A DNA stretch of 60,335 nucleotides from Halobacteriovoraceae bacterium (GTDB taxonomy: Bacteria; Bdellovibrionota; Bacteriovoracia; Bacteriovoracales; Bacteriovoracaceae). The translations under genes were made by a program, and so were the position numbers. The notes under the pieces are model-generated. The model did no database searches, was not told the DNA's origin, and saw only the letters and a list, made by a program, of their open reading frames with translations. Below, in pieces: positions 1-60,335 of this stretch (position 1 is its first letter; each line of letters begins with the position of its first letter). The stretch spans positions 1 to 60,335 of the forward strand of contig PASP01000001.1 of the NCBI GenBank assembly GCA_002712005.1, given 5' to 3'.

Positions 1-162
1 ACATTACTAACTTCTACTTTAGCTTCTGCTTTATGGATTGGATTTAGTTACGCCGAGATTTTAGTTCTGTCTAAAATGCCCGATTATCCTTCTCGTCTTT
101 TTCTGCTCCGAAGAGCAAAACTTTTACTGTATTCAAATGTCAAAGATCACTTCACAAAGTGA
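1..162 (+). CDS. C-terminal end of an unidentified membrane protein (5' end outside window)
   Basis: The first frame is open from base 1 to a TGA at 160-162, giving 53 residues with no start codon inside the window that is needed. The fragment has a hydrophobic stretch (residues about 7-24, rich in Leu, Ala, Ile and Val) followed by a basic, Arg/Lys-rich tail, as at the cytoplasmic end of an integral membrane protein. Codon use resembles the neighbouring genes. I do not recognise the family. A short 6-bp hairpin (150-164) spans the stop codon but has no T-run after it. The open frame could also be chance, because it is only 162 bases long. Confidence 0.45.
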   Translation, partial: TLLTSTLASALWIGFSYAEILVLSKMPDYPSRLFLLRRAKLLLYSNVKDHFTK

Positions 163-187
163 AGACCTAAAAAATCAGACTCGAGTT

Positions 188-263
188 TGGTGGAGATGAC
201 TGGGATCGAACCAGCGACCTTCTGAATGCAAATCAGACGCTCTCCCAACTGAGCTACACCCCC
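188..263 (-). tRNA. tRNA-Ala (anticodon TGC)
   Basis: Read on the minus strand, this is a 76-nt cloverleaf. The 7-bp acceptor stem pairs GGGGGTG with CATCTCC, using two G-T pairs. The D-loop contains AGTTGGGAGAGC, the anticodon loop TTTGCAT lies in a TCTGA/TCAGA stem, the T-loop is GGTTCGATCC, and CCA is encoded. The anticodon TGC reads GCA-type alanine codons. It stands alone: no 16S or 23S sequence flanks it on either side within the window. Confidence 0.97.
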
Positions 264-427
264 GTTTCCGGAGTCAGACAATTTCTGAGGTGAGGGGTAA
301 TCTATAGACTTAAGGGTTACCTGTCAACACTAAAAATAACTTTTTTGTAAAAAAAAATTTCTCGGCTAAAATAATCCCAGAAAGATGTAAAAAAATTATC
401 CGAAAACCTCGATTTAAAGGGCATTTC

Positions 428-1024
428 ATGAAGAAATTACTTAAACCATTTTTTTTAAACTTATTTTTTTTATTCCTAACTTTTCAATTAACCTCCTGCT
501 TTAAAGCAGAAGAAAAAGGAAAAGAGCAGGCTAAAGCTTCAGACCCAACACTAATTACAGCTGAATCATTAACGGTTAATAAGAATGGCCTCTCTCACGA
601 GTCTATAGTTATCAAAACTGTACATGGAAATATTGAATTTAAACTATATCCAAAGAAAGCTCCTAATACAGTTACAAGAATAATCAAACTAACAAACGAT
701 GGCTTCTACGACGGAATAAAGTTTCATCGAGTTGTCCCCAATTTTGTTATTCAAGCAGGTGATCCTTCGGGCACAGGAAGCGGTGGAAGTGGAAAGAAAT
801 TAAAAGCGGAATTTAACGATGCTCAACACATAAAGGGAACTGTTGCTATGGCAAGAACAAATGATCCTGATAGTGCAGACTCTCAGTTCTATATCGCTTT
901 AAATACTCTTCCTCATCTCGATGGAAAGTATACTGTTTTTGGTCAAGTTGTAGACGGCTTAGATATCATCAATAAAGTCAAACAAGGCGATGTAATTATA
1001 AGTATGGTTTTTAATAAAAACTAA
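428..1024 (+). CDS. Cyclophilin-type peptidyl-prolyl isomerase, lipoprotein
   Basis: The 198-residue protein begins with a lipoprotein signal peptide ending in LTSC (lipid-modified Cys about residue 24), so it should be anchored on the periplasmic side of a membrane. A charged linker precedes a cyclophilin domain from about residue 58. Hallmarks are FHRVVPNFVIQAGDPSGTGSGG (shown here only as the FHRV and QAGDP blocks), the MAR motif, DSQFYI and the LDGKYTVFGQV block. These contain the Arg, Phe, Met and Gln residues that shape the proline-binding pocket. The expected role is cis-trans isomerisation of prolyl bonds in exported proteins. The start is supported by AAAGGG six bases upstream. The gene is monocistronic and ends in a strong terminator. 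Confidence 0.95.
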   Translation: MKKLLKPFFLNLFFLFLTFQLTSCFKAEEKGKEQAKASDPTLITAESLTVNKNGLSHESIVIKTVHGNIEFKLYPKKAPNTVTRIIKLTNDGFYDGIKFHRVVPNFVIQAGDPSGTGSGGSGKKLKAEFNDAQHIKGTVAMARTNDPDSADSQFYIALNTLPHLDGKYTVFGQVVDGLDIINKVKQGDVIISMVFNKN

Positions 1025-1040
1025 TCATCAAAATTAATAA

Positions 1041-1073
1041 AAAAAAGGCAGATAAATTTCTGCCTTTTTTTTT
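1041..1073 (+). terminator. Rho-independent terminator after the cyclophilin gene
   Basis: An 11-bp stem, AAAAAAGGCAG with CTGCCTTTTTT, closes an 8-nt loop and runs straight into a T-tract, 17 bases after the stop codon of the cyclophilin gene. Confidence 0.93.
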
Positions 1074-1204
1074 GTATTTTAACATCACATTTTTTTATTA
1101 AAATTCTCTATTTGAATCTCTTCTTTTTTTATTTCATACAAAGTTTTAGTCTTTCATTTTCTAAAATTATTTTTTTCCATGAATGAAATTTTTAATTAAG
1201 TTTG

Positions 1205-1238
1205 CAAAAAAAAAGGCTTGTCCTAAAACAAGCCTTTT
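1205..1238 (-). terminator. Rho-independent terminator of the cytochrome oxidase operon
   Basis: The stem AAAAGGCTTG/CAAGCCTTTT closes an 8-nt loop. On the minus strand it is followed by about ten T residues, and it sits 30 bases beyond the stop of the last oxidase gene. The 130 bases between this and the cyclophilin terminator are very AT-rich and contain nothing I can identify. Confidence 0.92.
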
Positions 1239-1267
1239 CGATTTAAATGATTATGTTTTTTTTATAT

Positions 1268-1555
1268 TTATCTATAAAGAATTTCTAAAATTAAAACAGC
1301 TCCATAGATAAAGGCTGCAATCGGAATAGCGGCAATAAATCTTAACCAACCTTTTTCTTCATCTAAGTGCATATACCAATAAGCAACAGCAAGCGCTTTA
1401 CCGAGAGCTAAAACCGTTAAACTTACTGCCTTAAACATATAAGAAAAGCCACCTTCAGCAGCAAAGAGCTCAGCAATCGTCAGAACCCCAAGAAGAATAA
1501 AAACTAAGAAATATTTCTTTGCGTGGCTGTGGTATTCGTGAGTTTCTGTACTCAT
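1268..1555 (-). CDS. Cytochrome c oxidase subunit IV (small prokaryotic type)
   Basis: This 95-residue protein has three predicted membrane segments (about 14-32, 40-60 and 71-92) and the pattern of the small prokaryotic oxidase subunit IV family. That includes the conserved AVAYWYMHLDEEK block between helices two and three. It is the last gene of the oxidase operon and lies directly before the operon's terminator. Family members are accessory subunits that stabilise the heme-copper core and carry no cofactor. The assignment rests on topology, the YMHL motif and position in the operon. Confidence 0.88.
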   Translation of the reverse strand: MSTETHEYHSHAKKYFLVFILLGVLTIAELFAAEGGFSYMFKAVSLTVLALGKALAVAYWYMHLDEEKGWLRFIAAIPIAAFIYGAVLILEILYR

Positions 1556-1636
1556 TTTATAAACTCCTAATCATTAATTATATTTTTAAATCAACTTCTA
1601 GCTCTAAAAAGATTTTCATCTCTTTGGCCAAACTAT

Positions 1637-2329
1637 TCAATTGCTAACTGTATACTGTCTATTAACTAATAACCCTACATCAATCATCATTTTGTTCATG
1701 CCATCTGTATCAGTAGAATAATAGCCTCTTATCATTCCCTCTTCATCTACTAAAACAAGCTTCTCAGAATGAACAATGTCTAGAAGAGTCACTTTCTCAT
1801 CTCCAACGACTCCTTCAACCGCTTCTTTATCCCCCATTGGAACTTTAAAACCATCAATTAAGAGTGCTCTTAAATCGGAACGACTTCCTGTTAAAAACTT
1901 CCAAACATAGGGGTTAGCTTTATTTCTTCTCGCGTATTTATGTAAAACTTCGGGAGTATCATAATCGGGGTCAACGGAAATTGATAAGAGAGCGACTTTT
2001 TGACCTAAACCCTTCAATCTCTTTTGAGCAACTTTCATTCTCTCAATTAGACCAGGGCATGTTGTGGGACAAGAAGTAAACATGAAAGAAGCCATGTAGA
2101 TCTTGCCTTTTAAGTCGTTTGACCCAAATGGCTTCCCAAAGCTATTGGTGAGCTTAAATTCGGGCACAGAGTAGAGCTTAGGAAGCTCTGGAGGCAACTC
2201 TCTATTTATCGAGCGGTATATCGGGTAGGCAAAACCGAGTACGATAAAAATAACCCAGAAAAGCTTACTTTGAATAAGCTTTTCAAATTTACTTTCATCG
2301 CGAACGTATTTTACCGTTTCCGTAGTCAT
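1637..2329 (-). CDS. SCO1/SenC-type copper chaperone for cytochrome oxidase
   Basis: The 230-residue protein has an N-terminal membrane anchor (about 22-40) and a periplasmic thioredoxin-like domain. Its copper site is complete: Cys87 and Cys91 in SCPTTCPG, and the distal His187 in DIVHSEK. SCO proteins deliver copper to, or reduce the cysteines of, the CuA centre of oxidase subunit II, whose gene lies upstream in this operon. The stop of the preceding cytochrome c gene is only six bases from this start, so the two are very likely cotranscribed. This and the diheme cytochrome separate subunit III from subunit IV. Confidence 0.95.
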   Translation of the reverse strand: MTTETVKYVRDESKFEKLIQSKLFWVIFIVLGFAYPIYRSINRELPPELPKLYSVPEFKLTNSFGKPFGSNDLKGKIYMASFMFTSCPTTCPGLIERMKVAQKRLKGLGQKVALLSISVDPDYDTPEVLHKYARRNKANPYVWKFLTGSRSDLRALLIDGFKVPMGDKEAVEGVVGDEKVTLLDIVHSEKLVLVDEEGMIRGYYSTDTDGMNKMMIDVGLLVNRQYTVSN

Positions 2330-2335
2330 AAATTA

Positions 2336-3253
2336 CTATTTTTTGAGGTTAGAAAAGAATTCAGCTCTTTTCTTTGGACTCTTTCTATATTCCATTAAGC
2401 TTTGTACATAGTAGGCCAATGCCCAAATCTTATAATCTTCTTCAATCGTTTCTGACCAAGCTGGCATAGTTGTTCCACCAACACCAGCAAGAAGTCTTAA
2501 ATAGATATCTTCAACATTATTTCCACGTACGCTTCTTAGCTTGTGATATGTAAAATCTGGTGGACGAACTCCATAGCCATGCTCAGAAACTTGAGTTTTA
2601 AGTTGGAAAAATGTTTCATCCAGCTCTTCAACACCATCTCCAGTTAGCTCTCTACTCATTTGATCGAATTCACCTAAGCTGACATATCCCATGTGACAAG
2701 CCTGACAAGCGGCTTCTACGTGATAAACCTTACGGCCAGTTTCAATTGCTTGCTTACGTCTTGCAACAGTGTACGGGTCTTTAAATGTCGAGGAGTCAAA
2801 CTGCTTCCCGAGTTGCTTGTCTTTACCAATCCAAGTATCAGGAGCAAAAGTCTTAATATATTGCCATACAGCTTCCATTTGATCTTTCTTAAGATCCCAA
2901 GGAAGCATGGCCGTACCATTTAATCCGTGTTCAAGCGTTTTATAGATCGCTTCATCATGAGGAAGCTCTCCTGATATGACATCACCAAACTTGATGATTC
3001 CTAAAGTAAAGTTACGCGGGGGAACTTCTAGTCCTTTAGCTGCTACTCCATTCCCATCCCCATTAACTCCGTGACAGGCCATACAATACTCTTGGTAAAT
3101 TTGCTTACCCTTATTTAGAGTGTGGGCAGGTACGTATTTCCCACCGGCCATTACAACTCCTTCTCTGAAGTCTGATGGCTCACATCCCACAAGCATGGAA
3201 GTTATCGCTACGAAAGCAGCTAAATTGATTGAAAAACCAAAAAGTTTTTTCAT
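2336..3253 (-). CDS. Diheme cytochrome c lipoprotein of the oxidase operon
   Basis: This 305-residue lipoprotein (signal peptide ending LVGC) carries two c-type heme motifs, CMACH in the first third and CQACH in the middle. Each sits in a class I cytochrome c fold with later Met-containing segments (for example TAMLPW and TTMPAW) that can provide axial ligands. It probably relays electrons from the bc complex to the CuA site of subunit II, which itself lacks a fused cytochrome c domain. I chose the ATG at 3253 because GAGG lies six bases upstream. An in-frame ATG further upstream would add seven residues but has no ribosome-binding site and lengthens the signal peptide oddly. Confidence 0.92.
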   Translation of the reverse strand: MKKLFGFSINLAAFVAITSMLVGCEPSDFREGVVMAGGKYVPAHTLNKGKQIYQEYCMACHGVNGDGNGVAAKGLEVPPRNFTLGIIKFGDVISGELPHDEAIYKTLEHGLNGTAMLPWDLKKDQMEAVWQYIKTFAPDTWIGKDKQLGKQFDSSTFKDPYTVARRKQAIETGRKVYHVEAACQACHMGYVSLGEFDQMSRELTGDGVEELDETFFQLKTQVSEHGYGVRPPDFTYHKLRSVRGNNVEDIYLRLLAGVGGTTMPAWSETIEEDYKIWALAYYVQSLMEYRKSPKKRAEFFSNLKK

Positions 3254-3322
3254 AAGAATCCTCATTATCATCATTCAATTATAAACTATTAAAAATTAAA
3301 CTCTTCTTTTCCGGTCTATTGC

Positions 3323-3922
3323 TTAATACACAAATAGACTGAAATACATAATTACCCACACAATCCCAAGGAAGTGCCAGTACATTCCAATATTCTTTAG
3401 CCACAAAGAGGTGGATACCTCCTCTCTCTTATTACGAACACTTGGAATGAGACATAAAAGCGCAACAATACCGCCAACCACATGAGCTGCGTGAATCCAG
3501 GTAAAACCATAGATCATCGATGCAAAAACGCCAGAACCTACAAAAAGGCCATTCTTCTTGAGTGAAAACCACAGCCAAGACTGAACGGCCATAAAAACAA
3601 TCCCCAGTGCAAAAGTAAGCCAAAAATAAGCCTTAAATTTCTTACTATTTTTTTGAAGAAATGAACTTTCACTTAGGAAGTAAGTTAATGAGCTTAGTAA
3701 AATGAGAACTGTGCTTACAGTTGGTAAACCCAAGTCTACCCTTTGCATGCCCATGGGTGGCCAAACCTCTGAAGTGAAGCGATAGGCAAAGTAGCCTAAC
3801 ATTAAAGTGGCAAAAACCATCGCAAAAGAAACCATCACAATAGACATTGCAACAGATGAAGTAAGAGCTCTTCTTCTTACTTCAATCTTTTCTTCATTTA
3901 ATGTTAAATTGCCAGTAGCCAT
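3323..3922 (-). CDS. ctaE: Cytochrome c oxidase subunit III
   Basis: The 199-residue protein has five predicted membrane helices. It has the family pattern WIHAAHVVGG followed by a C-terminal YWHFLGIVWVIMY block, matching the shortened five-helix subunit III. It is a structural subunit that binds subunit I and helps proton uptake. I start it at the ATG at 3922, with AGGTTGAG upstream, rather than the TTG one codon before. It lies 23 bases after the subunit I stop. A second, divergent subunit III gene occurs about 39 kb away in the bc-complex operon. Confidence 0.95.
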   Translation of the reverse strand: MATGNLTLNEEKIEVRRRALTSSVAMSIVMVSFAMVFATLMLGYFAYRFTSEVWPPMGMQRVDLGLPTVSTVLILLSSLTYFLSESSFLQKNSKKFKAYFWLTFALGIVFMAVQSWLWFSLKKNGLFVGSGVFASMIYGFTWIHAAHVVGGIVALLCLIPSVRNKREEVSTSLWLKNIGMYWHFLGIVWVIMYFSLFVY

Positions 3923-3945
3923 CAAAACGTTCTCAACCTTTAGTA

Positions 3946-5673
3946 CTAAACAAGTTCTTCTGTTTGATACTGGAAATCTCTTCCATCTGTTAAATTAGGG
4001 TTCCCATACTCATGAGGTCCACATTTAACAACGGGGATATCTTTAAAGTTGTAGTGAGGAGCTGGAGATGGAATCGTCCATTCTAATGTTCCAACTTCCC
4101 AAGGATTAGCCGTAGCTTTCTCTTTTTTGAAGAAGACGGCATGTACAAAGTTGACCACAAAGATAATTTGAGAAAGTCCCATAATTATCGCAGACCAAGT
4201 AGTAAACGTATTGAGAGGAATTAGCTTTTGAGTAAACTCATAGATAAATGGGTTGTAAATTCTTCTGTGCATCCCACCATATCCAACAAGCATCATTCCA
4301 AAAAATACACCATTTAGACCCATCATTGTGATCCAGAAGTGTACCTTACCCCAGAATTCATTAAGCATCGTTCCGAACATTTTCGGCATCCAGAAATAAA
4401 CAGCAGCAAATCCACCAAGAAGAACTGAAGCAGCCATTGTGTAATGGAAGTGCCCTACTACAAAGTAAGTATCATGGAGATAGAGGTCAGTTGTTACAGT
4501 TGCCAAATAAAGACCTGTAAGACCACCAAGACCAAATACGAATACTACTCCTAGAGAGAAAAGCATTGGAGTATGGAAACGGATAGATCCTTTCCAGATT
4601 GTTCCTAGCCAGTTAGCAAAGAAAATTGCAGAAGGAATAGAAATCGTCATCGTAAGAGTCATAAATGTTTGAGTCAGAAGCGGAGACATCTGAGTCGTGA
4701 ACATGTGGTGACCGTATACAACGGTTGAAAGGATCGTAATCGCAGTCATGGAAAGTGCTGTTGCACGTGAAGCGAAAGCTGGCTTTCTTGCAAAGAATGA
4801 AAGAAGGTCAGATACAATCCCCCATGCAGGAAGAATAAGAATATAAACTTCTGGGTGACCAAAGATCCAAAAAACGTGTTGAAAAAGAATAGGATCACCA
4901 GTTCCTGTTGTAGCAGCGGCTCCAGCAAGGAAGAAAGTTGTTCCAAATACACGGTCAAAAATGAGAAGCATTACACCTGAACCAAGAACTGGAAGGAAGA
5001 TAGCGTTTAAAACAGCTGTCAATCCAAGTCCCCAGATTGTTAGAGGCATATCAAAGTATCCCATTCCAGGTGCTCTAAGAGTAATAATCGTAGTGATGTA
5101 GTTAACAGCACCCATGATTGAAGAAACCCCAAGAACAAAGATCGCTAGTGACCAAAAGGTCTGACCAACACCAGGAGAACCAATAAGTGTCGATAGAGTT
5201 GGATAAGAAGTCCAACCACCGGCTGCAGCCCCAAGTGGAGTGAAAAGTGATCCAAGTAGAATGATCCCTGATAGAGCTGCGATGTGGAAACTCAACATAT
5301 TAAGAAGAGGAAAGGCCATATCACGGGCACCGATCATAAGTGGAATACAGAAGTTACCAAAAGCTCCAATTAAAATAGGAGTAATGGCATAGAAAATCAT
5401 AATCGTACCATGCATAGTAAAGAGCATGGCATAAGTATCCGGTGGAACCGCTCCCCCACTTTCAGGGAAGAGAAATTGGCCAATCACTGGAAAAGGCTGT
5501 CCAGGGAAAGCCAGAGTCCAACGGATCATAAGGGCCATCAGTCCCCCTACGAATAGAAAAAAGATTCCGTACCAAAGAAATTGTTTTCCAATAACCTTAT
5601 GATCGTAAGAAAAAATATACTTCGATAGAAAGGTTGTTGGTTTTGGGTGGATGTGCTGTTCATAAAAAGCCAT
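3946..5673 (-). CDS. ctaD: Cytochrome c oxidase subunit I (aa3-type, family A)
   Basis: The 575-residue catalytic subunit has twelve or more membrane helices and all metal ligands: His88 and His410 for heme a, His408 for heme a3, and His273, His322 and His323 for CuB. Tyr277 sits in GHPEVYI, the cross-linked tyrosine. Glu275 in the same motif marks the A1 type, whose D-channel ends at this glutamate. It reduces oxygen to water and pumps protons across the inner membrane. It is preceded by subunit II (28-base gap) and followed by subunit III. The length is normal for the family. Confidence 0.98.
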   Translation of the reverse strand: MAFYEQHIHPKPTTFLSKYIFSYDHKVIGKQFLWYGIFFLFVGGLMALMIRWTLAFPGQPFPVIGQFLFPESGGAVPPDTYAMLFTMHGTIMIFYAITPILIGAFGNFCIPLMIGARDMAFPLLNMLSFHIAALSGIILLGSLFTPLGAAAGGWTSYPTLSTLIGSPGVGQTFWSLAIFVLGVSSIMGAVNYITTIITLRAPGMGYFDMPLTIWGLGLTAVLNAIFLPVLGSGVMLLIFDRVFGTTFFLAGAAATTGTGDPILFQHVFWIFGHPEVYILILPAWGIVSDLLSFFARKPAFASRATALSMTAITILSTVVYGHHMFTTQMSPLLTQTFMTLTMTISIPSAIFFANWLGTIWKGSIRFHTPMLFSLGVVFVFGLGGLTGLYLATVTTDLYLHDTYFVVGHFHYTMAASVLLGGFAAVYFWMPKMFGTMLNEFWGKVHFWITMMGLNGVFFGMMLVGYGGMHRRIYNPFIYEFTQKLIPLNTFTTWSAIIMGLSQIIFVVNFVHAVFFKKEKATANPWEVGTLEWTIPSPAPHYNFKDIPVVKCGPHEYGNPNLTDGRDFQYQTEELV

Positions 5674-5701
5674 CGCTATATCTCCTAAACTAATTTATTA
5701 A

Positions 5702-6556
5702 CTATTTTGCCATTCCAACTTTTTTTGAAGAAGTGTTTCCACTAGGAATCCACTTCCATCCCCAGAACTGATCAGCTCTTGGAGCAAGTTCTTCATCTTC
5801 AGGATCACTTAAGTAAACCTTCGGAAGACTGGCCATCCAGGTGTTAAAGTCTTCATCACTATATACTGTGAGCCTTGCCGCCATTCTATAGTGATAAGTT
5901 CCACACATTTCTGCACAGGCAATGTCGTACTCTCCAGCTTTTGTGAACTGAATCCACATACGAGTAATCCTACCTGGGATAGCATCCACTTTTCTTCTTG
6001 CATTTGGAAAATAAAGGGCGTGAATTACATCTTTAGACATAATTTGAAAGACAACTTTCTTATCTACAGGGATTCTTAGGTCGTTAAGAGTAACGATATC
6101 ATCCTCTGTATTAAAGACATTATCTGGTCCAGGAAGACGGAAGTTCCAAGCCCATTGTTGAGCAAGAACCTGTACACGAAAAACGTCATCTTCTGATTCA
6201 TCTGGCCAGTTTACAAATACACCCATGTAGTCATTATTAGACATACGAGTAATATTCATATCGATACCAATGAAAACGGCAACCCCTATAATTGTAGCAA
6301 CAATGATGTTGATACGCTTATTACCATAAGTGTAATAAGGCTTAGGATGGCGCTTTTGATGATAAAGAAATGAAAAGCCAAATAGACCCACACATACCAG
6401 AATAAAAAAGAAAATATTCAAGGCCGTTGTATAGTCGAAAAGCCAATCAATGAGATGTCCATTTACTGAAATATCTTCAGGTGGAGCAATCATGTCGAAG
6501 AAGCCCATTTGTTGAGCTGTATCTGCTACCTTAGCAGCGGTGTTCGTATTACCCAT
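5702..6556 (-). CDS. ctaC: Cytochrome c oxidase subunit II (CuA)
   Basis: The 284-residue subunit has two membrane hairpin helices (about 44-64 and 82-100) and a periplasmic cupredoxin domain. The complete CuA site is His179, Cys214, Cys218, His222 and Met225 in the CAEMCGTYHYRM block. The aromatic entry site for electrons appears as QQWAWNF. There is no fused cytochrome c domain, which fits a separate diheme cytochrome encoded downstream. It accepts electrons from cytochrome c for subunit I. The start has AGGGA upstream. The 140-base gap before it, after the ctaA-ctaB stop, may hold an internal promoter, but I see no convincing one. Confidence 0.97.
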   Translation of the reverse strand: MGNTNTAAKVADTAQQMGFFDMIAPPEDISVNGHLIDWLFDYTTALNIFFFILVCVGLFGFSFLYHQKRHPKPYYTYGNKRINIIVATIIGVAVFIGIDMNITRMSNNDYMGVFVNWPDESEDDVFRVQVLAQQWAWNFRLPGPDNVFNTEDDIVTLNDLRIPVDKKVVFQIMSKDVIHALYFPNARRKVDAIPGRITRMWIQFTKAGEYDIACAEMCGTYHYRMAARLTVYSDEDFNTWMASLPKVYLSDPEDEELAPRADQFWGWKWIPSGNTSSKKVGMAK

Positions 6557-6696
6557 GGTCTTTTTCCCTTAAAAAATAAGAGGTTTAAAAATTAAAAATT
6601 TATAGAAATCGCTAAGCAGTTTACAGGGAATTACACCAATTTACCAGAATATAGCAAGCATAGAGTCGCAATTCTTTTAGATTTAACTTAATCAAT

Positions 6697-8499
6697 TTAG
6701 CTAAGATAAATCATGCCTCCCAATAGCAGTGGAAGATAGATAATCGATCCCAAGAAATAGATTCTTGCCCAGCGTCTCAATAATTCCTCGTTGGCCACTG
6801 AAACAAATAAAATTCTTAGGGCCAATAGTGAAAATAGACCATTGAGAAATAGAGAAAAATAACCATAGCGATCGGTTACACCCAAGTCATAGAGCCAAGG
6901 ATAGAGAGAAACAAAAGCCAAAACAAGAGTTAAAAGAAAGATCCCCCACTTCGTTAATTCTTTCCCAAAAGAATTTGGGTAAATCTTAATTTTAGCTTTT
7001 CCATAGTCTTCAGCCAGATAAATCGAAATGGCCAAGAAATGAGGGAGTTGCCACACAAAGAGAATCCAAAAGAGTGCCCAGGCCATCTGGTCCATATGCC
7101 CAGTCACTATAGTCCAACCCATAACCGGTGGAATTGCACCAGGAATAGCACCGACATAGAGAGCAATCACACTCTTTTGTTTAAGAGGTGTATAGGCAAA
7201 GAGATAAAGAAACGCCGCAACAAAACCTAGTATTGCAGTCGTAAGGTTCGTAAAGTAGGCCAATCCAACAAGAGAAAAGCCCATTAAGCCCACACTAAAA
7301 ATAAATGCCGTTGAAGGTTTCATTCGGCCAGAGGGAAGAGCTCTATTTTTTGTGCGGTCCATAAAAGCATCGACCTCTTTTTCCATATAGCAATTATAGG
7401 CAGCGGCTCCCATCACCAGAAGAAAGGTTAAACCAAAGCCTATTAGGCCTTCAAAAAAATTAATCGACCTAGGAGCAAGAATGATGCCTACAAAAACCGT
7501 GGCCATCACTAAGCTTCCTAAACGCGGCTTAGTTAGTTCAAATAAGTCTCTCCACATGGATATGGAATGATCTCCCAAGGAAACTTTTTCTAATTTTCTT
7601 AATCTTAAATACAACCTTAAGGCGATTCCAAACGATAGTATCCCCAGCCCGTTATGGGCCATAACTAAGGGTTTATACAATTCAAAATGAATCAGAGCCG
7701 CTCCACTTATCCAATAGAATAGAACACTAAGTGCTAATAATAGAGCACCAATTCGGTACTTAGATCCACTTGAGAAGGCATGAAAGAGCTTAAAGCTCCA
7801 CGCCAGTCCAAAAACTGATGAAAGAAAGACCATTATTCTATAGAACATATGAACTTGGGCAGGAGCTAAGCGAGGCCATAAAGAATATTGACCTTCAGAA
7901 AAACATTGAATGAGGGAGGAGTTTCCTAATCCACACGAGCCTAGAGCACCAGAATGCCTAAGAAGAGATCCGAGCCCAAGTGATATCAAAAAGAAAAAAA
8001 GAAGGAGTCCCAAACCATCCGAAAGATAGAGATACCATTTGTTACTATAATCATTTTCATTTAAATGATTATTATCAGGGGCTTGAGTCAATCTATAGTC
8101 CAGATAAATAAGTGTACTTAGAAAGAAGAGAGACAAAATAAAGTGGCTGGTATTCACAATCATGGGGAGTTCATATTGAGAAGATAGACCTCCCATCAAT
8201 CCCTGAAGTCCCACTAAGAATAAACTAAAGAAGGAGAGCTCTGCTAAATGAGACCCCTCAGACTCCTTTGATAGAGTGACCTTGAAGGCCAATATCATGG
8301 TAAATAATCCAACAATAAGACCGAAAGCCCTGTGGATGAAATTGATGCCCAAGAGACTCACAGGATTCTGAACTCCGTAACACAGGGGCCAACTTTTACA
8401 AACTAATGAATCTCCATAGTTATGTACGGCCACTCCTAAAAGAAGCATGGTGAAAGTCAGTAAAATGGTTAGAAGGCCAACCGTTCTTGTGCGCATCAT
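6697..8499 (-). CDS. Heme A synthase - heme O synthase fusion (CtaA-CtaB)
   Basis: One 600-residue open frame carries two enzymes of heme A synthesis. Residues 1-300 are CtaA-like, with four conserved heme-ligand histidines (His56, His119, His217, His282) and the loop cysteine pair Cys34/Cys40, plus Cys189/Cys199. Residues about 313-600 are a UbiA-type prenyltransferase like CtaB, with Asn369, Asp377 and Asp381 in the metal-diphosphate motif followed by RTKNR. CtaB farnesylates heme B to heme O, and CtaA oxidises it to heme A, the cofactor of the adjacent oxidase. The order in the protein is the reverse of the reaction order. No frameshift or internal stop separates the halves. Two adjacent ATG codons are possible starts. 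Confidence 0.95.
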   Translation of the reverse strand: MMRTRTVGLLTILLTFTMLLLGVAVHNYGDSLVCKSWPLCYGVQNPVSLLGINFIHRAFGLIVGLFTMILAFKVTLSKESEGSHLAELSFFSLFLVGLQGLMGGLSSQYELPMIVNTSHFILSLFFLSTLIYLDYRLTQAPDNNHLNENDYSNKWYLYLSDGLGLLLFFFLISLGLGSLLRHSGALGSCGLGNSSLIQCFSEGQYSLWPRLAPAQVHMFYRIMVFLSSVFGLAWSFKLFHAFSSGSKYRIGALLLALSVLFYWISGAALIHFELYKPLVMAHNGLGILSFGIALRLYLRLRKLEKVSLGDHSISMWRDLFELTKPRLGSLVMATVFVGIILAPRSINFFEGLIGFGLTFLLVMGAAAYNCYMEKEVDAFMDRTKNRALPSGRMKPSTAFIFSVGLMGFSLVGLAYFTNLTTAILGFVAAFLYLFAYTPLKQKSVIALYVGAIPGAIPPVMGWTIVTGHMDQMAWALFWILFVWQLPHFLAISIYLAEDYGKAKIKIYPNSFGKELTKWGIFLLTLVLAFVSLYPWLYDLGVTDRYGYFSLFLNGLFSLLALRILFVSVANEELLRRWARIYFLGSIIYLPLLLGGMIYLS

Positions 8500-8586
8500 A
8501 TCTACAAAATCGTCCTACTGTGGGATTCTTTCTATGGAAATATCAAAATGAAAACTATACCCTTTCCGCACAATATTTTAGTGAAG

Positions 8587-8605
8587 CCCATTTGCATGAA
8601 ATGGG
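8587..8605. promoter_or_regulatory. Inverted repeat in the divergent ctaAB / kynA promoter region
   Basis: CCCATTT and AAATGGG are perfect 7-bp arms around GCATG. The repeat lies in the 206-base gap between the divergent oxidase-assembly and tryptophan-dioxygenase genes, about 100 bases from either start codon. It could be an operator for either gene. No cognate regulator is recognisable, and a chance palindrome is possible. Confidence 0.35.
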
Positions 8606-8705
8606 ACATACTGTGAATATTGAGCTTGCGGGCAATATATATACACAGGGTTATGGCATATCGCAATGATAATCACTTCGCGGTGAACATCAGGGAGAAA
8701 AGACA

Positions 8706-9800
8706 ATGAATGAACAAGGTACCTATTATGGAGATTACCTCGAACTTTCTAAATTATTAGATACTCAACATCCAAAAAGTAAGGCCATTGGCAAAGAAGC
8801 TCATGATGAAACCCTTTTTATAATTGTTCATCAAGTTTATGAACTTTGGTTCAAACAAATTATCCACGAGTTTGAATCTATTATGAGTATCTTTTCAAAG
8901 GATCACGTCGAAGAACATTTCATTGCGACAGCAGTATCGCGATTAGAAAGAGTGATCAAAATTCAAAGTCTCTTACTCGACCAACTCTCCGTTATGGAAA
9001 CCATGAGTCCAATGGACTTCTTAGAATTTAGAGACCTTCTTGTTCCTGCTTCAGGTTTTCAAAGTGTACAATTCAGAGAGATCGAAGTTCGAATGGGATT
9101 AAGAACCAATCAAAGAAAGAATATCGATAGAGAATATTTCTTAGGAAGGTTGAGTGATGAGGATAAGAATAAAATCCTTAAAATAGAAGAACAACCTTCA
9201 TTATTAGATATGCTTAACACTTGGCTTGAAAGAATGCCATTCACTCAAAAAGAGAATTTTAATTTCTGGAATACTTTTGAACAAACTATTATGGATATGC
9301 TCAAAAGCGATGAAAAAATCATCCAAGATAATATAGCCTCTTTAACGGAAAGGGCGATCAAAGGTCAGCTTGCTAACTTAGAAGCAACCAGAGAAACATT
9401 TAAATTTCTTTTGGATGAGTCGAAGTATTCGAAACTATTCGAAGAAGGCAAACGCTCACTTACTCAAAAAGCAACTCTTAATGCTTTATTCATTTTATTA
9501 TATAGAGACGAACCACTACTTCATCTTCCCTATAAGCTTCTCACTTGTTTAATGGATATTGATGAGAACTTTACAACGTGGAGATATCGTCATGCCTTGA
9601 TGGCCCAAAGAATGCTGGGAACAAAAATCGGAACCGGGGGCTCCTCTGGTCACCACTATTTAAAAATGGCGGCGGAAAATAATCGTGTTTATGAAGACCT
9701 ATTTAATCTTTCAACTTTTCTTATCCCCAGAAACAAGCTTCCTACTTTACCTGAGGATATTAGAAAAGAGCTGAACTTTTATAATTCAGCTCTAGCTTAG
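8706..9800 (+). CDS. kynA: Tryptophan 2,3-dioxygenase
   Basis: The 364-residue protein matches the heme dioxygenase family over its whole length. It has the N-terminal YGDYLELSKLL block, the HDETLFIIVHQVYELWFKQ region bearing the active-site His and Tyr/Phe residues, and the C-terminal GTGGSSGHHYL motif with the proximal heme histidine. It opens the indole ring of L-tryptophan with oxygen to N-formylkynurenine, in the cytoplasm. AGGGAG lies nine bases before the start. Its last nine bases overlap the 3' end of the convergent kynureninase gene, so the two transcripts overlap antisense. Confidence 0.97.
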   Translation: MNEQGTYYGDYLELSKLLDTQHPKSKAIGKEAHDETLFIIVHQVYELWFKQIIHEFESIMSIFSKDHVEEHFIATAVSRLERVIKIQSLLLDQLSVMETMSPMDFLEFRDLLVPASGFQSVQFREIEVRMGLRTNQRKNIDREYFLGRLSDEDKNKILKIEEQPSLLDMLNTWLERMPFTQKENFNFWNTFEQTIMDMLKSDEKIIQDNIASLTERAIKGQLANLEATRETFKFLLDESKYSKLFEEGKRSLTQKATLNALFILLYRDEPLLHLPYKLLTCLMDIDENFTTWRYRHALMAQRMLGTKIGTGGSSGHHYLKMAAENNRVYEDLFNLSTFLIPRNKLPTLPEDIRKELNFYNSALA

Positions 9801-11126
9801 AGTTTGTTTTATAATTTGGATCAATTCGTAAACATCTTCAAAAGAGTTATATAATGGAGCCGGTGCCATTCTTAGAATATCCGGCTCTCTAAAATCTACG
9901 ATTGCACCATTTGCTTTTAAAGCATCCCCTATTTCTTTTGCCCTCTCTCCCATTTTCAAGCAAAGCATAGATCCACGGGTTTGCTTTTCTGAATTATAAG
10001 CAGGTGTGACAATCGTTACAGTTTCACCACATTCTTCTTTTAACAACCACTCCATGTAACAAGTTAGAGCATCGCCTTTTTTACGGAGATTCTTAAAACC
10101 AGCCTCGTTAACGAGCTCCATACTTGCACGAATGGGGGCCATTGAAATAATTGGCGGATTAGAGAGAATCCAAGAATCAGCACTTCCCGAACTTTCAAAT
10201 TCTGGACGCATTTTAAAGCGGCTCGACTTATGGTTTCCATACCATCCTTCAAGACGTGGAATGGTTTTGTCCTTATGATATTTTTGATGAATAAAAGCTC
10301 CAGCAAGAGCTCCTGGACCAGCATTAAGATATTTATAGGTACACCATACTGCAAAGTCGGCTTCGTCTTTATGAAGATCTAAGATTAAATTTCCTGCTCC
10401 ATGAGCTAAATTAAAGCCGACAAAAGCCCCTACTTCTTTTGCAGCCTGAACCACTTTAGGTATGTCGAAGTATTGACCGGATAAATAATTACAATTCCCT
10501 AGCATTACTAGAGCAAGCTCATCTCCATGCTCTTTGATTTGTTCAATTAAAGAGTCCTCCGAAACTGTCATCCCATCACTACTAGGCTTTAACTCAACGA
10601 TGGCCTCTTTTGGGTCATACCCATGAAATCTTGCCTGTGAATCGACTGCATATTTATCAGAAGGAAAAGTATTATTCTCAATTAGGATTTTAAATCTCTT
10701 CTTTGTAGGACGATAAAAACTCACTAACATTAAATGGAGATTCACTGTTAATGTATTCATGATCGCAATTTCACTTGAGTGCGCGCCAACAACTTCAGTA
10801 AAGGCTTCTGATAGGCCTTCTTGATAAGTCATCCAAGGATGTTTCCCGTTAAAATGTCCTTCTACCGCAAAAGCTTTCCAAGCATTAAGCTCTTCTTGAA
10901 TATATTCTTGTGCTAGCTTGGGCATGAGTCCAAGCGAGTGACCAGTGAAATAGAGAATTTTCTCGCCTTTTTCATTTAGGGGAAAATTAAAGCGATTACG
11001 AAAGCTATGCAGGCCATCTTGCTTATCTAGCTCTTTAGCCCCTTGGGCTGATTTATGATTTTCTCCAAAAGAGATCATGATCTTATCCTGGTTATTGTTT
11101 GCTGCTTTTAAAAACGTTATCATCAA
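9792..11126 (-). CDS. kynU: Kynureninase
   Basis: This 444-residue PLP enzyme aligns along the whole kynureninase family. Features include WKAFAVEGHF, the FPSDKYAV block and the PLP lysine Lys265 in WCTYKYLNAGPG. It should cleave kynurenine to anthranilate and alanine. Two positions look unusual: Asn239 in GFNLAHGAGN, where the human enzyme has Asp, and His63 in TGHSLGL, where most have Asn. Two starts are plausible, the ATG at 11126 and an ATG at 11078, both with AGGA upstream. The shorter form would leave 82 rather than 34 bases for the divergent promoter shared with kynB. Confidence 0.93.
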   Translation of the reverse strand: MMITFLKAANNNQDKIMISFGENHKSAQGAKELDKQDGLHSFRNRFNFPLNEKGEKILYFTGHSLGLMPKLAQEYIQEELNAWKAFAVEGHFNGKHPWMTYQEGLSEAFTEVVGAHSSEIAIMNTLTVNLHLMLVSFYRPTKKRFKILIENNTFPSDKYAVDSQARFHGYDPKEAIVELKPSSDGMTVSEDSLIEQIKEHGDELALVMLGNCNYLSGQYFDIPKVVQAAKEVGAFVGFNLAHGAGNLILDLHKDEADFAVWCTYKYLNAGPGALAGAFIHQKYHKDKTIPRLEGWYGNHKSSRFKMRPEFESSGSADSWILSNPPIISMAPIRASMELVNEAGFKNLRKKGDALTCYMEWLLKEECGETVTIVTPAYNSEKQTRGSMLCLKMGERAKEIGDALKANGAIVDFREPDILRMAPAPLYNSFEDVYELIQIIKQTLS

Positions 11127-11160
11127 AATCCTATCAGATTAATGACTGGAGTGTCATACA

Positions 11161-11793
11161 ATGAACTTTGAAAACGCTAAAATCATCGACATAAGTCCCC
11201 TCCTCCAAGAAAATATCGCCGTATTCCCAGGAGATACTGAATACACGAGAAAGGAAGCTCTCTCCTTTGAACAAGGTCATAATCTGCGCCTATCCTCTAT
11301 AAATGCAACCTTGCACCTTGGAGCGCACACCGACGCTCCAAGCCATTATCATCGTGATGGAATAACGATGGAGAAAAGAAAGCTCGATCTTTATATGGGA
11401 GACTGTCAGGTGATTGAGGTAAAAAGTCCAAAAGGCGAAAGAGTACGCCCCGAGCACTTACAAACAGAAATTAATTCTCCACGTGTTCTTCTTAAAACAA
11501 ATTCATTCCCCAATCCAAATCAATGGAATAATGACTTCAATGCCTTATCTAAATCTCTCGTTGAAAGCTTAGTTAAAAAGGGAGTAAAACTTATTGGGAT
11601 AGATACCCCTAGTGTCGATCTCGCCGATGATAAAGAACTAGAATGCCACAACCTTATTTATGAAAATGACTTGGCCATCTTAGAGGGAATTATCCTAAAC
11701 CATGTAGAGCCTGGTCACTATCAATTGATTGCACTTCCTCTGAACCTACAAGGAGCTGATGCCAGCCCAGTCAGAGCAATTTTAATAAAATAG
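11161..11793 (+). CDS. kynB: Kynurenine formamidase (arylformamidase, cyclase family)
   Basis: The 210-residue protein has the metal-binding signature of the cyclase/KynB fold, His52-LGAHTDAPSH62. It also has FPGD near the N-terminus, GIDTPSVD in the middle and the C-terminal LPLNLQGADASPVRA block. It hydrolyses N-formylkynurenine to kynurenine, the step between the two neighbouring enzymes. It is divergent from kynureninase, so the pathway is encoded as three separately oriented genes rather than one operon. No kynurenine monooxygenase is present, so the local pathway ends at anthranilate. Confidence 0.95.
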   Translation: MNFENAKIIDISPLLQENIAVFPGDTEYTRKEALSFEQGHNLRLSSINATLHLGAHTDAPSHYHRDGITMEKRKLDLYMGDCQVIEVKSPKGERVRPEHLQTEINSPRVLLKTNSFPNPNQWNNDFNALSKSLVESLVKKGVKLIGIDTPSVDLADDKELECHNLIYENDLAILEGIILNHVEPGHYQLIALPLNLQGADASPVRAILIK

Positions 11794-11805
11794 GCAATTC
11801 GAGCC

Positions 11806-11821
11806 CTAGGACTTATCAAAC
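11806..11821 (+). promoter_or_regulatory. Partial copy of the GTTTGACTTATCAAAC palindrome
   Basis: Twelve consecutive bases, GACTTATCAAAC, and 13 of 16 overall match the palindrome found exactly before two other genes in this window. The left arm is degenerate (CTAG instead of GTTT). It lies just after kynB and upstream of a terminator, so its target, if any, would be the 3' untranslated region or an unannotated small RNA. Confidence 0.3.
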
Positions 11822-11990
11822 CCAATACTTCAAGATTAAAGAGTTATTATTGATAAAACACTCCCTCTGAGCCTTGAAATACCCCATCATTCCTTAACGC
11901 AATAATAATTTGCCAAGTTGTTGAATTCATTTAAGAATAGAAGACAGAAATTAGGCGAGATCTAGGATTGATCTTGAATACTAAAAAAGA

Positions 11991-12022
11991 GGGGGAATTG
12001 CCGTATTTTCCCCCTTTTTTTA
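11991..12022 (+). terminator. Rho-independent terminator about 200 bases after kynB
   Basis: GGGGGAA and TTCCCCC form a stem around a 10-nt loop, extended by an upstream A-run pairing with the downstream T-run of eight. It ends transcripts from kynB or from any small RNA starting in the 11794-11990 gap. Confidence 0.9.
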
Positions 12023-12058
12023 ACCTCTTACATATCCAACAAAATGACTCAAGTATCT

Positions 12059-12080
12059 CTTCTTTTCATCCGAAAAGAAG
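12059..12080 (+). promoter_or_regulatory. Hairpin overlapping the ribosome-binding site of the 12084 gene
   Basis: CTTCTTTTC and GAAAAGAAG are perfect 9-bp arms with a 4-nt ATCC loop. The 3' arm carries the only purine-rich ribosome-binding sequence and ends three bases before the ATG at 12084. Folding would therefore hide the site. The stem has three G-C pairs and six A-T pairs, so it would be only moderately stable. Confidence 0.5.
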
Positions 12081-12083
12081 AAT

Positions 12084-13841
12084 ATGAATCGTACTCAATC
12101 TATCGCTATATTAATGAGCTTCATTTTCCTTAACTTGGGCCACGCTCAAGATGTTGAAACTGCGGGCTCTAGGATTGTGTCGATTAAGGAAAAAACCGAC
12201 TCAGAAAATGCAAACGGCATTGATCAGCTTCAAAAACTTACAGAAATCGATCCAATTAAAGGCCACATTGAAACTTGTAGAGCCACAAAAAGCCAAAATG
12301 GGGAAGATACTTCAAATAAAGCGATCTTAGACTGCGCATGGAAAGAGTTAGATGACTCTGATAAAGAAAAGGTCTACGCCCTACTCAATTCAAATACGGA
12401 AGATGATGAGAGAGGAAGCCAATATGATGTTGGCCTAGCTAACTTTAAGAATGAGAAATCTAGTGCCACGAAGGTTCTTGAAAAGTATCTCTTGGGAAAA
12501 CTAGAAGAGGCCCTCTATGGCGATCAACCTGGAAATTTAAAAATAGCAAATGATCACACTTCTTTCTATGAACTTTATCGCTCCCAACTCGGAAAAAATT
12601 TAATTTCTCAGCTCTCTGCCTTTTGTATCTATACAGACGATGAAGGTAATATTCCTTTTGGGAGTAAAGAAAGGCTTGCTGAAAATAAAAAGAAAAATCT
12701 TGATGGACTTAATCAAATTGACCCCACAAGTGGAATCTCTACTTCATTTAAAGGATATAGTTCTTGTATTCAAAGAGTCTCTATCTTTTGTGAAGAAGGG
12801 AAGAACTTCACTGACCAGCTTAAAGATCCTGTCCCCCCTCCTTGCGAACTGAACAGACTTATGACCTCAGCGAAGATTGCCATCTCAAAAACGGAAGATC
12901 TGATTGAAACTTTTGGAGAGCTTGATGCCCAAAAAGGTCTTACTGCTGGACTTAATAAAGAAGCTCTCAATATTCAAAAAATTACAAATGTCGGTTCAAA
13001 AGAGCTTATTAAAGACTCAGGCTATGAAAAAGAACAGGAGCGAATAGCCCAAGAGATTGAATCAAACTGCATTGATGTTGCCGATGCTGAATCCAATCCT
13101 ACCTGTGCGAAATACCTTACAAAAAAATCTGAAAATGACGAGCTTTCACTAGAATTTGCACTCAGAAATAAGGCCCTGACAGAAAAGGTGAAAGATCACC
13201 TCGATCAGAACTTAAATGAAGAGACTTTAAAATCTGTTCTTAACGAACAAGGTTTAACAGATGAAGAGTATGAGCAACTTAAAGTAAAAGTTCAAAGTGA
13301 AATAGACTCCGGACAAAACAAAAACGACTGTGCCACGATAGAAGAATGTATTCGTAATAAAATCGTTGACCGCTATGAACATGAAAGAGAACAATTGGCC
13401 ATGAGTTTACAAAAGCGCTTAGAGCAAACTCAGTATGATGATACTGAAGGCACTCAAACCGCCGCCAAGGCGCTAGAAAACGTTAAAAGTACTTATGAAA
13501 ACTCTGCAGAGTCCCTAGCTGAAGTCTACCAGTATTCCAATATTGTCTCCTCATTTATAGATATTGAATCAAATGGAAAACTTAAGAAAAATACGGCAGC
13601 GCTAGCTGCTGAACTTGAAAGCAATTACTTTTCTGCCGATAGCAATGATGGAAGAAATACGGCTTCTAGCAATCAAGATGGTACTTCATCTCAAACAGTG
13701 AGAGATTTAGAATCCCTATCTGATCTCGCAAAAGGTTCTGATTCTGACGATGGTACAGATGCTGTCACCCTAGACTCTGGTCAAATCAACAAGTTACAAC
13801 AATGGCTCCCCGACAACAAAGCAGAGGGTGAAGAACCTTAA
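12084..13841 (+). CDS. Secreted acidic cysteine-containing protein of unknown function
   Basis: The 585-residue product starts with a Sec signal peptide (hydrophobic core about 8-20, cleavage after GHAQ or nearby) and is otherwise hydrophilic, acidic and mostly helical in composition. About a dozen cysteines occur in loose pairs (for example CIQRVSIFC, and Cys residues about ten apart near the middle), suggesting disulfides in the periplasm or outside the cell. The last 60 residues are Ser/Asp/Gly-rich and look disordered. I recognise no domain. A hairpin hides its ribosome-binding site, and it is followed 63 bases later by a secreted protease gene in the same direction. Confidence 0.85.
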   Translation: MNRTQSIAILMSFIFLNLGHAQDVETAGSRIVSIKEKTDSENANGIDQLQKLTEIDPIKGHIETCRATKSQNGEDTSNKAILDCAWKELDDSDKEKVYALLNSNTEDDERGSQYDVGLANFKNEKSSATKVLEKYLLGKLEEALYGDQPGNLKIANDHTSFYELYRSQLGKNLISQLSAFCIYTDDEGNIPFGSKERLAENKKKNLDGLNQIDPTSGISTSFKGYSSCIQRVSIFCEEGKNFTDQLKDPVPPPCELNRLMTSAKIAISKTEDLIETFGELDAQKGLTAGLNKEALNIQKITNVGSKELIKDSGYEKEQERIAQEIESNCIDVADAESNPTCAKYLTKKSENDELSLEFALRNKALTEKVKDHLDQNLNEETLKSVLNEQGLTDEEYEQLKVKVQSEIDSGQNKNDCATIEECIRNKIVDRYEHEREQLAMSLQKRLEQTQYDDTEGTQTAAKALENVKSTYENSAESLAEVYQYSNIVSSFIDIESNGKLKKNTAALAAELESNYFSADSNDGRNTASSNQDGTSSQTVRDLESLSDLAKGSDSDDGTDAVTLDSGQINKLQQWLPDNKAEGEEP

Positions 13842-13879
13842 TTTACAATGGTTATTATTACCTTCTCTCTTGATTTAAG

Positions 13880-13904
13880 CTCCATTTCTTGAGAAATAGA
13901 GGAG
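13880..13904 (+). promoter_or_regulatory. Hairpin holding the Shine-Dalgarno sequence next to a GTG start
   Basis: CTCC-ATTTC pairs with GAAAT-AGA-GGAG (loop TTGA, three-base bulge on the 3' side). The 3' arm is the Shine-Dalgarno sequence itself and abuts the GTG start codon at 13905. Together they read GGAGGTG, so the start codon lies inside the extended anti-SD match. An in-frame TGA at 13890 rules out a start further upstream. Confidence 0.45.
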
Positions 13905-15839
13905 GTGAAATTAATACTCATCGCCTCTCTATTCTTTTCCTTATTACAAGGACTTAGCGCCTCGGAACAAAAAATCGTCCGTGGAGTCGCCCCAGAGAGT
14001 AATCATCCTGCACTATTCAATACCGTTGCTTTAGTAAAAGAAGATGGAACGATCTATTGTACGGGATCCATTGTGGCCTCCAATCTTATTGTCACGGCCA
14101 AGCACTGTCTTATGGATCGTGAGATTAAAGATATAAATATCTTCTTCGGTGAGTCTACTCACGAAGAAGGAGTAAAAATACCTGCCCATAGCTTTGCCGT
14201 TAGACATCCCAAAGATTGGACTATGATGTTTCCTAGCTTTGACATTGCTTGGGTTAAAATTTCTGAAACTCTTCCCAAAGGTTATCGTCCCCTTCCTGTA
14301 TTATCGGATCGCAGACTCTTAAAAGAAGGAATGGATATTTATCAAGCAGGATTCGGAAATCATTCTGCCATTCCGGGTAAAATAGAAGCCGGGGATAAAC
14401 TTACAGGAATGACCCGCCTAGGGCGCTACATTGATAATCCTCGCTTTTACAATATTCTCTTATTTGATGGAGAACAAGGTCAGGGAAGCTGCCATGGTGA
14501 TAGTGGTGGTCCTGCTTATGTTACGATTAAAGACCAGTGGTATATTATTGGTGTTACCAATGGTTTTGATGTAGTTCTTACTCCAGAGGCCATGGAAAGA
14601 ACCAGTGATCCCTCTTTTCCTTATAGAGTCGATTGTTCCGAGAACCAAAGCTTATATAGTTTTATCGGTGCCCATGGACATTGGATTGAAGAAACTTCTG
14701 GAATAAATATTTATAAATCAGAAGTTTTCACTGAAATGGATCGTGCCCCTAAGCAAGAACACTCAGACCTTAGAGCATGGTGTGAAGCTAGAGACTATGG
14801 TTCTCCTTCATGGAATTTATTAAAAATTCTTATTGATAAGAGAGTGGATACTCTTCCTCAGTCTCAAGGGGATGCTTTCTACAATGACTGCAGTGCTATT
14901 ACAGAGTACCTAAGCTCACTAAAAACAATCTACTTAAATTATAACTCAACTCCAGATGCTCATATTGATTTCACTGCAGCGAGGCTTCTTCCCTCTCTTG
15001 ATACGATTAATATCTATGAATATCCAATAGAGCAAGTTGACCTTAAAACACTTTCATCCCTTACTCTAAAAGAGCTTCGTCTCATCAATATAGGTCTACA
15101 GAGAATTAACTTTGGTGAAAATCTAAGCGTAGAAAGCCTCTATCTGGATAAGAACCCCCTATTAACTCTCGAAGGTATTCATAAAATTGGTAATCTCAAA
15201 ACTCTATCTCTGTCGGGAACGACCCTTAAGGATATTTCAGAGCTAGAGAGTCTAAACTTAGAATCCTTATCTCTTGTTGGAATGAATAGCTCAATCTTAC
15301 TTGGACTTGAGTTTGTAAACAAAGACCTAGAAACTCTTGATTTAAGAGATACCTTTATTCCTAACGCTGAAGTTTTGAAAAAGTTTAAAAACTTAAAAGA
15401 TTTGAGCCTAACGGGGACATCAGGAAAAGTAGACCTTACAAAGAATAAGAATCTTGAGAGTTTATATTTGAATGAATTCCAAAATGGTGATGTTCAACTC
15501 CCTCACGAACTTCCCTTTTTGAAAGATCTTCATTTTACGAACTCGGATATCGATAATATTGATTTTTTGAAGTATTCCCCACACCTTGAGGAAGTTACTC
15601 TTACCTATAATCGCATCCAAAATCTTGGTATTTTTAAAGATTGCCCCTTCCCTAAGTTAAGAAGCTTAAATCTTTCCGTAAATCCTATTCTTGATGTCAG
15701 CCCGCTAGCTGCTCTAGAGAACCTAACGATTCTAAGACTCTTTAGAACTCCGCTTCATTCAAAGATTGTTCCTAAAACGGAAGAAAACTGTCCAACGACA
15801 ACGGGTTCTTATACTCTCAAAAGATTTTGCTCAAATTAA
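13905..15839 (+). CDS. Secreted trypsin-like serine protease with C-terminal leucine-rich repeats
   Basis: The 644-residue protein has a Sec signal peptide (1-19) and then an S1 protease domain starting at IVRGVAP, the usual activation-cleavage position. The triad is complete: His67 in TAKHC, Asp113 in FDIAW and Ser200 in CHGDSGGP. TAKHC replaces the common TAAHC. From about residue 335 to 625 come roughly 11-12 leucine-rich repeats of 20-24 residues (LESLYL, LKTLSLSGT, LRSLNLSVNP). Such repeats normally bind proteins, so they may direct the protease to a target. It should act outside the cytoplasm. GTG is the only start that keeps the signal peptide. Confidence 0.92.
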   Translation: MKLILIASLFFSLLQGLSASEQKIVRGVAPESNHPALFNTVALVKEDGTIYCTGSIVASNLIVTAKHCLMDREIKDINIFFGESTHEEGVKIPAHSFAVRHPKDWTMMFPSFDIAWVKISETLPKGYRPLPVLSDRRLLKEGMDIYQAGFGNHSAIPGKIEAGDKLTGMTRLGRYIDNPRFYNILLFDGEQGQGSCHGDSGGPAYVTIKDQWYIIGVTNGFDVVLTPEAMERTSDPSFPYRVDCSENQSLYSFIGAHGHWIEETSGINIYKSEVFTEMDRAPKQEHSDLRAWCEARDYGSPSWNLLKILIDKRVDTLPQSQGDAFYNDCSAITEYLSSLKTIYLNYNSTPDAHIDFTAARLLPSLDTINIYEYPIEQVDLKTLSSLTLKELRLINIGLQRINFGENLSVESLYLDKNPLLTLEGIHKIGNLKTLSLSGTTLKDISELESLNLESLSLVGMNSSILLGLEFVNKDLETLDLRDTFIPNAEVLKKFKNLKDLSLTGTSGKVDLTKNKNLESLYLNEFQNGDVQLPHELPFLKDLHFTNSDIDNIDFLKYSPHLEEVTLTYNRIQNLGIFKDCPFPKLRSLNLSVNPILDVSPLAALENLTILRLFRTPLHSKIVPKTEENCPTTTGSYTLKRFCSN

Positions 15840-15867
15840 TTCATCTTTTGTCGTAAAATAGTTTTCT

Positions 15868-16395
15868 ATGGAAAATAAAAACAAGAAAAATGAATCTTCT
15901 AAGTCGAGCCCACTTCTAATTGTTCTCGTTTTAACGAATACTTTATTTGTAGGTTTTCTTCTCTATAAGCAATCTCAACTTAATGAACTTACAGATCAAG
16001 TTATTTCAGAAAAGACGGAAGTCGTAGAAAGCGACTCTCATTCAGGTCAAAATAGCTTTCATCTTGAGCCTAAAGAGGGAAATATTCTTGAAGAGTTTCC
16101 CATTGAAACCCTAACAGTAAACTTGGCCAGACCAAGTGGCCCCCAAAGATTTATCACGTTAAGTATGGTCCTTATTCTTGAAACTCCTCAAGATAAACCA
16201 ACTGATGAAATGACCAATAAAATCCCCACCTTTAGAGATGAGATTATTGATATTTTAAATACTAAAACTCCCCAAGAAATTTTAAAATTGGAAGGGAGAG
16301 AGGTTCTAAAAAATATTATAAAAAATCACCTCAATCAGTCACTGAAATCGGACAAAGTAAGAAGAATCTTATTCACTCAATTTAAAGTGAGCTAA
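15868..16395 (+). CDS. fliL: Flagellar basal-body protein FliL
   Basis: The 175-residue protein has a short cytoplasmic N-terminus, one membrane helix (about 17-35) and a periplasmic domain. It shows the FliL pattern: TVNLARP, FITLSMVLIL, a FRDEIIDIL segment, and KNIIKNHLNQSL followed by a C-terminal ILFTQFKVS strand. FliL surrounds the stator units of the flagellar motor and supports torque. No other classical flagellar gene is adjacent, so it appears detached from a flagellar operon. It follows the protease gene by 28 bases and overlaps the convergent ArgZ-like gene by four. Confidence 0.9.
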   Translation: MENKNKKNESSKSSPLLIVLVLTNTLFVGFLLYKQSQLNELTDQVISEKTEVVESDSHSGQNSFHLEPKEGNILEEFPIETLTVNLARPSGPQRFITLSMVLILETPQDKPTDEMTNKIPTFRDEIIDILNTKTPQEILKLEGREVLKNIIKNHLNQSLKSDKVRRILFTQFKVS

Positions 16396-17273
16396 AAGTA
16401 CGCAAGCTTGAGACAGAAGACAGAGCCACCTGACTTTAAATACTCAGAAGTATCCACTTCATGAACAACAAAACCGTGATTCTCAAGTTTCTGTTGCAAA
16501 ATGGGAGTATTAACGGGAACGATGACATTCTTTCCATCTACGCTCCAGCAATTACAAGAAAAAGCTTCTTTAGCCTCTTCATAAGGTATCTCAATTGTTC
16601 TTGGAAAGAATTTATCAATTAGCTTTTGTGACTTTGGAGAGAACGCCTTAGGTGTCCAGACAACAGTTCTTGAATCCATAATCGCAAAACAAGTATCGAG
16701 ATGATAAAAGTTTTCATCGATCAGTTCTAACGGAACGACAGGCAGGTCTAAATCCATCCCTAAGAACTCAATGGCCTTATAGCTGGTTCGTGGACCATGT
16801 CCAACCCATAGCAACTCCATTCCATGGTGCCAGATTCCATCACCCGTCCCTTCGAATCGTTCAATACAACTTGGGAGTTCTTTTACTTCTAAACCATGGT
16901 TTTTAAAAAAGTTAACAAGATACTCCACCTCATTTGATCTTTCCTTTGTGGCCATACGACTGGCCAAAACTCTCTTTGAGTCCAGAGGAAGAATTTGATT
17001 AGCAGAGAAGACCATATCTGGAAGACCTTCCTGACCACCTAAGACACTTACCTTAAGCCCAATTTCCTCAATCTTCGCTTTAAGCTTTTCCCATTGAAAT
17101 TTTGCCCTTTGTTCATCGACAACAGGAAGCTCACCCGACTCTGTTTTCATATGAGGATTAATTATATAATTAACCCCATAGTAATCAGGAGAAACCATTA
17201 ACACCTTCTCAGGAATATCACCTGCAGAAAAAGGATAGGATTTTAAAACATCTAATTTATCTAATATTGGCAT
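16392..17273 (-). CDS. ArgZ-like guanidine-modifying hydrolase (arginine dihydrolase/deiminase superfamily)
   Basis: The 293-residue protein has the amidinotransferase/DDAH fold markers: PDMVFSAN (Asp86, Asn92), FEGTGDG, the catalytic His191 in YHLDTCF and the nucleophile Cys287 in GGSVFCL. The N-terminal VSPDYYGVNYIINPHM block and the DENFYHLDTCF block closely recall cyanobacterial ArgZ/AgrE, an arginine dihydrolase giving ornithine and ammonia. It lacks the C-terminal domain of AgrE. Retention of the asparagine in the DMVF(S/T)AN motif favours dihydrolase over deiminase chemistry, but dimethylarginine hydrolase activity cannot be excluded. It lies 22 bases after the glutathione peroxidase gene and is probably cotranscribed with it. 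Confidence 0.82.
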   Translation of the reverse strand: MPILDKLDVLKSYPFSAGDIPEKVLMVSPDYYGVNYIINPHMKTESGELPVVDEQRAKFQWEKLKAKIEEIGLKVSVLGGQEGLPDMVFSANQILPLDSKRVLASRMATKERSNEVEYLVNFFKNHGLEVKELPSCIERFEGTGDGIWHHGMELLWVGHGPRTSYKAIEFLGMDLDLPVVPLELIDENFYHLDTCFAIMDSRTVVWTPKAFSPKSQKLIDKFFPRTIEIPYEEAKEAFSCNCWSVDGKNVIVPVNTPILQQKLENHGFVVHEVDTSEYLKSGGSVFCLKLAYF

Positions 17274-17295
17274 AGCTTCATAACCTCGTAAGAGA

Positions 17296-17826
17296 CTATT
17301 TTAAAGCTTGCTCTACTGCTTGGACAAGGCTTTTTGAAAAAGGTTCATCCCCGCTTTTGAACCTTTTCAAAAGCGTCCCATTCTTAGAAATCAGAAACTT
17401 TTCAAAGTTCCAGGATATTTCTCCGCCTGACTGTGTCAGTTCTTTGAAAAGGGCCGGTTTATCTGAACCCGTCACCACGGTTTTTTCTGCGATAGGAAAA
17501 GTCGCTCCATATTTGAGTCTACAAAACTTTGCAACTTCCTTATTACCCTCAGGTGTTTGTCCACCAAAGTCATTGGATGGTACACCTACGATGTTAAAAC
17601 CTTTGTCTTTATATTTTTTATAGAGCTTTTCTAGGTCATCAAGTTGCCCTGTATAGCCACAACGAGTGGCAATATTAACGATCATAAAAGCTTTACCCTT
17701 CAAGGAAGAAAGTTCTAATTTCTTACCATTTGTTAGTTTTAACTCATGATCATAGATATTATTTTTCTCAGCCTTAACGAGTGAGACTGTGAATAAAAAT
17801 AAGAGAATTAACGATAACTTTTTCAT
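17296..17826 (-). CDS. Glutathione peroxidase family protein, exported
   Basis: The 176-residue protein has a Sec signal peptide (1-19) and a thioredoxin-fold peroxidase domain. The catalytic set is complete in its cysteine form: Cys56 in NIATRCGYT, Gln90 in FGGQTPE, and Trp139/Asn140 in SWNFEKF. Family members reduce hydroperoxides using thioredoxin-like donors or glutathione. The signal peptide puts it in the periplasm. The start lies 36 bases from the palindrome at 17863, which it shares with the divergent TonB receptor. Confidence 0.93.
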   Translation of the reverse strand: MKKLSLILLFLFTVSLVKAEKNNIYDHELKLTNGKKLELSSLKGKAFMIVNIATRCGYTGQLDDLEKLYKKYKDKGFNIVGVPSNDFGGQTPEGNKEVAKFCRLKYGATFPIAEKTVVTGSDKPALFKELTQSGGEISWNFEKFLISKNGTLLKRFKSGDEPFSKSLVQAVEQALK

Positions 17827-17862
17827 ATATAAACCCCTCTTTGTTTACTCGAACGACCTTTT

Positions 17863-17879
17863 GTTTGACTTATCAAACT
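17863..17879 (+). promoter_or_regulatory. 17-bp palindromic element, exact copy 1 (GTTTGACTTATCAAACT)
   Basis: GTTTGA and TCAAAC are perfect inverted arms around CTTA. The same 17 bases occur on the minus strand at 31126-31142, and a 14/17 match lies at 50809-50825. Here it ends 50 bases before the TonB receptor start and 36 bases from the divergent peroxidase start. The TTGACT inside it could be a -35 box, with TAAATA 17 bases later, but the palindrome suggests a dimeric regulator. Confidence 0.65.
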
Positions 17880-17929
17880 ACGGCTTCTAAATATGAAGTT
17901 ATCAGTAACTCTATCGAGGTATAACCAAT

Positions 17930-20041
17930 ATGCGTCATATTTTAACTCTCACTATTATGTTGAACCTAGTCACCTCTGGCAACGCCCAAGAGGTGGACAG
18001 TAATATAAAGGGAAACGATGTCATCGTAACCGCAAGAAAAAAGAAAGAAAAAATAGAAGATATCCCTATCAGTATCCGTCAATTTGATGAACAAGAAATT
18101 GAAGATGCCGGAATCGAAGATGTACGTGATGTTGTTGAACTAACACCTAATGTTTCCATTATTGGTAGTACTTCACCTCGCTATATTACTCCTTATATCC
18201 GAGGGCAAGGAAACCAAGACTTAAATTTACCTGAAGAGATATCAGTGGGGTTCTATCTAGATGGTGTTCCTCTTCCTCGCTATGCCTTTGATAATGAGCT
18301 CATCGATATTCAATCTGTTGAAGTACTAAGAGGACCTCAAGGTACGCTCTATGGAAGAAATAGTCAGGCAGGCTCTATCAACATTCACACGAAAGACCCT
18401 AATCAAAATGATGGGCATAAAATAACAGCAGAAGTTGGTAACTTAGACAAAAGAGCTTTTACGGGAACGACTAATTTTGCGATGGCCGATGGAAAAGTTC
18501 AGAACCGTCTAAGCTTAAAATATAAAAAGATTGATGGGTATATTGAAGATGTTATTCAGAAAAAAGACTTAGGTGCATCTGAAGTAAAAGGATTCAATAA
18601 CACACTTCTTTTCAAGCCTTCCGACTCTTTCAAACTCACTTTTAAAGTTGGAGGACAGAAAGAAAACGGAACCGACCCTTTCTTTGTTCAAAGGGGAATT
18701 GAAGGTTATCCAAAGTCTGGACAAGATATTAATCCCACTTACGAGATGAATCTCATCACAACTTCATTAAAAGCAGAAAAAGATCTTGGCTCAATGGTTT
18801 TGACGGGAATTGCTGCATTTAACTACTACGACTTCGCAGTAAAGTATGATGAAGCTGATCAATTTACAGGAGCGACAGTTCTTGCTGGAGGCTTGTCCAC
18901 ATATCTTAATGATCCAAGTGTACTCTGGAGAGACCTTGATGAAAGACAAAGACAATACTTTGCCGAGTTGAGATTAAATAACAAAGATACAGATTTCTCC
19001 TGGACGACAGGTTTGAACTACACCCGTAGTTCTTACAATCTAGTTTCCGACGTAAATACTATTAGTGGTTTTTCTCTCGTAGATGTTTACCAAGACATTC
19101 TCTTAAACACCGACTCTTTTTCTGCATTTGGTGAAGGAACGAAAAAACTGACCGACACCTTAGACTTTACTCTTGGTGCTCGTCTTATGCATGACCGCAA
19201 AGACTTCGACTCTTATCATACTTCAGATGCTCTTAGTAATTACTCTCAAGATAGTGATATCTCTTATACTGACTACTCGGCTCGTGCATCAGTTTCCCAT
19301 CAGACGACTGATGAAATGAAAACCTACTTCACTTTTGCAAGAGGATATCAATCAGGAGGATTTGCCTCTTACCAGTCAAATAACTATAGAGGTAATGCAG
19401 TTGATGAGGTTCCTTATGGAGAATCTTCTTCACTAACGTATGAACTTGGAATGAAGGGAGTATTTCTCAATAAGAAATTGAGATTAAATTCTGCTCTCTT
19501 TTTCAATGACATAAAAGATAAGCAAGTCAGAGTTCGTATCAATAATAATACTGAATATAGAAATGTTGATACAGACTCTTATGGTGCTGAGATTGAATCA
19601 AAATTACAGGTTACCTCAGATGTTGAGGCGGGACTAAATATTGGATACACCAACTCGAAATTTGCCGAAAGTGTAGCAGGAAATACTTCTTTAGCCGAAG
19701 GCGCAAGAGTTAAAAATGTTCCCTACTTTATGGGAAGTGCTCACTCACAATATTCTCGCTTTTTCGAATCTTTAAATGGAATGCTTATTTTCAGAGCTAC
19801 TTACAAGTATATGGGGAGCCGCTATGGAGATAACCTAAATCAGGTAAAGATGGGAAGCTACGGGCTTTGGAACTTCAGAGCGACGCTTGATAAAGAACTT
19901 TACAGTATTACAGCATATATCAATAACGCTTTTGATAAAGTGTATGAAAATCAAGCTTATTACTATTCCGCTCTACGTACAGAAGTTTCCACTCCAGGAA
20001 CACCTCGTCTCTATGGGATAAAAGGAACATTACGCTTCTAG
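17930..20041 (+). CDS. TonB-dependent outer-membrane receptor
   Basis: The 703-residue protein has a Sec signal peptide (1-19), a TonB-box-like DVIVTAR segment and a plug domain containing YIRGQGNQD, VLRGPQGTLYGRN and GSINIHT. A beta-barrel follows, ending with a terminal Phe (GTLRF). The substrate is not evident from sequence. The plug resembles the large family of receptors for siderophores and organic ligands. It shares an exact promoter palindrome with the gene heading the siderophore region, so a ferric-siderophore role is an attractive inference. No other receptor adjoins the synthesis operon except the riboswitch-controlled one. Confidence 0.93.
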   Translation: MRHILTLTIMLNLVTSGNAQEVDSNIKGNDVIVTARKKKEKIEDIPISIRQFDEQEIEDAGIEDVRDVVELTPNVSIIGSTSPRYITPYIRGQGNQDLNLPEEISVGFYLDGVPLPRYAFDNELIDIQSVEVLRGPQGTLYGRNSQAGSINIHTKDPNQNDGHKITAEVGNLDKRAFTGTTNFAMADGKVQNRLSLKYKKIDGYIEDVIQKKDLGASEVKGFNNTLLFKPSDSFKLTFKVGGQKENGTDPFFVQRGIEGYPKSGQDINPTYEMNLITTSLKAEKDLGSMVLTGIAAFNYYDFAVKYDEADQFTGATVLAGGLSTYLNDPSVLWRDLDERQRQYFAELRLNNKDTDFSWTTGLNYTRSSYNLVSDVNTISGFSLVDVYQDILLNTDSFSAFGEGTKKLTDTLDFTLGARLMHDRKDFDSYHTSDALSNYSQDSDISYTDYSARASVSHQTTDEMKTYFTFARGYQSGGFASYQSNNYRGNAVDEVPYGESSSLTYELGMKGVFLNKKLRLNSALFFNDIKDKQVRVRINNNTEYRNVDTDSYGAEIESKLQVTSDVEAGLNIGYTNSKFAESVAGNTSLAEGARVKNVPYFMGSAHSQYSRFFESLNGMLIFRATYKYMGSRYGDNLNQVKMGSYGLWNFRATLDKELYSITAYINNAFDKVYENQAYYYSALRTEVSTPGTPRLYGIKGTLRF

Positions 20042-20127
20042 TCTTCCCTGATTGAGCTTAAAGCTTTACGGCCTACAAAGATTTAACATTAAAAACGGCC
20101 AAAAATTCTTTAAAAATAGTGTTTACG

Positions 20128-20168
20128 GTGAGATTGTAGATTTTTATCTATAATCTCACTTTTTTTTT
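20128..20168 (+). terminator. Strong terminator-like hairpin just upstream of the DUF885 gene
   Basis: GTGAGATTGTAGAT pairs with ATCTATAATCTCAC (14 bp, one G-T pair, TTTT loop) and is followed by nine T residues. The T-run ends 13 bases before the ATG at 20182. It ends the TonB receptor transcript, but leaves no space for a promoter after it. The downstream gene must therefore be read through it or be controlled by it. Confidence 0.9.
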
Positions 20169-20181
20169 ACAAGGAAGGAAA

Positions 20182-22005
20182 ATGAAAAACTTAAATCTAA
20201 TTAAGTCCCTTCTTCTCTGCTTAATCCTTTTCTCCTGTGCTCACAAGTATAGTGAAAAAGAAATTCAAGAAGAAACGGCAAAACTTAATAAATTCTTCGA
20301 AGAAGTTTTTAATGAAAACATGATGAGATCACCAACGTGGCAAACTTATGTTGGACTTAAAACCAACTATGACAAGCTCAATGATGAAACAGAAGCTTTC
20401 GAAGAAGAAAGTATAGAGATCCTTAAGAAGAACTTAAAGAAATTAAAGCAATTTGATTATGATGCCCTTGATAAGCAAGCTCAAATTAGCTACGACCTTT
20501 TCAAAAAAAGTGGAGAAGACTGGTTAGATAGTCACAAGAAATGGAGATTTCATCACTTTCCATTAAATCAAATGTTTGGTTACCACTCAGGTACCCCTTC
20601 ATTTCTCATCAACATGCATAGAGTTGAAAATAAAGATCACGCTCTCGCCTATATTTCCCGTCTGAAAGAAATAAAAAGAGTTTTTGATGAGCGCATGGTT
20701 TATAACCGTAAGCAACGTGAAATGGGGATTTTTGCACCAGACTTTACTTACGATCATGTTGTAGATGCTTCGAAAAATATTATTACAGGCAAACCTTTTA
20801 CAAAATCCAAGAAAGATAGCCCACTTTACCAAGACTTCAAAAGGAAGGTAAAAGCGTTAAAGATCTCAAAGGCTGAAAAAACTCAACTCATCAAGCAAGC
20901 AGAGAAAGCGCTTGTTAATTACGTTAAGCCCGCCTATGAAGAGCTCATTACTTGGGTAAAAGAAACAGATCAAATGAATGATAAAAATGAAGGAGCCTGG
21001 GCCCTTCCTGATGGTGATGAGTATTATCGTCATCGACTAGAAAGAATCACGACTACGGATATGACTCCTAAAGAGATTCATGACTTTGGGTTAAGCGAAG
21101 TTAAAAGAATTCATGGAGAAATGAATAAAATAAAAGAAAAAGTAGGTTACAAAGGCTCACTTCAGGATTTCTTTGAGTATATGAAGACGGATAAGAAATT
21201 CTTCTATCCTAATAATAAAAGCGGAAAAGAAGCTTATCTCAAAGAAGCGAGAAAAGTTATTAGCGAGATGAAGAAAGCCCTTCCTCAAATGTTTAATACT
21301 TTCCCAAAAGCTGACCTTATGGTTAAAGCCGTGGAAGAATACAGAGAAAAAACCGCAGGAATTGCCTTCTATCAAGGGCCACCTCTATTTGGTGACAGAC
21401 CAGGTATCTATTACGTAAATCTCTATAAAATGTCGGATAATCCGAAATATGAACTGGAAGCTCTTGCTTATCACGAGGGCATACCTGGTCACCATATGCA
21501 AATTGCGATTAAAACAGAATTAGAAGACCTGCCCAAATTTCGTAGAACCGGTGGTTATACAGCTTACTCTGAAGGATGGGGCTTATACGCTGAAAGGTTA
21601 GGAAAAGACTTTGGATTCTATAAAGACCCTTACTCTGATTTTGGTCGCCTCTCTATGGAACTTTGGAGAGCTTCTCGACTTGTCGTCGATACTGGAATCC
21701 ATTACAAGAAATGGAGCCGTGAAAAAGCTATTCAATTTCTAAAAGACAATAACCCTAATGCTGAGCTTGAAATTGTAAAAGGTATTGAAAGATACTTCAT
21801 AATGCCTGCTCAAGCTACTGCCTATAAGATTGGAATGGAAAAGATTCTTCAATTAAGAAAAGAATCAAAAGAAGAACTAGGGAAAAACTTTGATATTAGA
21901 GAATTTCACGACACCATTTTAAGAAATGGAGCCCTGCCCTTGGATATACTTGAAGAGCAAGTTGACCAATGGGTCGAAAATAAAAAAGAATCTTTAAAGG
22001 CATAA
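20182..22005 (+). CDS. DUF885 family zinc-peptidase-like lipoprotein
   Basis: The 607-residue protein has a lipoprotein signal ending in LFSC (Cys19), so it is membrane-anchored in the periplasm. The body matches DUF885, a mostly helical family with the metallopeptidase-like motif HEGIPGHH (from His431) and a downstream EGWGLYAE block supplying further acidic ligands. Members are thought to be metal-dependent carboxypeptidase-like hydrolases; the substrate is unknown. AAGGAAGG lies just before the start. It follows the TonB receptor and a strong terminator-like hairpin. Confidence 0.9.
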   Translation: MKNLNLIKSLLLCLILFSCAHKYSEKEIQEETAKLNKFFEEVFNENMMRSPTWQTYVGLKTNYDKLNDETEAFEEESIEILKKNLKKLKQFDYDALDKQAQISYDLFKKSGEDWLDSHKKWRFHHFPLNQMFGYHSGTPSFLINMHRVENKDHALAYISRLKEIKRVFDERMVYNRKQREMGIFAPDFTYDHVVDASKNIITGKPFTKSKKDSPLYQDFKRKVKALKISKAEKTQLIKQAEKALVNYVKPAYEELITWVKETDQMNDKNEGAWALPDGDEYYRHRLERITTTDMTPKEIHDFGLSEVKRIHGEMNKIKEKVGYKGSLQDFFEYMKTDKKFFYPNNKSGKEAYLKEARKVISEMKKALPQMFNTFPKADLMVKAVEEYREKTAGIAFYQGPPLFGDRPGIYYVNLYKMSDNPKYELEALAYHEGIPGHHMQIAIKTELEDLPKFRRTGGYTAYSEGWGLYAERLGKDFGFYKDPYSDFGRLSMELWRASRLVVDTGIHYKKWSREKAIQFLKDNNPNAELEIVKGIERYFIMPAQATAYKIGMEKILQLRKESKEELGKNFDIREFHDTILRNGALPLDILEEQVDQWVENKKESLKA

Positions 22006-22013
22006 TGAATTCT

Positions 22014-22038
22014 AGGTGGGCTTTTGCCCACCTGTTTT
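22014..22038 (+). terminator. Terminator after the DUF885 gene
   Basis: AGGTGGGC and GCCCACCT form a perfect 8-bp GC-rich stem with a TTTT loop, eight bases after the stop codon. The following T-tract is short (GTTTTC), so termination may be partial. Confidence 0.7.
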
Positions 22039-22163
22039 CAAACAGTTAAGCATCATTATTTAAATATCTACACAATCTCTCCAAACATAATCTAGGCTTA
22101 TTTTTTCATCATAAATTAATCTATAGTGGTCTATGCCTAAATGAATTAGGCCGTGAGGTTGTT

Positions 22164-23054
22164 ATGAATGAAAAAAAACTAGTTATACCAGAAGGGTCTG
22201 AACTTAAAGAAATTGAAGAGAAAACCCATAGAGCAAAAGAAAGAATCAGAGAGGATATGAGCTCCATCCCTGTCATTATTAAACGTAATGATGAGATGAT
22301 TCGACATCCTGATGACATACTTGAGAGTTCTATAAAAGAAGGTTTAGAGCAGTTTAAACGCTCTAAGTACTCGCTGTTTTTATCGGCTATTGCTGCCGGC
22401 CTCATTCTTGGATTTGCAGCGATGAGTGTTGCGATTGTAACGGTAATTACAAAAGACTTTAGTCCTCTAACAAGAAGACTAATGACAGCGTTTGTATACC
22501 CCCTAGGCTTCCTCGTTTGTATTATGAGTAGAACTCAACTCTTTACTGAACATACGGCAAGAGCTGTTTATCCCTTTCTCGATACAAAAGTAAAACTTAA
22601 AGAGGTTTTCTATGTATGGGCCGTTGTTCTAGCAGGTAATTTATTAGGAACCTTAATCTCCTCATACCTAATTACCGGTGCCGACTCAGTAATTAGTGCT
22701 AAGCTAGGATATCTCTATATTGCCGAGCACCTCATCTCTTATTCAAATTCAGAGGTCTTTGTGAGTGCGATTTTAGCAGGATGGCTTATGGCCCAAGGCG
22801 GTTGGTTGATTGCCTCAACATCACAGGCCTTTGCTCAAATATCCTGTATTTTTGTTGTTACTTTTTTAATTGGAATCGGTGGACTACATCACTCTATCGC
22901 AGGGTCCGCAGAGGTCTTTACAGGACTCATTTTTTCAGAAAACCCACAAATATTTGAGTCTCTGAGATTTCTAACATTCGCCGTTATTGGAAATCTTGTC
23001 GGTGGTAGTATCTTTGTGGCCATTCTCAACTATGGACACATTAAGAAGACCTAA
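22164..23054 (+). CDS. Formate/nitrite transporter (FNT) family channel
   Basis: The 296-residue protein has an N-terminal soluble segment of about 70 residues and six membrane helices. It carries the FNT pattern, with MSRTQLFTEH in the second helix region, GNLLGT, and the pore histidine in GLHHSIAGSAEVF. FNT proteins pass small monovalent anions such as formate, nitrite or hydrosulfide. The long charged N-terminus resembles the YfdC branch, whose substrate is uncertain. A 6-bp inverted repeat (22135-22151) precedes its GAGG ribosome-binding site. It ends in a four-base convergent overlap with the siderophore hydroxylase gene. Confidence 0.93.
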   Translation: MNEKKLVIPEGSELKEIEEKTHRAKERIREDMSSIPVIIKRNDEMIRHPDDILESSIKEGLEQFKRSKYSLFLSAIAAGLILGFAAMSVAIVTVITKDFSPLTRRLMTAFVYPLGFLVCIMSRTQLFTEHTARAVYPFLDTKVKLKEVFYVWAVVLAGNLLGTLISSYLITGADSVISAKLGYLYIAEHLISYSNSEVFVSAILAGWLMAQGGWLIASTSQAFAQISCIFVVTFLIGIGGLHHSIAGSAEVFTGLIFSENPQIFESLRFLTFAVIGNLVGGSIFVAILNYGHIKKT

Positions 23055-24331
23055 AATGAAGTATATTGGCAAAAGTTACTCTCTTCAGGGCGAGTCTTAT
23101 AGTGATTCGTACCTGTTAGAGAGTTGTATATAACTCCTGATCTCCATGCCATAAGACTTGTTTGAGGATCAGCAATTCCATGAAAATGCCTACTCATATT
23201 CATAGCAAATATCTTATTTTCTTCAGGAAGATTTGTTTCTAAAGAATAATCCTTTTTCAAACAAGGTCTCTTTTGTTCATCAAACTTAATGAGATCAGTA
23301 ATCCCCTTCGTAAATGAAGGCAATACAGTTCTAAAACCTGTCGCTAAAATGACAACATCGGCTTTTGTTGACTCTTCTTTGTTAAAAAGAAGGTTTTCAA
23401 AAGTAATATCATAAACACCTTCTGTACCTTTAGAGATATTCTTAAGCCAACGTTTAGGTGCGATTGTGAAAGTTGGATATTTCTTTAAATAGAACTTATC
23501 TAAATATAAATCTTCGTATAGAGATTCGAGATAGTGAGGAGTATTACCATCACTTGTTAATAGCTGATCCTTAACAAGGATATCTTTATTCTTTTGATCA
23601 GCATCAAGGAATTCCGATACAAAACCTGGCGTGAAAAACTCATTAGTGAAAGCCCCTTCATCTAAAGGCATCAACGTATTTCTTCCAGTGGTCAATGTGA
23701 CGCTCTCAGCCCTTCCCCATTTTCCCTCTAGAGAGTTCTTAAATATTTCTACACCAGTTTGACCCGCACCAATAATTAAAACTCTTTTTCCAGTAAGATT
23801 GAGTTTAAACATTTGCTCACTCTTTGCGTGAAAAAGACTATCACTCACATAGGGTTTCGCTTCCTCAGGTATATTCTTAACTGGCCCAGCCCCTAAGCAT
23901 AAATTCCTAGAGGTTATCTCTGAGTGATTTGTCTTAATCTCAAATGTTTTTTTATTTTCGTTATATTTTAAATCTTCAACTTCTGTAGAATATTGAATGA
24001 GTTCACTTAAATTATCTGCAGCCCACTTCAAGTAATCCTCAAACTCGTAACGAGTCACAGCTGTTCGAGATGAATTCATCAAATGATAAAACATACCCTT
24101 TGTGACTAGATAATTAGTGAAGGTATTTTTATTTGTAGGATCAAGAGGTGTTACTAAGTCCTTAAGAAAAGATGTTTGCATGGTCGAGTCTTTAAACATT
24201 ACTTCTGAATGCCATGAAAACTTGGGTTTTCTTTCGATGAATAAAGCTTTCATATCTTTATTAGCTTCAAGTAATGTAGCCAAGCTTAAATTAAATGGCC
24301 CAACACCTATACCAACAATATCATAATTCAT
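23051..24331 (-). CDS. iucD: L-lysine N6-monooxygenase (IucD-like), siderophore synthesis
   Basis: The flavin N-monooxygenase has the FAD motif GIGVGPFNLSLA at the N-terminus, the WHSEVMFKDSTMQTSFLKDL substrate/FAD block (quoted only as WHSEVMF and TSFLKDL), the NADPH motif GAGQTGVEI and the C-terminal ATGFRTVLP motif. It N-hydroxylates the side-chain amine of lysine (possibly another diamine), the first step of aerobactin-type siderophores. I start at the ATG at 24331, because GAGGGAGAG lies just upstream and MNYDIVGIG matches the family start. It overlaps the end of the preceding synthetase gene by 11 bases. It is the last gene of the operon; 426 residues. Confidence 0.94.
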   Translation of the reverse strand: MNYDIVGIGVGPFNLSLATLLEANKDMKALFIERKPKFSWHSEVMFKDSTMQTSFLKDLVTPLDPTNKNTFTNYLVTKGMFYHLMNSSRTAVTRYEFEDYLKWAADNLSELIQYSTEVEDLKYNENKKTFEIKTNHSEITSRNLCLGAGPVKNIPEEAKPYVSDSLFHAKSEQMFKLNLTGKRVLIIGAGQTGVEIFKNSLEGKWGRAESVTLTTGRNTLMPLDEGAFTNEFFTPGFVSEFLDADQKNKDILVKDQLLTSDGNTPHYLESLYEDLYLDKFYLKKYPTFTIAPKRWLKNISKGTEGVYDITFENLLFNKEESTKADVVILATGFRTVLPSFTKGITDLIKFDEQKRPCLKKDYSLETNLPEENKIFAMNMSRHFHGIADPQTSLMAWRSGVIYNSLTGTNHYKTRPEESNFCQYTSF

Positions 24332-26084
24332 TTTTCTCTCCCTCATTGTAATATACAATGGGATTCTTAATATTCCTTCCTACCAATGGTTTTGGACTGC
24401 CTGAAGTTTCTTTATATCCGATTTTAAATCGAACATTATTTACTTGGAGTTTTTCAAACTCATCTCTTAACAGATTCATCTCTGGCGGAATATTAATGTC
24501 ATTATCTTTATAAAATTGATTAATTTCTTGATTTAATAATTTAAAGAATTCAGCTTCGGACATCATCTTAAAGTCATGACAAACCCTAGCTAAATATCTC
24601 AATACAGTTACAAAATGTCCGGTCAGAAGATCATGTATCAAGTATTGAGGAGGTAATTTACTTAAGGACTTTGTCCACTCTTCTTTAAGATGGACTGATT
24701 GATCACTCATCCTTAGATCGCCATGAAAGTCCTTTAAAATAATTCCTCTTGGAATCCCTTTTTCTAAAAAAGCAACTACATTTTGACCGTGGGCAACAAT
24801 ACCTATGCCATGAATCACCTGGAGATAATATAATGGTATGACTACATTCTTAAAGTATTCTCCAAACCATTGCGTGTAACTCATTTCACTTTCTGTAATC
24901 AATTCTTTAACAAAGCTATAGTTTTTTTCACTATCACTTTCCCTAAAGAAAAATGCAGAGACAGGATAAGCACTCTGTCCCTCTTTCAAAAGAGAAGGCA
25001 CGCTCTCTCGAACAATACAGCCTAACATTTCATTAAATCTCGATGGACTTGTTTTTAATCTAGAAAAACTACCGGCCAAAACACTTAAAGCGCCTACTTC
25101 TTTAGCTATTAACACTTTATTTCTTAGGAAATTATCTTCTTCAACGACTTTTTCAAACCCTCTAGAAACCTTATAGCCATTTTCAATAAAACGCTGAGGT
25201 ATTCCACGATAGGAACTTGTATTCAAGATAGACACTGACAATTTCATATCGGGCATCTCTTTTGACTCACAATTGCTCAATGTACGTATCGAAGCTTGTG
25301 CCGAGTAATCTGGCCCCCACTCTCCAAGACTCACGAGTAAAGATTCCTCAAGCATTCCTCTATATTGAATTTGGATATACCTATTCCATTGCCAAGGGTG
25401 AACGGGAAAAACAATATAATCCTCTAAACTAATCTTTTGGTTGTTACACTTTTCGTAAATCTCAGAAAGATCAGACTGGGTGGAGTTAAGGAAAAACTGA
25501 TCATTTTTGGCTTCCTTCAAAAAATTATTATCTAACCCCAGCAATATCTGATCACGCTTTACGGCCAACCAGTGTAATTTAAACCTACTACCAGACTCTG
25601 GTGCAAATTTCTGAAATTCATCCGCTCCCCAACCAATACGTCCTTTATTATTTAAGATCTTAGGATGACCAGGAAGAGCCGAATCTATTGCATGAAAATC
25701 AAATGATAAAAAATGATTTTTTATAGTCTCAAATCTTTCTTTAAAAATGAGATCACCATAAATAGTCTGGTTTGCTTCCTCTATAAATTGGGCCAAAGTT
25801 AGCTCATCCATACCAACTATATTATTTAATTCTATGATAAAATCTTCTAAGACAATTGTTTCTTCTCTCCCCTCAACTCGCTTTATTAAAGAGCCACTTT
25901 CAATCCATACGTTGCCAAAGATCCCAACTCTCCCACTGAATCTATATTCGATATTCTTACATGGTGAAAAAAGATAATCGCCTAGACTATGTTCGTCTTT
26001 AACAAGAATTAAGAGATCTTCAAAATGTAATTCTTCAATCGCTTTTTCTACATAAGCCTCTACAGCTTGATTATACCTATTCAT
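24321..26084 (-). CDS. iucC: IucC-like NIS siderophore synthetase
   Basis: The 587-residue NRPS-independent synthetase has the IucA/IucC signatures: GHPKILNNKGR near residue 145, the HPWQW substrate-binding segment, SIRTLSN, and KLSVSILNTSSYRG in the ATP-binding core. A C-terminal ferric-reductase-like FhuF region is included. It should adenylate a citryl carboxylate and join it to the second hydroxamate arm. The ATG at 26084 is preferred: AGAGG sits six bases upstream, and the first eight codons of the longer frame lie inside the previous gene. The overlap with that gene is eight bases, which implies translational coupling. Confidence 0.93.
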   Translation of the reverse strand: MNRYNQAVEAYVEKAIEELHFEDLLILVKDEHSLGDYLFSPCKNIEYRFSGRVGIFGNVWIESGSLIKRVEGREETIVLEDFIIELNNIVGMDELTLAQFIEEANQTIYGDLIFKERFETIKNHFLSFDFHAIDSALPGHPKILNNKGRIGWGADEFQKFAPESGSRFKLHWLAVKRDQILLGLDNNFLKEAKNDQFFLNSTQSDLSEIYEKCNNQKISLEDYIVFPVHPWQWNRYIQIQYRGMLEESLLVSLGEWGPDYSAQASIRTLSNCESKEMPDMKLSVSILNTSSYRGIPQRFIENGYKVSRGFEKVVEEDNFLRNKVLIAKEVGALSVLAGSFSRLKTSPSRFNEMLGCIVRESVPSLLKEGQSAYPVSAFFFRESDSEKNYSFVKELITESEMSYTQWFGEYFKNVVIPLYYLQVIHGIGIVAHGQNVVAFLEKGIPRGIILKDFHGDLRMSDQSVHLKEEWTKSLSKLPPQYLIHDLLTGHFVTVLRYLARVCHDFKMMSEAEFFKLLNQEINQFYKDNDINIPPEMNLLRDEFEKLQVNNVRFKIGYKETSGSPKPLVGRNIKNPIVYYNEGEKNEL

Positions 26085-28293
26085 ACTGAACCTCTTTTGC
26101 ACGAACACTTTTAGTGCAACAGAGAAGCCTTGCCCTCTTATGAGGAAATGAAAACTCTTCTAATACTTCCCATCCAGTAAGAGCACCAGCAAATTTCAGG
26201 ACATTTGTATTATCAGCTCTTGGCTCACCCCAGATATGTTCTGTTCTTGGGTCATCATAAAAGCAAAAGTCTGTTATCAAGGCCAAAGCATCGAAGACAT
26301 GGCGAGTTCTCAGAACACGTTCCTCTCCAAAGAGTAAATGTATCCCTCTATCATACACAGAAGGATTACAATATGGCGCGATTCGATCATCAAACGCCCA
26401 ATAGACTTCAAAGTAACCGATAGGACTTCCGTCAAGTTCCACAATTAAAGGAAGTGTACTATTACTTTCGTAGAGATCTTCTAAATATTTCTTCAGTTTT
26501 TCTTTTGAAAAGTTTAATTCCCAAAACTCGCTAACAAAATCTTTATTATGCCATTCATGAAATATATCTAAATCTTTATCAACATTGATTTTTCTCAATG
26601 AAAGTTTCTTTCCGTTTCTTGGATTAACTTTTTCTAATAAATTATCAAAGGAATAAGTTTTACTTTTTCGAAGAGAAGATAATGGATTTATGATCCTATT
26701 ATAAATAGCCCATGGATTTTCCATTGTATTTTCGTCATTAGATCCTACTGTACAACGAAAATTTCCTTTTTGATAAACCTGCTCTTGATCGATCCAATAA
26801 TCAAAGAAGTGGGTACCTCGCGGCAACTCCTTCCTTAAGTCAAACAAAAAGTTCTTGAATGAATTAAGTAGGATAAATTCAGTCTTTTTATTCTTAAAGG
26901 CCAATGCCCCAATTGTAGTAAAAATCGTATTAACGACAAGATAATAGCCAAAGACTTTATTTATATTATCTTCATCAATGACAAGAGCTTCCTTAGTGAC
27001 TTCAGGATTAAATCTCTCTTTTCCAAACTTAGTTAACCCAGTTCCTTGGCAATCTCTATACTCAGCCCCTATAGGATAACCATCTTTAAACTCAACAATT
27101 AGATTTTGTAAGTGGGCACCTACAAGAACTCCTTCTCCAAAAGCTAAGGCCATTATGGGCTTTATCACGTTATCTAAAAATCGACTAAACCAGTTTTCGA
27201 TTTTATAAGAATCAGAAAAATTTAAATCCTTAGTGGCTTCAAGTGCGATTTCTCTAATTAATGGAGCGTCGTCTATGGACTCACATAAAGTTGCTAACAC
27301 ATAAGACTCTTCAACCTTCCCCTTAAGTTTCTCTCTTAATTGGAAAATTGTTCTATCATCTAATTGGTCATCAGCCTTTATTCCTCCGAATGTACTTTCT
27401 CTTTGAATATGAAAATGGGGATATTGATTGAAAAAGTCATTTAACTCTTGTCCTTCAAAAACTTGGTTAATCACATTTGATCGCTTCAAGTCACTTCCAT
27501 TTAATATTCGAATCGAATTCGTTAATTTAACGGGCAAGGAAAATTTAAGATAGCTAGGCGCATCTGGGCTATATAATGTACGCATTGAAGAACAGGCAAA
27601 CCATTTTCTTATTCCATAGAGGAATGTAGATGAAGATAAGTCACGATCTCCTATCTTAAAATTTGCTCTAATTAAATCTTCGTATTGCAAAGGATGCATC
27701 GGAATAAAAGGCTCATCTTTTTTATCTAAACCAAGATCAAATTCTCTTAGGGCTGCTAGAGTTATTTCTTCACTGGTTTCTATCAAAGATAGATAATTGG
27801 GATCAACTTGAACCCATATAATTTCAAAACCATTAGCATATTCTGGTGAATACTTTTCTATTTCTTCATTAGATATATTACCTTTTAGTTTTGGAAACGG
27901 ATGAAAAGGGTGACCTAGAAATAGCATCTGCTCTGACTCTAGATAATTAGTGATCTCTCTCTTTCTTTGAAGTATTTTTTCTAGTTCTTCACAATTTTTT
28001 AAGAATTGCTCTTTAAATTCCTTCTCTGCTGAGAAAATGGTTACAAGTAAATCGATTAAGTCCTCTATCGTTTTAGGATGACCTTCTAAATCAGTAATCT
28101 CATTTTCATAGCGATGAAGACCAACTAGAGAATAATAATGAAAGTTAATCTTTAAGGATTCAGATCCACCTTTAATAACCAACTTACTCTCATCTACACA
28201 TACTGATCTATGATCAGAAAAATCTCTCAATAAAGAATTCAATATAGGCTGAACTAAAATGGAATTTGTAGCTCCATAAGTCTTATTTGGCAT
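26077..28293 (-). CDS. Fusion of IucA-like synthetase and IucB-like acetyltransferase
   Basis: The 738-residue protein joins two aerobactin enzymes. Residues 1 to about 545 form an IucA/IucC synthetase, with GHPFHPFPKLKG, MHPLQYEDL, SSMRTLYSPDAPSYLKFSL-type ATP-core sequence (quoted as SMRTLYS) and a GAHLQN motif. Residues about 560-738 form an IucB/AlcB-type acyltransferase, with WHNKDFVSEFW, GYFEVYWAFDDRIAPY, YDRGIHLL, DDPRTEHIWGEPRADN and FPHKRA. The second half should acetylate N-hydroxylysine, and the first half should condense it with citrate. Fusing them may channel the hydroxamate. In E. coli these are separate genes, iucA and iucB. It overlaps the upstream gene by 11 bases. Confidence 0.93.
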   Translation of the reverse strand: MPNKTYGATNSILVQPILNSLLRDFSDHRSVCVDESKLVIKGGSESLKINFHYYSLVGLHRYENEITDLEGHPKTIEDLIDLLVTIFSAEKEFKEQFLKNCEELEKILQRKREITNYLESEQMLFLGHPFHPFPKLKGNISNEEIEKYSPEYANGFEIIWVQVDPNYLSLIETSEEITLAALREFDLGLDKKDEPFIPMHPLQYEDLIRANFKIGDRDLSSSTFLYGIRKWFACSSMRTLYSPDAPSYLKFSLPVKLTNSIRILNGSDLKRSNVINQVFEGQELNDFFNQYPHFHIQRESTFGGIKADDQLDDRTIFQLREKLKGKVEESYVLATLCESIDDAPLIREIALEATKDLNFSDSYKIENWFSRFLDNVIKPIMALAFGEGVLVGAHLQNLIVEFKDGYPIGAEYRDCQGTGLTKFGKERFNPEVTKEALVIDEDNINKVFGYYLVVNTIFTTIGALAFKNKKTEFILLNSFKNFLFDLRKELPRGTHFFDYWIDQEQVYQKGNFRCTVGSNDENTMENPWAIYNRIINPLSSLRKSKTYSFDNLLEKVNPRNGKKLSLRKINVDKDLDIFHEWHNKDFVSEFWELNFSKEKLKKYLEDLYESNSTLPLIVELDGSPIGYFEVYWAFDDRIAPYCNPSVYDRGIHLLFGEERVLRTRHVFDALALITDFCFYDDPRTEHIWGEPRADNTNVLKFAGALTGWEVLEEFSFPHKRARLLCCTKSVRAKEVQYE

Positions 28294-30487
28294 AATTGCC
28301 CTCTTTCAGTATGGTTGTGCTTTTATAGAATAGTGATAAAAAGACAATGATGAGAGTAAAATAGTAAATCACTGTAAAATCTCTATACCCAATTATAATT
28401 CCAATGATTATTGTGCCCAATGCGTTCCCAAGAGTTTGTGATATGGCCATCTCAGAACTAATTTTTGCGGAAGATTGGGCCTTATTTGAATGATAAATAA
28501 TTTTTCCATATAAAATGGGAAAACAAGCCGCAACAACGCTCACTACAAAGGCCAAGACCCATATCAAGCTCAGAGTCTGTGCATAAGAAATTAATATAGG
28601 AGTGATTACAAATAGCAGGCCTATAAATATCTTTATAAAGTTACTGTTTACTAGATTTCCCCTTTTCACGATTAAATGGCTTGCCATCATAACTACATTT
28701 GCAAAGAGAAGAATTTGATAAAACGAATCTGTAACTTTCGAAGAATCAGAAATAATATCTCTTAAAAGAAAGGGAAATTGAGCATTAATAGCACCCATAA
28801 TGATTGTGAATAATAGAGCAAGCAAGAGATTAGAACTCAATTTCTTTGGGTTTAAATCTTCAGATATGCTTGAAGTTAGAGAGAGATTTATTTCCTTGGT
28901 TAATGAATGTCGAATTAAAATCAAACCTGACACAAGCGCCCACCCAAATAGGATTAAATTCTTATCAAAAGGCATAAGAATAATACTTAATAGTCCAAAC
29001 ATACGCCCCATATCGAGCATAAAACCGTGGCTAATTAACCCCTTCTCTACTTTCTTATGAGAGGACTCCACAAATACAACTTGAGATAAGGGTAAACATA
29101 GCGAAGCTAAGAGACAAAATGCCAGTCTTGATAATAAATAGAAGCCAAAAGAAAAAAGGCCTGAAAATGCAATTGAACATGCTAAGAAAAGAATACTAAA
29201 GAAAAGTCCAATATACGCTATAGAGTAAAGATCTTTAACCTCAATCTCACCTATTCTTCTTGCCCAAAAACGTGTTCCTAAAATATAGAGAAGTATACTT
29301 AGCCCGAAAAAGATCATTACATTGGATAGCTCTATACCACTATTAAATGAAACGAGAGGAATGATCCCCAATGATACTGCCTGAATGGATCCGAATAAGA
29401 AGTTGCTTCTTTTTGCAGAGGATATAGCTTTAACTCCTACAGTGCGCTTCTTTTTTAATTTACGGTAATAATAATTTGCTAACCCAGTAAAAGGAATAAC
29501 TCCTGCAAGGAGCCCAAAAAGGGTCCAAAAAATCTTTAGTCCAACTCCACCATAATTACCAAAATGTAGAGGTTCAGAAATAACAAGTAGTTTCAAATAC
29601 CATGGTAACTCAACAAAACTGATCTCTAAGTCTTTATTACTTTTTACAAAGGCAATTTTCTGGTTACCTTTCTTTTCTAATAAGAAGGCATAGGTCAGAG
29701 GAAGGGAGAATTCCGTATTAGGATAGGCAATGAAATCAATTTCATAGCTCTTGGAATTATCTGCCACAACGTTAATCACATCCTCTAGGGAGTGCTCTAC
29801 ATAAACAATCTCTTCACGAACCAGAGAACGCTGTTGTTCTAAGCTTCCCTTTAGAAATAGACCAATTAACGTACTATTTAGAGCAAGAAAAACACCTGTT
29901 AGTGTAATAAGGATCAACCATGAAAAAGTAAGGGCTCCTATCTTTTGATGAACTCGACTTATTTTAAACCGCGATCCCGCCTTATCTTTTAAGCCTTTAA
30001 AATAGGGAATAATAAATGCACCAGAGGTCAGGACAAATAATAAGATCAGCCCAATGAAACCGACAAGAAGCTTCCCTTTTCCCCCCAGGAATAATTGTCT
30101 ATGTAATTCTAACAACCATTCGATAAGACCCTTTGAATTCTTATTCTCTTTTTTGAAAAACTCTTGAGCATTTTTATAATAAGACTTCCTTAGGGCTCCT
30201 TTAAATTTTTCCTGATTAGGCTCTCCTAATCTTACTTGAATAAGCCCATTATCATCTTTGAAAATCGACAAAATTCTCTTATCTGGATAAAGGCTTCTGA
30301 CCTTGTTAGAAACAACAGAATAGGCTTCGTTTAACTCTATATTTTGATAAGAGCTATTTACTTTAACCTGATTTCCTTCAATTTCATCTTTCCAAACTAA
30401 TATGACTCCAGTCACACATAGAATTAGAAAATTCAATGACAGGATAAGGCCGATAAATCTGTGGTATTTAATTAACTTTCTTTTCAC
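28283..30487 (-). CDS. PepSY-type membrane reductase fused to an MFS-like exporter
   Basis: The 734-residue membrane protein has two parts. Residues 1 to about 345 are a PepSY-TM protein of the PiuB/FsqB kind: KYHRFIGL, LLELHRQLFLGG, VHQKIGALTFSWL and EPLHFGNYGG, with the histidines expected to bind heme. Members reduce ferric siderophores at the inner membrane. Residues about 365-734 contain some ten or eleven further hydrophobic helices with the look of a major facilitator protein, like ShiF-type siderophore exporters. It is the first gene of the four-gene siderophore operon. Export and iron release by one polypeptide is my inference; the MFS half is recognised by topology more than motif. 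Confidence 0.85.
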   Translation of the reverse strand: MKRKLIKYHRFIGLILSLNFLILCVTGVILVWKDEIEGNQVKVNSSYQNIELNEAYSVVSNKVRSLYPDKRILSIFKDDNGLIQVRLGEPNQEKFKGALRKSYYKNAQEFFKKENKNSKGLIEWLLELHRQLFLGGKGKLLVGFIGLILLFVLTSGAFIIPYFKGLKDKAGSRFKISRVHQKIGALTFSWLILITLTGVFLALNSTLIGLFLKGSLEQQRSLVREEIVYVEHSLEDVINVVADNSKSYEIDFIAYPNTEFSLPLTYAFLLEKKGNQKIAFVKSNKDLEISFVELPWYLKLLVISEPLHFGNYGGVGLKIFWTLFGLLAGVIPFTGLANYYYRKLKKKRTVGVKAISSAKRSNFLFGSIQAVSLGIIPLVSFNSGIELSNVMIFFGLSILLYILGTRFWARRIGEIEVKDLYSIAYIGLFFSILFLACSIAFSGLFSFGFYLLSRLAFCLLASLCLPLSQVVFVESSHKKVEKGLISHGFMLDMGRMFGLLSIILMPFDKNLILFGWALVSGLILIRHSLTKEINLSLTSSISEDLNPKKLSSNLLLALLFTIIMGAINAQFPFLLRDIISDSSKVTDSFYQILLFANVVMMASHLIVKRGNLVNSNFIKIFIGLLFVITPILISYAQTLSLIWVLAFVVSVVAACFPILYGKIIYHSNKAQSSAKISSEMAISQTLGNALGTIIIGIIIGYRDFTVIYYFTLIIVFLSLFYKSTTILKEGNYAK

Positions 30488-30492
30488 CCTAA

Positions 30493-30528
30493 AACTAAAA
30501 AAGGGGAGTCTTAAAAAAAGCTCCCCTT
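30493..30528 (-). terminator. Terminator between the small secreted gene and the siderophore operon
   Basis: AAGGGGAG and CTCCCCTT form an 8-bp stem with a 12-nt loop; on the minus strand a T-run follows. It lies 34 bases after the stop of the 30562 gene and overlaps the leader of the next gene, so the siderophore operon needs read-through or its own promoter in the 74-base gap. A TATACT sequence on the minus strand (plus-strand AGTATA, about 30548) could be a -10 box. Confidence 0.85.
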
Positions 30529-30561
30529 CGAAAAAAATTATTTAAAAAGTATACTAGTCGA

Positions 30562-31068
30562 TTATAACTTTCTAGATACTTGAAAATTTAGACCTATGTG
30601 AGTTGAGCCAGCTCCACAAAGGGCCTCTGCTGATTCTGAAGGGATCATAATCGTTAATCGATGAGGATGTCCCCAGTATAGGTAATCATTACTTGCTAAT
30701 TGTTGATCTAATAGGGCCTTTCCTTGAGAGCAATCTGTTGCTCCATCCTCAGAATACGCACGAGACTCAACAAGCTCTATCGTAGAAGCCGCGTTATCCG
30801 CTAACATAATGGCACTAAAGCGACAAACAGTTCCATTTTCCATAAAACTACCAATGAGAATTCCATTATCGAGCGTAATATCAGTTCTTATGTAGTCGAA
30901 CTGAAGATCCATTTCTTGATGGGCCATAGGCACATCCAATTGGTCTCCGTAAGCTGCACAAATATATCCTTGAGGAAGAGCTTCCCATCTCTCACCAGGC
31001 ATGGTGAGGTCTCCTGCAAATGTAGCCGAAGAGATAAATAAGAATAGTCCTAGTAAAGCTAATTTCAT
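30562..31068 (-). CDS. Small secreted protein of unknown function
   Basis: The 168-residue protein has a clear Sec signal peptide (MKLALLGLF..., cleavage after TFA at about residue 18). The mature part is mainly polar with four cysteines, enough for two disulfides, and alternating hydrophobic segments suggesting a beta-rich fold. I recognise no family. It lies directly upstream of the siderophore operon in the same direction but is separated by a terminator. Its promoter carries the exact 17-bp palindrome also found before the TonB receptor at 17930. AAGGAG precedes the start. Confidence 0.85.
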   Translation of the reverse strand: MKLALLGLFLFISSATFAGDLTMPGERWEALPQGYICAAYGDQLDVPMAHQEMDLQFDYIRTDITLDNGILIGSFMENGTVCRFSAIMLADNAASTIELVESRAYSEDGATDCSQGKALLDQQLASNDYLYWGHPHRLTIMIPSESAEALCGAGSTHIGLNFQVSRKL

Positions 31069-31125
31069 TGCATATACTCCTTAATATTGAGTCAATCTAT
31101 CTTACAGTTGTGTTTTCTCAACTAA

Positions 31126-31142
31126 AGTTTGATAAGTCAAAC
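31126..31142 (-). promoter_or_regulatory. 17-bp palindromic element, exact copy 2 (GTTTGACTTATCAAACT)
   Basis: On the minus strand this is identical over 17 bases to the element at 17863-17879. It ends 57 bases before the start of the small secreted gene at 31068. Four bases after it, TTGAGA and, 16 bases later, TAGATT could serve as -35 and -10 boxes. That would put the palindrome immediately upstream of RNA polymerase, where an activator would bind. Confidence 0.65.
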
Positions 31143-31199
31143 CATTACTTGTTAACAAAGTTAGCCAATCACTAATCATTATAATTTCGACAACTTAGA

Positions 31200-33269
31200 C
31201 TAAATATCTATAAAGAGATTTAAACCGAAAGTTCGAGGTGCGCCTCTATGGACATAGCGCTTATCTACCCAATCTGGCGGTTCATTGGAAAAGAAGAAAC
31301 CTCGCGATTCAATTTTTTCATTGAGGATATTTCTGGACCATAACTGGAGGCGACCCCATGAAAATAAGTAACCCACATTCATATGGATTAACTGAGTGGT
31401 TTTTCCTTTCTGATCATGTGAGTTACCAAAATAATAATTATCCTGAAAAGAAACGACTGAATTAAAAAAGAAACCCTTATCTCCTTCATAATCTAAAGAT
31501 AAGTTAAATTGATACTCTGGAGCATAAGCGATCTCTCTATCTTTTAAGTTTCTAGCCCCATAAGCATAATCCCCTAAAGAAGAATGCATAAGAGAACCTG
31601 CTCCTAAGAACTTCAAATTCTTTGTTAAGTAATAGCTCCCCTCCCACTCGAGACCCCAAGTGGTAGCTTGAGCTGCATTATCTTGATAAAAGGTATAGCT
31701 ACTAGGATCGGTAGGATCATCTTGAAAGGATGTTTTTACTTGAATATCGTCTCGAAACATAAAGTATCCAGCGAGCTTCACTCCATTTCCTCGATTATCG
31801 CGATAACTAGTCCCTAATTCAGAGAGATATACCAATTCTTCACCATAAGATTTTCTCTCGTTGGGAATACCATCTTGAACATTAACACCTCCAGATTTAA
31901 AACCTCTGGCCAATTTGAAATAAGTCCTCATTGTTGAACTTGGTATATATACAGCTGAAAGTTCTGCACCCCAAAGAAGATCTTTTGGCCCAGCATTATC
32001 TGCGTAATCAAATTCTTTATTTTCTAGTCGCGCACCAAAGATTAAATCCAAATGATTGCTTATCGAGTAGACACTTTGACCATAAACAGCAGCTTGCTTA
32101 GTATCTAAGTTAGACTTTATTCTCTTTCTCTGTGCTTCATCTTGAAAGCCCCACTCTGTGGTATTCTCCTCATCACTTCTCAAATAAACACCTAAGTGAG
32201 AATTAAACTTTCTTCCATTAAAGTAAAAGCGCTGATCTAGAGAATACCTTCTTCTCTCTTTAGGAAATGTAATGAAGTAATTATAGGCTTGATTCCAACC
32301 GTCTAATTGATTCCAAAAAGCATCATTGCTCCAATCTTCGTCGTAACTATACTCCGATTGAGAATTTAAATACGTTAGGATTGTCGAAGACAAAACACTT
32401 CCCAACTGTTTTTCAATTCTTAAAGAATGAGCATTGATTTCATTTAAATCCACCCCAGGATGATCACTTGTTGTAATAAGTGAATTCGTTTGATTGAAAA
32501 CATCATAGCCACTTTTATAATTAAAATGATGAAAGTTATAAACGAGGTCCCAATCTCCAAGATCGTAATTAAGCTTCACTTTAAAACTTTTATCATTACT
32601 ATAATTCGTATCTTCATCTGCAAAATAAGTGTTTTTAATATATCCATCTGATTGATACAACTGAGAGCTCACTCTCATCGATAAGTTTTCAGTTAGGGAG
32701 CTTGATAAGCTTATGGCTGCATTCTTAGTGTTATAATTTCCATAACCAACTTGGGTTCTTCCTGAAAACTCAGATGTTGTCGCCGAGGTCTTCATGGAAA
32801 TCACACCGCCTATTCCATTTGGCCCTTGAGTAGTGAGCTGAGGTCCTTTTTGAATAGAAACAGTCTCGACGTCAGATAAATTCATTATATGACCAAATCC
32901 ACTATAATCAATATCATCTAGTGTAAGCGCGATCGAATAATTAGGTATTCCTTCATAAGATGAACGCTCGCCAATTCCTCTCATCTGATAAAATCTTCCC
33001 TTAGACGTTCCACCAGTAAAAGTCATACCAGGAGTAAACTCTACTAAGTCTTGAAGATAGGAATTAGGAATCTTTTCAAGGTCATCTCGAAAAAACTGTG
33101 TAACATTTGTTTTCGCATCAACACTTTCTGAAAAATATTGATCGGTTAAAACCGTTACCTTCTCTATCGGATTCTTTTTATTTTGATCACCCAATGAGTT
33201 TTGAGAATAGAGATTAAATGAGAGTAGAAAATAAAATAGGGAAATCTTCTTAAGATTTTTAAGACTCAT
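31200..33269 (-). CDS. TonB-dependent receptor, predicted thiamin or thiamin-precursor uptake
   Basis: The 689-residue protein has a signal peptide (about 1-22, ending NLYSQ), then a plug domain containing DLVEFTPGMTF, MRGIGERSSYEG, IQKGPQLTTQGPNGIGGVIS and a barrel ending in a hydrophobic strand. A TPP riboswitch lies directly upstream. This is the basis for predicting transport of thiamin, its phosphates or a precursor. The barrel alone does not reveal the ligand. I start at the ATG at 33269, since GGAGGAA lies seven bases upstream. An in-frame ATG ten codons earlier is inside the riboswitch core and cannot be the start. Confidence 0.92.
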   Translation of the reverse strand: MSLKNLKKISLFYFLLSFNLYSQNSLGDQNKKNPIEKVTVLTDQYFSESVDAKTNVTQFFRDDLEKIPNSYLQDLVEFTPGMTFTGGTSKGRFYQMRGIGERSSYEGIPNYSIALTLDDIDYSGFGHIMNLSDVETVSIQKGPQLTTQGPNGIGGVISMKTSATTSEFSGRTQVGYGNYNTKNAAISLSSSLTENLSMRVSSQLYQSDGYIKNTYFADEDTNYSNDKSFKVKLNYDLGDWDLVYNFHHFNYKSGYDVFNQTNSLITTSDHPGVDLNEINAHSLRIEKQLGSVLSSTILTYLNSQSEYSYDEDWSNDAFWNQLDGWNQAYNYFITFPKERRRYSLDQRFYFNGRKFNSHLGVYLRSDEENTTEWGFQDEAQRKRIKSNLDTKQAAVYGQSVYSISNHLDLIFGARLENKEFDYADNAGPKDLLWGAELSAVYIPSSTMRTYFKLARGFKSGGVNVQDGIPNERKSYGEELVYLSELGTSYRDNRGNGVKLAGYFMFRDDIQVKTSFQDDPTDPSSYTFYQDNAAQATTWGLEWEGSYYLTKNLKFLGAGSLMHSSLGDYAYGARNLKDREIAYAPEYQFNLSLDYEGDKGFFFNSVVSFQDNYYFGNSHDQKGKTTQLIHMNVGYLFSWGRLQLWSRNILNEKIESRGFFFSNEPPDWVDKRYVHRGAPRTFGLNLFIDI

Positions 33270-33270
33270 G

Positions 33271-33354
33271 CCTAATTCCTCCGTCGGTATTAACCGCATC
33301 AGGTTCTAGGGTTCTTCCAAAATGGAAGTCTCAGGACAATGCCACCCCTTTAGG
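33271..33354 (-). promoter_or_regulatory. TPP riboswitch (THI element)
   Basis: On the minus strand the conserved parts occur in order: GGGGTGGC, the CTGAGA pyrimidine-binding loop, a small TTCC/GGAA hairpin, and ACCTGATGCGGTTAATACCG with its 3' extension. The closing helix P1 pairs CCTAA (33350-33354) with TTAGG (33271-33275), the latter one base before the start codon. The Shine-Dalgarno sequence GGAGGAA lies where other THI elements have their conserved GGGA, inside the ligand-stabilised core. Thiamin pyrophosphate binding should therefore block translation initiation; no separate terminator is visible. Confidence 0.95.
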
Positions 33355-33370
33355 TTACTAATGAGCGCAA

Positions 33371-33397
33371 ATTATATGCTCGCTTTCATAATGGCAA
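33371..33397 (-). promoter_or_regulatory. Probable promoter of the riboswitch-receptor transcript
   Basis: On the minus strand TTGCCA and TATAAT are separated by 15 bases, and the -10 box lies 16 bases before the first base of the riboswitch helix. The -10 box is a perfect match; the spacer is slightly short. Confidence 0.55.
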
Positions 33398-33548
33398 ATC
33401 ATTTTTTTGAAACCAAATCTGAAAGATACCTCCTAATGCCCACACAAAGTGACAGGTAATCAACGACTAAACTACTGTTTTTGCGTTAAAAAGGGCCAAT
33501 TGTGCTTATTGCTCACTCCATATCCAGATAACTGATATTCTATAGAAG

Positions 33549-35843
33549 ATGACTCATTTAAAGCTGCGAAATCTATTAATAAATACTCTTAAGAAAGTTA
33601 AATTTCTTCTGCTAAGTTTATCCCTAGTTCAGATGCAGTTAGTATACTCCCAAGATTTAGATCAAATCCAAAAAATAAAAGATGAAGCTTTAAAACAAGT
33701 GGATTTCTCTGACAATCTTATGACCATAATTAATGAGAAAGGAAGTGAGCCCGTTTCTTTAACTCAAAACGATCGTGAAGCCTTAAAGCTCTTAGGCTAC
33801 TCAGATGATGAAATCAACACACTCCAAAATAAAGACTTATTTGATAAAAATGAAAGAGACAAATTTCTAGGTCGTGTAGATCAATATGCGGATAAAAAAA
33901 ATAATGAAATCTATCAAGGAACAGAAGAGACTCTCATTCCGGGTTTAGCTTCTGCGGTAATTGGACTTGGCTTTGCTTCACTGTTTGGAGTCGTCGTAGG
34001 AATAAAATGTAGGAATCAACCTTCAGCACTAGCATTTGCTGGAACAAGTGCAGCTTGGGCCGGACTTGAGATGATGATCTGGAAAGGTTACCAAGTGGAG
34101 ATGGATGATATTCAAACCCTTATGGATGCTACAAAAATTCCAGATAAGATTTCTAAAAATGTTACTGAAATGAGGTCCATTATTCAAAAACTAGAAGCAG
34201 ATATAAAAACAGCTAATGCTTCCAACTATGATCAAATCCTTCAAAAAAATAAAAAAGAACTTAATCGACTTAAAGAAATGGCCCTATCCTTAAGAGACTA
34301 TTTAAATAAAGCTAAAGATAGTCAATTTGGTGCAGTCAGATCGATTCAACAATCTCTTGAGCTCGCAGCAGAAACAACAGAAAAGAAGTCAAAGAATGCT
34401 AAAGTCGCAGCTATTGGATTTACAGCTGCAGCTGGAGTTGCAACAGCCGAAACATTTAAAGCCTTTGGAGATGGAGGAAAGTGCTTTGGTTCAAAGTCAG
34501 TCTTCAATCAGGCGACTCAAAAGATTCTTGATTTCATCATTCCATCTGCCCATGCCAAATTTGCAAATATCGGGGACCTTGATAAGATTGGAATTCCTCT
34601 TGGTGCAGGTTTAGGTGCGGCATATCTTCATTTCGAAAAGTCTTTCGCTGACAAAGTATTCAATTCTGCACCTACTCGTGCCGCTGTTTTTTTGGCCATG
34701 GCAGCTTTAGCTTACTACGCCTCTACAAAGCTTAAAGAAGCCAGTGAGTTCCTAAGAAAACAAGCTAATGAAATGAATGTTTTTGCAACAAGTATCGAAA
34801 ATGCTCTTAATAATCTCAATGCAGGATTCGATTCCGTACAAGAAATCATCAATGAAATTAAAAACCAACTTTTACCTGCGTACGATGAATTGGTAGAAAA
34901 TTTAAAAAATAGTGAAGAAATAAAGAATGCAATTAGTGAAGTTAAGGACAAAATAAATAGCACGGACACTCAAGCACTCACTGAGGATATCAAACAAATG
35001 ATTAGCTCTGAAGTTTCTGAAAACGAGCAGTCTATTAACGAAGGTATCCAAAAAGCAAAGAGCGAATTATCTCAAATTGATTCGAGTGAATATAAATTAC
35101 CCCAAACGACTTTTCATCCTATTTTAGACTTTCTCTTTACTGATGCTTATGCAAGTCATCCAGGCTTTCAAGTAAAACCGAGTTGTTTTAAACGTAGTAG
35201 ATATTATCTCAAAATGGATGAAGATTGTTCTTGTTTAAAAAATAAGACTTGTATGAAGACACACTTTCCAGAGAGGTTTAAGCTCTCTCGCACTGGAGAC
35301 TTTATCAAGCTCGCTACTCAATTTGCTCATTCTTCTTCACAAGCTAATAATTACATTCTTTCTGGAAGACCTGACGTAGGCTTAAAAATATATAAGAAAA
35401 TATCGGCTACAACCTCACAAGTTGAAAAGAAGTCGATTGGTCTGCTCTATACAAAAGTATCAAAGAGCATTTCACCTAAAGGAATTTTAAATCTCACTAC
35501 TTCTGCAAAGAAAATAACGGAGCCTGCCTTAGCCGATTATTTTAAGAAGAGGAAACTTAAGCCTGCTCCTCAACAAACGATGTCAAAATTAATACGAAAG
35601 ACTTCTCCAACTAAAGCGGATACTCAAAAAAGAAATCTTCTTATTAGTCTGCAAGAAAAGGCAAGGCAAGCAAAACGCCTAGGTAATCAGAGCCTACAGA
35701 ATCAAACGATCTTAGTTTCTAAAAGACAAAATACAGCGGATTACAATTACTCAGACCAAACGATTATTGAGGACTCTTCTGTAGATATATTTATGATGAT
35801 TAAAAGACGATATATGAAAGTACATGCAGATGGTAGGCTTTAA
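33549..35843 (+). CDS. Large exported protein with hydrophobic segments and coiled coils, function unknown
   Basis: The 764-residue protein has an N-terminal signal or anchor (about 15-34). A first hydrophobic pair follows (about 131-175), then an Asn/Lys-rich helical region (about 190-280), a second hydrophobic pair (about 345-395), a long coiled coil (about 395-520) and a basic C-terminal third. Two segments are near-copies: ILDFIIPSAHAKF at about 329 and ILDFLFTDAYASH at about 528. Both resemble signal-peptidase cleavage sites placed inside the chain. The fragment after the second contains a small Cys-rich patch (CSCLKNKTC). No family is recognised. The ribosome-binding site is weak (AGAAG). 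Confidence 0.85.
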   Translation: MTHLKLRNLLINTLKKVKFLLLSLSLVQMQLVYSQDLDQIQKIKDEALKQVDFSDNLMTIINEKGSEPVSLTQNDREALKLLGYSDDEINTLQNKDLFDKNERDKFLGRVDQYADKKNNEIYQGTEETLIPGLASAVIGLGFASLFGVVVGIKCRNQPSALAFAGTSAAWAGLEMMIWKGYQVEMDDIQTLMDATKIPDKISKNVTEMRSIIQKLEADIKTANASNYDQILQKNKKELNRLKEMALSLRDYLNKAKDSQFGAVRSIQQSLELAAETTEKKSKNAKVAAIGFTAAAGVATAETFKAFGDGGKCFGSKSVFNQATQKILDFIIPSAHAKFANIGDLDKIGIPLGAGLGAAYLHFEKSFADKVFNSAPTRAAVFLAMAALAYYASTKLKEASEFLRKQANEMNVFATSIENALNNLNAGFDSVQEIINEIKNQLLPAYDELVENLKNSEEIKNAISEVKDKINSTDTQALTEDIKQMISSEVSENEQSINEGIQKAKSELSQIDSSEYKLPQTTFHPILDFLFTDAYASHPGFQVKPSCFKRSRYYLKMDEDCSCLKNKTCMKTHFPERFKLSRTGDFIKLATQFAHSSSQANNYILSGRPDVGLKIYKKISATTSQVEKKSIGLLYTKVSKSISPKGILNLTTSAKKITEPALADYFKKRKLKPAPQQTMSKLIRKTSPTKADTQKRNLLISLQEKARQAKRLGNQSLQNQTILVSKRQNTADYNYSDQTIIEDSSVDIFMMIKRRYMKVHADGRL

Positions 35844-35854
35844 GACCTACCATC
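35829..35854. terminator. Hairpin between convergent genes, overlapping a stop codon
   Basis: GATGGTAGG and CCTACCATC form a perfect 9-bp stem whose 8-nt loop contains the TAA stop of the 33549 gene. Only a weak T-rich stretch follows on the plus strand. It lies between two convergent genes and could act in either direction. Confidence 0.55.
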
Positions 35855-35873
35855 TCTTCTTGTAATTTTGTAT

Positions 35874-37301
35874 TTATGATTGCTTTGATGGAAGCTCATT
35901 CATACTCGTATTCTTCAATACATAGTAAGTAATGAGACCAGCTACGATTCCAGGAGCTATTTCGTAAATGGTTGAACCAAGTCCAGCAGCTCTCCAAGCA
36001 AAGGTAACTCCAACACCGATGATCACCATCAATATCGCTGTAATCTCTGATACATCAGAATTAAGGGTGTATACAAAGAGAAGTGGTCCAAAGGCTGCAC
36101 CTAATATACTCCACGAGAGAACAACAAGTTCAAATACGTTTTGTCCTCCGAAAATTGCTATAAGCAGAGCGACTATTGTTACAAATGCCGTTGCAAGCTT
36201 CGTAACAATCAAATTATCTTTCGTATTCGGAAGAATATCTCTCGTTACGGCAGCACTACAACTCAATACCTGAGAGTCAGCAGTCGACATAGTAGCCGAG
36301 AAAAGACCTGCTAGAACAACTCCAATCAGAACTTCTGGTAGTAAAATTTGACTTAAAGTTGGAAGCGCAAGCTCAGCATCAAAGTTAGCAGATACTGGTA
36401 AAAGAAGTCGAGAAAGGAGTCCCACACCATAAGTTAGGATCGTGAAAAGAATAAAGAAGCCATAGTAGTAACGCTGTGTCTTTTTCATATTCTTAGTATC
36501 ATCAATCGTCATAAAACGGATCATAATATGAGGCTGACCAATCACTCCAAAACCTGCAAAGGTCCAACCTAAAATAAAGAGTAAAATCCCCATCGAGTTA
36601 TCCATAGGTAAGCCTGTCGGTCTGACACTTAGATAGTTTGGAGCAACTTCACCCAATTGATCTACAAAGTTTCCAAAACCTCCTACTTTGTCGACTCCCA
36701 TGTAGAAAAGAACACCCATCGCCAACATCATAACAAAGGATTGAGCAGCATCTGTCCAAATCGAAGCTCTAATTCCTCCGGATAAGCAGTAAGCAAATAC
36801 AATGATCGCTCCGATAATAGCCCCAGTGCTATAATCCCAGTCAAAGAGTACATGGAGAGCTTTTGAACCTGCTTTAAATTGGGCCGCTGAATAGATTCCA
36901 AGAAATGTTACGGTGATAATTCCCACAATAAGTCTCAATTTCTTATATCGAGTTCCTTGCCAGCGAGAAAGAACCCCACCAAAGCTAAGTAAATTCTTAT
37001 CTTCAGTAGTTTCTCTTAATTTCTTGTGTACATAGCGAGACATGACATAGTCCCCTAAGATCCATCCAAACATAATCCAAATTGACTGAAGACCACTTGT
37101 ATAAGTGAACCCAATCAAACCGATGAACATATATCCAGAATTATTTGTCGCCACAGCAGAAAGCGCGGCCAACCAAGGAGGGATCCCATGACCAGCTAAG
37201 AGATAATCAGAGTTACTTTTTTGACTTTTAATGGTCGAAGAAACCCCAATAGCTACAAAAATCATGAGAAAAAACAAGAAACTGTATATAACAGTAGACA
37301 T
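35874..37301 (-). CDS. Sodium:solute symporter (SSS family)
   Basis: The 475-residue protein has about thirteen membrane helices and the SSS signatures: SDYLLAGHGIPPWLAALSAVATNNSGY in helix 1-2 (quoted as SDYLLAG and AVATNNSGY), CLSGGIRASIWTDAAQ, and GLFSATMSTADSQVLSCSAAVTRD (quoted as STADSQVLS). The last holds conserved Ser/Thr sodium ligands. The sequence is closest in style to PutP/PanF-type carriers of amino acids or carboxylates, but the substrate cannot be read from sequence. The ATG at 37301 is chosen with AGG eight bases upstream; a GTG three codons earlier is less likely. Confidence 0.9.
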   Translation of the reverse strand: MSTVIYSFLFFLMIFVAIGVSSTIKSQKSNSDYLLAGHGIPPWLAALSAVATNNSGYMFIGLIGFTYTSGLQSIWIMFGWILGDYVMSRYVHKKLRETTEDKNLLSFGGVLSRWQGTRYKKLRLIVGIITVTFLGIYSAAQFKAGSKALHVLFDWDYSTGAIIGAIIVFAYCLSGGIRASIWTDAAQSFVMMLAMGVLFYMGVDKVGGFGNFVDQLGEVAPNYLSVRPTGLPMDNSMGILLFILGWTFAGFGVIGQPHIMIRFMTIDDTKNMKKTQRYYYGFFILFTILTYGVGLLSRLLLPVSANFDAELALPTLSQILLPEVLIGVVLAGLFSATMSTADSQVLSCSAAVTRDILPNTKDNLIVTKLATAFVTIVALLIAIFGGQNVFELVVLSWSILGAAFGPLLFVYTLNSDVSEITAILMVIIGVGVTFAWRAAGLGSTIYEIAPGIVAGLITYYVLKNTSMNELPSKQS

Positions 37302-37390
37302 AAGCTGCACCTAATTTTAGTAAGTTAATAGAAATGACTCTCAATACATTAACAAATATTGGTATAGAGTACGGAATAAACTTCATAGGC

Positions 37391-37405
37391 TTCGGTATAT
37401 CCGAA
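37391..37405. promoter_or_regulatory. Small inverted repeat between divergent symporter and glycosyltransferase genes
   Basis: TTCGG and CCGAA are perfect arms around TATAT, 90 bases from the symporter start and 74 from the glycosyltransferase start. A regulatory role is possible, but the element is short. Confidence 0.25.
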
Positions 37406-37441
37406 TGATGGTTTTTTCGAGAAAAATCTCTCTAACTCCCC

Positions 37442-37447
37442 TATAAT
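37442..37447 (+). promoter_or_regulatory. Probable -10 box for the glycosyltransferase gene
   Basis: A perfect TATAAT lies 31 bases before the ATG at 37479. No good -35 box is visible 16-18 bases upstream. Confidence 0.4.
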
Positions 37448-37478
37448 GGCGGCTTGAATCAACTAGGAATAATTGAGA

Positions 37479-38450
37479 ATGAAAATTGTCTTTCAACATA
37501 ATGGAATTTTGCCTGTAAAAAAATATGGAGGAATTGAAAGGATCCTTTTTTGGCATATGAAGGAGTTGGTTAAGTTAGGACACAAAGTTGTGCTTATTGG
37601 CCACAAAGACTCACAAGTTACCTCTTATGGTATCGAACTCATTCCTAACCCAGAAGATGAGCGTTGGGAGAAAGTTGTTCCAAAAGACACAGACCTGATT
37701 CACCTTACCTACAATCACAATACCGATCTCGACTTTCCTATCCTAACCAATATTCATGGTAATGGTCAGCCAGGGGAAATCTTCCCTTTAAACACCGTCT
37801 TTGTTTCTAAAAAGCATGCTCTTGTCCATGGCTCTGATCAATATGTTCACAATGGGATTGATCTTGATGAATATCCCCAATTTGAAGCAAGGGACGCTTC
37901 AAAAATAAACGAGCTTCTCTTTCTTGCTAAGGCATCTTGGAAAGTTAAAAACCTAAAACAAAGTATTAAGATAGCTAAGCATAGCCATAAGAAACTTCAT
38001 ATCATTGGGGGAAGAAGTCTATGGCCATCTCGGTATACAAAGTCTCATGGCTTTATGGGAGGAGATGAAAAAAATCAAATCATGAAGACCTGTGATGCCC
38101 TCCTCTTCCCTGTACGTTGGCATGAACCCTTTGGCATAGCCATCATTGAAGCAATGGCCCTTGGCCTCCCTGTTTTTGGTTCTTCTTATGGAAGTCTTCC
38201 TGAACTCATTCATCCAGAAGTAGGACAAGTATTCAATCATCATAAAGAGATTATTGATCACCTTAATCGTGGAAACTTTAATTACGATTCTAGAGCTATT
38301 AGAAATTATGTTGAAAATAATTTCAATATGAATCGAGTCACTCAAGACTATCTTAGAGTCTACGAACGTATGCTGGCCGGTGAAAACCTCAATCCTAAAA
38401 ACCCCACTTGGTCTGAAAAGTTGGCACCTTTAGAACTTCTTCCTTTTTAG
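37479..38450 (+). CDS. Glycosyltransferase, GT4/group 1 type
   Basis: The 323-residue protein has a GT-B fold pattern: an N-terminal KKYGGIERILFWHMKEL glycine-rich acceptor loop and a C-terminal donor-binding domain with HEPFGIAIIEAMALGLPVFG. The latter contains the E-x7-E motif of retaining GT4 enzymes, and LPELI follows. It transfers a sugar from a nucleotide donor, probably to an envelope glycan or lipid; the substrate is unknown. It is shorter than most GT4 enzymes (about 370). The ATG at 37479 is preferred over a TTG two codons earlier. It is a single gene, divergent from the symporter. Confidence 0.9.
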   Translation: MKIVFQHNGILPVKKYGGIERILFWHMKELVKLGHKVVLIGHKDSQVTSYGIELIPNPEDERWEKVVPKDTDLIHLTYNHNTDLDFPILTNIHGNGQPGEIFPLNTVFVSKKHALVHGSDQYVHNGIDLDEYPQFEARDASKINELLFLAKASWKVKNLKQSIKIAKHSHKKLHIIGGRSLWPSRYTKSHGFMGGDEKNQIMKTCDALLFPVRWHEPFGIAIIEAMALGLPVFGSSYGSLPELIHPEVGQVFNHHKEIIDHLNRGNFNYDSRAIRNYVENNFNMNRVTQDYLRVYERMLAGENLNPKNPTWSEKLAPLELLPF

Positions 38451-38520
38451 TTAAAAGATCTCTACTCCATGAATGAGAAAAAGATATCGGAAACAACTAC
38501 AGTAAGCACCTGAAATTACA

Positions 38521-38548
38521 TTGACACAAGTGGGTTTAGATTCATAAC
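38521..38548 (+). promoter_or_regulatory. Probable promoter of the receiver-domain gene
   Basis: A perfect TTGACA and a CATAAC (4/6) are separated by 16 bases, about 60 bases before the ATG at 38608. Confidence 0.4.
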
Positions 38549-38607
38549 CCCCTGGCAAAAACTACATTTATTTATAAAGTTAAATTTATGGGTTACAATC
38601 TTAACTT

Positions 38608-39030
38608 ATGAAAGTTCCCATGAACCTCACCATTCTCCTTATTGATAGTAAGTCCGTATATCGAAACTTAACGATTCAAGCCCTTGGTAACCTTGGTTTT
38701 AGTGGCCGTTGCATTCCTATCAAAGACTACAGGGAGTCTCTTTTTAAAATTAATCAACTCTTAAAAAAGGGTGAAAAAATTGATCTCATTATTTCGGAGT
38801 TTTCCTTTCCTGATGGTGACGGTGCCGATTTAATTAGAAAAATCAGAAGTCACCAGAAACTTAAAAACACACCTATTTTAGCCTTGAGTGATCTTGAAGA
38901 TCCTAATGAAATTGTTAGGGCCTTTGAGGCAGGTATTGATAATTATCTTCTACGCCCAGTTGAAGACCTAGCCCTTCTTGAAAAAATAGAATATTGTTGG
39001 CAAAAAAGAAAGTGTCCAGCTTCCGCATAA
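38608..39030 (+). CDS. Single-domain receiver protein with altered phosphorylation site
   Basis: The 140-residue protein is one CheY-like receiver domain with no output domain. The usual phospho-acceptor aspartate is replaced by Glu64 (IISEFSFP, where CheY has ISDWNMP), the acidic pair is reduced to Asp13, the switch Thr is Ser94, and the conserved Lys is Arg116 in LLRPVE. It probably cannot be phosphorylated normally; glutamate may mimic the phosphorylated state. Its partner is unknown. There is no clear ribosome-binding site at either candidate start (38608 or the ATG at 38620). A small unknown gene follows after 18 bases. Confidence 0.87.
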   Translation: MKVPMNLTILLIDSKSVYRNLTIQALGNLGFSGRCIPIKDYRESLFKINQLLKKGEKIDLIISEFSFPDGDGADLIRKIRSHQKLKNTPILALSDLEDPNEIVRAFEAGIDNYLLRPVEDLALLEKIEYCWQKRKCPASA

Positions 39031-39048
39031 ATTCACAATCAAGGTCAC

Positions 39049-39423
39049 ATGGAACTACCAAGTATTAAAGACTTTCAAGAGTTTTTACTCGATCACGCTA
39101 ATAAGTACGCTCGATATGAATATGCGAATCCCTTATACAATAAAAGAAAAAAAGCTCATCCCTATAAATCAATCTACCTCCATATCAACAATCGCTATAA
39201 TTTATTCTATATCTATGAGGACACTAAAATTGAGGCGCTCAAAGAATTAGGTGTCTTCTTAGGTGACTACTTAGATGGACTTTATCCCGAAATAGCAGCT
39301 CCCTTCAAATTGCAAAGAGTATCTGGAGAAAAAAGGCTCATACCTCAGTCATTAAAAAGAATTAGTGGATTAAGAATAGTTTGGGCCGGAAAAGCTACCA
39401 ATCCAGAAAAAGGTCAATTCTAG
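39049..39423 (+). CDS. Small cytoplasmic protein of unknown function
   Basis: The 124-residue protein has no signal peptide or membrane segment and is rich in Tyr, Lys and Leu. Its alternating charged and hydrophobic pattern suggests a compact mixed fold. I recognise no family. AAGG lies four bases before the ATG, and the gene follows the receiver gene by 18 bases in the same direction, so the two are probably cotranscribed and may act together. Confidence 0.75.
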   Translation: MELPSIKDFQEFLLDHANKYARYEYANPLYNKRKKAHPYKSIYLHINNRYNLFYIYEDTKIEALKELGVFLGDYLDGLYPEIAAPFKLQRVSGEKRLIPQSLKRISGLRIVWAGKATNPEKGQF

Positions 39424-39529
39424 AATCTGTAATAAATACCCATCTCAAATGCCTTCCTTTGATTAATATCTTTAACTGTAATAAGAATAAAATCCCCAAT
39501 TTCAAAGATTATAAGACAAGGAAACCCCA

Positions 39530-40153
39530 ATGAATTTTTTAAACATTCTCATCTTATTACTCGTCCCATTCTCCTTATCAGCACAAGAAATATCGACCGT
39601 AAAAGTTTTCGATGGGCTTGTCGCTAAATGCAGCTCGAACCGAGACCTCAATAATCTAGGAGCCTATATATTAAAAGCGAAGGATGCTTCTATTATTGAT
39701 GGCAATTATTTAAATCTTAAATTGAATTTGTCTTTTTTCAATTGCCAAAAAAACAGAAATCAATTCAAGCTTGTAAGTGCATCTCCTTATACTACAACAA
39801 GGAGTCTGATTCATAAGAAAAGTATAGAGAAGAGAGTAAATTTAGTGAGTTTGCAAGCTTATCGTGACGGTGTTTATGAACTCTTATTAAATCGTCCAAT
39901 TGAAGATGGTAATTCTTCTTTTAACAATATCGAATTCTCAACTGATCTCAATGACATTCTTAATCAAGAAGAAGCTGCCACTTTAAAAGAAAAAGGAAGC
40001 GTAGCTATCTCTATTGACTTCTCTCTAGTGAAAGAAGTTGAAACATTTGTAGATGGTATTTCTTATTTCAATGACAGAGTAGCTTTTGGAAATTTTCGAG
40101 TTCACTTGAAAATTGAAGAAAGTGAAAAAGGTCACATGGTGAAACTTAAGTAA
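39530..40153 (+). CDS. Secreted protein of unknown function
   Basis: The 207-residue protein has a typical Sec signal peptide (1-18, ending LSAQ). The mature chain is polar, with two cysteines and an alternating pattern that suggests beta structure. No domain is recognised. AAGGAAA lies upstream of the start. The gene has its own 106-base upstream gap and shares a bidirectional terminator with the convergent histone-fold gene. Confidence 0.82.
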   Translation: MNFLNILILLLVPFSLSAQEISTVKVFDGLVAKCSSNRDLNNLGAYILKAKDASIIDGNYLNLKLNLSFFNCQKNRNQFKLVSASPYTTTRSLIHKKSIEKRVNLVSLQAYRDGVYELLLNRPIEDGNSSFNNIEFSTDLNDILNQEEAATLKEKGSVAISIDFSLVKEVETFVDGISYFNDRVAFGNFRVHLKIEESEKGHMVKLK

Positions 40154-40154
40154 T

Positions 40155-40182
40155 AAAAAAGGCCGGAAAACCGGCCTTTCTT
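40155..40182. terminator. Bidirectional terminator between convergent genes
   Basis: AAAGGCCGG and CCGGCCTTT form a 9-bp stem around an AAAA loop, with an A-run on one side and T residues on the other. The T-tract is stronger for the minus strand (histone-fold gene) than for the plus strand. Confidence 0.9.
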
Positions 40183-40212
40183 ATATAAAAATAAATTATA
40201 ATTTATTTTTAA

Positions 40213-40482
40213 TTAAGCTAGGATGTCGTAAGGACGGATAGTCTTACGTCCGTTAGCAGCACAACGCTTTTGAGCTTGCTCAACAGCTTGATATACTAGG
40301 TCGTTAAGAGCATCAAGAGTGTCAGAAGAAACATTAAATGTGTTTTTCCCAGACCCTTTAAGAGCTAGCTTAGTTTTTGAACCAACAACAAGAACTTCTC
40401 TTTTTGCTGATTTTTTAGTTGTTGTTTTTTTAGCTGCTTTTTTCTTAGTAGCTTTCTTCTTAGTGGCTTTCTTCTTGGCCAT
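40213..40482 (-). CDS. Histone-fold protein with lysine-rich N-terminal tail
   Basis: The 89-residue protein has two parts. Residues 1-28 are a Lys/Ala/Thr tail (repeats of KKKAT type) like the tails of H1-like proteins. Residues about 30-89 fit a single histone fold: a first helix near KTKLALKG, then NVSSDTLDALNDLVYQAVEQA as the long helix (quoted here as NVSSDTLDAL), and NGRKTIRPYDIL matching the RKT-xx-D loop and third helix. Bacterial histones of this kind are abundant chromatin proteins in Bdellovibrio. The ATG at 40482 has GGAGGA four bases upstream. It is likely a DNA-binding nucleoid protein; the fold call is from pattern only. Confidence 0.85.
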   Translation of the reverse strand: MAKKKATKKKATKKKAAKKTTTKKSAKREVLVVGSKTKLALKGSGKNTFNVSSDTLDALNDLVYQAVEQAQKRCAANGRKTIRPYDILA

Positions 40483-40646
40483 GATTTCCTCCATAAGGTT
40501 TATCAATCATTGATTATCGATATGCTTAAGTTTGAGCAAATGAGCTGTATTTTGCAAGTAAAAAATCAAAGAATCAGCTAATTCGTACGCTTAAAACGTA
40601 TTTAAAACCTAAAAAGGATGCTTTTTTTACATAAATGAGAAAAAAA

Positions 40647-41327
40647 CTAAACTTTCCAATCAATAGGTTTAATTTTCTTTTGTAGAAGAAACTCATTCGC
40701 CTTCGAAAAAGGACGAGTTCCAAAGAATCCTCTATAGGAAGACAAGGGTGATGGGTGCACAGATTCAATCACGAGATGCTTAGTGCGATCAATTTTAGCA
40801 CCTTTCTTTTGAGCAGGAGATCCCCATAAAATAAAAACAAGATGGTCTTTATTATCGTTTAACAACTCAATTATTTTATCTGTAAATTTCTCCCAACCCT
40901 TTTTCCTATGAGATCCAGCCTTCGACTTCTCCACAGTAAGAACAGTGTTAAGTAAGAGAACTCCACTTTTGGCCCACGATTCAAGATGACCATGGCCAGG
41001 GGGAATTATTGATAAATCAGATTCCAATTCTTTATAAATATTCTTCAAAGAAGGTGGCAGAGCTATATTTGGCAGCACTGAAAATGATAGCCCATGGGCT
41101 TGGCCATCACCGTGATAAGGATCCTGTCCCAGAATAACCACTTTTGTATCGGCAAATGAAGTTAGGTTTAAAGCATTAAAAAGTAACTCTTTTGGAGGAT
41201 AAATTTCTTTACCATCGATCTCTTCACTTTCGAGAAATGTATCCAATTCTTTCCAATAATCTTTTGAGAATTCATCACTCAAAAGGTCCAACCAATCGCT
41301 TTTTATTAAGTTCTTATTTAAGTACAT
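40647..41327 (-). CDS. ung: Uracil-DNA glycosylase (family 1)
   Basis: The 226-residue protein carries the family 1 signatures: GQDPYHG with the catalytic Asp, and the His-containing HPSPLSSYRGF loop that inserts into DNA. Also visible are LLNTVLTVE and LWGSPAQ. It removes uracil from DNA to start base-excision repair. It lies 12 bases after the DUF420 gene and so may be read from the respiratory operon, but its function is unrelated. Confidence 0.97.
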   Translation of the reverse strand: MYLNKNLIKSDWLDLLSDEFSKDYWKELDTFLESEEIDGKEIYPPKELLFNALNLTSFADTKVVILGQDPYHGDGQAHGLSFSVLPNIALPPSLKNIYKELESDLSIIPPGHGHLESWAKSGVLLLNTVLTVEKSKAGSHRKKGWEKFTDKIIELLNDNKDHLVFILWGSPAQKKGAKIDRTKHLVIESVHPSPLSSYRGFFGTRPFSKANEFLLQKKIKPIDWKV

Positions 41328-41338
41328 AGACTAAGGAG

Positions 41339-41884
41339 TTAGTGGTTTAAAAATTTTAGGTAAATAAAAATGATCACACCAGTTACAGAAACATATAACC
41401 AAATGGGAAAAGTTACTTTTGCCACTTTTCGGTGGAGATTCCATCTTTTCTTAAAGGCCAAATAGAAAGTAAAAAGAATTAATGGCACTTGGGCCATGGA
41501 GAGAAGTATATGAGAAATCAAAATGGCAAAGTAAGAGTACCTGACCCATCCAGTGCCAATAAACTTCGTGTCTCCATGGTAGTGATGATAAAGAAGATAA
41601 GAAATCAAGAATGTTGCAGACAGGGAGCCTGCTCCCAACATGATCTTCTTATGAAGCTCTCTATTTCCTGATCGAATGGCCTTCAAGCCTACCAATAGGA
41701 ATATACTCGTCAGAGCGTTCAAAAAGCTATTCACGTACGGCAAGAGATCCACCATCTCTCTGTTGGTAGTTCCTCCCGTTTCCTTGGCATAAATCCACCA
41801 CACAAGAAAAGCAAAAACTACAGCACTAAGAGTTAAAATGGAGAGGATTGATTTTTTTTCAGATTGGAAATTAGGTTGCATCAT
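41339..41884 (-). CDS. DUF420 membrane protein, oxidase-associated
   Basis: The 181-residue protein has about five membrane helices and the DUF420 pattern: LPYVNSFLNALTS, HKKIMLGAG, LLYHHYHGDTKF, ISHILLSMAQVPLIL and NLHRKVAKVTFPIWLYVSVTGV (quoted as LHRKVAK). Several conserved histidines suggest a heme or copper role. DUF420 genes commonly accompany oxidase genes and resemble assembly factors; the exact function is unproven. It overlaps the preceding small gene by 14 bases and is part of the bc-complex operon. Confidence 0.9.
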   Translation of the reverse strand: MMQPNFQSEKKSILSILTLSAVVFAFLVWWIYAKETGGTTNREMVDLLPYVNSFLNALTSIFLLVGLKAIRSGNRELHKKIMLGAGSLSATFLISYLLYHHYHGDTKFIGTGWVRYSYFAILISHILLSMAQVPLILFTFYLAFKKRWNLHRKVAKVTFPIWLYVSVTGVIIFIYLKFLNH

Positions 41885-42104
41885 TTAATTTCTCTAACTC
41901 AGAATTTAAAGAATCATTAAAATTACGATGCTTAATGATCATCTTATAGATGAGAAAGAAGGGTATATAAGTTAATGCAATAAAGATAATGAGAATAGGG
42001 ACAAGGTTTCCTTGCTTACTATTTTCCATACTTCCTGCGCAACCTGGACAGGCCATGATTTCGCAGGAAAGAAGAATTAATGTAAGCAAGAATCCATATT
42101 TCAT
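41871..42104 (-). CDS. Small exported CxxC membrane protein
   Basis: The 77-residue protein has an N-terminal signal or first helix (1-17), a CPGCAGS motif just after it, a second membrane helix (about 33-54) and a charged C-terminal tail. The CPGC pair would face the periplasm and could bind copper or act as a thiol. It sits between oxidase subunit III and DUF420 with tight overlaps. A role in oxidase assembly is therefore plausible, but this is inference from position. Confidence 0.8.
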   Translation of the reverse strand: MKYGFLLTLILLSCEIMACPGCAGSMENSKQGNLVPILIIFIALTYIPFFLIYKMIIKHRNFNDSLNSELEKLNDAT

Positions 42105-42114
42105 ATCGGCTTAA

Positions 42115-42750
42115 TTAGAGTAGATATACGAAAGTGAAAACAAGAATCCAAACAAGGTCTACAAAGTGCCAGAAGAGTCCTGCAATTTCGAGTAGATTGT
42201 AGTCTCCTTTATCAAATCTACCATCAAGAGCAAGCTTGAACATATAGATGAGATAAAGTGTACCAGTTAGTACGTGTAGACCGTGAAATCCTGTAATACT
42301 AAAGAATGTGGAAGAAAAAAGATCAATTCCATGCTCGTAATTAGAGAAACTCATTCCTAGGTGATACAGGTGAGTATACTCATACATCTGCATAGCAAGG
42401 AATCCTAGACCACCAAGACAAGTTAAACCTAACCAAGTGAGAATAGCTTTTCTATTTTTTCTCTTACAAGCGTCAATGGCCATAACCATAGATACAGAAG
42501 AACAAATAAGCCAAAAGGTCATAAAACCTGAAAGTCCTACACCACCTAGAGCCTCAACCGGATTAGGCCAGGCATCAAAGTATTTAGCTCTTAATACGCC
42601 GTAACCAAGAAGGAGTCCGGCAAAAGAAAAAGCATCTGTTCCCAAGAAAAGCCACATAGCGATTTTTCCAGGAGACGCTTTTCCAAATTGTGCATCTTCA
42701 TTAAACTCTAACGGGCCATCATGGGCCACTGGGGCATGGTTAGAACTCAT
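42115..42750 (-). CDS. Second cytochrome c oxidase subunit III, in the bc-complex operon
   Basis: The 211-residue protein has five membrane helices and the heme-copper oxidase subunit III pattern: KIAMWLFLGTDAFSFAGLL, FYSTxF-like SSTFFSITGFHGLHVLTG, and LFWHFVDLVWILVFTFVYL (quoted as FWHFVDLVW). It is distinct from the subunit III at 3323 and carries the more canonical GFHGLHV and WHFVDLVW motifs. It has no subunit I beside it. It starts within an ATGA overlap with the 8-heme cytochrome gene, so the two are translationally coupled, suggesting a physical link between the bc complex and an oxidase. Confidence 0.93.
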   Translation of the reverse strand: MSSNHAPVAHDGPLEFNEDAQFGKASPGKIAMWLFLGTDAFSFAGLLLGYGVLRAKYFDAWPNPVEALGGVGLSGFMTFWLICSSVSMVMAIDACKRKNRKAILTWLGLTCLGGLGFLAMQMYEYTHLYHLGMSFSNYEHGIDLFSSTFFSITGFHGLHVLTGTLYLIYMFKLALDGRFDKGDYNLLEIAGLFWHFVDLVWILVFTFVYLL

Positions 42751-45593
42751 TGTTTACTCCAAAACTTAGTATCTTTAGTAGGTAGTTTTTCTGTACCAAA
42801 TTCGTACATTAGTTTTACCATGGCATCTAATTGTCTGTCAGTATCTCCATCAAGTACTTCAGAAGCAGGTTCACCATCCATCCAGAAACTTGGCATTAGA
42901 GTACCAGGTAAGATTTTATCTGGTCCAGCAAGCCATTTCTTGATCCAGCTAGGTCTTAGCCTTCTTCTTGCAAAGTAAAGATTTGGAGCTGAAGGCTCAG
43001 TTTCCGCGTCAAATCCTGCAGAGTGACAAGTAGCACAGGCTAACTCATCCCACATTTGTAGTGCAGCTTCTCTTTCACCAGGAGCCCAATTAACAACTTC
43101 AGAGCGATCCACTAATGTCTTAACTTTAGCCTTGTGCTGGAACATTGAAACGATTGAGTTTCTTTCTTGGTCCGTAAGGTTAAAAGAAGGCATTCTAACA
43201 GTTAACCAAGGTCTAATAGGATAGACATTATCTAAGAAGTAGTGGAACCAATCGAATTGTACACGATGTCCCTCACCTACTAGTCTTGGTGGACCTTCAT
43301 TAATATCATCTTCGTACATGGCAAGAATATCACCACGCTCACCATCAATTTGGTGACATCCAACACAGTTGTATTTGTTGATGACTTGCATACCTTGAGC
43401 AACAATTTTCTCGTTCGAATCAAGTCGCTTCACTCCAGCAAGAGGAACCTTTTCACTGGTATTACCTAAGACGGCAACTGTCATAGTGTAAGCTTCCCTG
43501 TCTGTTAACTCAAAGTTAGGCATTCGAGTGATATCCTTAAATGGCTTATCAATTCCAATATCCCATCTTCTTGGATTTTTAAGGTGGGCTGTAATCCAAC
43601 CATCTCTTGAGTGCTCAACATCATGCTGGATACCGAAACCAAACTGAGTTAGAGGCTTCGTCCCTTCTTCAGTTAAATCAGGTCCGATAGGACCACGTCC
43701 CTCAAATCCATCAATATTGTGACAAGAGTAACAGCCATATTTACCGACAGATCTATAACCAAGCTCTAGAGTTCTTTCTCTATCACTCATTTTAGCAAGT
43801 TTAGCTTTAGCTCCTGCTTGAGTATCAAAAGCAGAGAAGTAGGTTACAAGGATCTCATCTCTCAACTCTTTATCTAATGGAGCAAATTCAAACTTCTCAA
43901 ACTTCTCGTTTTTCAAACTTAGTAGGTAAGCTGCAATATCGCTCGCTTCTTTGTCTGTCAGACGGAAAGAAGGCATAATTGTATCTTCTTGATAGTGATC
44001 AGGCTTCTTCAACCAAGAGACAAGCCAGTCAGGATCAACTTTCGAACCTGTTCCATAAAGGAAAGGTCCTGCATAAGATCCCACTTTTTCAGACATCTCT
44101 TCTGCGCCCTGAACTCCGTGACATCCCATACATCCCACAGAAGTTACAAGCGACTTACCATTGTCGATATCTCCACCTTCGTACTTCTTAAATGGACGAT
44201 AAGGCTTTGATTTTTCCCAGATAAATTCTGCTATAGCGTTTACCTCGGCAACATTCTTCTTTGCATACTCAGGATGCTCTTTAGAGTTGTTATTAGATTG
44301 CTCAAAGAACCTAGGCATCATCGCATGGGGATTAAAAGATTTAGGATCCCAAACCCAGTTCTTAAAGAATTCCTTACTTACCTTAGAAGCAATTTTCTCA
44401 AGGCTAGGCCCTGGCTTACGCTTATTTTCAAATTCAGGGATTTTGTGACAACCGTAACAGCCATATTTTTCAATATTTTGGCGACCTTCATTAAGAACAG
44501 TTGCACCTGGAATAAATTCTACACCTTGGTGACACTTCACACAGCTTGCTTCTGTATGCTGAAGCTTAAGCATTGGCTGAGCCACACGGTGTGGAGGATG
44601 ATAATTATATTTTTCTACCCATTCTTTTCTTTGCTCTTCATTTTGAGGAGTGTGAGCAGTAGAACCAAGGTCATTAACTCTATGTCCTTCACCACCGTGA
44701 CAAGTTGTACAACCTGTTTCTTTCATTGGGTGAGGAGAATCACGTCCTACCATGAGGTCAAGATTTGGGTGAGTCTTATGAGGATTCGCTTGATCTTCAA
44801 ATCCTGGTTGATCGATAAAAGTGTGACAAGTCATACAACGATCAACTTTAGGAACTTGTTGAAAATAACGGTCATCAGTAATGGACTCAATAACGACTTG
44901 TTCAATTTTAAGAGTTGGATCAAGGTAGTCTACAAAAGGAGCATTTCTAATCGCAAAAATAGGGCCCATTTCTGTTTGCTTAAGAGCTTTTGCAACCAAG
45001 TCTCTTGTCCCAGTTAGCTTATTGATTTCTTTTTGAACTTCAATAACTTCAGAACGAAGATCATTTACTTTTCTCTTAAGATTCTTTTCTTTAGCTTGGT
45101 AACCCTTCATTCTATCTTTCGATTCAGCAAACCCTTTTTTGTAGTCTGTTAGCATCGAATAATACTTCTGAGCTTTCTCAGGTTCATGATGTAGCTGAGC
45201 TTGTTCATATTTAAAGTTTGTAGCAGAAACTTTTGAATTCAAGATACCACTTGTAATCGTCTCTTCTTTAAGAAACTTTTGAAGTTTGAAAATCTCTTTT
45301 TCAACTTTATTGATTTCAGCTCTCTTATCATTAAGACCTTTTTTTGCCTGAGCGAGTTCTTTTTTAAGAGATTCAAGTTTTTCTTTATTGATGTCTTCTT
45401 CTGCAATTTCAAACTTCTTCTTAAGCTGTTCTTGCTTAATTTTAATAGCTTCAATTTGCACAGCTTTCCATGGACGAATGTAATCATCTAAGAAAACCCA
45501 AACAACAATCATTAAAAATAGAATAGATAGGAAAGCAAAAACCTTATTAAGCTTATTGGTATCGTATGCCATTCCTGGTTCTAGTTTTTTCAT
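42747..45593 (-). CDS. Membrane-anchored eight-heme cytochrome c with coiled-coil stalk
   Basis: The 948-residue protein has one N-terminal membrane helix (about 18-37) and a long charged coiled coil (about 45-200). A periplasmic region follows with eight CxxCH heme sites at residues 253, 295, 351, 379, 488, 621, 743 and 853. Several sites are followed by a Met in MPSF or MPNF context, typical of class I cytochrome axial ligands. No CxxCH repeats in tandem as in nitrite reductases. Its place after Rieske and cytochrome b genes marks it as the cytochrome c subunit of the bc complex, carrying electrons toward the oxidase. The stalk and the heme number are unusual. Confidence 0.93.
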   Translation of the reverse strand: MKKLEPGMAYDTNKLNKVFAFLSILFLMIVVWVFLDDYIRPWKAVQIEAIKIKQEQLKKKFEIAEEDINKEKLESLKKELAQAKKGLNDKRAEINKVEKEIFKLQKFLKEETITSGILNSKVSATNFKYEQAQLHHEPEKAQKYYSMLTDYKKGFAESKDRMKGYQAKEKNLKRKVNDLRSEVIEVQKEINKLTGTRDLVAKALKQTEMGPIFAIRNAPFVDYLDPTLKIEQVVIESITDDRYFQQVPKVDRCMTCHTFIDQPGFEDQANPHKTHPNLDLMVGRDSPHPMKETGCTTCHGGEGHRVNDLGSTAHTPQNEEQRKEWVEKYNYHPPHRVAQPMLKLQHTEASCVKCHQGVEFIPGATVLNEGRQNIEKYGCYGCHKIPEFENKRKPGPSLEKIASKVSKEFFKNWVWDPKSFNPHAMMPRFFEQSNNNSKEHPEYAKKNVAEVNAIAEFIWEKSKPYRPFKKYEGGDIDNGKSLVTSVGCMGCHGVQGAEEMSEKVGSYAGPFLYGTGSKVDPDWLVSWLKKPDHYQEDTIMPSFRLTDKEASDIAAYLLSLKNEKFEKFEFAPLDKELRDEILVTYFSAFDTQAGAKAKLAKMSDRERTLELGYRSVGKYGCYSCHNIDGFEGRGPIGPDLTEEGTKPLTQFGFGIQHDVEHSRDGWITAHLKNPRRWDIGIDKPFKDITRMPNFELTDREAYTMTVAVLGNTSEKVPLAGVKRLDSNEKIVAQGMQVINKYNCVGCHQIDGERGDILAMYEDDINEGPPRLVGEGHRVQFDWFHYFLDNVYPIRPWLTVRMPSFNLTDQERNSIVSMFQHKAKVKTLVDRSEVVNWAPGEREAALQMWDELACATCHSAGFDAETEPSAPNLYFARRRLRPSWIKKWLAGPDKILPGTLMPSFWMDGEPASEVLDGDTDRQLDAMVKLMYEFGTEKLPTKDTKFWSKQ

Positions 45594-45627
45594 TCTTTTA
45601 TTCCTTAATTTCTTCTAGCTCAATTTC

Positions 45628-46704
45628 TTATAAGTTAAGTTCTAATTCTGGGAGAGCAACAATGTACTTCAGGGCAAATAGCCAACGAAGAACCATCTTA
45701 ATCGGTAAGCTCATCATTAAGAGAAATAGAACTACAAAAATATAGAATCTCATCTGTCCCACACCTTCGATCATCTTCTTTCCATAAGAACACATTCCCA
45801 TAAGTGGAGGAAGGACAAGCATATAAGCAAGTGAAAGAATTATTCCGAGAAATTCTCTTACAAACATATTTTCAGGCATAGGTGTATTTAGCCACTTAAT
45901 CCATAAAAATTCAGAGAGGTTAACGTTATACTCAGCTACAACTTTGTGAAAATCCCAGTACTCAAACGGCCCATAGAAAGTCCAGTTCGGTCCCCTTAAG
46001 AAAGTTCCCACCATAATAAGGTATAGCCATAGAACTAACCAACCAAAGAGAAATCCCCACATAGCAATCGGTCTTTCTGCGATTGTGTAGTATCCATTTC
46101 CTTTAGGGTTCGTATCGATATATGGAATTGCAATAAGACCTACAACAACCACACCAGGAAGGATAACCCCGGCCATCCAAGGGTCAAAGTATACAAGCAT
46201 TTCTTGTAGTCCAAGAAAGTACCAAGGAGCTTTTGCTGGGTTAGGTGCCCAAGTTGGGTTTGCAGGTTCTTCAAGAGGAGCCTTAAAGAGAATCGCCCAA
46301 ACAACGAGAAAACATGTCCCTGCGATAATCATAAAAAGTTCAGTGTAAACAAGGTTTGGCCAACACCATACTTTCTCACGGTTCTCAGGAAGACCTTCAA
46401 TTGGTCCTAGGCCTTGATCAAGTCTATTGTCGTTTAATGCTGCCTTGTAGAACGTAAACCACTGAAGGAATCCAACAAGCACAATAAGAATAATAATTGG
46501 AATATTATCAGGAAGAGTAATAATGGTGAAAAAGTTAGGATCAGCAGCAAACCAAATCGATACAGGTATAGTAAAGAGGAGTGACCATCCTAAAAACTTT
46601 TTCGTCCCTACAACTCTGTAATACTTCATCATAAAATAAAAAAGTATACAAACTATGGGGAATGAGCGGATGGGGTCCGCAACCCAGTTAATCAATTCTT
46701 TCAT
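45628..46704 (-). CDS. Cytochrome b C-terminal subunit (subunit IV-like, enlarged)
   Basis: The 358-residue protein has about eight membrane helices. The central part corresponds to subunit IV of b6f-type complexes: PNPAKAPWYFLGLQEML holds the quinol-site motif in its PWY form, as in menaquinol-oxidising complexes. The protein is about twice the length of plant or cyanobacterial subunit IV (about 160), with extra helices at both ends. It pairs with the separate cytochrome b N-terminal subunit encoded just upstream to form the quinol oxidation and reduction sites. The gene order Rieske, b, IV, cytochrome c is operon-like, with 34-60 base gaps. Confidence 0.93.
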   Translation of the reverse strand: MKELINWVADPIRSFPIVCILFYFMMKYYRVVGTKKFLGWSLLFTIPVSIWFAADPNFFTIITLPDNIPIIILIVLVGFLQWFTFYKAALNDNRLDQGLGPIEGLPENREKVWCWPNLVYTELFMIIAGTCFLVVWAILFKAPLEEPANPTWAPNPAKAPWYFLGLQEMLVYFDPWMAGVILPGVVVVGLIAIPYIDTNPKGNGYYTIAERPIAMWGFLFGWLVLWLYLIMVGTFLRGPNWTFYGPFEYWDFHKVVAEYNVNLSEFLWIKWLNTPMPENMFVREFLGIILSLAYMLVLPPLMGMCSYGKKMIEGVGQMRFYIFVVLFLLMMSLPIKMVLRWLFALKYIVALPELELNL

Positions 46705-46764
46705 GATTTAAAAACCTTATATTCCTTAATAGTCTTAATTCTTCCTAATCAAGCTCCATCTTTA

Positions 46765-47547
46765 TTAAAGAGGAGCTGAGATACCACCATCTTTTCTTAC
46801 TCTCCAAAAGTGAACTGCGATTAATGTTCCCACAACAAGTGGAATGAAAACACAGTGGAGAATGTAGAATCTAAGCAATGCTGGCTCACCAACAAAACGT
46901 CCCGCCAATAACTGGAAACGTACATCGTTCTTATCTGAAACCATTACGAAGTCACCAATTCTTGCAAGAGAAGCACCTGGACCCCCGTGACCAAGAAAAG
47001 GTGTTGCTTTCGCCATGTTAGCCCCAACGGTAATCGCCCAAATCGCAAGCTGATCCCAAGGAAGAAGGTAACCTGTAAACGAAAGAAGAAGGGTAAGTAC
47101 GAGAAGAATAACCCCGACACCCCAGTTGAACTCTCTAGGTGGTTTATAAGAACCCGTCATAAAAACTCGGAACATGTGTAACCATGTTGTAATAACCATG
47201 GCGTGGGCACCCCAACGGTGAATCTCTCGCATAATCCCCAAGGGCACGTGCTCTCTTAGAGCAACAATGTCATTGAATGCATATTCAGCAGTTGGACGGT
47301 AATAGAACATAAGAAGAACACCAGAAACCGTCAGTGCAAGAAAGATAAAAAATGTTAATCCACCCATACACCAAGTGTAACCTAGTTGAACCCCAGATTT
47401 TTTAAGTTTAATTGGGTGAAGGTGGAGAAAAACGTTACCAGCAACAACAGCAGCTCTGTTTCGTGCGTTGTCTGGTGGACCATGACGGAAAATAGATTTC
47501 CAAACCTGTGTCTCTCGTACTTTGTCAGCTAAACCTTTTGCGGCCAT
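46765..47547 (-). CDS. Cytochrome b N-terminal subunit (b6-like)
   Basis: The 260-residue protein has four core membrane helices with both heme b ligand pairs: His110 and His124 (spacing 14) and His231 and His246 (spacing 15). The b6-like EIHRWGAHAM and LHMFRVF blocks are present. Cys60 in WCMGGLT aligns with the cysteine of b6 (YCLGGIT) that covalently holds the extra heme c. This marks the complex as b6f/Bacillus-like rather than a mitochondrial bc1. It transfers electrons across the membrane in the Q cycle. It follows the Rieske gene by 30 bases. Confidence 0.95.
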   Translation of the reverse strand: MAAKGLADKVRETQVWKSIFRHGPPDNARNRAAVVAGNVFLHLHPIKLKKSGVQLGYTWCMGGLTFFIFLALTVSGVLLMFYYRPTAEYAFNDIVALREHVPLGIMREIHRWGAHAMVITTWLHMFRVFMTGSYKPPREFNWGVGVILLVLTLLLSFTGYLLPWDQLAIWAITVGANMAKATPFLGHGGPGASLARIGDFVMVSDKNDVRFQLLAGRFVGEPALLRFYILHCVFIPLVVGTLIAVHFWRVRKDGGISAPL

Positions 47548-47577
47548 TTCACTTTTCCTTAAAAAAATATTTAAAAA

Positions 47578-48078
47578 TTAAACTGTGATAAAAGAATTTG
47601 GATTATCCCATTGCCCTTTTTCCTGACGAAAAACTTTTGTCTTATCGACAATAATTTTTCCTTCAGCATTTAATCCAATTTTATATCTCTCAAGTGGACG
47701 AGGTGCAGGACCTTCGAAGTTAACTCCACTCATATAATAACCAGACCCATGGCAAGGACATTTGAACTTTAACTCGGCAGGTTGCCAGTTAGGAATACAA
47801 CCTAGGTGAGTACAAATATTAGAAAGAGCAAAAAGCTTCCCTTCTAATTTAACCATCCAAACTCCAAAACCTTTTTTGTATCTTTCATCAACACCTTCTT
47901 CATAGATATCAGGTGTCCCAGCTAAGAATTCCATTTGAGGTTCAAAGTTTACGTTGGGATACGAATAACGAAAGGCCAAACTGGCCAGACCTGCACATGC
48001 AGCTCCAAAAGCAATCCAAGCTACACTTAGGTAACTAAAAAATTCACGACGATTAAGACTCTGTCTTGCTTCACTCAT
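47578..48078 (-). CDS. Rieske iron-sulfur protein of the bc complex
   Basis: The 166-residue protein has a twin-arginine type N-terminus (LNRREFFSYL) and a membrane helix (about 16-36). The [2Fe-2S] site is complete: CTHLGC (Cys89, His91, Cys94) and CPCHGSGY (Cys107, Cys109, His110), with Cys94 and Cys109 as the disulfide pair. It takes electrons from quinol and passes them to the cytochrome c subunit. GGAG lies upstream of the start. A 143-base gap with a terminator-like hairpin separates it from the HEAT-repeat gene. Confidence 0.97.
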   Translation of the reverse strand: MSEARQSLNRREFFSYLSVAWIAFGAACAGLASLAFRYSYPNVNFEPQMEFLAGTPDIYEEGVDERYKKGFGVWMVKLEGKLFALSNICTHLGCIPNWQPAELKFKCPCHGSGYYMSGVNFEGPAPRPLERYKIGLNAEGKIIVDKTKVFRQEKGQWDNPNSFITV

Positions 48079-48136
48079 AGTATTTTTCTCCGACCGTTCT
48101 TTCCTTTTTCAGTAAAAAAACGAAAGTGGAAAAGTT

Positions 48137-48168
48137 AAAAAAAATTTCGATGTAATTAATCAACATCG
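48137..48168 (-). terminator. Terminator-like hairpin between the HEAT-protein and Rieske genes
   Basis: On the minus strand CGATGT pairs with ACATCG around a 9-nt loop, followed after three A residues by eight T residues. It could reduce transcription from the HEAT gene into the Rieske gene. The stem is only 6 bp, so termination would be partial. Confidence 0.5.
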
Positions 48169-48221
48169 TTATTAACATAAAATAGATGGAAAATCAGCAG
48201 TTTAATTATCATTTCAAAACA

Positions 48222-49085
48222 TTAGTTTTTCAATGATTTTAATAAATCCTTAGCGCTCTCCACGACTTTCAAACTTTTGTCTGAGTTTGCGACTTGTTGA
48301 ATTTCTTCTTCTAATATTTTCCACTCATTAATTTTTATAGAATTCAATAAACTAAGTTTTAACGCTACTACCTGATCTTCATTCAAACTTCCCTCACCCG
48401 CCTTGCCTGGGCTAAGCTCAAGAAGCTCTCGTAGAACAGGGATAGCCTGTTCATTCTTATAATTTACAAGACCAGAAGCCACAGTATAACGAAGGACAGC
48501 ATTTTCGTGAGTCAATAATTTTACGAGTTCTGGTTCCGCTTGAGGTACGCGGTGTGTCGCGAGCGCAAGTGATGCGGCCTGAGTCATTCCTATATCTTCT
48601 TTTTGTTTAAGAAGCTCTAAAATTTTTCCCCATTTAGAAAAAGATGTGCCCTGCGACATGTTTCCGACAGATACCACGGCATGAAATCTAACTTTTGTAT
48701 CAGAATCTTCAACAGCTTTTTCAAGTAGAGAAACACTATTCTCATTTTGGAGAGCTCCCGCTGCTACAACTGAAAATTGACGAGTTCTAGGATCTTGGGC
48801 CTTATTGTAAATTTCTTCCAAATTTTCGAGAAGCCAAGGAATGTCCTCCTCAGGAATTTGTGAACTTGAAATGAGTTTTGAAAGTTCAAAAGCGGCTACC
48901 CAACGATTACCAAAGGTTTTCGTGTGCATCTCTCTTACGAGATCTTTGTAAGAACGTTCAGCAGAAAGGAGCTTAGTAACACCGAAAACAACAATAGCTC
49001 CAACCAATACAATGGCAATGGGCACCACTATTCCATTAGCAATTGGATTTTCCAATAACTTCTTTTTACTTGTTTCGGTACTCAT
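48222..49085 (-). CDS. Membrane-anchored HEAT-repeat protein of the bc operon
   Basis: The 287-residue protein has a short cytoplasmic tail, one membrane helix (about 18-40) and a periplasmic domain made of HEAT-like helical repeats. Examples are TRQFSVVAAGALQNENSVSLLEKAV-style units (quoted as VVAAGAL), VRFHAVVSVGNM, QAASLALATHR and RYTVASGLVNY. Such repeats bind proteins and contain no cofactor site. As the first gene before the Rieske and cytochrome b genes, it may help assemble or organise the complex; this is inferred from position. AGAAGGG precedes the start. Confidence 0.85.
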   Translation of the reverse strand: MSTETSKKKLLENPIANGIVVPIAIVLVGAIVVFGVTKLLSAERSYKDLVREMHTKTFGNRWVAAFELSKLISSSQIPEEDIPWLLENLEEIYNKAQDPRTRQFSVVAAGALQNENSVSLLEKAVEDSDTKVRFHAVVSVGNMSQGTSFSKWGKILELLKQKEDIGMTQAASLALATHRVPQAEPELVKLLTHENAVLRYTVASGLVNYKNEQAIPVLRELLELSPGKAGEGSLNEDQVVALKLSLLNSIKINEWKILEEEIQQVANSDKSLKVVESAKDLLKSLKN

Positions 49086-49154
49086 AAAAACCCTTCTCTT
49101 AATATCGACTGATATAAAATGCGGAATATCTTCTTTTAAAAGAGAAATTCCTCA

Positions 49155-49181
49155 AGTATACCCTTAGCCCTAGGTGATCAA
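49155..49181 (-). promoter_or_regulatory. Probable promoter of the bc-complex operon
   Basis: On the minus strand TTGATC and TATACT are separated by 15 bases, about 70 bases before the HEAT-protein start codon. The -10 box is a 5/6 match. Confidence 0.45.
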
Positions 49182-49300
49182 TTTGCACTCTCACGTGCAT
49201 AAAGCTTGAGTCTTCTTGGTGCTAGGTATAGCAATGTTCTTGCATCGCTACTTAGTAGCAAAATGGCCAAGCTCTGACAATGAAAACAGGAATACAAAGT

Positions 49301-49846
49301 ATGGCTTATTTACTGAGATCTCTCATCGTTTTAATGGTGTTCGCGATTTGTCTCACTGCAAGTGTGGCAATGGGCTGGGTTACTCTCGCCTTTGGCCATA
49401 TTCAGCTCGCTTTAGTTAGTTTTCTCTATACTATTTTTGCTCAAGCTTTTGTGATGTTCTACTTTATTGGTGTTGCTCGCTTAATGAATAATATTTACCA
49501 AGTTCTTCATAGTGAAAACAATTTGCATGAACTCTTTGATAACCCGCCTGAAGATCTTTCTCCGTATAAAAAGAAAGTTGTAAAATTCGTTCAAGATTCA
49601 GACCGATGTAAACGTCAGACAATTCCTTGGACCATGCTTATGCTCGTACTAGGGTCTATTGCTTTTCTTCTCGGTGGAGCCCACGATACTGGTTTGGTAT
49701 CCAAAGTGGTACATTCTGGAGTTGTTTATGGATTTATGGCGGCTATGTTTATTGGATTTTTTAGACAGTGGTATTATTTGAAAGTAAGTCATGTGGCCCT
49801 CAGAAAAGTCAAAACACTATTTGAAATTCCTGACGGCCAAATGTAA
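49301..49846 (+). CDS. Four-helix membrane protein of unknown function
   Basis: The protein of about 181 residues has four predicted membrane helices in two pairs (about 5-28 and 33-56, then two in the second half), joined by a charged cytoplasmic loop rich in Lys and Asp. I recognise no family. It is divergent from the bc-complex operon and ends one base from the convergent outer-membrane protein gene. Two starts are possible: the ATG at 49301, with AGGA ten bases upstream, and an ATG at 49280 without a ribosome-binding site that would add seven residues. A TTGAGT...TATAGC pair at about 49208-49234 may be its promoter. Confidence 0.8.
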   Translation: MAYLLRSLIVLMVFAICLTASVAMGWVTLAFGHIQLALVSFLYTIFAQAFVMFYFIGVARLMNNIYQVLHSENNLHELFDNPPEDLSPYKKKVVKFVQDSDRCKRQTIPWTMLMLVLGSIAFLLGGAHDTGLVSKVVHSGVVYGFMAAMFIGFFRQWYYLKVSHVALRKVKTLFEIPDGQM

Positions 49847-50740
49847 TTAATAGTATACGGCCAAGCTCACAGTCATTCGACTTGGATTACCATAAACTGT
49901 TTCATCAAAGATGTAAGCGTACTCTGCTTCAATTCCCACGTTAACTGCTGAAGTTCTAAAGAACTTAAGACCACCGTTTATTGTGGCAGCCCATCCCTTA
50001 GCTTCATGCTCATCTGAGCAGCTAAAGCTGAAAATATCTTCTGTACATCCGTGAGCATCAGATGACCCGTACCCTACTCCTACACCGAGATATGGGCTCG
50101 TTTTAGTAAGGGTAAAGTAATAGTCCAGCCCCATTTGAAACATCGTAAAGTCTGCAGAACTGTCGCTTAAACTGGTTCCATCAAGAGTTAAATTAATTGA
50201 GAAATTAGGATCTAGGCCCCATTCGTGTCCAAGCTTCCAGAAGAAACCACTCTTACTTATATTGGATGAATTTAACCATCCAGGACCAAATCCAATAAAC
50301 CACTGGCGTGTCACCTCAAAGCGATTAATATTTCTCTTTACTTCAGCATCAGTAATATTATCCACTCTTGCCGTTTTCTCGAGGCTTTTTCCCTCTAAAA
50401 CTGATTCAACTAGTCTCTCTGTAACACGATCGATATCACTTAATTTTTTAGATTTCATTCGTGAAGACTTTGTGACTTTCCCATTTTCAATTTTTGAAAT
50501 CTTTAAGAAATAAGTTTCGGAAAGTTTAAGAAGTTTTGGTCTGAGAATAATCTGAGCCCCTTCCTTACTGTCCACAAGGTCATAGGAGCTATGATTCTGA
50601 ACCGACGATTTTATGAATTCATTTATGGCCTCTCTTTCGGAAGCCCCAATTTCTTTGCCTCCAACTTCTTCGACGTAAACTTGTGCAGCAAATGCATTTT
50701 GAACAAGTAGAGCGATTAAAAATAATAATTTCTTAAACAT
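49847..50740 (-). CDS. Outer-membrane beta-barrel protein with periplasmic N-terminal domain
   Basis: The 297-residue protein has a Sec signal peptide (1-18). A periplasmic domain (about 20-130) follows whose pattern (SYDLVDSKEGAQIILRPKL, then a strand-helix series) recalls CsgG/TolB-N type domains. A short linker leads into an eight-strand-like beta-barrel (about 145-297) with aromatic-flanked strands and a C-terminal YY. It is probably a small outer-membrane barrel; function unknown. Two cysteines lie in one extracellular loop. The stop is adjacent to the stop of the convergent membrane protein gene. The upstream gap holds the third palindromic element. Confidence 0.82.
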   Translation of the reverse strand: MFKKLLFLIALLVQNAFAAQVYVEEVGGKEIGASEREAINEFIKSSVQNHSSYDLVDSKEGAQIILRPKLLKLSETYFLKISKIENGKVTKSSRMKSKKLSDIDRVTERLVESVLEGKSLEKTARVDNITDAEVKRNINRFEVTRQWFIGFGPGWLNSSNISKSGFFWKLGHEWGLDPNFSINLTLDGTSLSDSSADFTMFQMGLDYYFTLTKTSPYLGVGVGYGSSDAHGCTEDIFSFSCSDEHEAKGWAATINGGLKFFRTSAVNVGIEAEYAYIFDETVYGNPSRMTVSLAVYY

Positions 50741-50808
50741 GTAATACTCCTCAGCTTATTTATTTAAACATTGTAGTTTCGAATACCTACATAAGTCCAG
50801 AATCCGCA

Positions 50809-50825
50809 GTTTGACATGGCAAACT
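50809..50825 (+). promoter_or_regulatory. 17-bp palindromic element, variant copy (GTTTGACATGGCAAACT)
   Basis: It matches the two exact copies at 14 of 17 positions and keeps both arms GTTTG and CAAAC. It ends 65 bases before the ATG of the small secreted gene and 68 bases from the divergent outer-membrane gene. Five bases after it, TTGACT and TATATG (15-base spacer) could be the promoter. This mirrors the arrangement at 31126. Confidence 0.5.
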
Positions 50826-50890
50826 AATATTTGACTAACCACACACTCGCTTATATGCTCCTGCCACCTTTCAAAAGCCATGGAGATAAT

Positions 50891-51217
50891 ATGAAAAAAA
50901 TGCTTTTAATCCTTCCCATTTTAGCAACTCAAACTTTTGCTTATGACTACTGTTCTAAATTTGAAGAGGGTGAACATGCCTCAAAGGTAAAATACCTTTC
51001 TCAACGTTTAGATTATTCTTGGGAAGAATTCTGTGACCATGCTCGTATCATGGATGTACAACACGAAAAAAGAAACTACTTCTACATGGATTCAAATGAA
51101 TTCGAAGATCACAATGTTTATACTCTTCACTATAACGAGTATAGCTGCGAGTATCATTACAATATCGTAAGAAGTACTTGGATGACTGAAAAAGATTATT
51201 GTTACAATACTTGGTAA
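50891..51217 (+). CDS. Small secreted cysteine- and tyrosine-rich protein
   Basis: The 108-residue protein starts with a Sec signal peptide (MKKMLLILPIL, cleavage after TFA at about 16) and has a mature part of about 92 residues, rich in Tyr, His and acidic residues. It has four or five cysteines, likely paired in the periplasm. No family is recognised. The ATG at 50891 is chosen because GGAG lies upstream and it begins the signal peptide. A longer in-frame start at 50831 would bury the signal peptide. The upstream region carries a variant of the shared palindrome. Confidence 0.8.
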   Translation: MKKMLLILPILATQTFAYDYCSKFEEGEHASKVKYLSQRLDYSWEEFCDHARIMDVQHEKRNYFYMDSNEFEDHNVYTLHYNEYSCEYHYNIVRSTWMTEKDYCYNTW

Positions 51218-51220
51218 GAT

Positions 51221-52531
51221 TTAAATATTCTTAACCCAGATAAAGACTTTGTTTTTACCGGGAGGATTTCTCCCGGTTCTCGTTCTCGACTCGTATAAAA
51301 CCGCTTCATCCATATCTACAACTTGAGCTAAGAATTCTTTCAAATAGAGTCTTGGCACATAAATATTATAATAAATTCCACCAGGAACACTTTTTCCAGG
51401 TCTTACATTATCCACTTGAGTCACTTTATATTTATCGAGAAGAACGTTGAGTTTTTCTTTTGAATCTTTTGTATCCACAGAACGAAGAAGAACTCGATAG
51501 ACCTTTGTACTTCCATATCGACTGTCTCTATATCCTCTATTTTTTTCTTCTTCGTAATCAGACTGTTCAAGATCGGCCACATCAAAATCTTTCGGTAGTG
51601 AATCCCAGCTCGTTAGAATCACATCCGATTCTTCTTCGTAACGAATTTCATCATCTAAGGCCAAAGCGTCGAACTGACTCTCCTCTTTATTCTCAACAAG
51701 ATCAAGTTCGTAGGCACCTAATTTAAAATTTTCGCTGTTTATCGCTTGGTCATCTTTAAAGGATAGAGTGGTGTTTAACCATTTGAGTTGAGGTTCATAA
51801 ATACTAATCTTCTCAATAATTTCTTTTTCCCATTGGATATTCAATTTCTGAATAACAAAAACAATCACTATTCCAGCGAGTAAGAAAATAATGATATCTC
51901 TAAAAACACGTAACTGCCTTTTGAATGAAAGATTTGTTTTTATCCTAGAGAAATCAAAACCTGGATGAAATAAATCTCTTTGCATTTTTAAAGAGAGCTT
52001 AACCCACTCCGGGTAGAGTGTGATTTCCATGCTTCCTAGAACAGAATCTAGATTATGCTCTTCTGCATCTTCATCAAACTTATATAACTCTTTTAATTCT
52101 GAATATCTCAAATTGAGATTGGGACTTATTCGATTTGAAACCTGAAATCTTTCAGACATCTGCTCTTCTAGCTCAGGAAAATACTCAATCATAAAGTCTC
52201 TTAAAATAACACCTAAACGGTCATAGGAGAGATTAGATTTTTCACTGAGTTCTAAAATCGATAAGTCTTTCTTAATAAAGATATAGAAAAGAAAAGAGTT
52301 TCTAAGCCAAGTAAACCAAGCATTGAGAGGCCCAATTTTCGCATAAAGAAGAGCGTACTCAAACCTACCGATGATTTGAGTTAACGACTGACCAGGAACA
52401 AAGAAAGCAGCCCAAAAGGCTTTGAACTCTGTCTCGTATCTTCCCTGCCAGGTTATGGCATCGTAATTAAGTCCCAACCATGACTCAAATCGATCAAGCT
52501 CTTCTTTATGAAAAATAACTGATTCACTCAT
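51221..52531 (-). CDS. Membrane protein with HTH-like cytoplasmic part and periplasmic domain, unknown
   Basis: The 436-residue protein has an N-terminal cytoplasmic region of about 210 residues. Residues about 90-115 (SILELSEKSNLSYDRLGVIL) look like a winged or simple helix-turn-helix. One membrane helix follows (about 215-237), then an acidic linker (about 285-330) and a folded C-terminal domain (about 340-436) with SPOR-like strand patterns such as KVYRVLLRSVD and YYNIYVPRLY. The topology would suit a transmembrane signalling or cell-envelope linker protein. I recognise no family. It lies seven bases after the thiolase gene and may be cotranscribed with it. Confidence 0.82.
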   Translation of the reverse strand: MSESVIFHKEELDRFESWLGLNYDAITWQGRYETEFKAFWAAFFVPGQSLTQIIGRFEYALLYAKIGPLNAWFTWLRNSFLFYIFIKKDLSILELSEKSNLSYDRLGVILRDFMIEYFPELEEQMSERFQVSNRISPNLNLRYSELKELYKFDEDAEEHNLDSVLGSMEITLYPEWVKLSLKMQRDLFHPGFDFSRIKTNLSFKRQLRVFRDIIIFLLAGIVIVFVIQKLNIQWEKEIIEKISIYEPQLKWLNTTLSFKDDQAINSENFKLGAYELDLVENKEESQFDALALDDEIRYEEESDVILTSWDSLPKDFDVADLEQSDYEEEKNRGYRDSRYGSTKVYRVLLRSVDTKDSKEKLNVLLDKYKVTQVDNVRPGKSVPGGIYYNIYVPRLYLKEFLAQVVDMDEAVLYESRTRTGRNPPGKNKVFIWVKNI

Positions 52532-52537
52532 TAAATC

Positions 52538-53725
52538 TTAAACCTCAATAAGGATGGCGATACCTTGCCCACCACCTATACAAGCTGAGGCAATTCCTCT
52601 CTTTAAGCCCTTGGCCTTTAATTGGCGCGCAAGACTGAGGGTAATTCTATTTCCAGAAGCTCCTAAAGGATGCCCTAGAGCAATTGCCCCTCCCCAAATA
52701 TTAAGCTTTTCCATCTCAAAGCCAAGCTCTTTTTGACAGGCTAAAGTTTGGGCTGCAAATGCTTCATTAATTTCGATGAGATCAATATCTTTAAAAGTAA
52801 GTTTATTTCGCTCCAAGAGGGTTCTAATTGCTGGTACTGGTCCAATCCCCATGATCGTAGGATCAACTCCTACAACTGTTCCATCAACAATTCTGGCCAA
52901 AGAATTCAGATCTCTGGCCTTTACAAATTCTTCATCCGCAATCAATGTTGAAGAAGCTCCGTCAACGATCCCCGAAGCAGTCGCTGCAGTTACAACACCA
53001 CCTTGTTTAAACGAAGGCCTAAGACCGGCCATCCCTTCCTTAGAAGAGTCGGCTCTTACGTGCTCATCTTTTTCAACTGTCGCTTTTCTTGCTTCAAAAG
53101 GAGAGATTTCATCTTTAAAGAAGCCTGCTTGATAAGCAGCCTCAGCCTTTAAATGAGAGTTAACAGCAAATTCTTCACATTCCTCTCTAGAAATAGAATA
53201 TTTCTCAGCTAGATTTTCGGCCGTTATCCCCATGGGACAACCTCCATACTGATCCGTTAAGGAATCCATTAGCATATCAACTGTTTTTAATGATCCGTAT
53301 TTGGTACCAAAGCGACTTCCATAGACGAGATGAGGAATATTGGACATATTTTCAGTTCCAGCGGCTATCATCGCACTTCCTTCACCTAGGAGAATCATAC
53401 GAGTTGCATCCAGAATTGATTGAGCACCTGAACCGCATAATCTATTAACACAATGACCAGGAGTTTCTTGTTTAGCTCCACTTTTCAAGGCCAAGTGACG
53501 GCCACCGTACATTGTATCCGTTGTCGTCGTTACAACATTACCTAAAATATATTGATCCACGTCTGTTCCCTTCAATTTCAAATCATCTAGGGTCGACTTT
53601 GTGGCATGTACCGCAAGATCTACAGGGGTAACATCTTTCAAACTTCCCCCAAATTTTCCAAAAGGGGTTCTCTTTCCATGAACCAGATAAACATTTCGGT
53701 TACTTAGCATGCTATTTAGCGTCAT
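52538..53725 (-). CDS. Acetyl-CoA acyltransferase (thiolase)
   Basis: The 395-residue protein is a full-length thiolase. It has the acyl-enzyme cysteine in NRLCGSGAQS, the NEAFAAQ histidine-region motif, GGAIALGHPLGASGNR (quoted as GHPLGASG) and the C-terminal cysteine motif ASACIGGGQGIA. It either condenses two acetyl-CoA or cleaves 3-ketoacyl-CoA in fatty-acid oxidation; sequence alone does not decide. AAGGAGG lies six bases before the start. No other beta-oxidation gene adjoins it. Confidence 0.95.
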   Translation of the reverse strand: MTLNSMLSNRNVYLVHGKRTPFGKFGGSLKDVTPVDLAVHATKSTLDDLKLKGTDVDQYILGNVVTTTTDTMYGGRHLALKSGAKQETPGHCVNRLCGSGAQSILDATRMILLGEGSAMIAAGTENMSNIPHLVYGSRFGTKYGSLKTVDMLMDSLTDQYGGCPMGITAENLAEKYSISREECEEFAVNSHLKAEAAYQAGFFKDEISPFEARKATVEKDEHVRADSSKEGMAGLRPSFKQGGVVTAATASGIVDGASSTLIADEEFVKARDLNSLARIVDGTVVGVDPTIMGIGPVPAIRTLLERNKLTFKDIDLIEINEAFAAQTLACQKELGFEMEKLNIWGGAIALGHPLGASGNRITLSLARQLKAKGLKRGIASACIGGGQGIAILIEV

Positions 53726-53816
53726 ATTTTGCCTCCTTGAAGGGAACTACTGAGAAATTGTACTCTAATAATAGGATGCCAGGAGGGCATTTACAAAGAA
53801 ATAGAGGAAGCTTTCA

Positions 53817-54239
53817 ATGAATGATATTTCCCAGGTTAGGGCCGAACGCTTTAAGGTAAATGAGCAAAAGAGGCACAACTTTGAGCTCAAAAAGCTTCGT
53901 TCTGAAAATAATCGCACTTATGAGAAAGAAACTAAGCGTTATGAAGATATGCTTGGTCGCATGAGAAAAGATTATGAATCCAAAGTAAGTAATTTAGAAA
54001 GTGAACTTGAACAAAAGCTAAGTGGAGTGCGCTCCAAGCATGAGATGCGTATTCAAGATGAGAATAAAAGACTTGATGAGGAATTAAAAAACTTAAAAAT
54101 GGCCCATCAAGATCAAGTTGCTGAAGTAATCGAATCACAAAATAATGAGCTTGAAGGTATTCAAGACAGCCATAAAGAAACTCTGCGCACAGCTAGAGAA
54201 AACTTCATTAAAGAAAAAGCGAAATGGAAGAATAGCTAG
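53817..54239 (+). CDS. Coiled-coil protein of unknown function
   Basis: The 140-residue protein is almost entirely charged heptad repeats (Glu, Lys, Arg with Leu/Met/Val spaced at 3-4 residues) with no proline and no hydrophobic segment, which indicates one long coiled coil. It is cytoplasmic. GAGGAAG precedes the start. It is followed 28 bases later by a FliG-like domain gene in the same direction. The pair could form part of a flagellar or motor-like structure, but the coiled coil itself has no diagnostic sequence. Confidence 0.82.
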   Translation: MNDISQVRAERFKVNEQKRHNFELKKLRSENNRTYEKETKRYEDMLGRMRKDYESKVSNLESELEQKLSGVRSKHEMRIQDENKRLDEELKNLKMAHQDQVAEVIESQNNELEGIQDSHKETLRTARENFIKEKAKWKNS

Positions 54240-54267
54240 GTTTCAATCTAGTTAAAGGGAATCAAGT

Positions 54268-54693
54268 ATGAGTGACAATGTTGAAGGAAATGTTTTTATC
54301 AATGGTAGGGCCCAGATTCTTGAAATGTTTCAATATCTAAACCCTGAAGAAAAAGAGCGTCTTCTTAAGCAAATTCGTATTAAAAACCCTCAACTTGCTG
54401 CTGAAATTGCAGAGACTTCTATTCAATTCAAAAATATTACGACTCTTAATGATGATGAGATTACTCGTATCATTAGCTATATTAAAGCCCCCATCCTTGG
54501 AGTAGCGCTTAAGGCCCTTAAGGTTAATGAGCAAAGAAGAGTACTCTCTCTTTGTTCTAGAGAATTTGCAGAAGAAGCCTTTAAAGTCATGTCCACTCGC
54601 TTGGCCAATGAGAATCGTGATGTAGAAAGAGCATGTGCCAAGATCAAATCTGTTATGGCAGCTCTTGCTAAAAGAAATATGATTAATCTTTAA
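54268..54693 (+). CDS. Stand-alone FliG-like domain protein
   Basis: The 141-residue protein follows the FliG middle/C-terminal pattern: EMFQYLNPEEKERLLKQI, NPQLAAEI, a TTLNDDEITRIIS segment (FliG has LDDRxIQRxLRE), LGVALKALK (FliG LALALKGA), VLSLCSREFAEE (FliG ILxNMSxRAAE) and a final RDVERACAKIKSVMAAL. It lacks the N-terminal FliF-binding domain and is less than half the length of FliG (about 335). It may be a FliG paralogue with a separate role or an adaptor to the motor. It is convergent with the cyclic-nucleotide-binding gene, nine bases apart. Confidence 0.75.
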   Translation: MSDNVEGNVFINGRAQILEMFQYLNPEEKERLLKQIRIKNPQLAAEIAETSIQFKNITTLNDDEITRIISYIKAPILGVALKALKVNEQRRVLSLCSREFAEEAFKVMSTRLANENRDVERACAKIKSVMAALAKRNMINL

Positions 54694-54702
54694 TCTATTA
54701 TT

Positions 54703-55194
54703 TTAAGAAAGACCTCGCCTAGACTTATAGTCTTTAACGGTTTTTTGAAATTCGTTAATTTCATCAGCGCTTAATGTTCTCTGGGATGCCGACTGCATCT
54801 CATCAACAACTCTATGTTCTCTTAAAACATCCACAGTATTTCTGAGTCTATCTGTGAGCGTGAGCATAATATTCGTAACCCATTCGGGACACATTTTAAG
54901 AACTTTCCTAATATCTGATTTTTGAACAACCACAAGACGACTATCACTAAGTGCAATTGCAGTGGCATTTCTTTTATCATCGCTGAACATACTCAGCTCA
55001 CCAATAAAATCCTTTTCTCCAACAGTATTCAAAAGAGTTAAGCGATCCTTATCTTCCAAAAAAATACCGATCTCTCCAGATTGAACGATATAAAGGAGTG
55101 AAGAAGACTCTCCTTGAGCAAAGAGCACCTGACCTTTCTTGTACTGAACAGGTTTATCAAAATTATGGTTGCTATCTAACTCTAAATCGCTCAT
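54703..55194 (-). CDS. Cyclic-nucleotide-binding domain protein
   Basis: The 163-residue protein has one Crp-type nucleotide-binding domain (about 17-130) with YKKGQVLFAQGE, LLYIVQSGEIGIF, KDFIGELSMFSDDKRNATAIAL (quoted as FIGELSMF and RNATA), then a helical tail with no DNA-binding domain. The FIGELS-x-RNATA phosphate cassette has the Arg of nucleotide-binding members. It may sense a cyclic nucleotide and act through protein contacts. The ATG at 55194 has GGAG upstream. It overlaps the Ppx/GppA gene by 23 bases, so the two are cotranscribed. A longer start at 55248 is less likely. Confidence 0.88.
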   Translation of the reverse strand: MSDLELDSNHNFDKPVQYKKGQVLFAQGESSSLLYIVQSGEIGIFLEDKDRLTLLNTVGEKDFIGELSMFSDDKRNATAIALSDSRLVVVQKSDIRKVLKMCPEWVTNIMLTLTDRLRNTVDVLREHRVVDEMQSASQRTLSADEINEFQKTVKDYKSRRGLS

Positions 55195-56104
55195 CAATTT
55201 CTCCTGCAAATAAAGTTCCGTAACGTAGGCCAAGTGTAGAAATTTCAAATGTTGTTATTCCTAGAAAATTACCTACCTTTTCTCCTAACATAGCTCCTCC
55301 CCTAATAGAATTTGCTCTCTTTCCAAGAAAGGGATATTTCTGTCTTAGGTTATCGCTTGTTGTTGATTTTATTTTTTCTTTGAAATTTAAAAACTCTTGG
55401 AATGAAATCTTTGTTCCATTAACTTCATTGGGATCAAATTCCTTAAGACCTTTAATCATACCACCGAGACTTGTCATCGACCCAGCAACACAGAAGAGAT
55501 GTTCTGTAGAAAAATCTTTAAGGCGACTTTCATTGATAATTGAATTCATTCTCTCTTCAAATATGCCTTCCTCTATCCAGTCTGTTGCTCGAACACTTCC
55601 AAAGGGTAAACTAATCGAGTCAATAATTGAAAAAGGATGGGCTTTGACTTTTATAAATTCAGTAGATGCTCCTCCTATATCCATAATAGTAAGTTCATCT
55701 CCAAGCTCAGAGTTTCCATCGCTCCCTTCAATAACTCCCAAGGCAGTATAATGGGCTTCTCCCTCTCCATTAATGAGATTGACGGATAATTTAAGCTCTT
55801 GATTGATTTGTTTGTAAAAGCTAGCGGCATTCTTGGCAACTCTTGAAGCTTCTGTAGCTGTCATGATGACACTTTCTCTTGGTATAGAATAACTGTCTAT
55901 TATCTTGGCATATTCCTCTAGAGCACATCGAGTATCATTCATGGCCTCTTCTAAGAAGGCCTGATTCTTATCAAGTTCTCTTCCTAAGCCAGTGACACGA
56001 CTTTCATTCTCCAATTCTTTAAAGACCCCATTAGTCACTTCACCTATAAGCAATAAAGTCGTATTGGATCCAATATCAATCGATGCTCTCACATTTGCCA
56101 TCAT
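55172..56104 (-). CDS. Ppx/GppA family phosphatase
   Basis: The 310-residue protein has the ASKHA-fold motifs of exopolyphosphatases and guanosine pentaphosphatases: ASIDIGSNTTLLLIG at the N-terminus, GEGEAHYTALGV, and IMDIGGASTEFI with a conserved acidic residue. It is a short member, without the C-terminal HD-like domain of E. coli Ppx. It should hydrolyse polyphosphate or pppGpp in the cytoplasm. The stop of mtnA is immediately before its start. The first two codons are both ATG; either may start. Confidence 0.93.
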   Translation of the reverse strand: MMANVRASIDIGSNTTLLLIGEVTNGVFKELENESRVTGLGRELDKNQAFLEEAMNDTRCALEEYAKIIDSYSIPRESVIMTATEASRVAKNAASFYKQINQELKLSVNLINGEGEAHYTALGVIEGSDGNSELGDELTIMDIGGASTEFIKVKAHPFSIIDSISLPFGSVRATDWIEEGIFEERMNSIINESRLKDFSTEHLFCVAGSMTSLGGMIKGLKEFDPNEVNGTKISFQEFLNFKEKIKSTTSDNLRQKYPFLGKRANSIRGGAMLGEKVGNFLGITTFEISTLGLRYGTLFAGEIDERFRVR

Positions 56105-57157
56105 TTAGCCTTTTACAATTTTGGTAATATTATCTGGAGAAATCTCTTTAACCATCCCATTTTCACAAATAATTCCCGTTATAAGTTTATGATCAGTAAC
56201 ATCAAAGCTTGGATTAAGGGCCCTAGATGCTTCTGGAGCAATACGTTCTCCCATAGCAGAAAGAACTTCTTCTTCAGGTCTCATCTCAATTTCAATTTCA
56301 TCGCCTGTCTTTAACGATAAATCAAATGTTGATGTAGGAGCTACGACATAGAAAGGAATGCCATAGTGTTTTGCGACAATCGATAGAGATGAACTCCCTA
56401 CTTTATTAGCAGTATCACCATTTTCTACAATGCGATCCGCTCCGATAAAAATAGCATCAACTGATTTATTTTTAAGAAGATATGAAAAAGCTCCTTCAAC
56501 TGTTATTGAGTGGGGGATCTCACCCGTTGCCAACTCATAAGCCGTAAGTCTTCCTCCCTGTAAGTAGGGACGAGTTTCAGATGCGTAAACATGCTCAATT
56601 CGATTTTGAGAATGAAGATATTCAATAACTCCCAAAGCCGTTCCCATAGGTCCACAAGCAAGATAACCAGTATTACATAGAGTCATAATATTTAATTTTC
56701 TTGTACCATATTTCTCTTCAAGCTCTTTTGCCGCAGTCTTGGCCATGGACAAATTATGCTCATGAAGAAGTTTCATCTGATCCAAAGAGAAATCTTCAAT
56801 TTTTTGATCAACTTCCTGCTTACCCATATCCAGTTCAATGAGTTCCTTGATTACAGAAACGACTCTATCAACTTCATAAGCTAAATTTACAGCAGTAGGC
56901 CTTGCTGTCTTTAAATAATCAGCTGCTTTCAGAACTTCTGAAATATTTAAAGTCTTTTGTGAGCGGCTCCACAACACCATACCAAATAAGGCAGTAAAAC
57001 CTATCAAAGGCGCTCCTCTTACAATCATGTCCTTTATGGCTGCATGGGTTTCTTCTAAAGTTTTTATATCATGATAGATCACTTCACGAGGAAGTTTTCT
57101 CTGATCTATTAATTTCATTATTTTATTTTCCCAAATCAAAGGGGCTGTTTTTTTCAT
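56105..57157 (-). CDS. mtnA: Methylthioribose-1-phosphate isomerase
   Basis: The 350-residue protein matches MtnA: LIDQRKLPREV at the N-terminus, IVRGAPLIG, the active-site Cys in LTLCNTGYLACGP-type sequence (TLCNTGYLA), and Asp in GADRIVENGDTANKVGS (quoted as ADRIVENGD). It converts 5-methylthioribose-1-phosphate to the ribulose form in the methionine salvage pathway. No other salvage genes are nearby. It overlaps the upstream AsmA-like gene by four bases and abuts the Ppx gene, giving an operon of four genes with the cyclic-nucleotide-binding gene. Confidence 0.95.
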   Translation of the reverse strand: MKKTAPLIWENKIMKLIDQRKLPREVIYHDIKTLEETHAAIKDMIVRGAPLIGFTALFGMVLWSRSQKTLNISEVLKAADYLKTARPTAVNLAYEVDRVVSVIKELIELDMGKQEVDQKIEDFSLDQMKLLHEHNLSMAKTAAKELEEKYGTRKLNIMTLCNTGYLACGPMGTALGVIEYLHSQNRIEHVYASETRPYLQGGRLTAYELATGEIPHSITVEGAFSYLLKNKSVDAIFIGADRIVENGDTANKVGSSSLSIVAKHYGIPFYVVAPTSTFDLSLKTGDEIEIEMRPEEEVLSAMGERIAPEASRALNPSFDVTDHKLITGIICENGMVKEISPDNITKIVKG

Positions 57158-59385
57158 TTCAAAAATCCTTTTAACAACTTCTTAAGCTGTTTACCATTTT
57201 CACCTTTCATAATTTTATCTACATTTTCATCGATTAATGTTTTTACTTTTTCTTTGCCCTTACTTCCTTGAAAATGTTCTATAAATTTATTCGTTGTATA
57301 GTCGCGATCCAAGCTAAGTTTTGTCCCCATACCTTTTAAGGCAATAGGGACTGTTTTAATTCCCAACTCTTTACTTACGTAATCTATAAAACCTAAATCA
57401 TCTTCAACATTTGCTGTGATCAAACTCTCTCTTTGTGAATCAAGATAGACTCTTCCCTTCGCATTCATTTTCAAAAGCCCTTCTTCTTCTTCAAACTTCA
57501 TTTTTTTTAGATTTAACTCTTTATTAATAAGAGTGGCATCTAAGCTCATTACTTTATAGCCGTTTGATACTGTTTTATTACGCCACTTAATTTTACTACC
57601 TACAAAAGGAAGGTTTTTAATTTCACTTTTTACTTTTTCAACCTCTTCATTTAGGTCTAGCCCTACAAGTCTTCCCTTCTTACTTGTTAAATCTATTTTG
57701 AAATCATAAATCTCATGAGCTTCTCTGATACTATAGGGCCCATAGATTAAGCCATTTATATCACCTTCAATAAATGCTTTATTTTCATCCCTGAGAGCAT
57801 TGAAAAAAGAAGCTGGAAAATTTGTAAATTTAATTTTCCAATTTGAATTGATTCCATTTTGATAAAATCTAGCACCCCCAAAAACCTCGGTTGTCCCTTC
57901 TCCAAACTGTACTTTAAATTCTTTAATATTCGACTCGACTTGATTTGTCTTAGTTTCTATTGAAATTTTTAGAGGAGATCCATCCAATTTACTCTCTGCA
58001 ACCTCTAATTGTGTATGGGAATTAGGAAGAATAAAGAGGATTGGCCATTTCTTAAAAGTTTTAATCTCAGATAGCCTCATTTGCGTTAAGTCTGAAATTT
58101 CTTTTGAGCTTAAGTTGAGATCTTTAGCTTGGATTTTTGTCTCTATAGACTTAATAAGATCCCCTAAGTTTTTGCTCTTTTGATAATCACCTTCAAACTC
58201 ATAATCAAGAACGGATTTAAAGAAAAGACTTCCGCCATAGACTTGCCCTTCTTTCTCTAGTGTTATCTTTTTCTCAGAAAATATTGCATTCGCCTTTACG
58301 TTGAATTCTGAACCTGACAGGGTTCCTCTTATTTGAGGAGCCTTCAATTCAACATTAGGCTTATAAGACTCTTCATTAATTGATAAATCACCTGATAACT
58401 CTATGTCTCCTTGTGATATTTTTATGGGAAGGGAGAGGACATTAAAAACTCGATTAAAATCAGATAATTGAGAGGCTCCATTAATCTCATACAATTTAAT
58501 TTCGTTCTTATTTATTGAAACCTTATGCTTTAAAGAAGTTTTCTCGAATCTCAAATTATGACTACCCTTTAAAGTCTTTTTCTCATCAATAACAACTTCA
58601 AAGTTACCACTTACAAGAGGCAGGATTTCGCCATGACCTTTAACTTTAATATCATCAAATTTATAGGTTGAGTTTATGGGAAGTTTTTGTGTTTCTAAGT
58701 ATTCAGATAAGTTTATCGATCCAACGATAAAGGAATGAAACTCTAAAATTTCTCCATTGAGCATAGGAACAGAGAAGTTAGATTTTAATTCATAAGCTGC
58801 ATTTGAGTTGATCCCTAAATTCTTAACTACAAATTTACTTACAGAAGTATTCCGTTCAAACTTTTCTTTTCCTATATTTCGATAAGCAATATCTAAATGA
58901 TTTAAACGGATTGCCAATGTTGAATTGGCCAAGAAAGCCGGTATGACAAAGTCCGTTGTCTTTTCAAAGGTAAATAAGGTTTTCGCTTTATTACCTTCTA
59001 TGGCCTCTTCCCAATTTGATTTATCTTTTTCAATCTCAACAAATACTTTCGGTGAAAAAATATCAAGTTCTACATTCCCCCCCCCTAAAAGAATCGAAAG
59101 TAAGGGGACTTTTAATGTGAAATGATCCACCTTAAATAGAGGACTTTCACTAATTGAAACTAATTCCAACTTATCAGAGCTTAGTTCTAATGATTGACCA
59201 AACTCAACCTTAATTTCCCCAATATTTGCTTTCATCTGAGGAAATGTCTTTTCAATTTTATCTTTAATGGAGATTCTCAACTCTTTTGTATCAAGCTGAG
59301 TAGAAATGTAGGCGTAGGTTCCTACCACTATAAAAGTAATCAAACTTAATAGAATGATGAGTACAATCTTTACTGTTTTCGTCAC
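57154..59385 (-). CDS. AsmA-like inner-membrane protein
   Basis: The 743-residue protein has an N-terminal membrane helix (about 5-27) and a very long periplasmic region rich in beta strands. It begins with the AsmA-type pattern (ISTQLDTKELRISIKDKIEK, quoted as LDTKELRI, and repeated strands with VELDIFSPKVFVEIEKD-like motifs). AsmA-like proteins form grooved tubes that help carry lipids between membranes. The C-terminal half has several repeated strand-turn units, including VSNGYKVMSLDATL. Family assignment is by architecture and pattern. It is the first gene of the mtnA operon. Confidence 0.75.
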   Translation of the reverse strand: MTKTVKIVLIILLSLITFIVVGTYAYISTQLDTKELRISIKDKIEKTFPQMKANIGEIKVEFGQSLELSSDKLELVSISESPLFKVDHFTLKVPLLSILLGGGNVELDIFSPKVFVEIEKDKSNWEEAIEGNKAKTLFTFEKTTDFVIPAFLANSTLAIRLNHLDIAYRNIGKEKFERNTSVSKFVVKNLGINSNAAYELKSNFSVPMLNGEILEFHSFIVGSINLSEYLETQKLPINSTYKFDDIKVKGHGEILPLVSGNFEVVIDEKKTLKGSHNLRFEKTSLKHKVSINKNEIKLYEINGASQLSDFNRVFNVLSLPIKISQGDIELSGDLSINEESYKPNVELKAPQIRGTLSGSEFNVKANAIFSEKKITLEKEGQVYGGSLFFKSVLDYEFEGDYQKSKNLGDLIKSIETKIQAKDLNLSSKEISDLTQMRLSEIKTFKKWPILFILPNSHTQLEVAESKLDGSPLKISIETKTNQVESNIKEFKVQFGEGTTEVFGGARFYQNGINSNWKIKFTNFPASFFNALRDENKAFIEGDINGLIYGPYSIREAHEIYDFKIDLTSKKGRLVGLDLNEEVEKVKSEIKNLPFVGSKIKWRNKTVSNGYKVMSLDATLINKELNLKKMKFEEEEGLLKMNAKGRVYLDSQRESLITANVEDDLGFIDYVSKELGIKTVPIALKGMGTKLSLDRDYTTNKFIEHFQGSKGKEKVKTLIDENVDKIMKGENGKQLKKLLKGFLK

Positions 59386-59418
59386 AAAAAATCCTTCTTT
59401 TATAACAAATCTAAATCA

Positions 59419-60335
59419 TTAATTTAATACGAGCGGTGCGAACTTAACCATAAATTTCTTTCTTGCACCATCTCTAAACTTAATTACTACTTTTTCATCC
59501 TGACCAACACCTGAGCTCTCTAAAACAAGTCCATCGCCGTAGAGAGAATGTGTAACCTTTGAGCCTTTAGGAAATTTTGATTTCACTACTTCTTTAGCTA
59601 GAGAAGATTTTGCGCTATTGGATTCAACTCTATAGACAACTTCTCCATCTTCATAAGAAGTATCCTGATTGAATTCATCGAAGTCATTGGTATCGTTATC
59701 CCATGAATAACCATCTTGTTCTGACTCTTCCCCGTATTGGGCTACTTTTGACCACTCATAATACTTATTTGGTATTTCATGAATAAATCTACTCGGTCCA
59801 TTGAATTTCAATTGGCCAAAGAGCATTCGTCCCTGAGCAAAAGTAATAAAGAGTTTTTTCATGGCCCTAGTCATGGCCACATAGAATAGTCTTCGCTCTT
59901 CTTCTTCAGCTTGAGCCCCCATTTCTAAGGATCGATAACTTGGAAATACATTTTCCTCAGCACCTGCTAAGAATACATAGTTGAATTCAAGTCCTTTTGC
60001 TCCATGAACCGTCATTAAAGCAACTTCTCCTTGCGGGAGCTCCTTATCTTCTTCACTAGACTGATCCAAAGTAATTGTCTCTAAGAAGCCTAATAGAGAA
60101 GGAGCTTTTTCAGATTCTTCAAACTGCTTAATTGCACTTCCTAATTCTTCAAGGTTCTCCATCCTTGCCATCGACTCGTAGTCTTTAGATGCTTTAAGAT
60201 GATCCCAATATCCAGACTCGTGAAGTATTTTTTCATAAATCACACTTGGTCTTACCTGATTTTGATCTAAACCTTTTGCATCCTGTATTAATGTAGTTAA
60301 TCCAGAAAGAGCACTTTTAATTTTGGCAGATAAGC
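59419..60335 (-). CDS. UvrD/PcrA-type DNA helicase, C-terminal part (5' end outside window)
   Basis: The frame is open to the right edge of the window, so the first codons are missing; about 304 codons are present. The helicase motifs of domain 2 are here: TVHGAKGLEF (motif V) and RRLFYVAMTRA (motif VI). An acidic linker follows, then a C-terminal Tudor-like domain (GSKVTHSLYGDGLVL and KFRDGARKKFMV) that in PcrA/UvrD binds RNA polymerase. It unwinds DNA in repair. A GTG at 60241-60243 is an internal valine and not the start; the upstream residues continue the helicase pattern. Confidence 0.95.
   Translation of the reverse strand, partial: LSAKIKSALSGLTTLIQDAKGLDQNQVRPSVIYEKILHESGYWDHLKASKDYESMARMENLEELGSAIKQFEESEKAPSLLGFLETITLDQSSEEDKELPQGEVALMTVHGAKGLEFNYVFLAGAEENVFPSYRSLEMGAQAEEEERRLFYVAMTRAMKKLFITFAQGRMLFGQLKFNGPSRFIHEIPNKYYEWSKVAQYGEESEQDGYSWDNDTNDFDEFNQDTSYEDGEVVYRVESNSAKSSLAKEVVKSKFPKGSKVTHSLYGDGLVLESSGVGQDEKVVIKFRDGARKKFMVKFAPLVLN

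Follow-up and report, generated by a model that had tools for sequence, protein, structure and literature searches.

The window analyzed here (the whole stretch of 60,335 nucleotides of contig PASP01000001.1 from a Halobacteriovoraceae bacterium) carries at 40213..40482, on the minus strand, a gene for a tailed histone of putative FtF type, recognized from its open reading frame, sequence matches and an AlphaFold model. The frame runs from an ATG at 40482 to 40213, with a GGAGG just 5' of this ATG in a ribosome-binding region at 40483..40495 (minus strand). The 89-residue product (MAKKKATKKKATKKKAAKKTTTKKSAKREVLVVGSKTKLALKGSGKNTFNVSSDTLDALNDLVYQAVEQAQKRCAANGRKTIRPYDILA) has a net charge of +18 and a pI of 10.4. 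A sequence-only reading had placed the product at these positions and described it as a Lys/Ala/Thr-rich tail joined to a single histone fold. The observation is confirmed, in that the gene does encode a small histone whose lysine-rich tail is predicted to be disordered; the interpretation built on it is, as a whole, partly supported.

The gene stands alone. It is co-directional with ung, 164 bp away, and convergent with a gene at 39530-40153 on the plus strand, and between the two convergent genes lies the strong hairpin that had been called a shared terminator (40153..40186, unstranded). With a fold energy of -20.8 kcal/mol (z -5.6) on the histone strand, it is a probable bidirectional terminator, though a consensus scan did not list it. 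Across 42 fetched loci ung is near the histone gene in three and the convergent gene in one; since the neighborhood is not conserved, it gives no sign of an operon or of linked functions. Upstream of the gene, at 40527..40566 (minus strand), is an element consisting of TTTTTTACTTGCAAAA, 14-15 bases and TCAAACTT, which all seven examined members of the genus retain, some of them in slightly altered form, amid surrounding DNA that has diverged. Its first part, TTTTTTACTTGCAAAA, has a single mismatch-free occurrence in the genome. A TTGCAA with the same spacing was not seen upstream of the histone gene in other genera, nothing promoter-like came out of a sigma-70 scan of the histone strand upstream of the gene, and Rfam has no element near the gene. 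The element is probably a promoter or an operator or regulator site. Separately, visual inspection of the translations suggests a siderophore cluster at 24321-28293 of the window: a pair of neighboring genes resembles IucA/IucC siderophore synthetases, a gene next to the pair resembles a lysine/ornithine monooxygenase, and TonB-receptor-like genes lie close by.

The histone fold occupies residues 29-89 (40216..40398, minus strand). An AlphaFold monomer prediction, made with an alignment of 36 sequences, gives the helix-loop-long helix-loop-short helix arrangement of a histone (helices 34-42, 53-76 and 84-88), with pLDDT 87-94 in all blocks from residue 31 on. Helix 3 is truncated to five residues (84-88), as in FtF histones. 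The R-x-T...D clamp of the histone-fold superfamily is present as RKTIRPYD, in which D86 aligns with D62 of HLp; the RKT loop that the sequence-only reading saw near the end is thus real, but its spacing is RKT-xxxx-D and not RKT-xx-D. The best matches are solved bacterial histones. With phmmer the best sequence match is HLp (9QT0, E 1.5e-7; about 39% identity over the fold), followed by HBb at E 1.6e-5, and the family profile matches HLp and HBb (E 1e-21 and 7e-21) and also HTkC and archaeal histones. In structure comparison HBb ranks first in Foldseek with HLp also leading, and VIA-align gives a tie in fold match (HLp Z 8.2, 1.1 A over 57 residues; HBb Z 8.1), with archaeal HTkC at 7.7 and eukaryotic H3 and archaeal HMfA near 6.2. 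The Pfam matches, taken up to E 10, do not include the HU/IHF profile PF00216, the family that would have spoken against a histone. Histone models of Pfam and NCBIfam match below their cut-offs only, so automatic annotation may well call the protein hypothetical. Matches of the whole protein to OFCC1, YbaB and tRNA ligase models in the same collections were low-complexity tail hits and were dismissed as composition artifacts. A PHROGs search with the histone gave no match, leaving a phage origin unsupported.

Is this a tetramer-forming or a dimeric histone? FtF histones form closed tetramers via R49, N53 and R55 (HLp numbering), and bacterial dimers such as HBb are without the first two (PMC11390915, PMC12701072). 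R73, N77, R79 and D86 of the window histone correspond to R49, N53, R55 and D62 of HLp, and because the first three sit at FtF interface positions we file the protein as FtF. HBb has S and D at the R49 and N53 positions. The N and the RKT are invariant in 47/47 sequences of the tailed group and 21/21 of the tailless group, and at the R49 position 25 of the 47 have R and 22 have K. The competing view, that this is an HBb-type dimeric, DNA-bending histone with an incidental tail that never forms an FtF tetramer, can point to the model, which HBb fits as well as HLp does and for which it heads the Foldseek list, and to interface residues that differ from HLp (Q71, A76). In the phmmer alignment the HLp dimer-core residues L42 and L47 are A66 and Q71, and HLp S52 is A76; these differences, and the K at the R49 position in about half of the tailed group, also count against the FtF reading favored below. 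Against the dimer view, relatives keep R73 and N77, HLp is the better sequence match, and the class Bacteriovoracia is reported to have FtF histones (Schwab et al. 2024, PMC11390915). We consider the dimeric form unlikely; judged by its residues, the window histone belongs with the FtF histones and would form a tetramer. The sequence-only reading had taken it for a Bdellovibrio-type histone with an unusual tail, a view that is not supported, given the residue grouping and the published account of positive tails as a common trait of bacterial FtF histones (PMC11390915).

The tail (residues 1-28; 40399..40482, minus strand) is predicted to be disordered, from composition and from pLDDT of about 45-58. 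It contains 14 K, 6 A, 5 T, 1 R and 1 S and has a net charge of +13 in 26 residues; in the 48 other genes of the window no 28-residue stretch has more than 9 K, versus the 14 here. The label H1-like fits this composition, but the tail is N-terminal and, in this species, proline-free, and the globular part has the fold of a core-type histone where linker histone H1 has a winged helix. The sole cysteine is C74 and the tail has none, so the zinc ligands of a ZZ finger are missing. Because PMC11390915 already reports FtF histones in Bacteriovoracia and common positive tails, the tail exemplifies something already known, the charged tails of bacterial FtF histones, and is not a new kind.

The genome holds three histones, namely the tailed FtF protein, a tailless FtF paralog of 61 residues (L002) and a ZZ-finger histone, plus three HU/IHF-family genes, so that the histone need not be the main organizer. 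The ZZ zinc-finger protein, of up to 168 residues, is encoded at L172 1495-2001 (minus strand; contig C3:271312-271803 of genome G000). Of 129 surveyed genomes of the class, 78 gave matches, nearly all of which fell into three groups: tailed-type FtF, tailless FtF paralog and ZZ histones. Both FtF forms occur in 14 genomes of this set. Named relatives from the DNA scan are mostly Bacteriovoracaceae and Halobacteriovorax; a literature search on Halobacteriovorax histones found none. With ribosomal-protein genes of the same genome as reference, the codon adaptation index (CAI) of the tailed histone is 0.726, the highest of the window (genes of the window, 0.556 +- 0.048; ribosomal proteins, 0.702), with p 0.0014 in residue-matched resampling. 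Elsewhere in the genome the tailless paralog reaches 0.763 and one HU gene 0.783, and two IHF-like genes have 0.577 and 0.581. Codon use thus predicts that both FtF histones are highly expressed, which supports the earlier expectation of strong expression. It is conceivable, though we think it very improbable, that the tailed and tailless forms arose by duplication in Bacteriovoracaceae and mix in one tetramer, their relative expression setting how many basic tails each particle carries, and thus chromatin compaction, through the life cycle.

Tails vary greatly among relatives. In 48 tailed-group sequences they range from 2 to 40 residues (median 16) with the fold conserved; 29 have at least 10 residues and 19 fewer. 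Those of at least 10 residues are 50% K, 30% A and 12% T. Examples from named genomes are Bacteriovorax sp. DB6_IX (about 30 aa), BSW11_IV (about 26) and H. marinus (about 19). Other families of the phylum have tails of similar composition, of at least 10 residues in 15/40 sequences. In a tree of 110 fold sequences the tailed and tailless groups are mostly apart, and presence of a tail of at least 10 residues changes at least 13 times, implying repeated gain or loss; this count is approximate, since the tree is a quick one from 60 columns with many unresolved forks, and the place of HLp in it, on a very long branch, is meaningless. Several sequences deserve separate mention. One FtF-like core (L051, contig C54 of G039) bears a 35-residue tail (MATKRKATTTKRRTPAKTTTRKTTTSARKATSTRR) that is Arg/Thr-rich and not Lys/Ala-rich. 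A genome from another family of the phylum (G265; L087 / L165) has a tailed-type histone with 78% identity over the fold, which suggests transfer between families. Close relatives in metagenome bins titled Omnitrophota and Acidobacteria (L142, L145, L148, L168, L169) reflect either gene transfer or mislabeled or mixed bins.

Since 19 of the 48 tailed-group sequences have fewer than 10 tail residues, the function common to the group cannot depend on the tail; being variable and often nearly absent, tails would modulate function and not define it. The same variability weakens the proposal that the tail is closer to eukaryotic ones, as many orthologs have almost none. It also fits a view of the tail as a low-complexity sequence that is nearly neutral, grows and contracts, and supplies generic charge only, and the 2-40 residue range and repeated changes on the tree are what this view expects. 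That said, seven species of the genus share an identical start of the tail (MAKKKATKKKA, residues 1-11) while 9 of these 11 codons differ between them by synonymous changes only, which suggests constraint on this part at the protein level. Beyond residue 11 the tails of these species vary in length and sequence (17-27 residues), and the remainder looks free to vary within a basic composition. The K/A/T composition moreover recurs in many lineages, and the tailless paralog never has more than 7 tail residues in 21 sequences from 21 genomes. We regard near-neutrality as a minority possibility. Alternatively, the tail might be a platform for regulation, where acetylation or another modification of the lysines adjusts DNA binding, as in eukaryotic tails and some bacterial HU proteins. 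Its 14 lysines in a disordered segment would suit this, as would a precedent from Streptomyces, where the deacetylase CobB1 reportedly raises the DNA affinity of the HU homolog HupS. However, Schwab et al. judged a ZZ-finger reading of bacterial tails unlikely (PMC11390915), and we hold such a platform to be improbable.

We favor, with a probability of roughly 70%, an abundant FtF nucleoid protein in which a tetramer would wrap DNA and the tails would hold wrapped or neighboring DNA. Two monomers would form a histone handshake dimer, and two dimers a closed tetramer via the end of helix 2, loop 2 and helix 3. This tetramer might wrap about 60 bp of DNA, as HLp of Leptospira does in simulation, MNase fragments for that protein being 35-72 bp (PMC12701072). 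Four lysine-rich disordered tails would exit the fold just before helix 1 and could make non-specific contacts with the backbone of the wrapped DNA or of neighboring duplexes, giving higher affinity and compaction. Mycobacterial HupB cannot associate with the nucleoid without its lysine-rich tail (PMC5676037).

Though ordinary in kind, the window histone lends itself to experiments on tails. For the question of what bacterial histone tails do, the tailed FtF family supplies a natural comparison set: one conserved fold, tails of very different length and a tailless paralog in the same cells make the contribution of the tail directly testable. Beyond the known family, the analysis adds three histones in one genome, the tail variation, the codon bias and the conserved upstream element.

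Among known systems, HLp, the FtF histone of Leptospira perolatii (9QT0-9QT2), likewise has a histone fold, a short helix 3 and the residues equivalent to those of the window protein at the interface and clamp. It differs in its N-terminus, of which only about 7 residues are unresolved against about 28 strongly basic ones here, and in the stretch after helix 1, which is longer by 3 residues in the window histone. HBb (Bd0055) of Bdellovibrio bacteriovorus (8CMP, 8FVX, 9EZZ, 9F0E) shares the fold and the RKTxxxxD loop but is tailless, dimeric and, as noted, different at two FtF interface residues. The tailed FtF histones of Schwab et al. 2024 carry N-terminal, mostly positive tails on FtF cores, as here, and the text gives no tested tail function (PMC11390915). 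Mycobacterial HupB/MDP1, a tailed HU, is a functional parallel, being an abundant nucleoid protein with a lysine/alanine-rich extension with KAAK/PAKK motifs (PMC5676037); it has an HU fold and a C-terminal tail, however, and is not homologous to the window histone.
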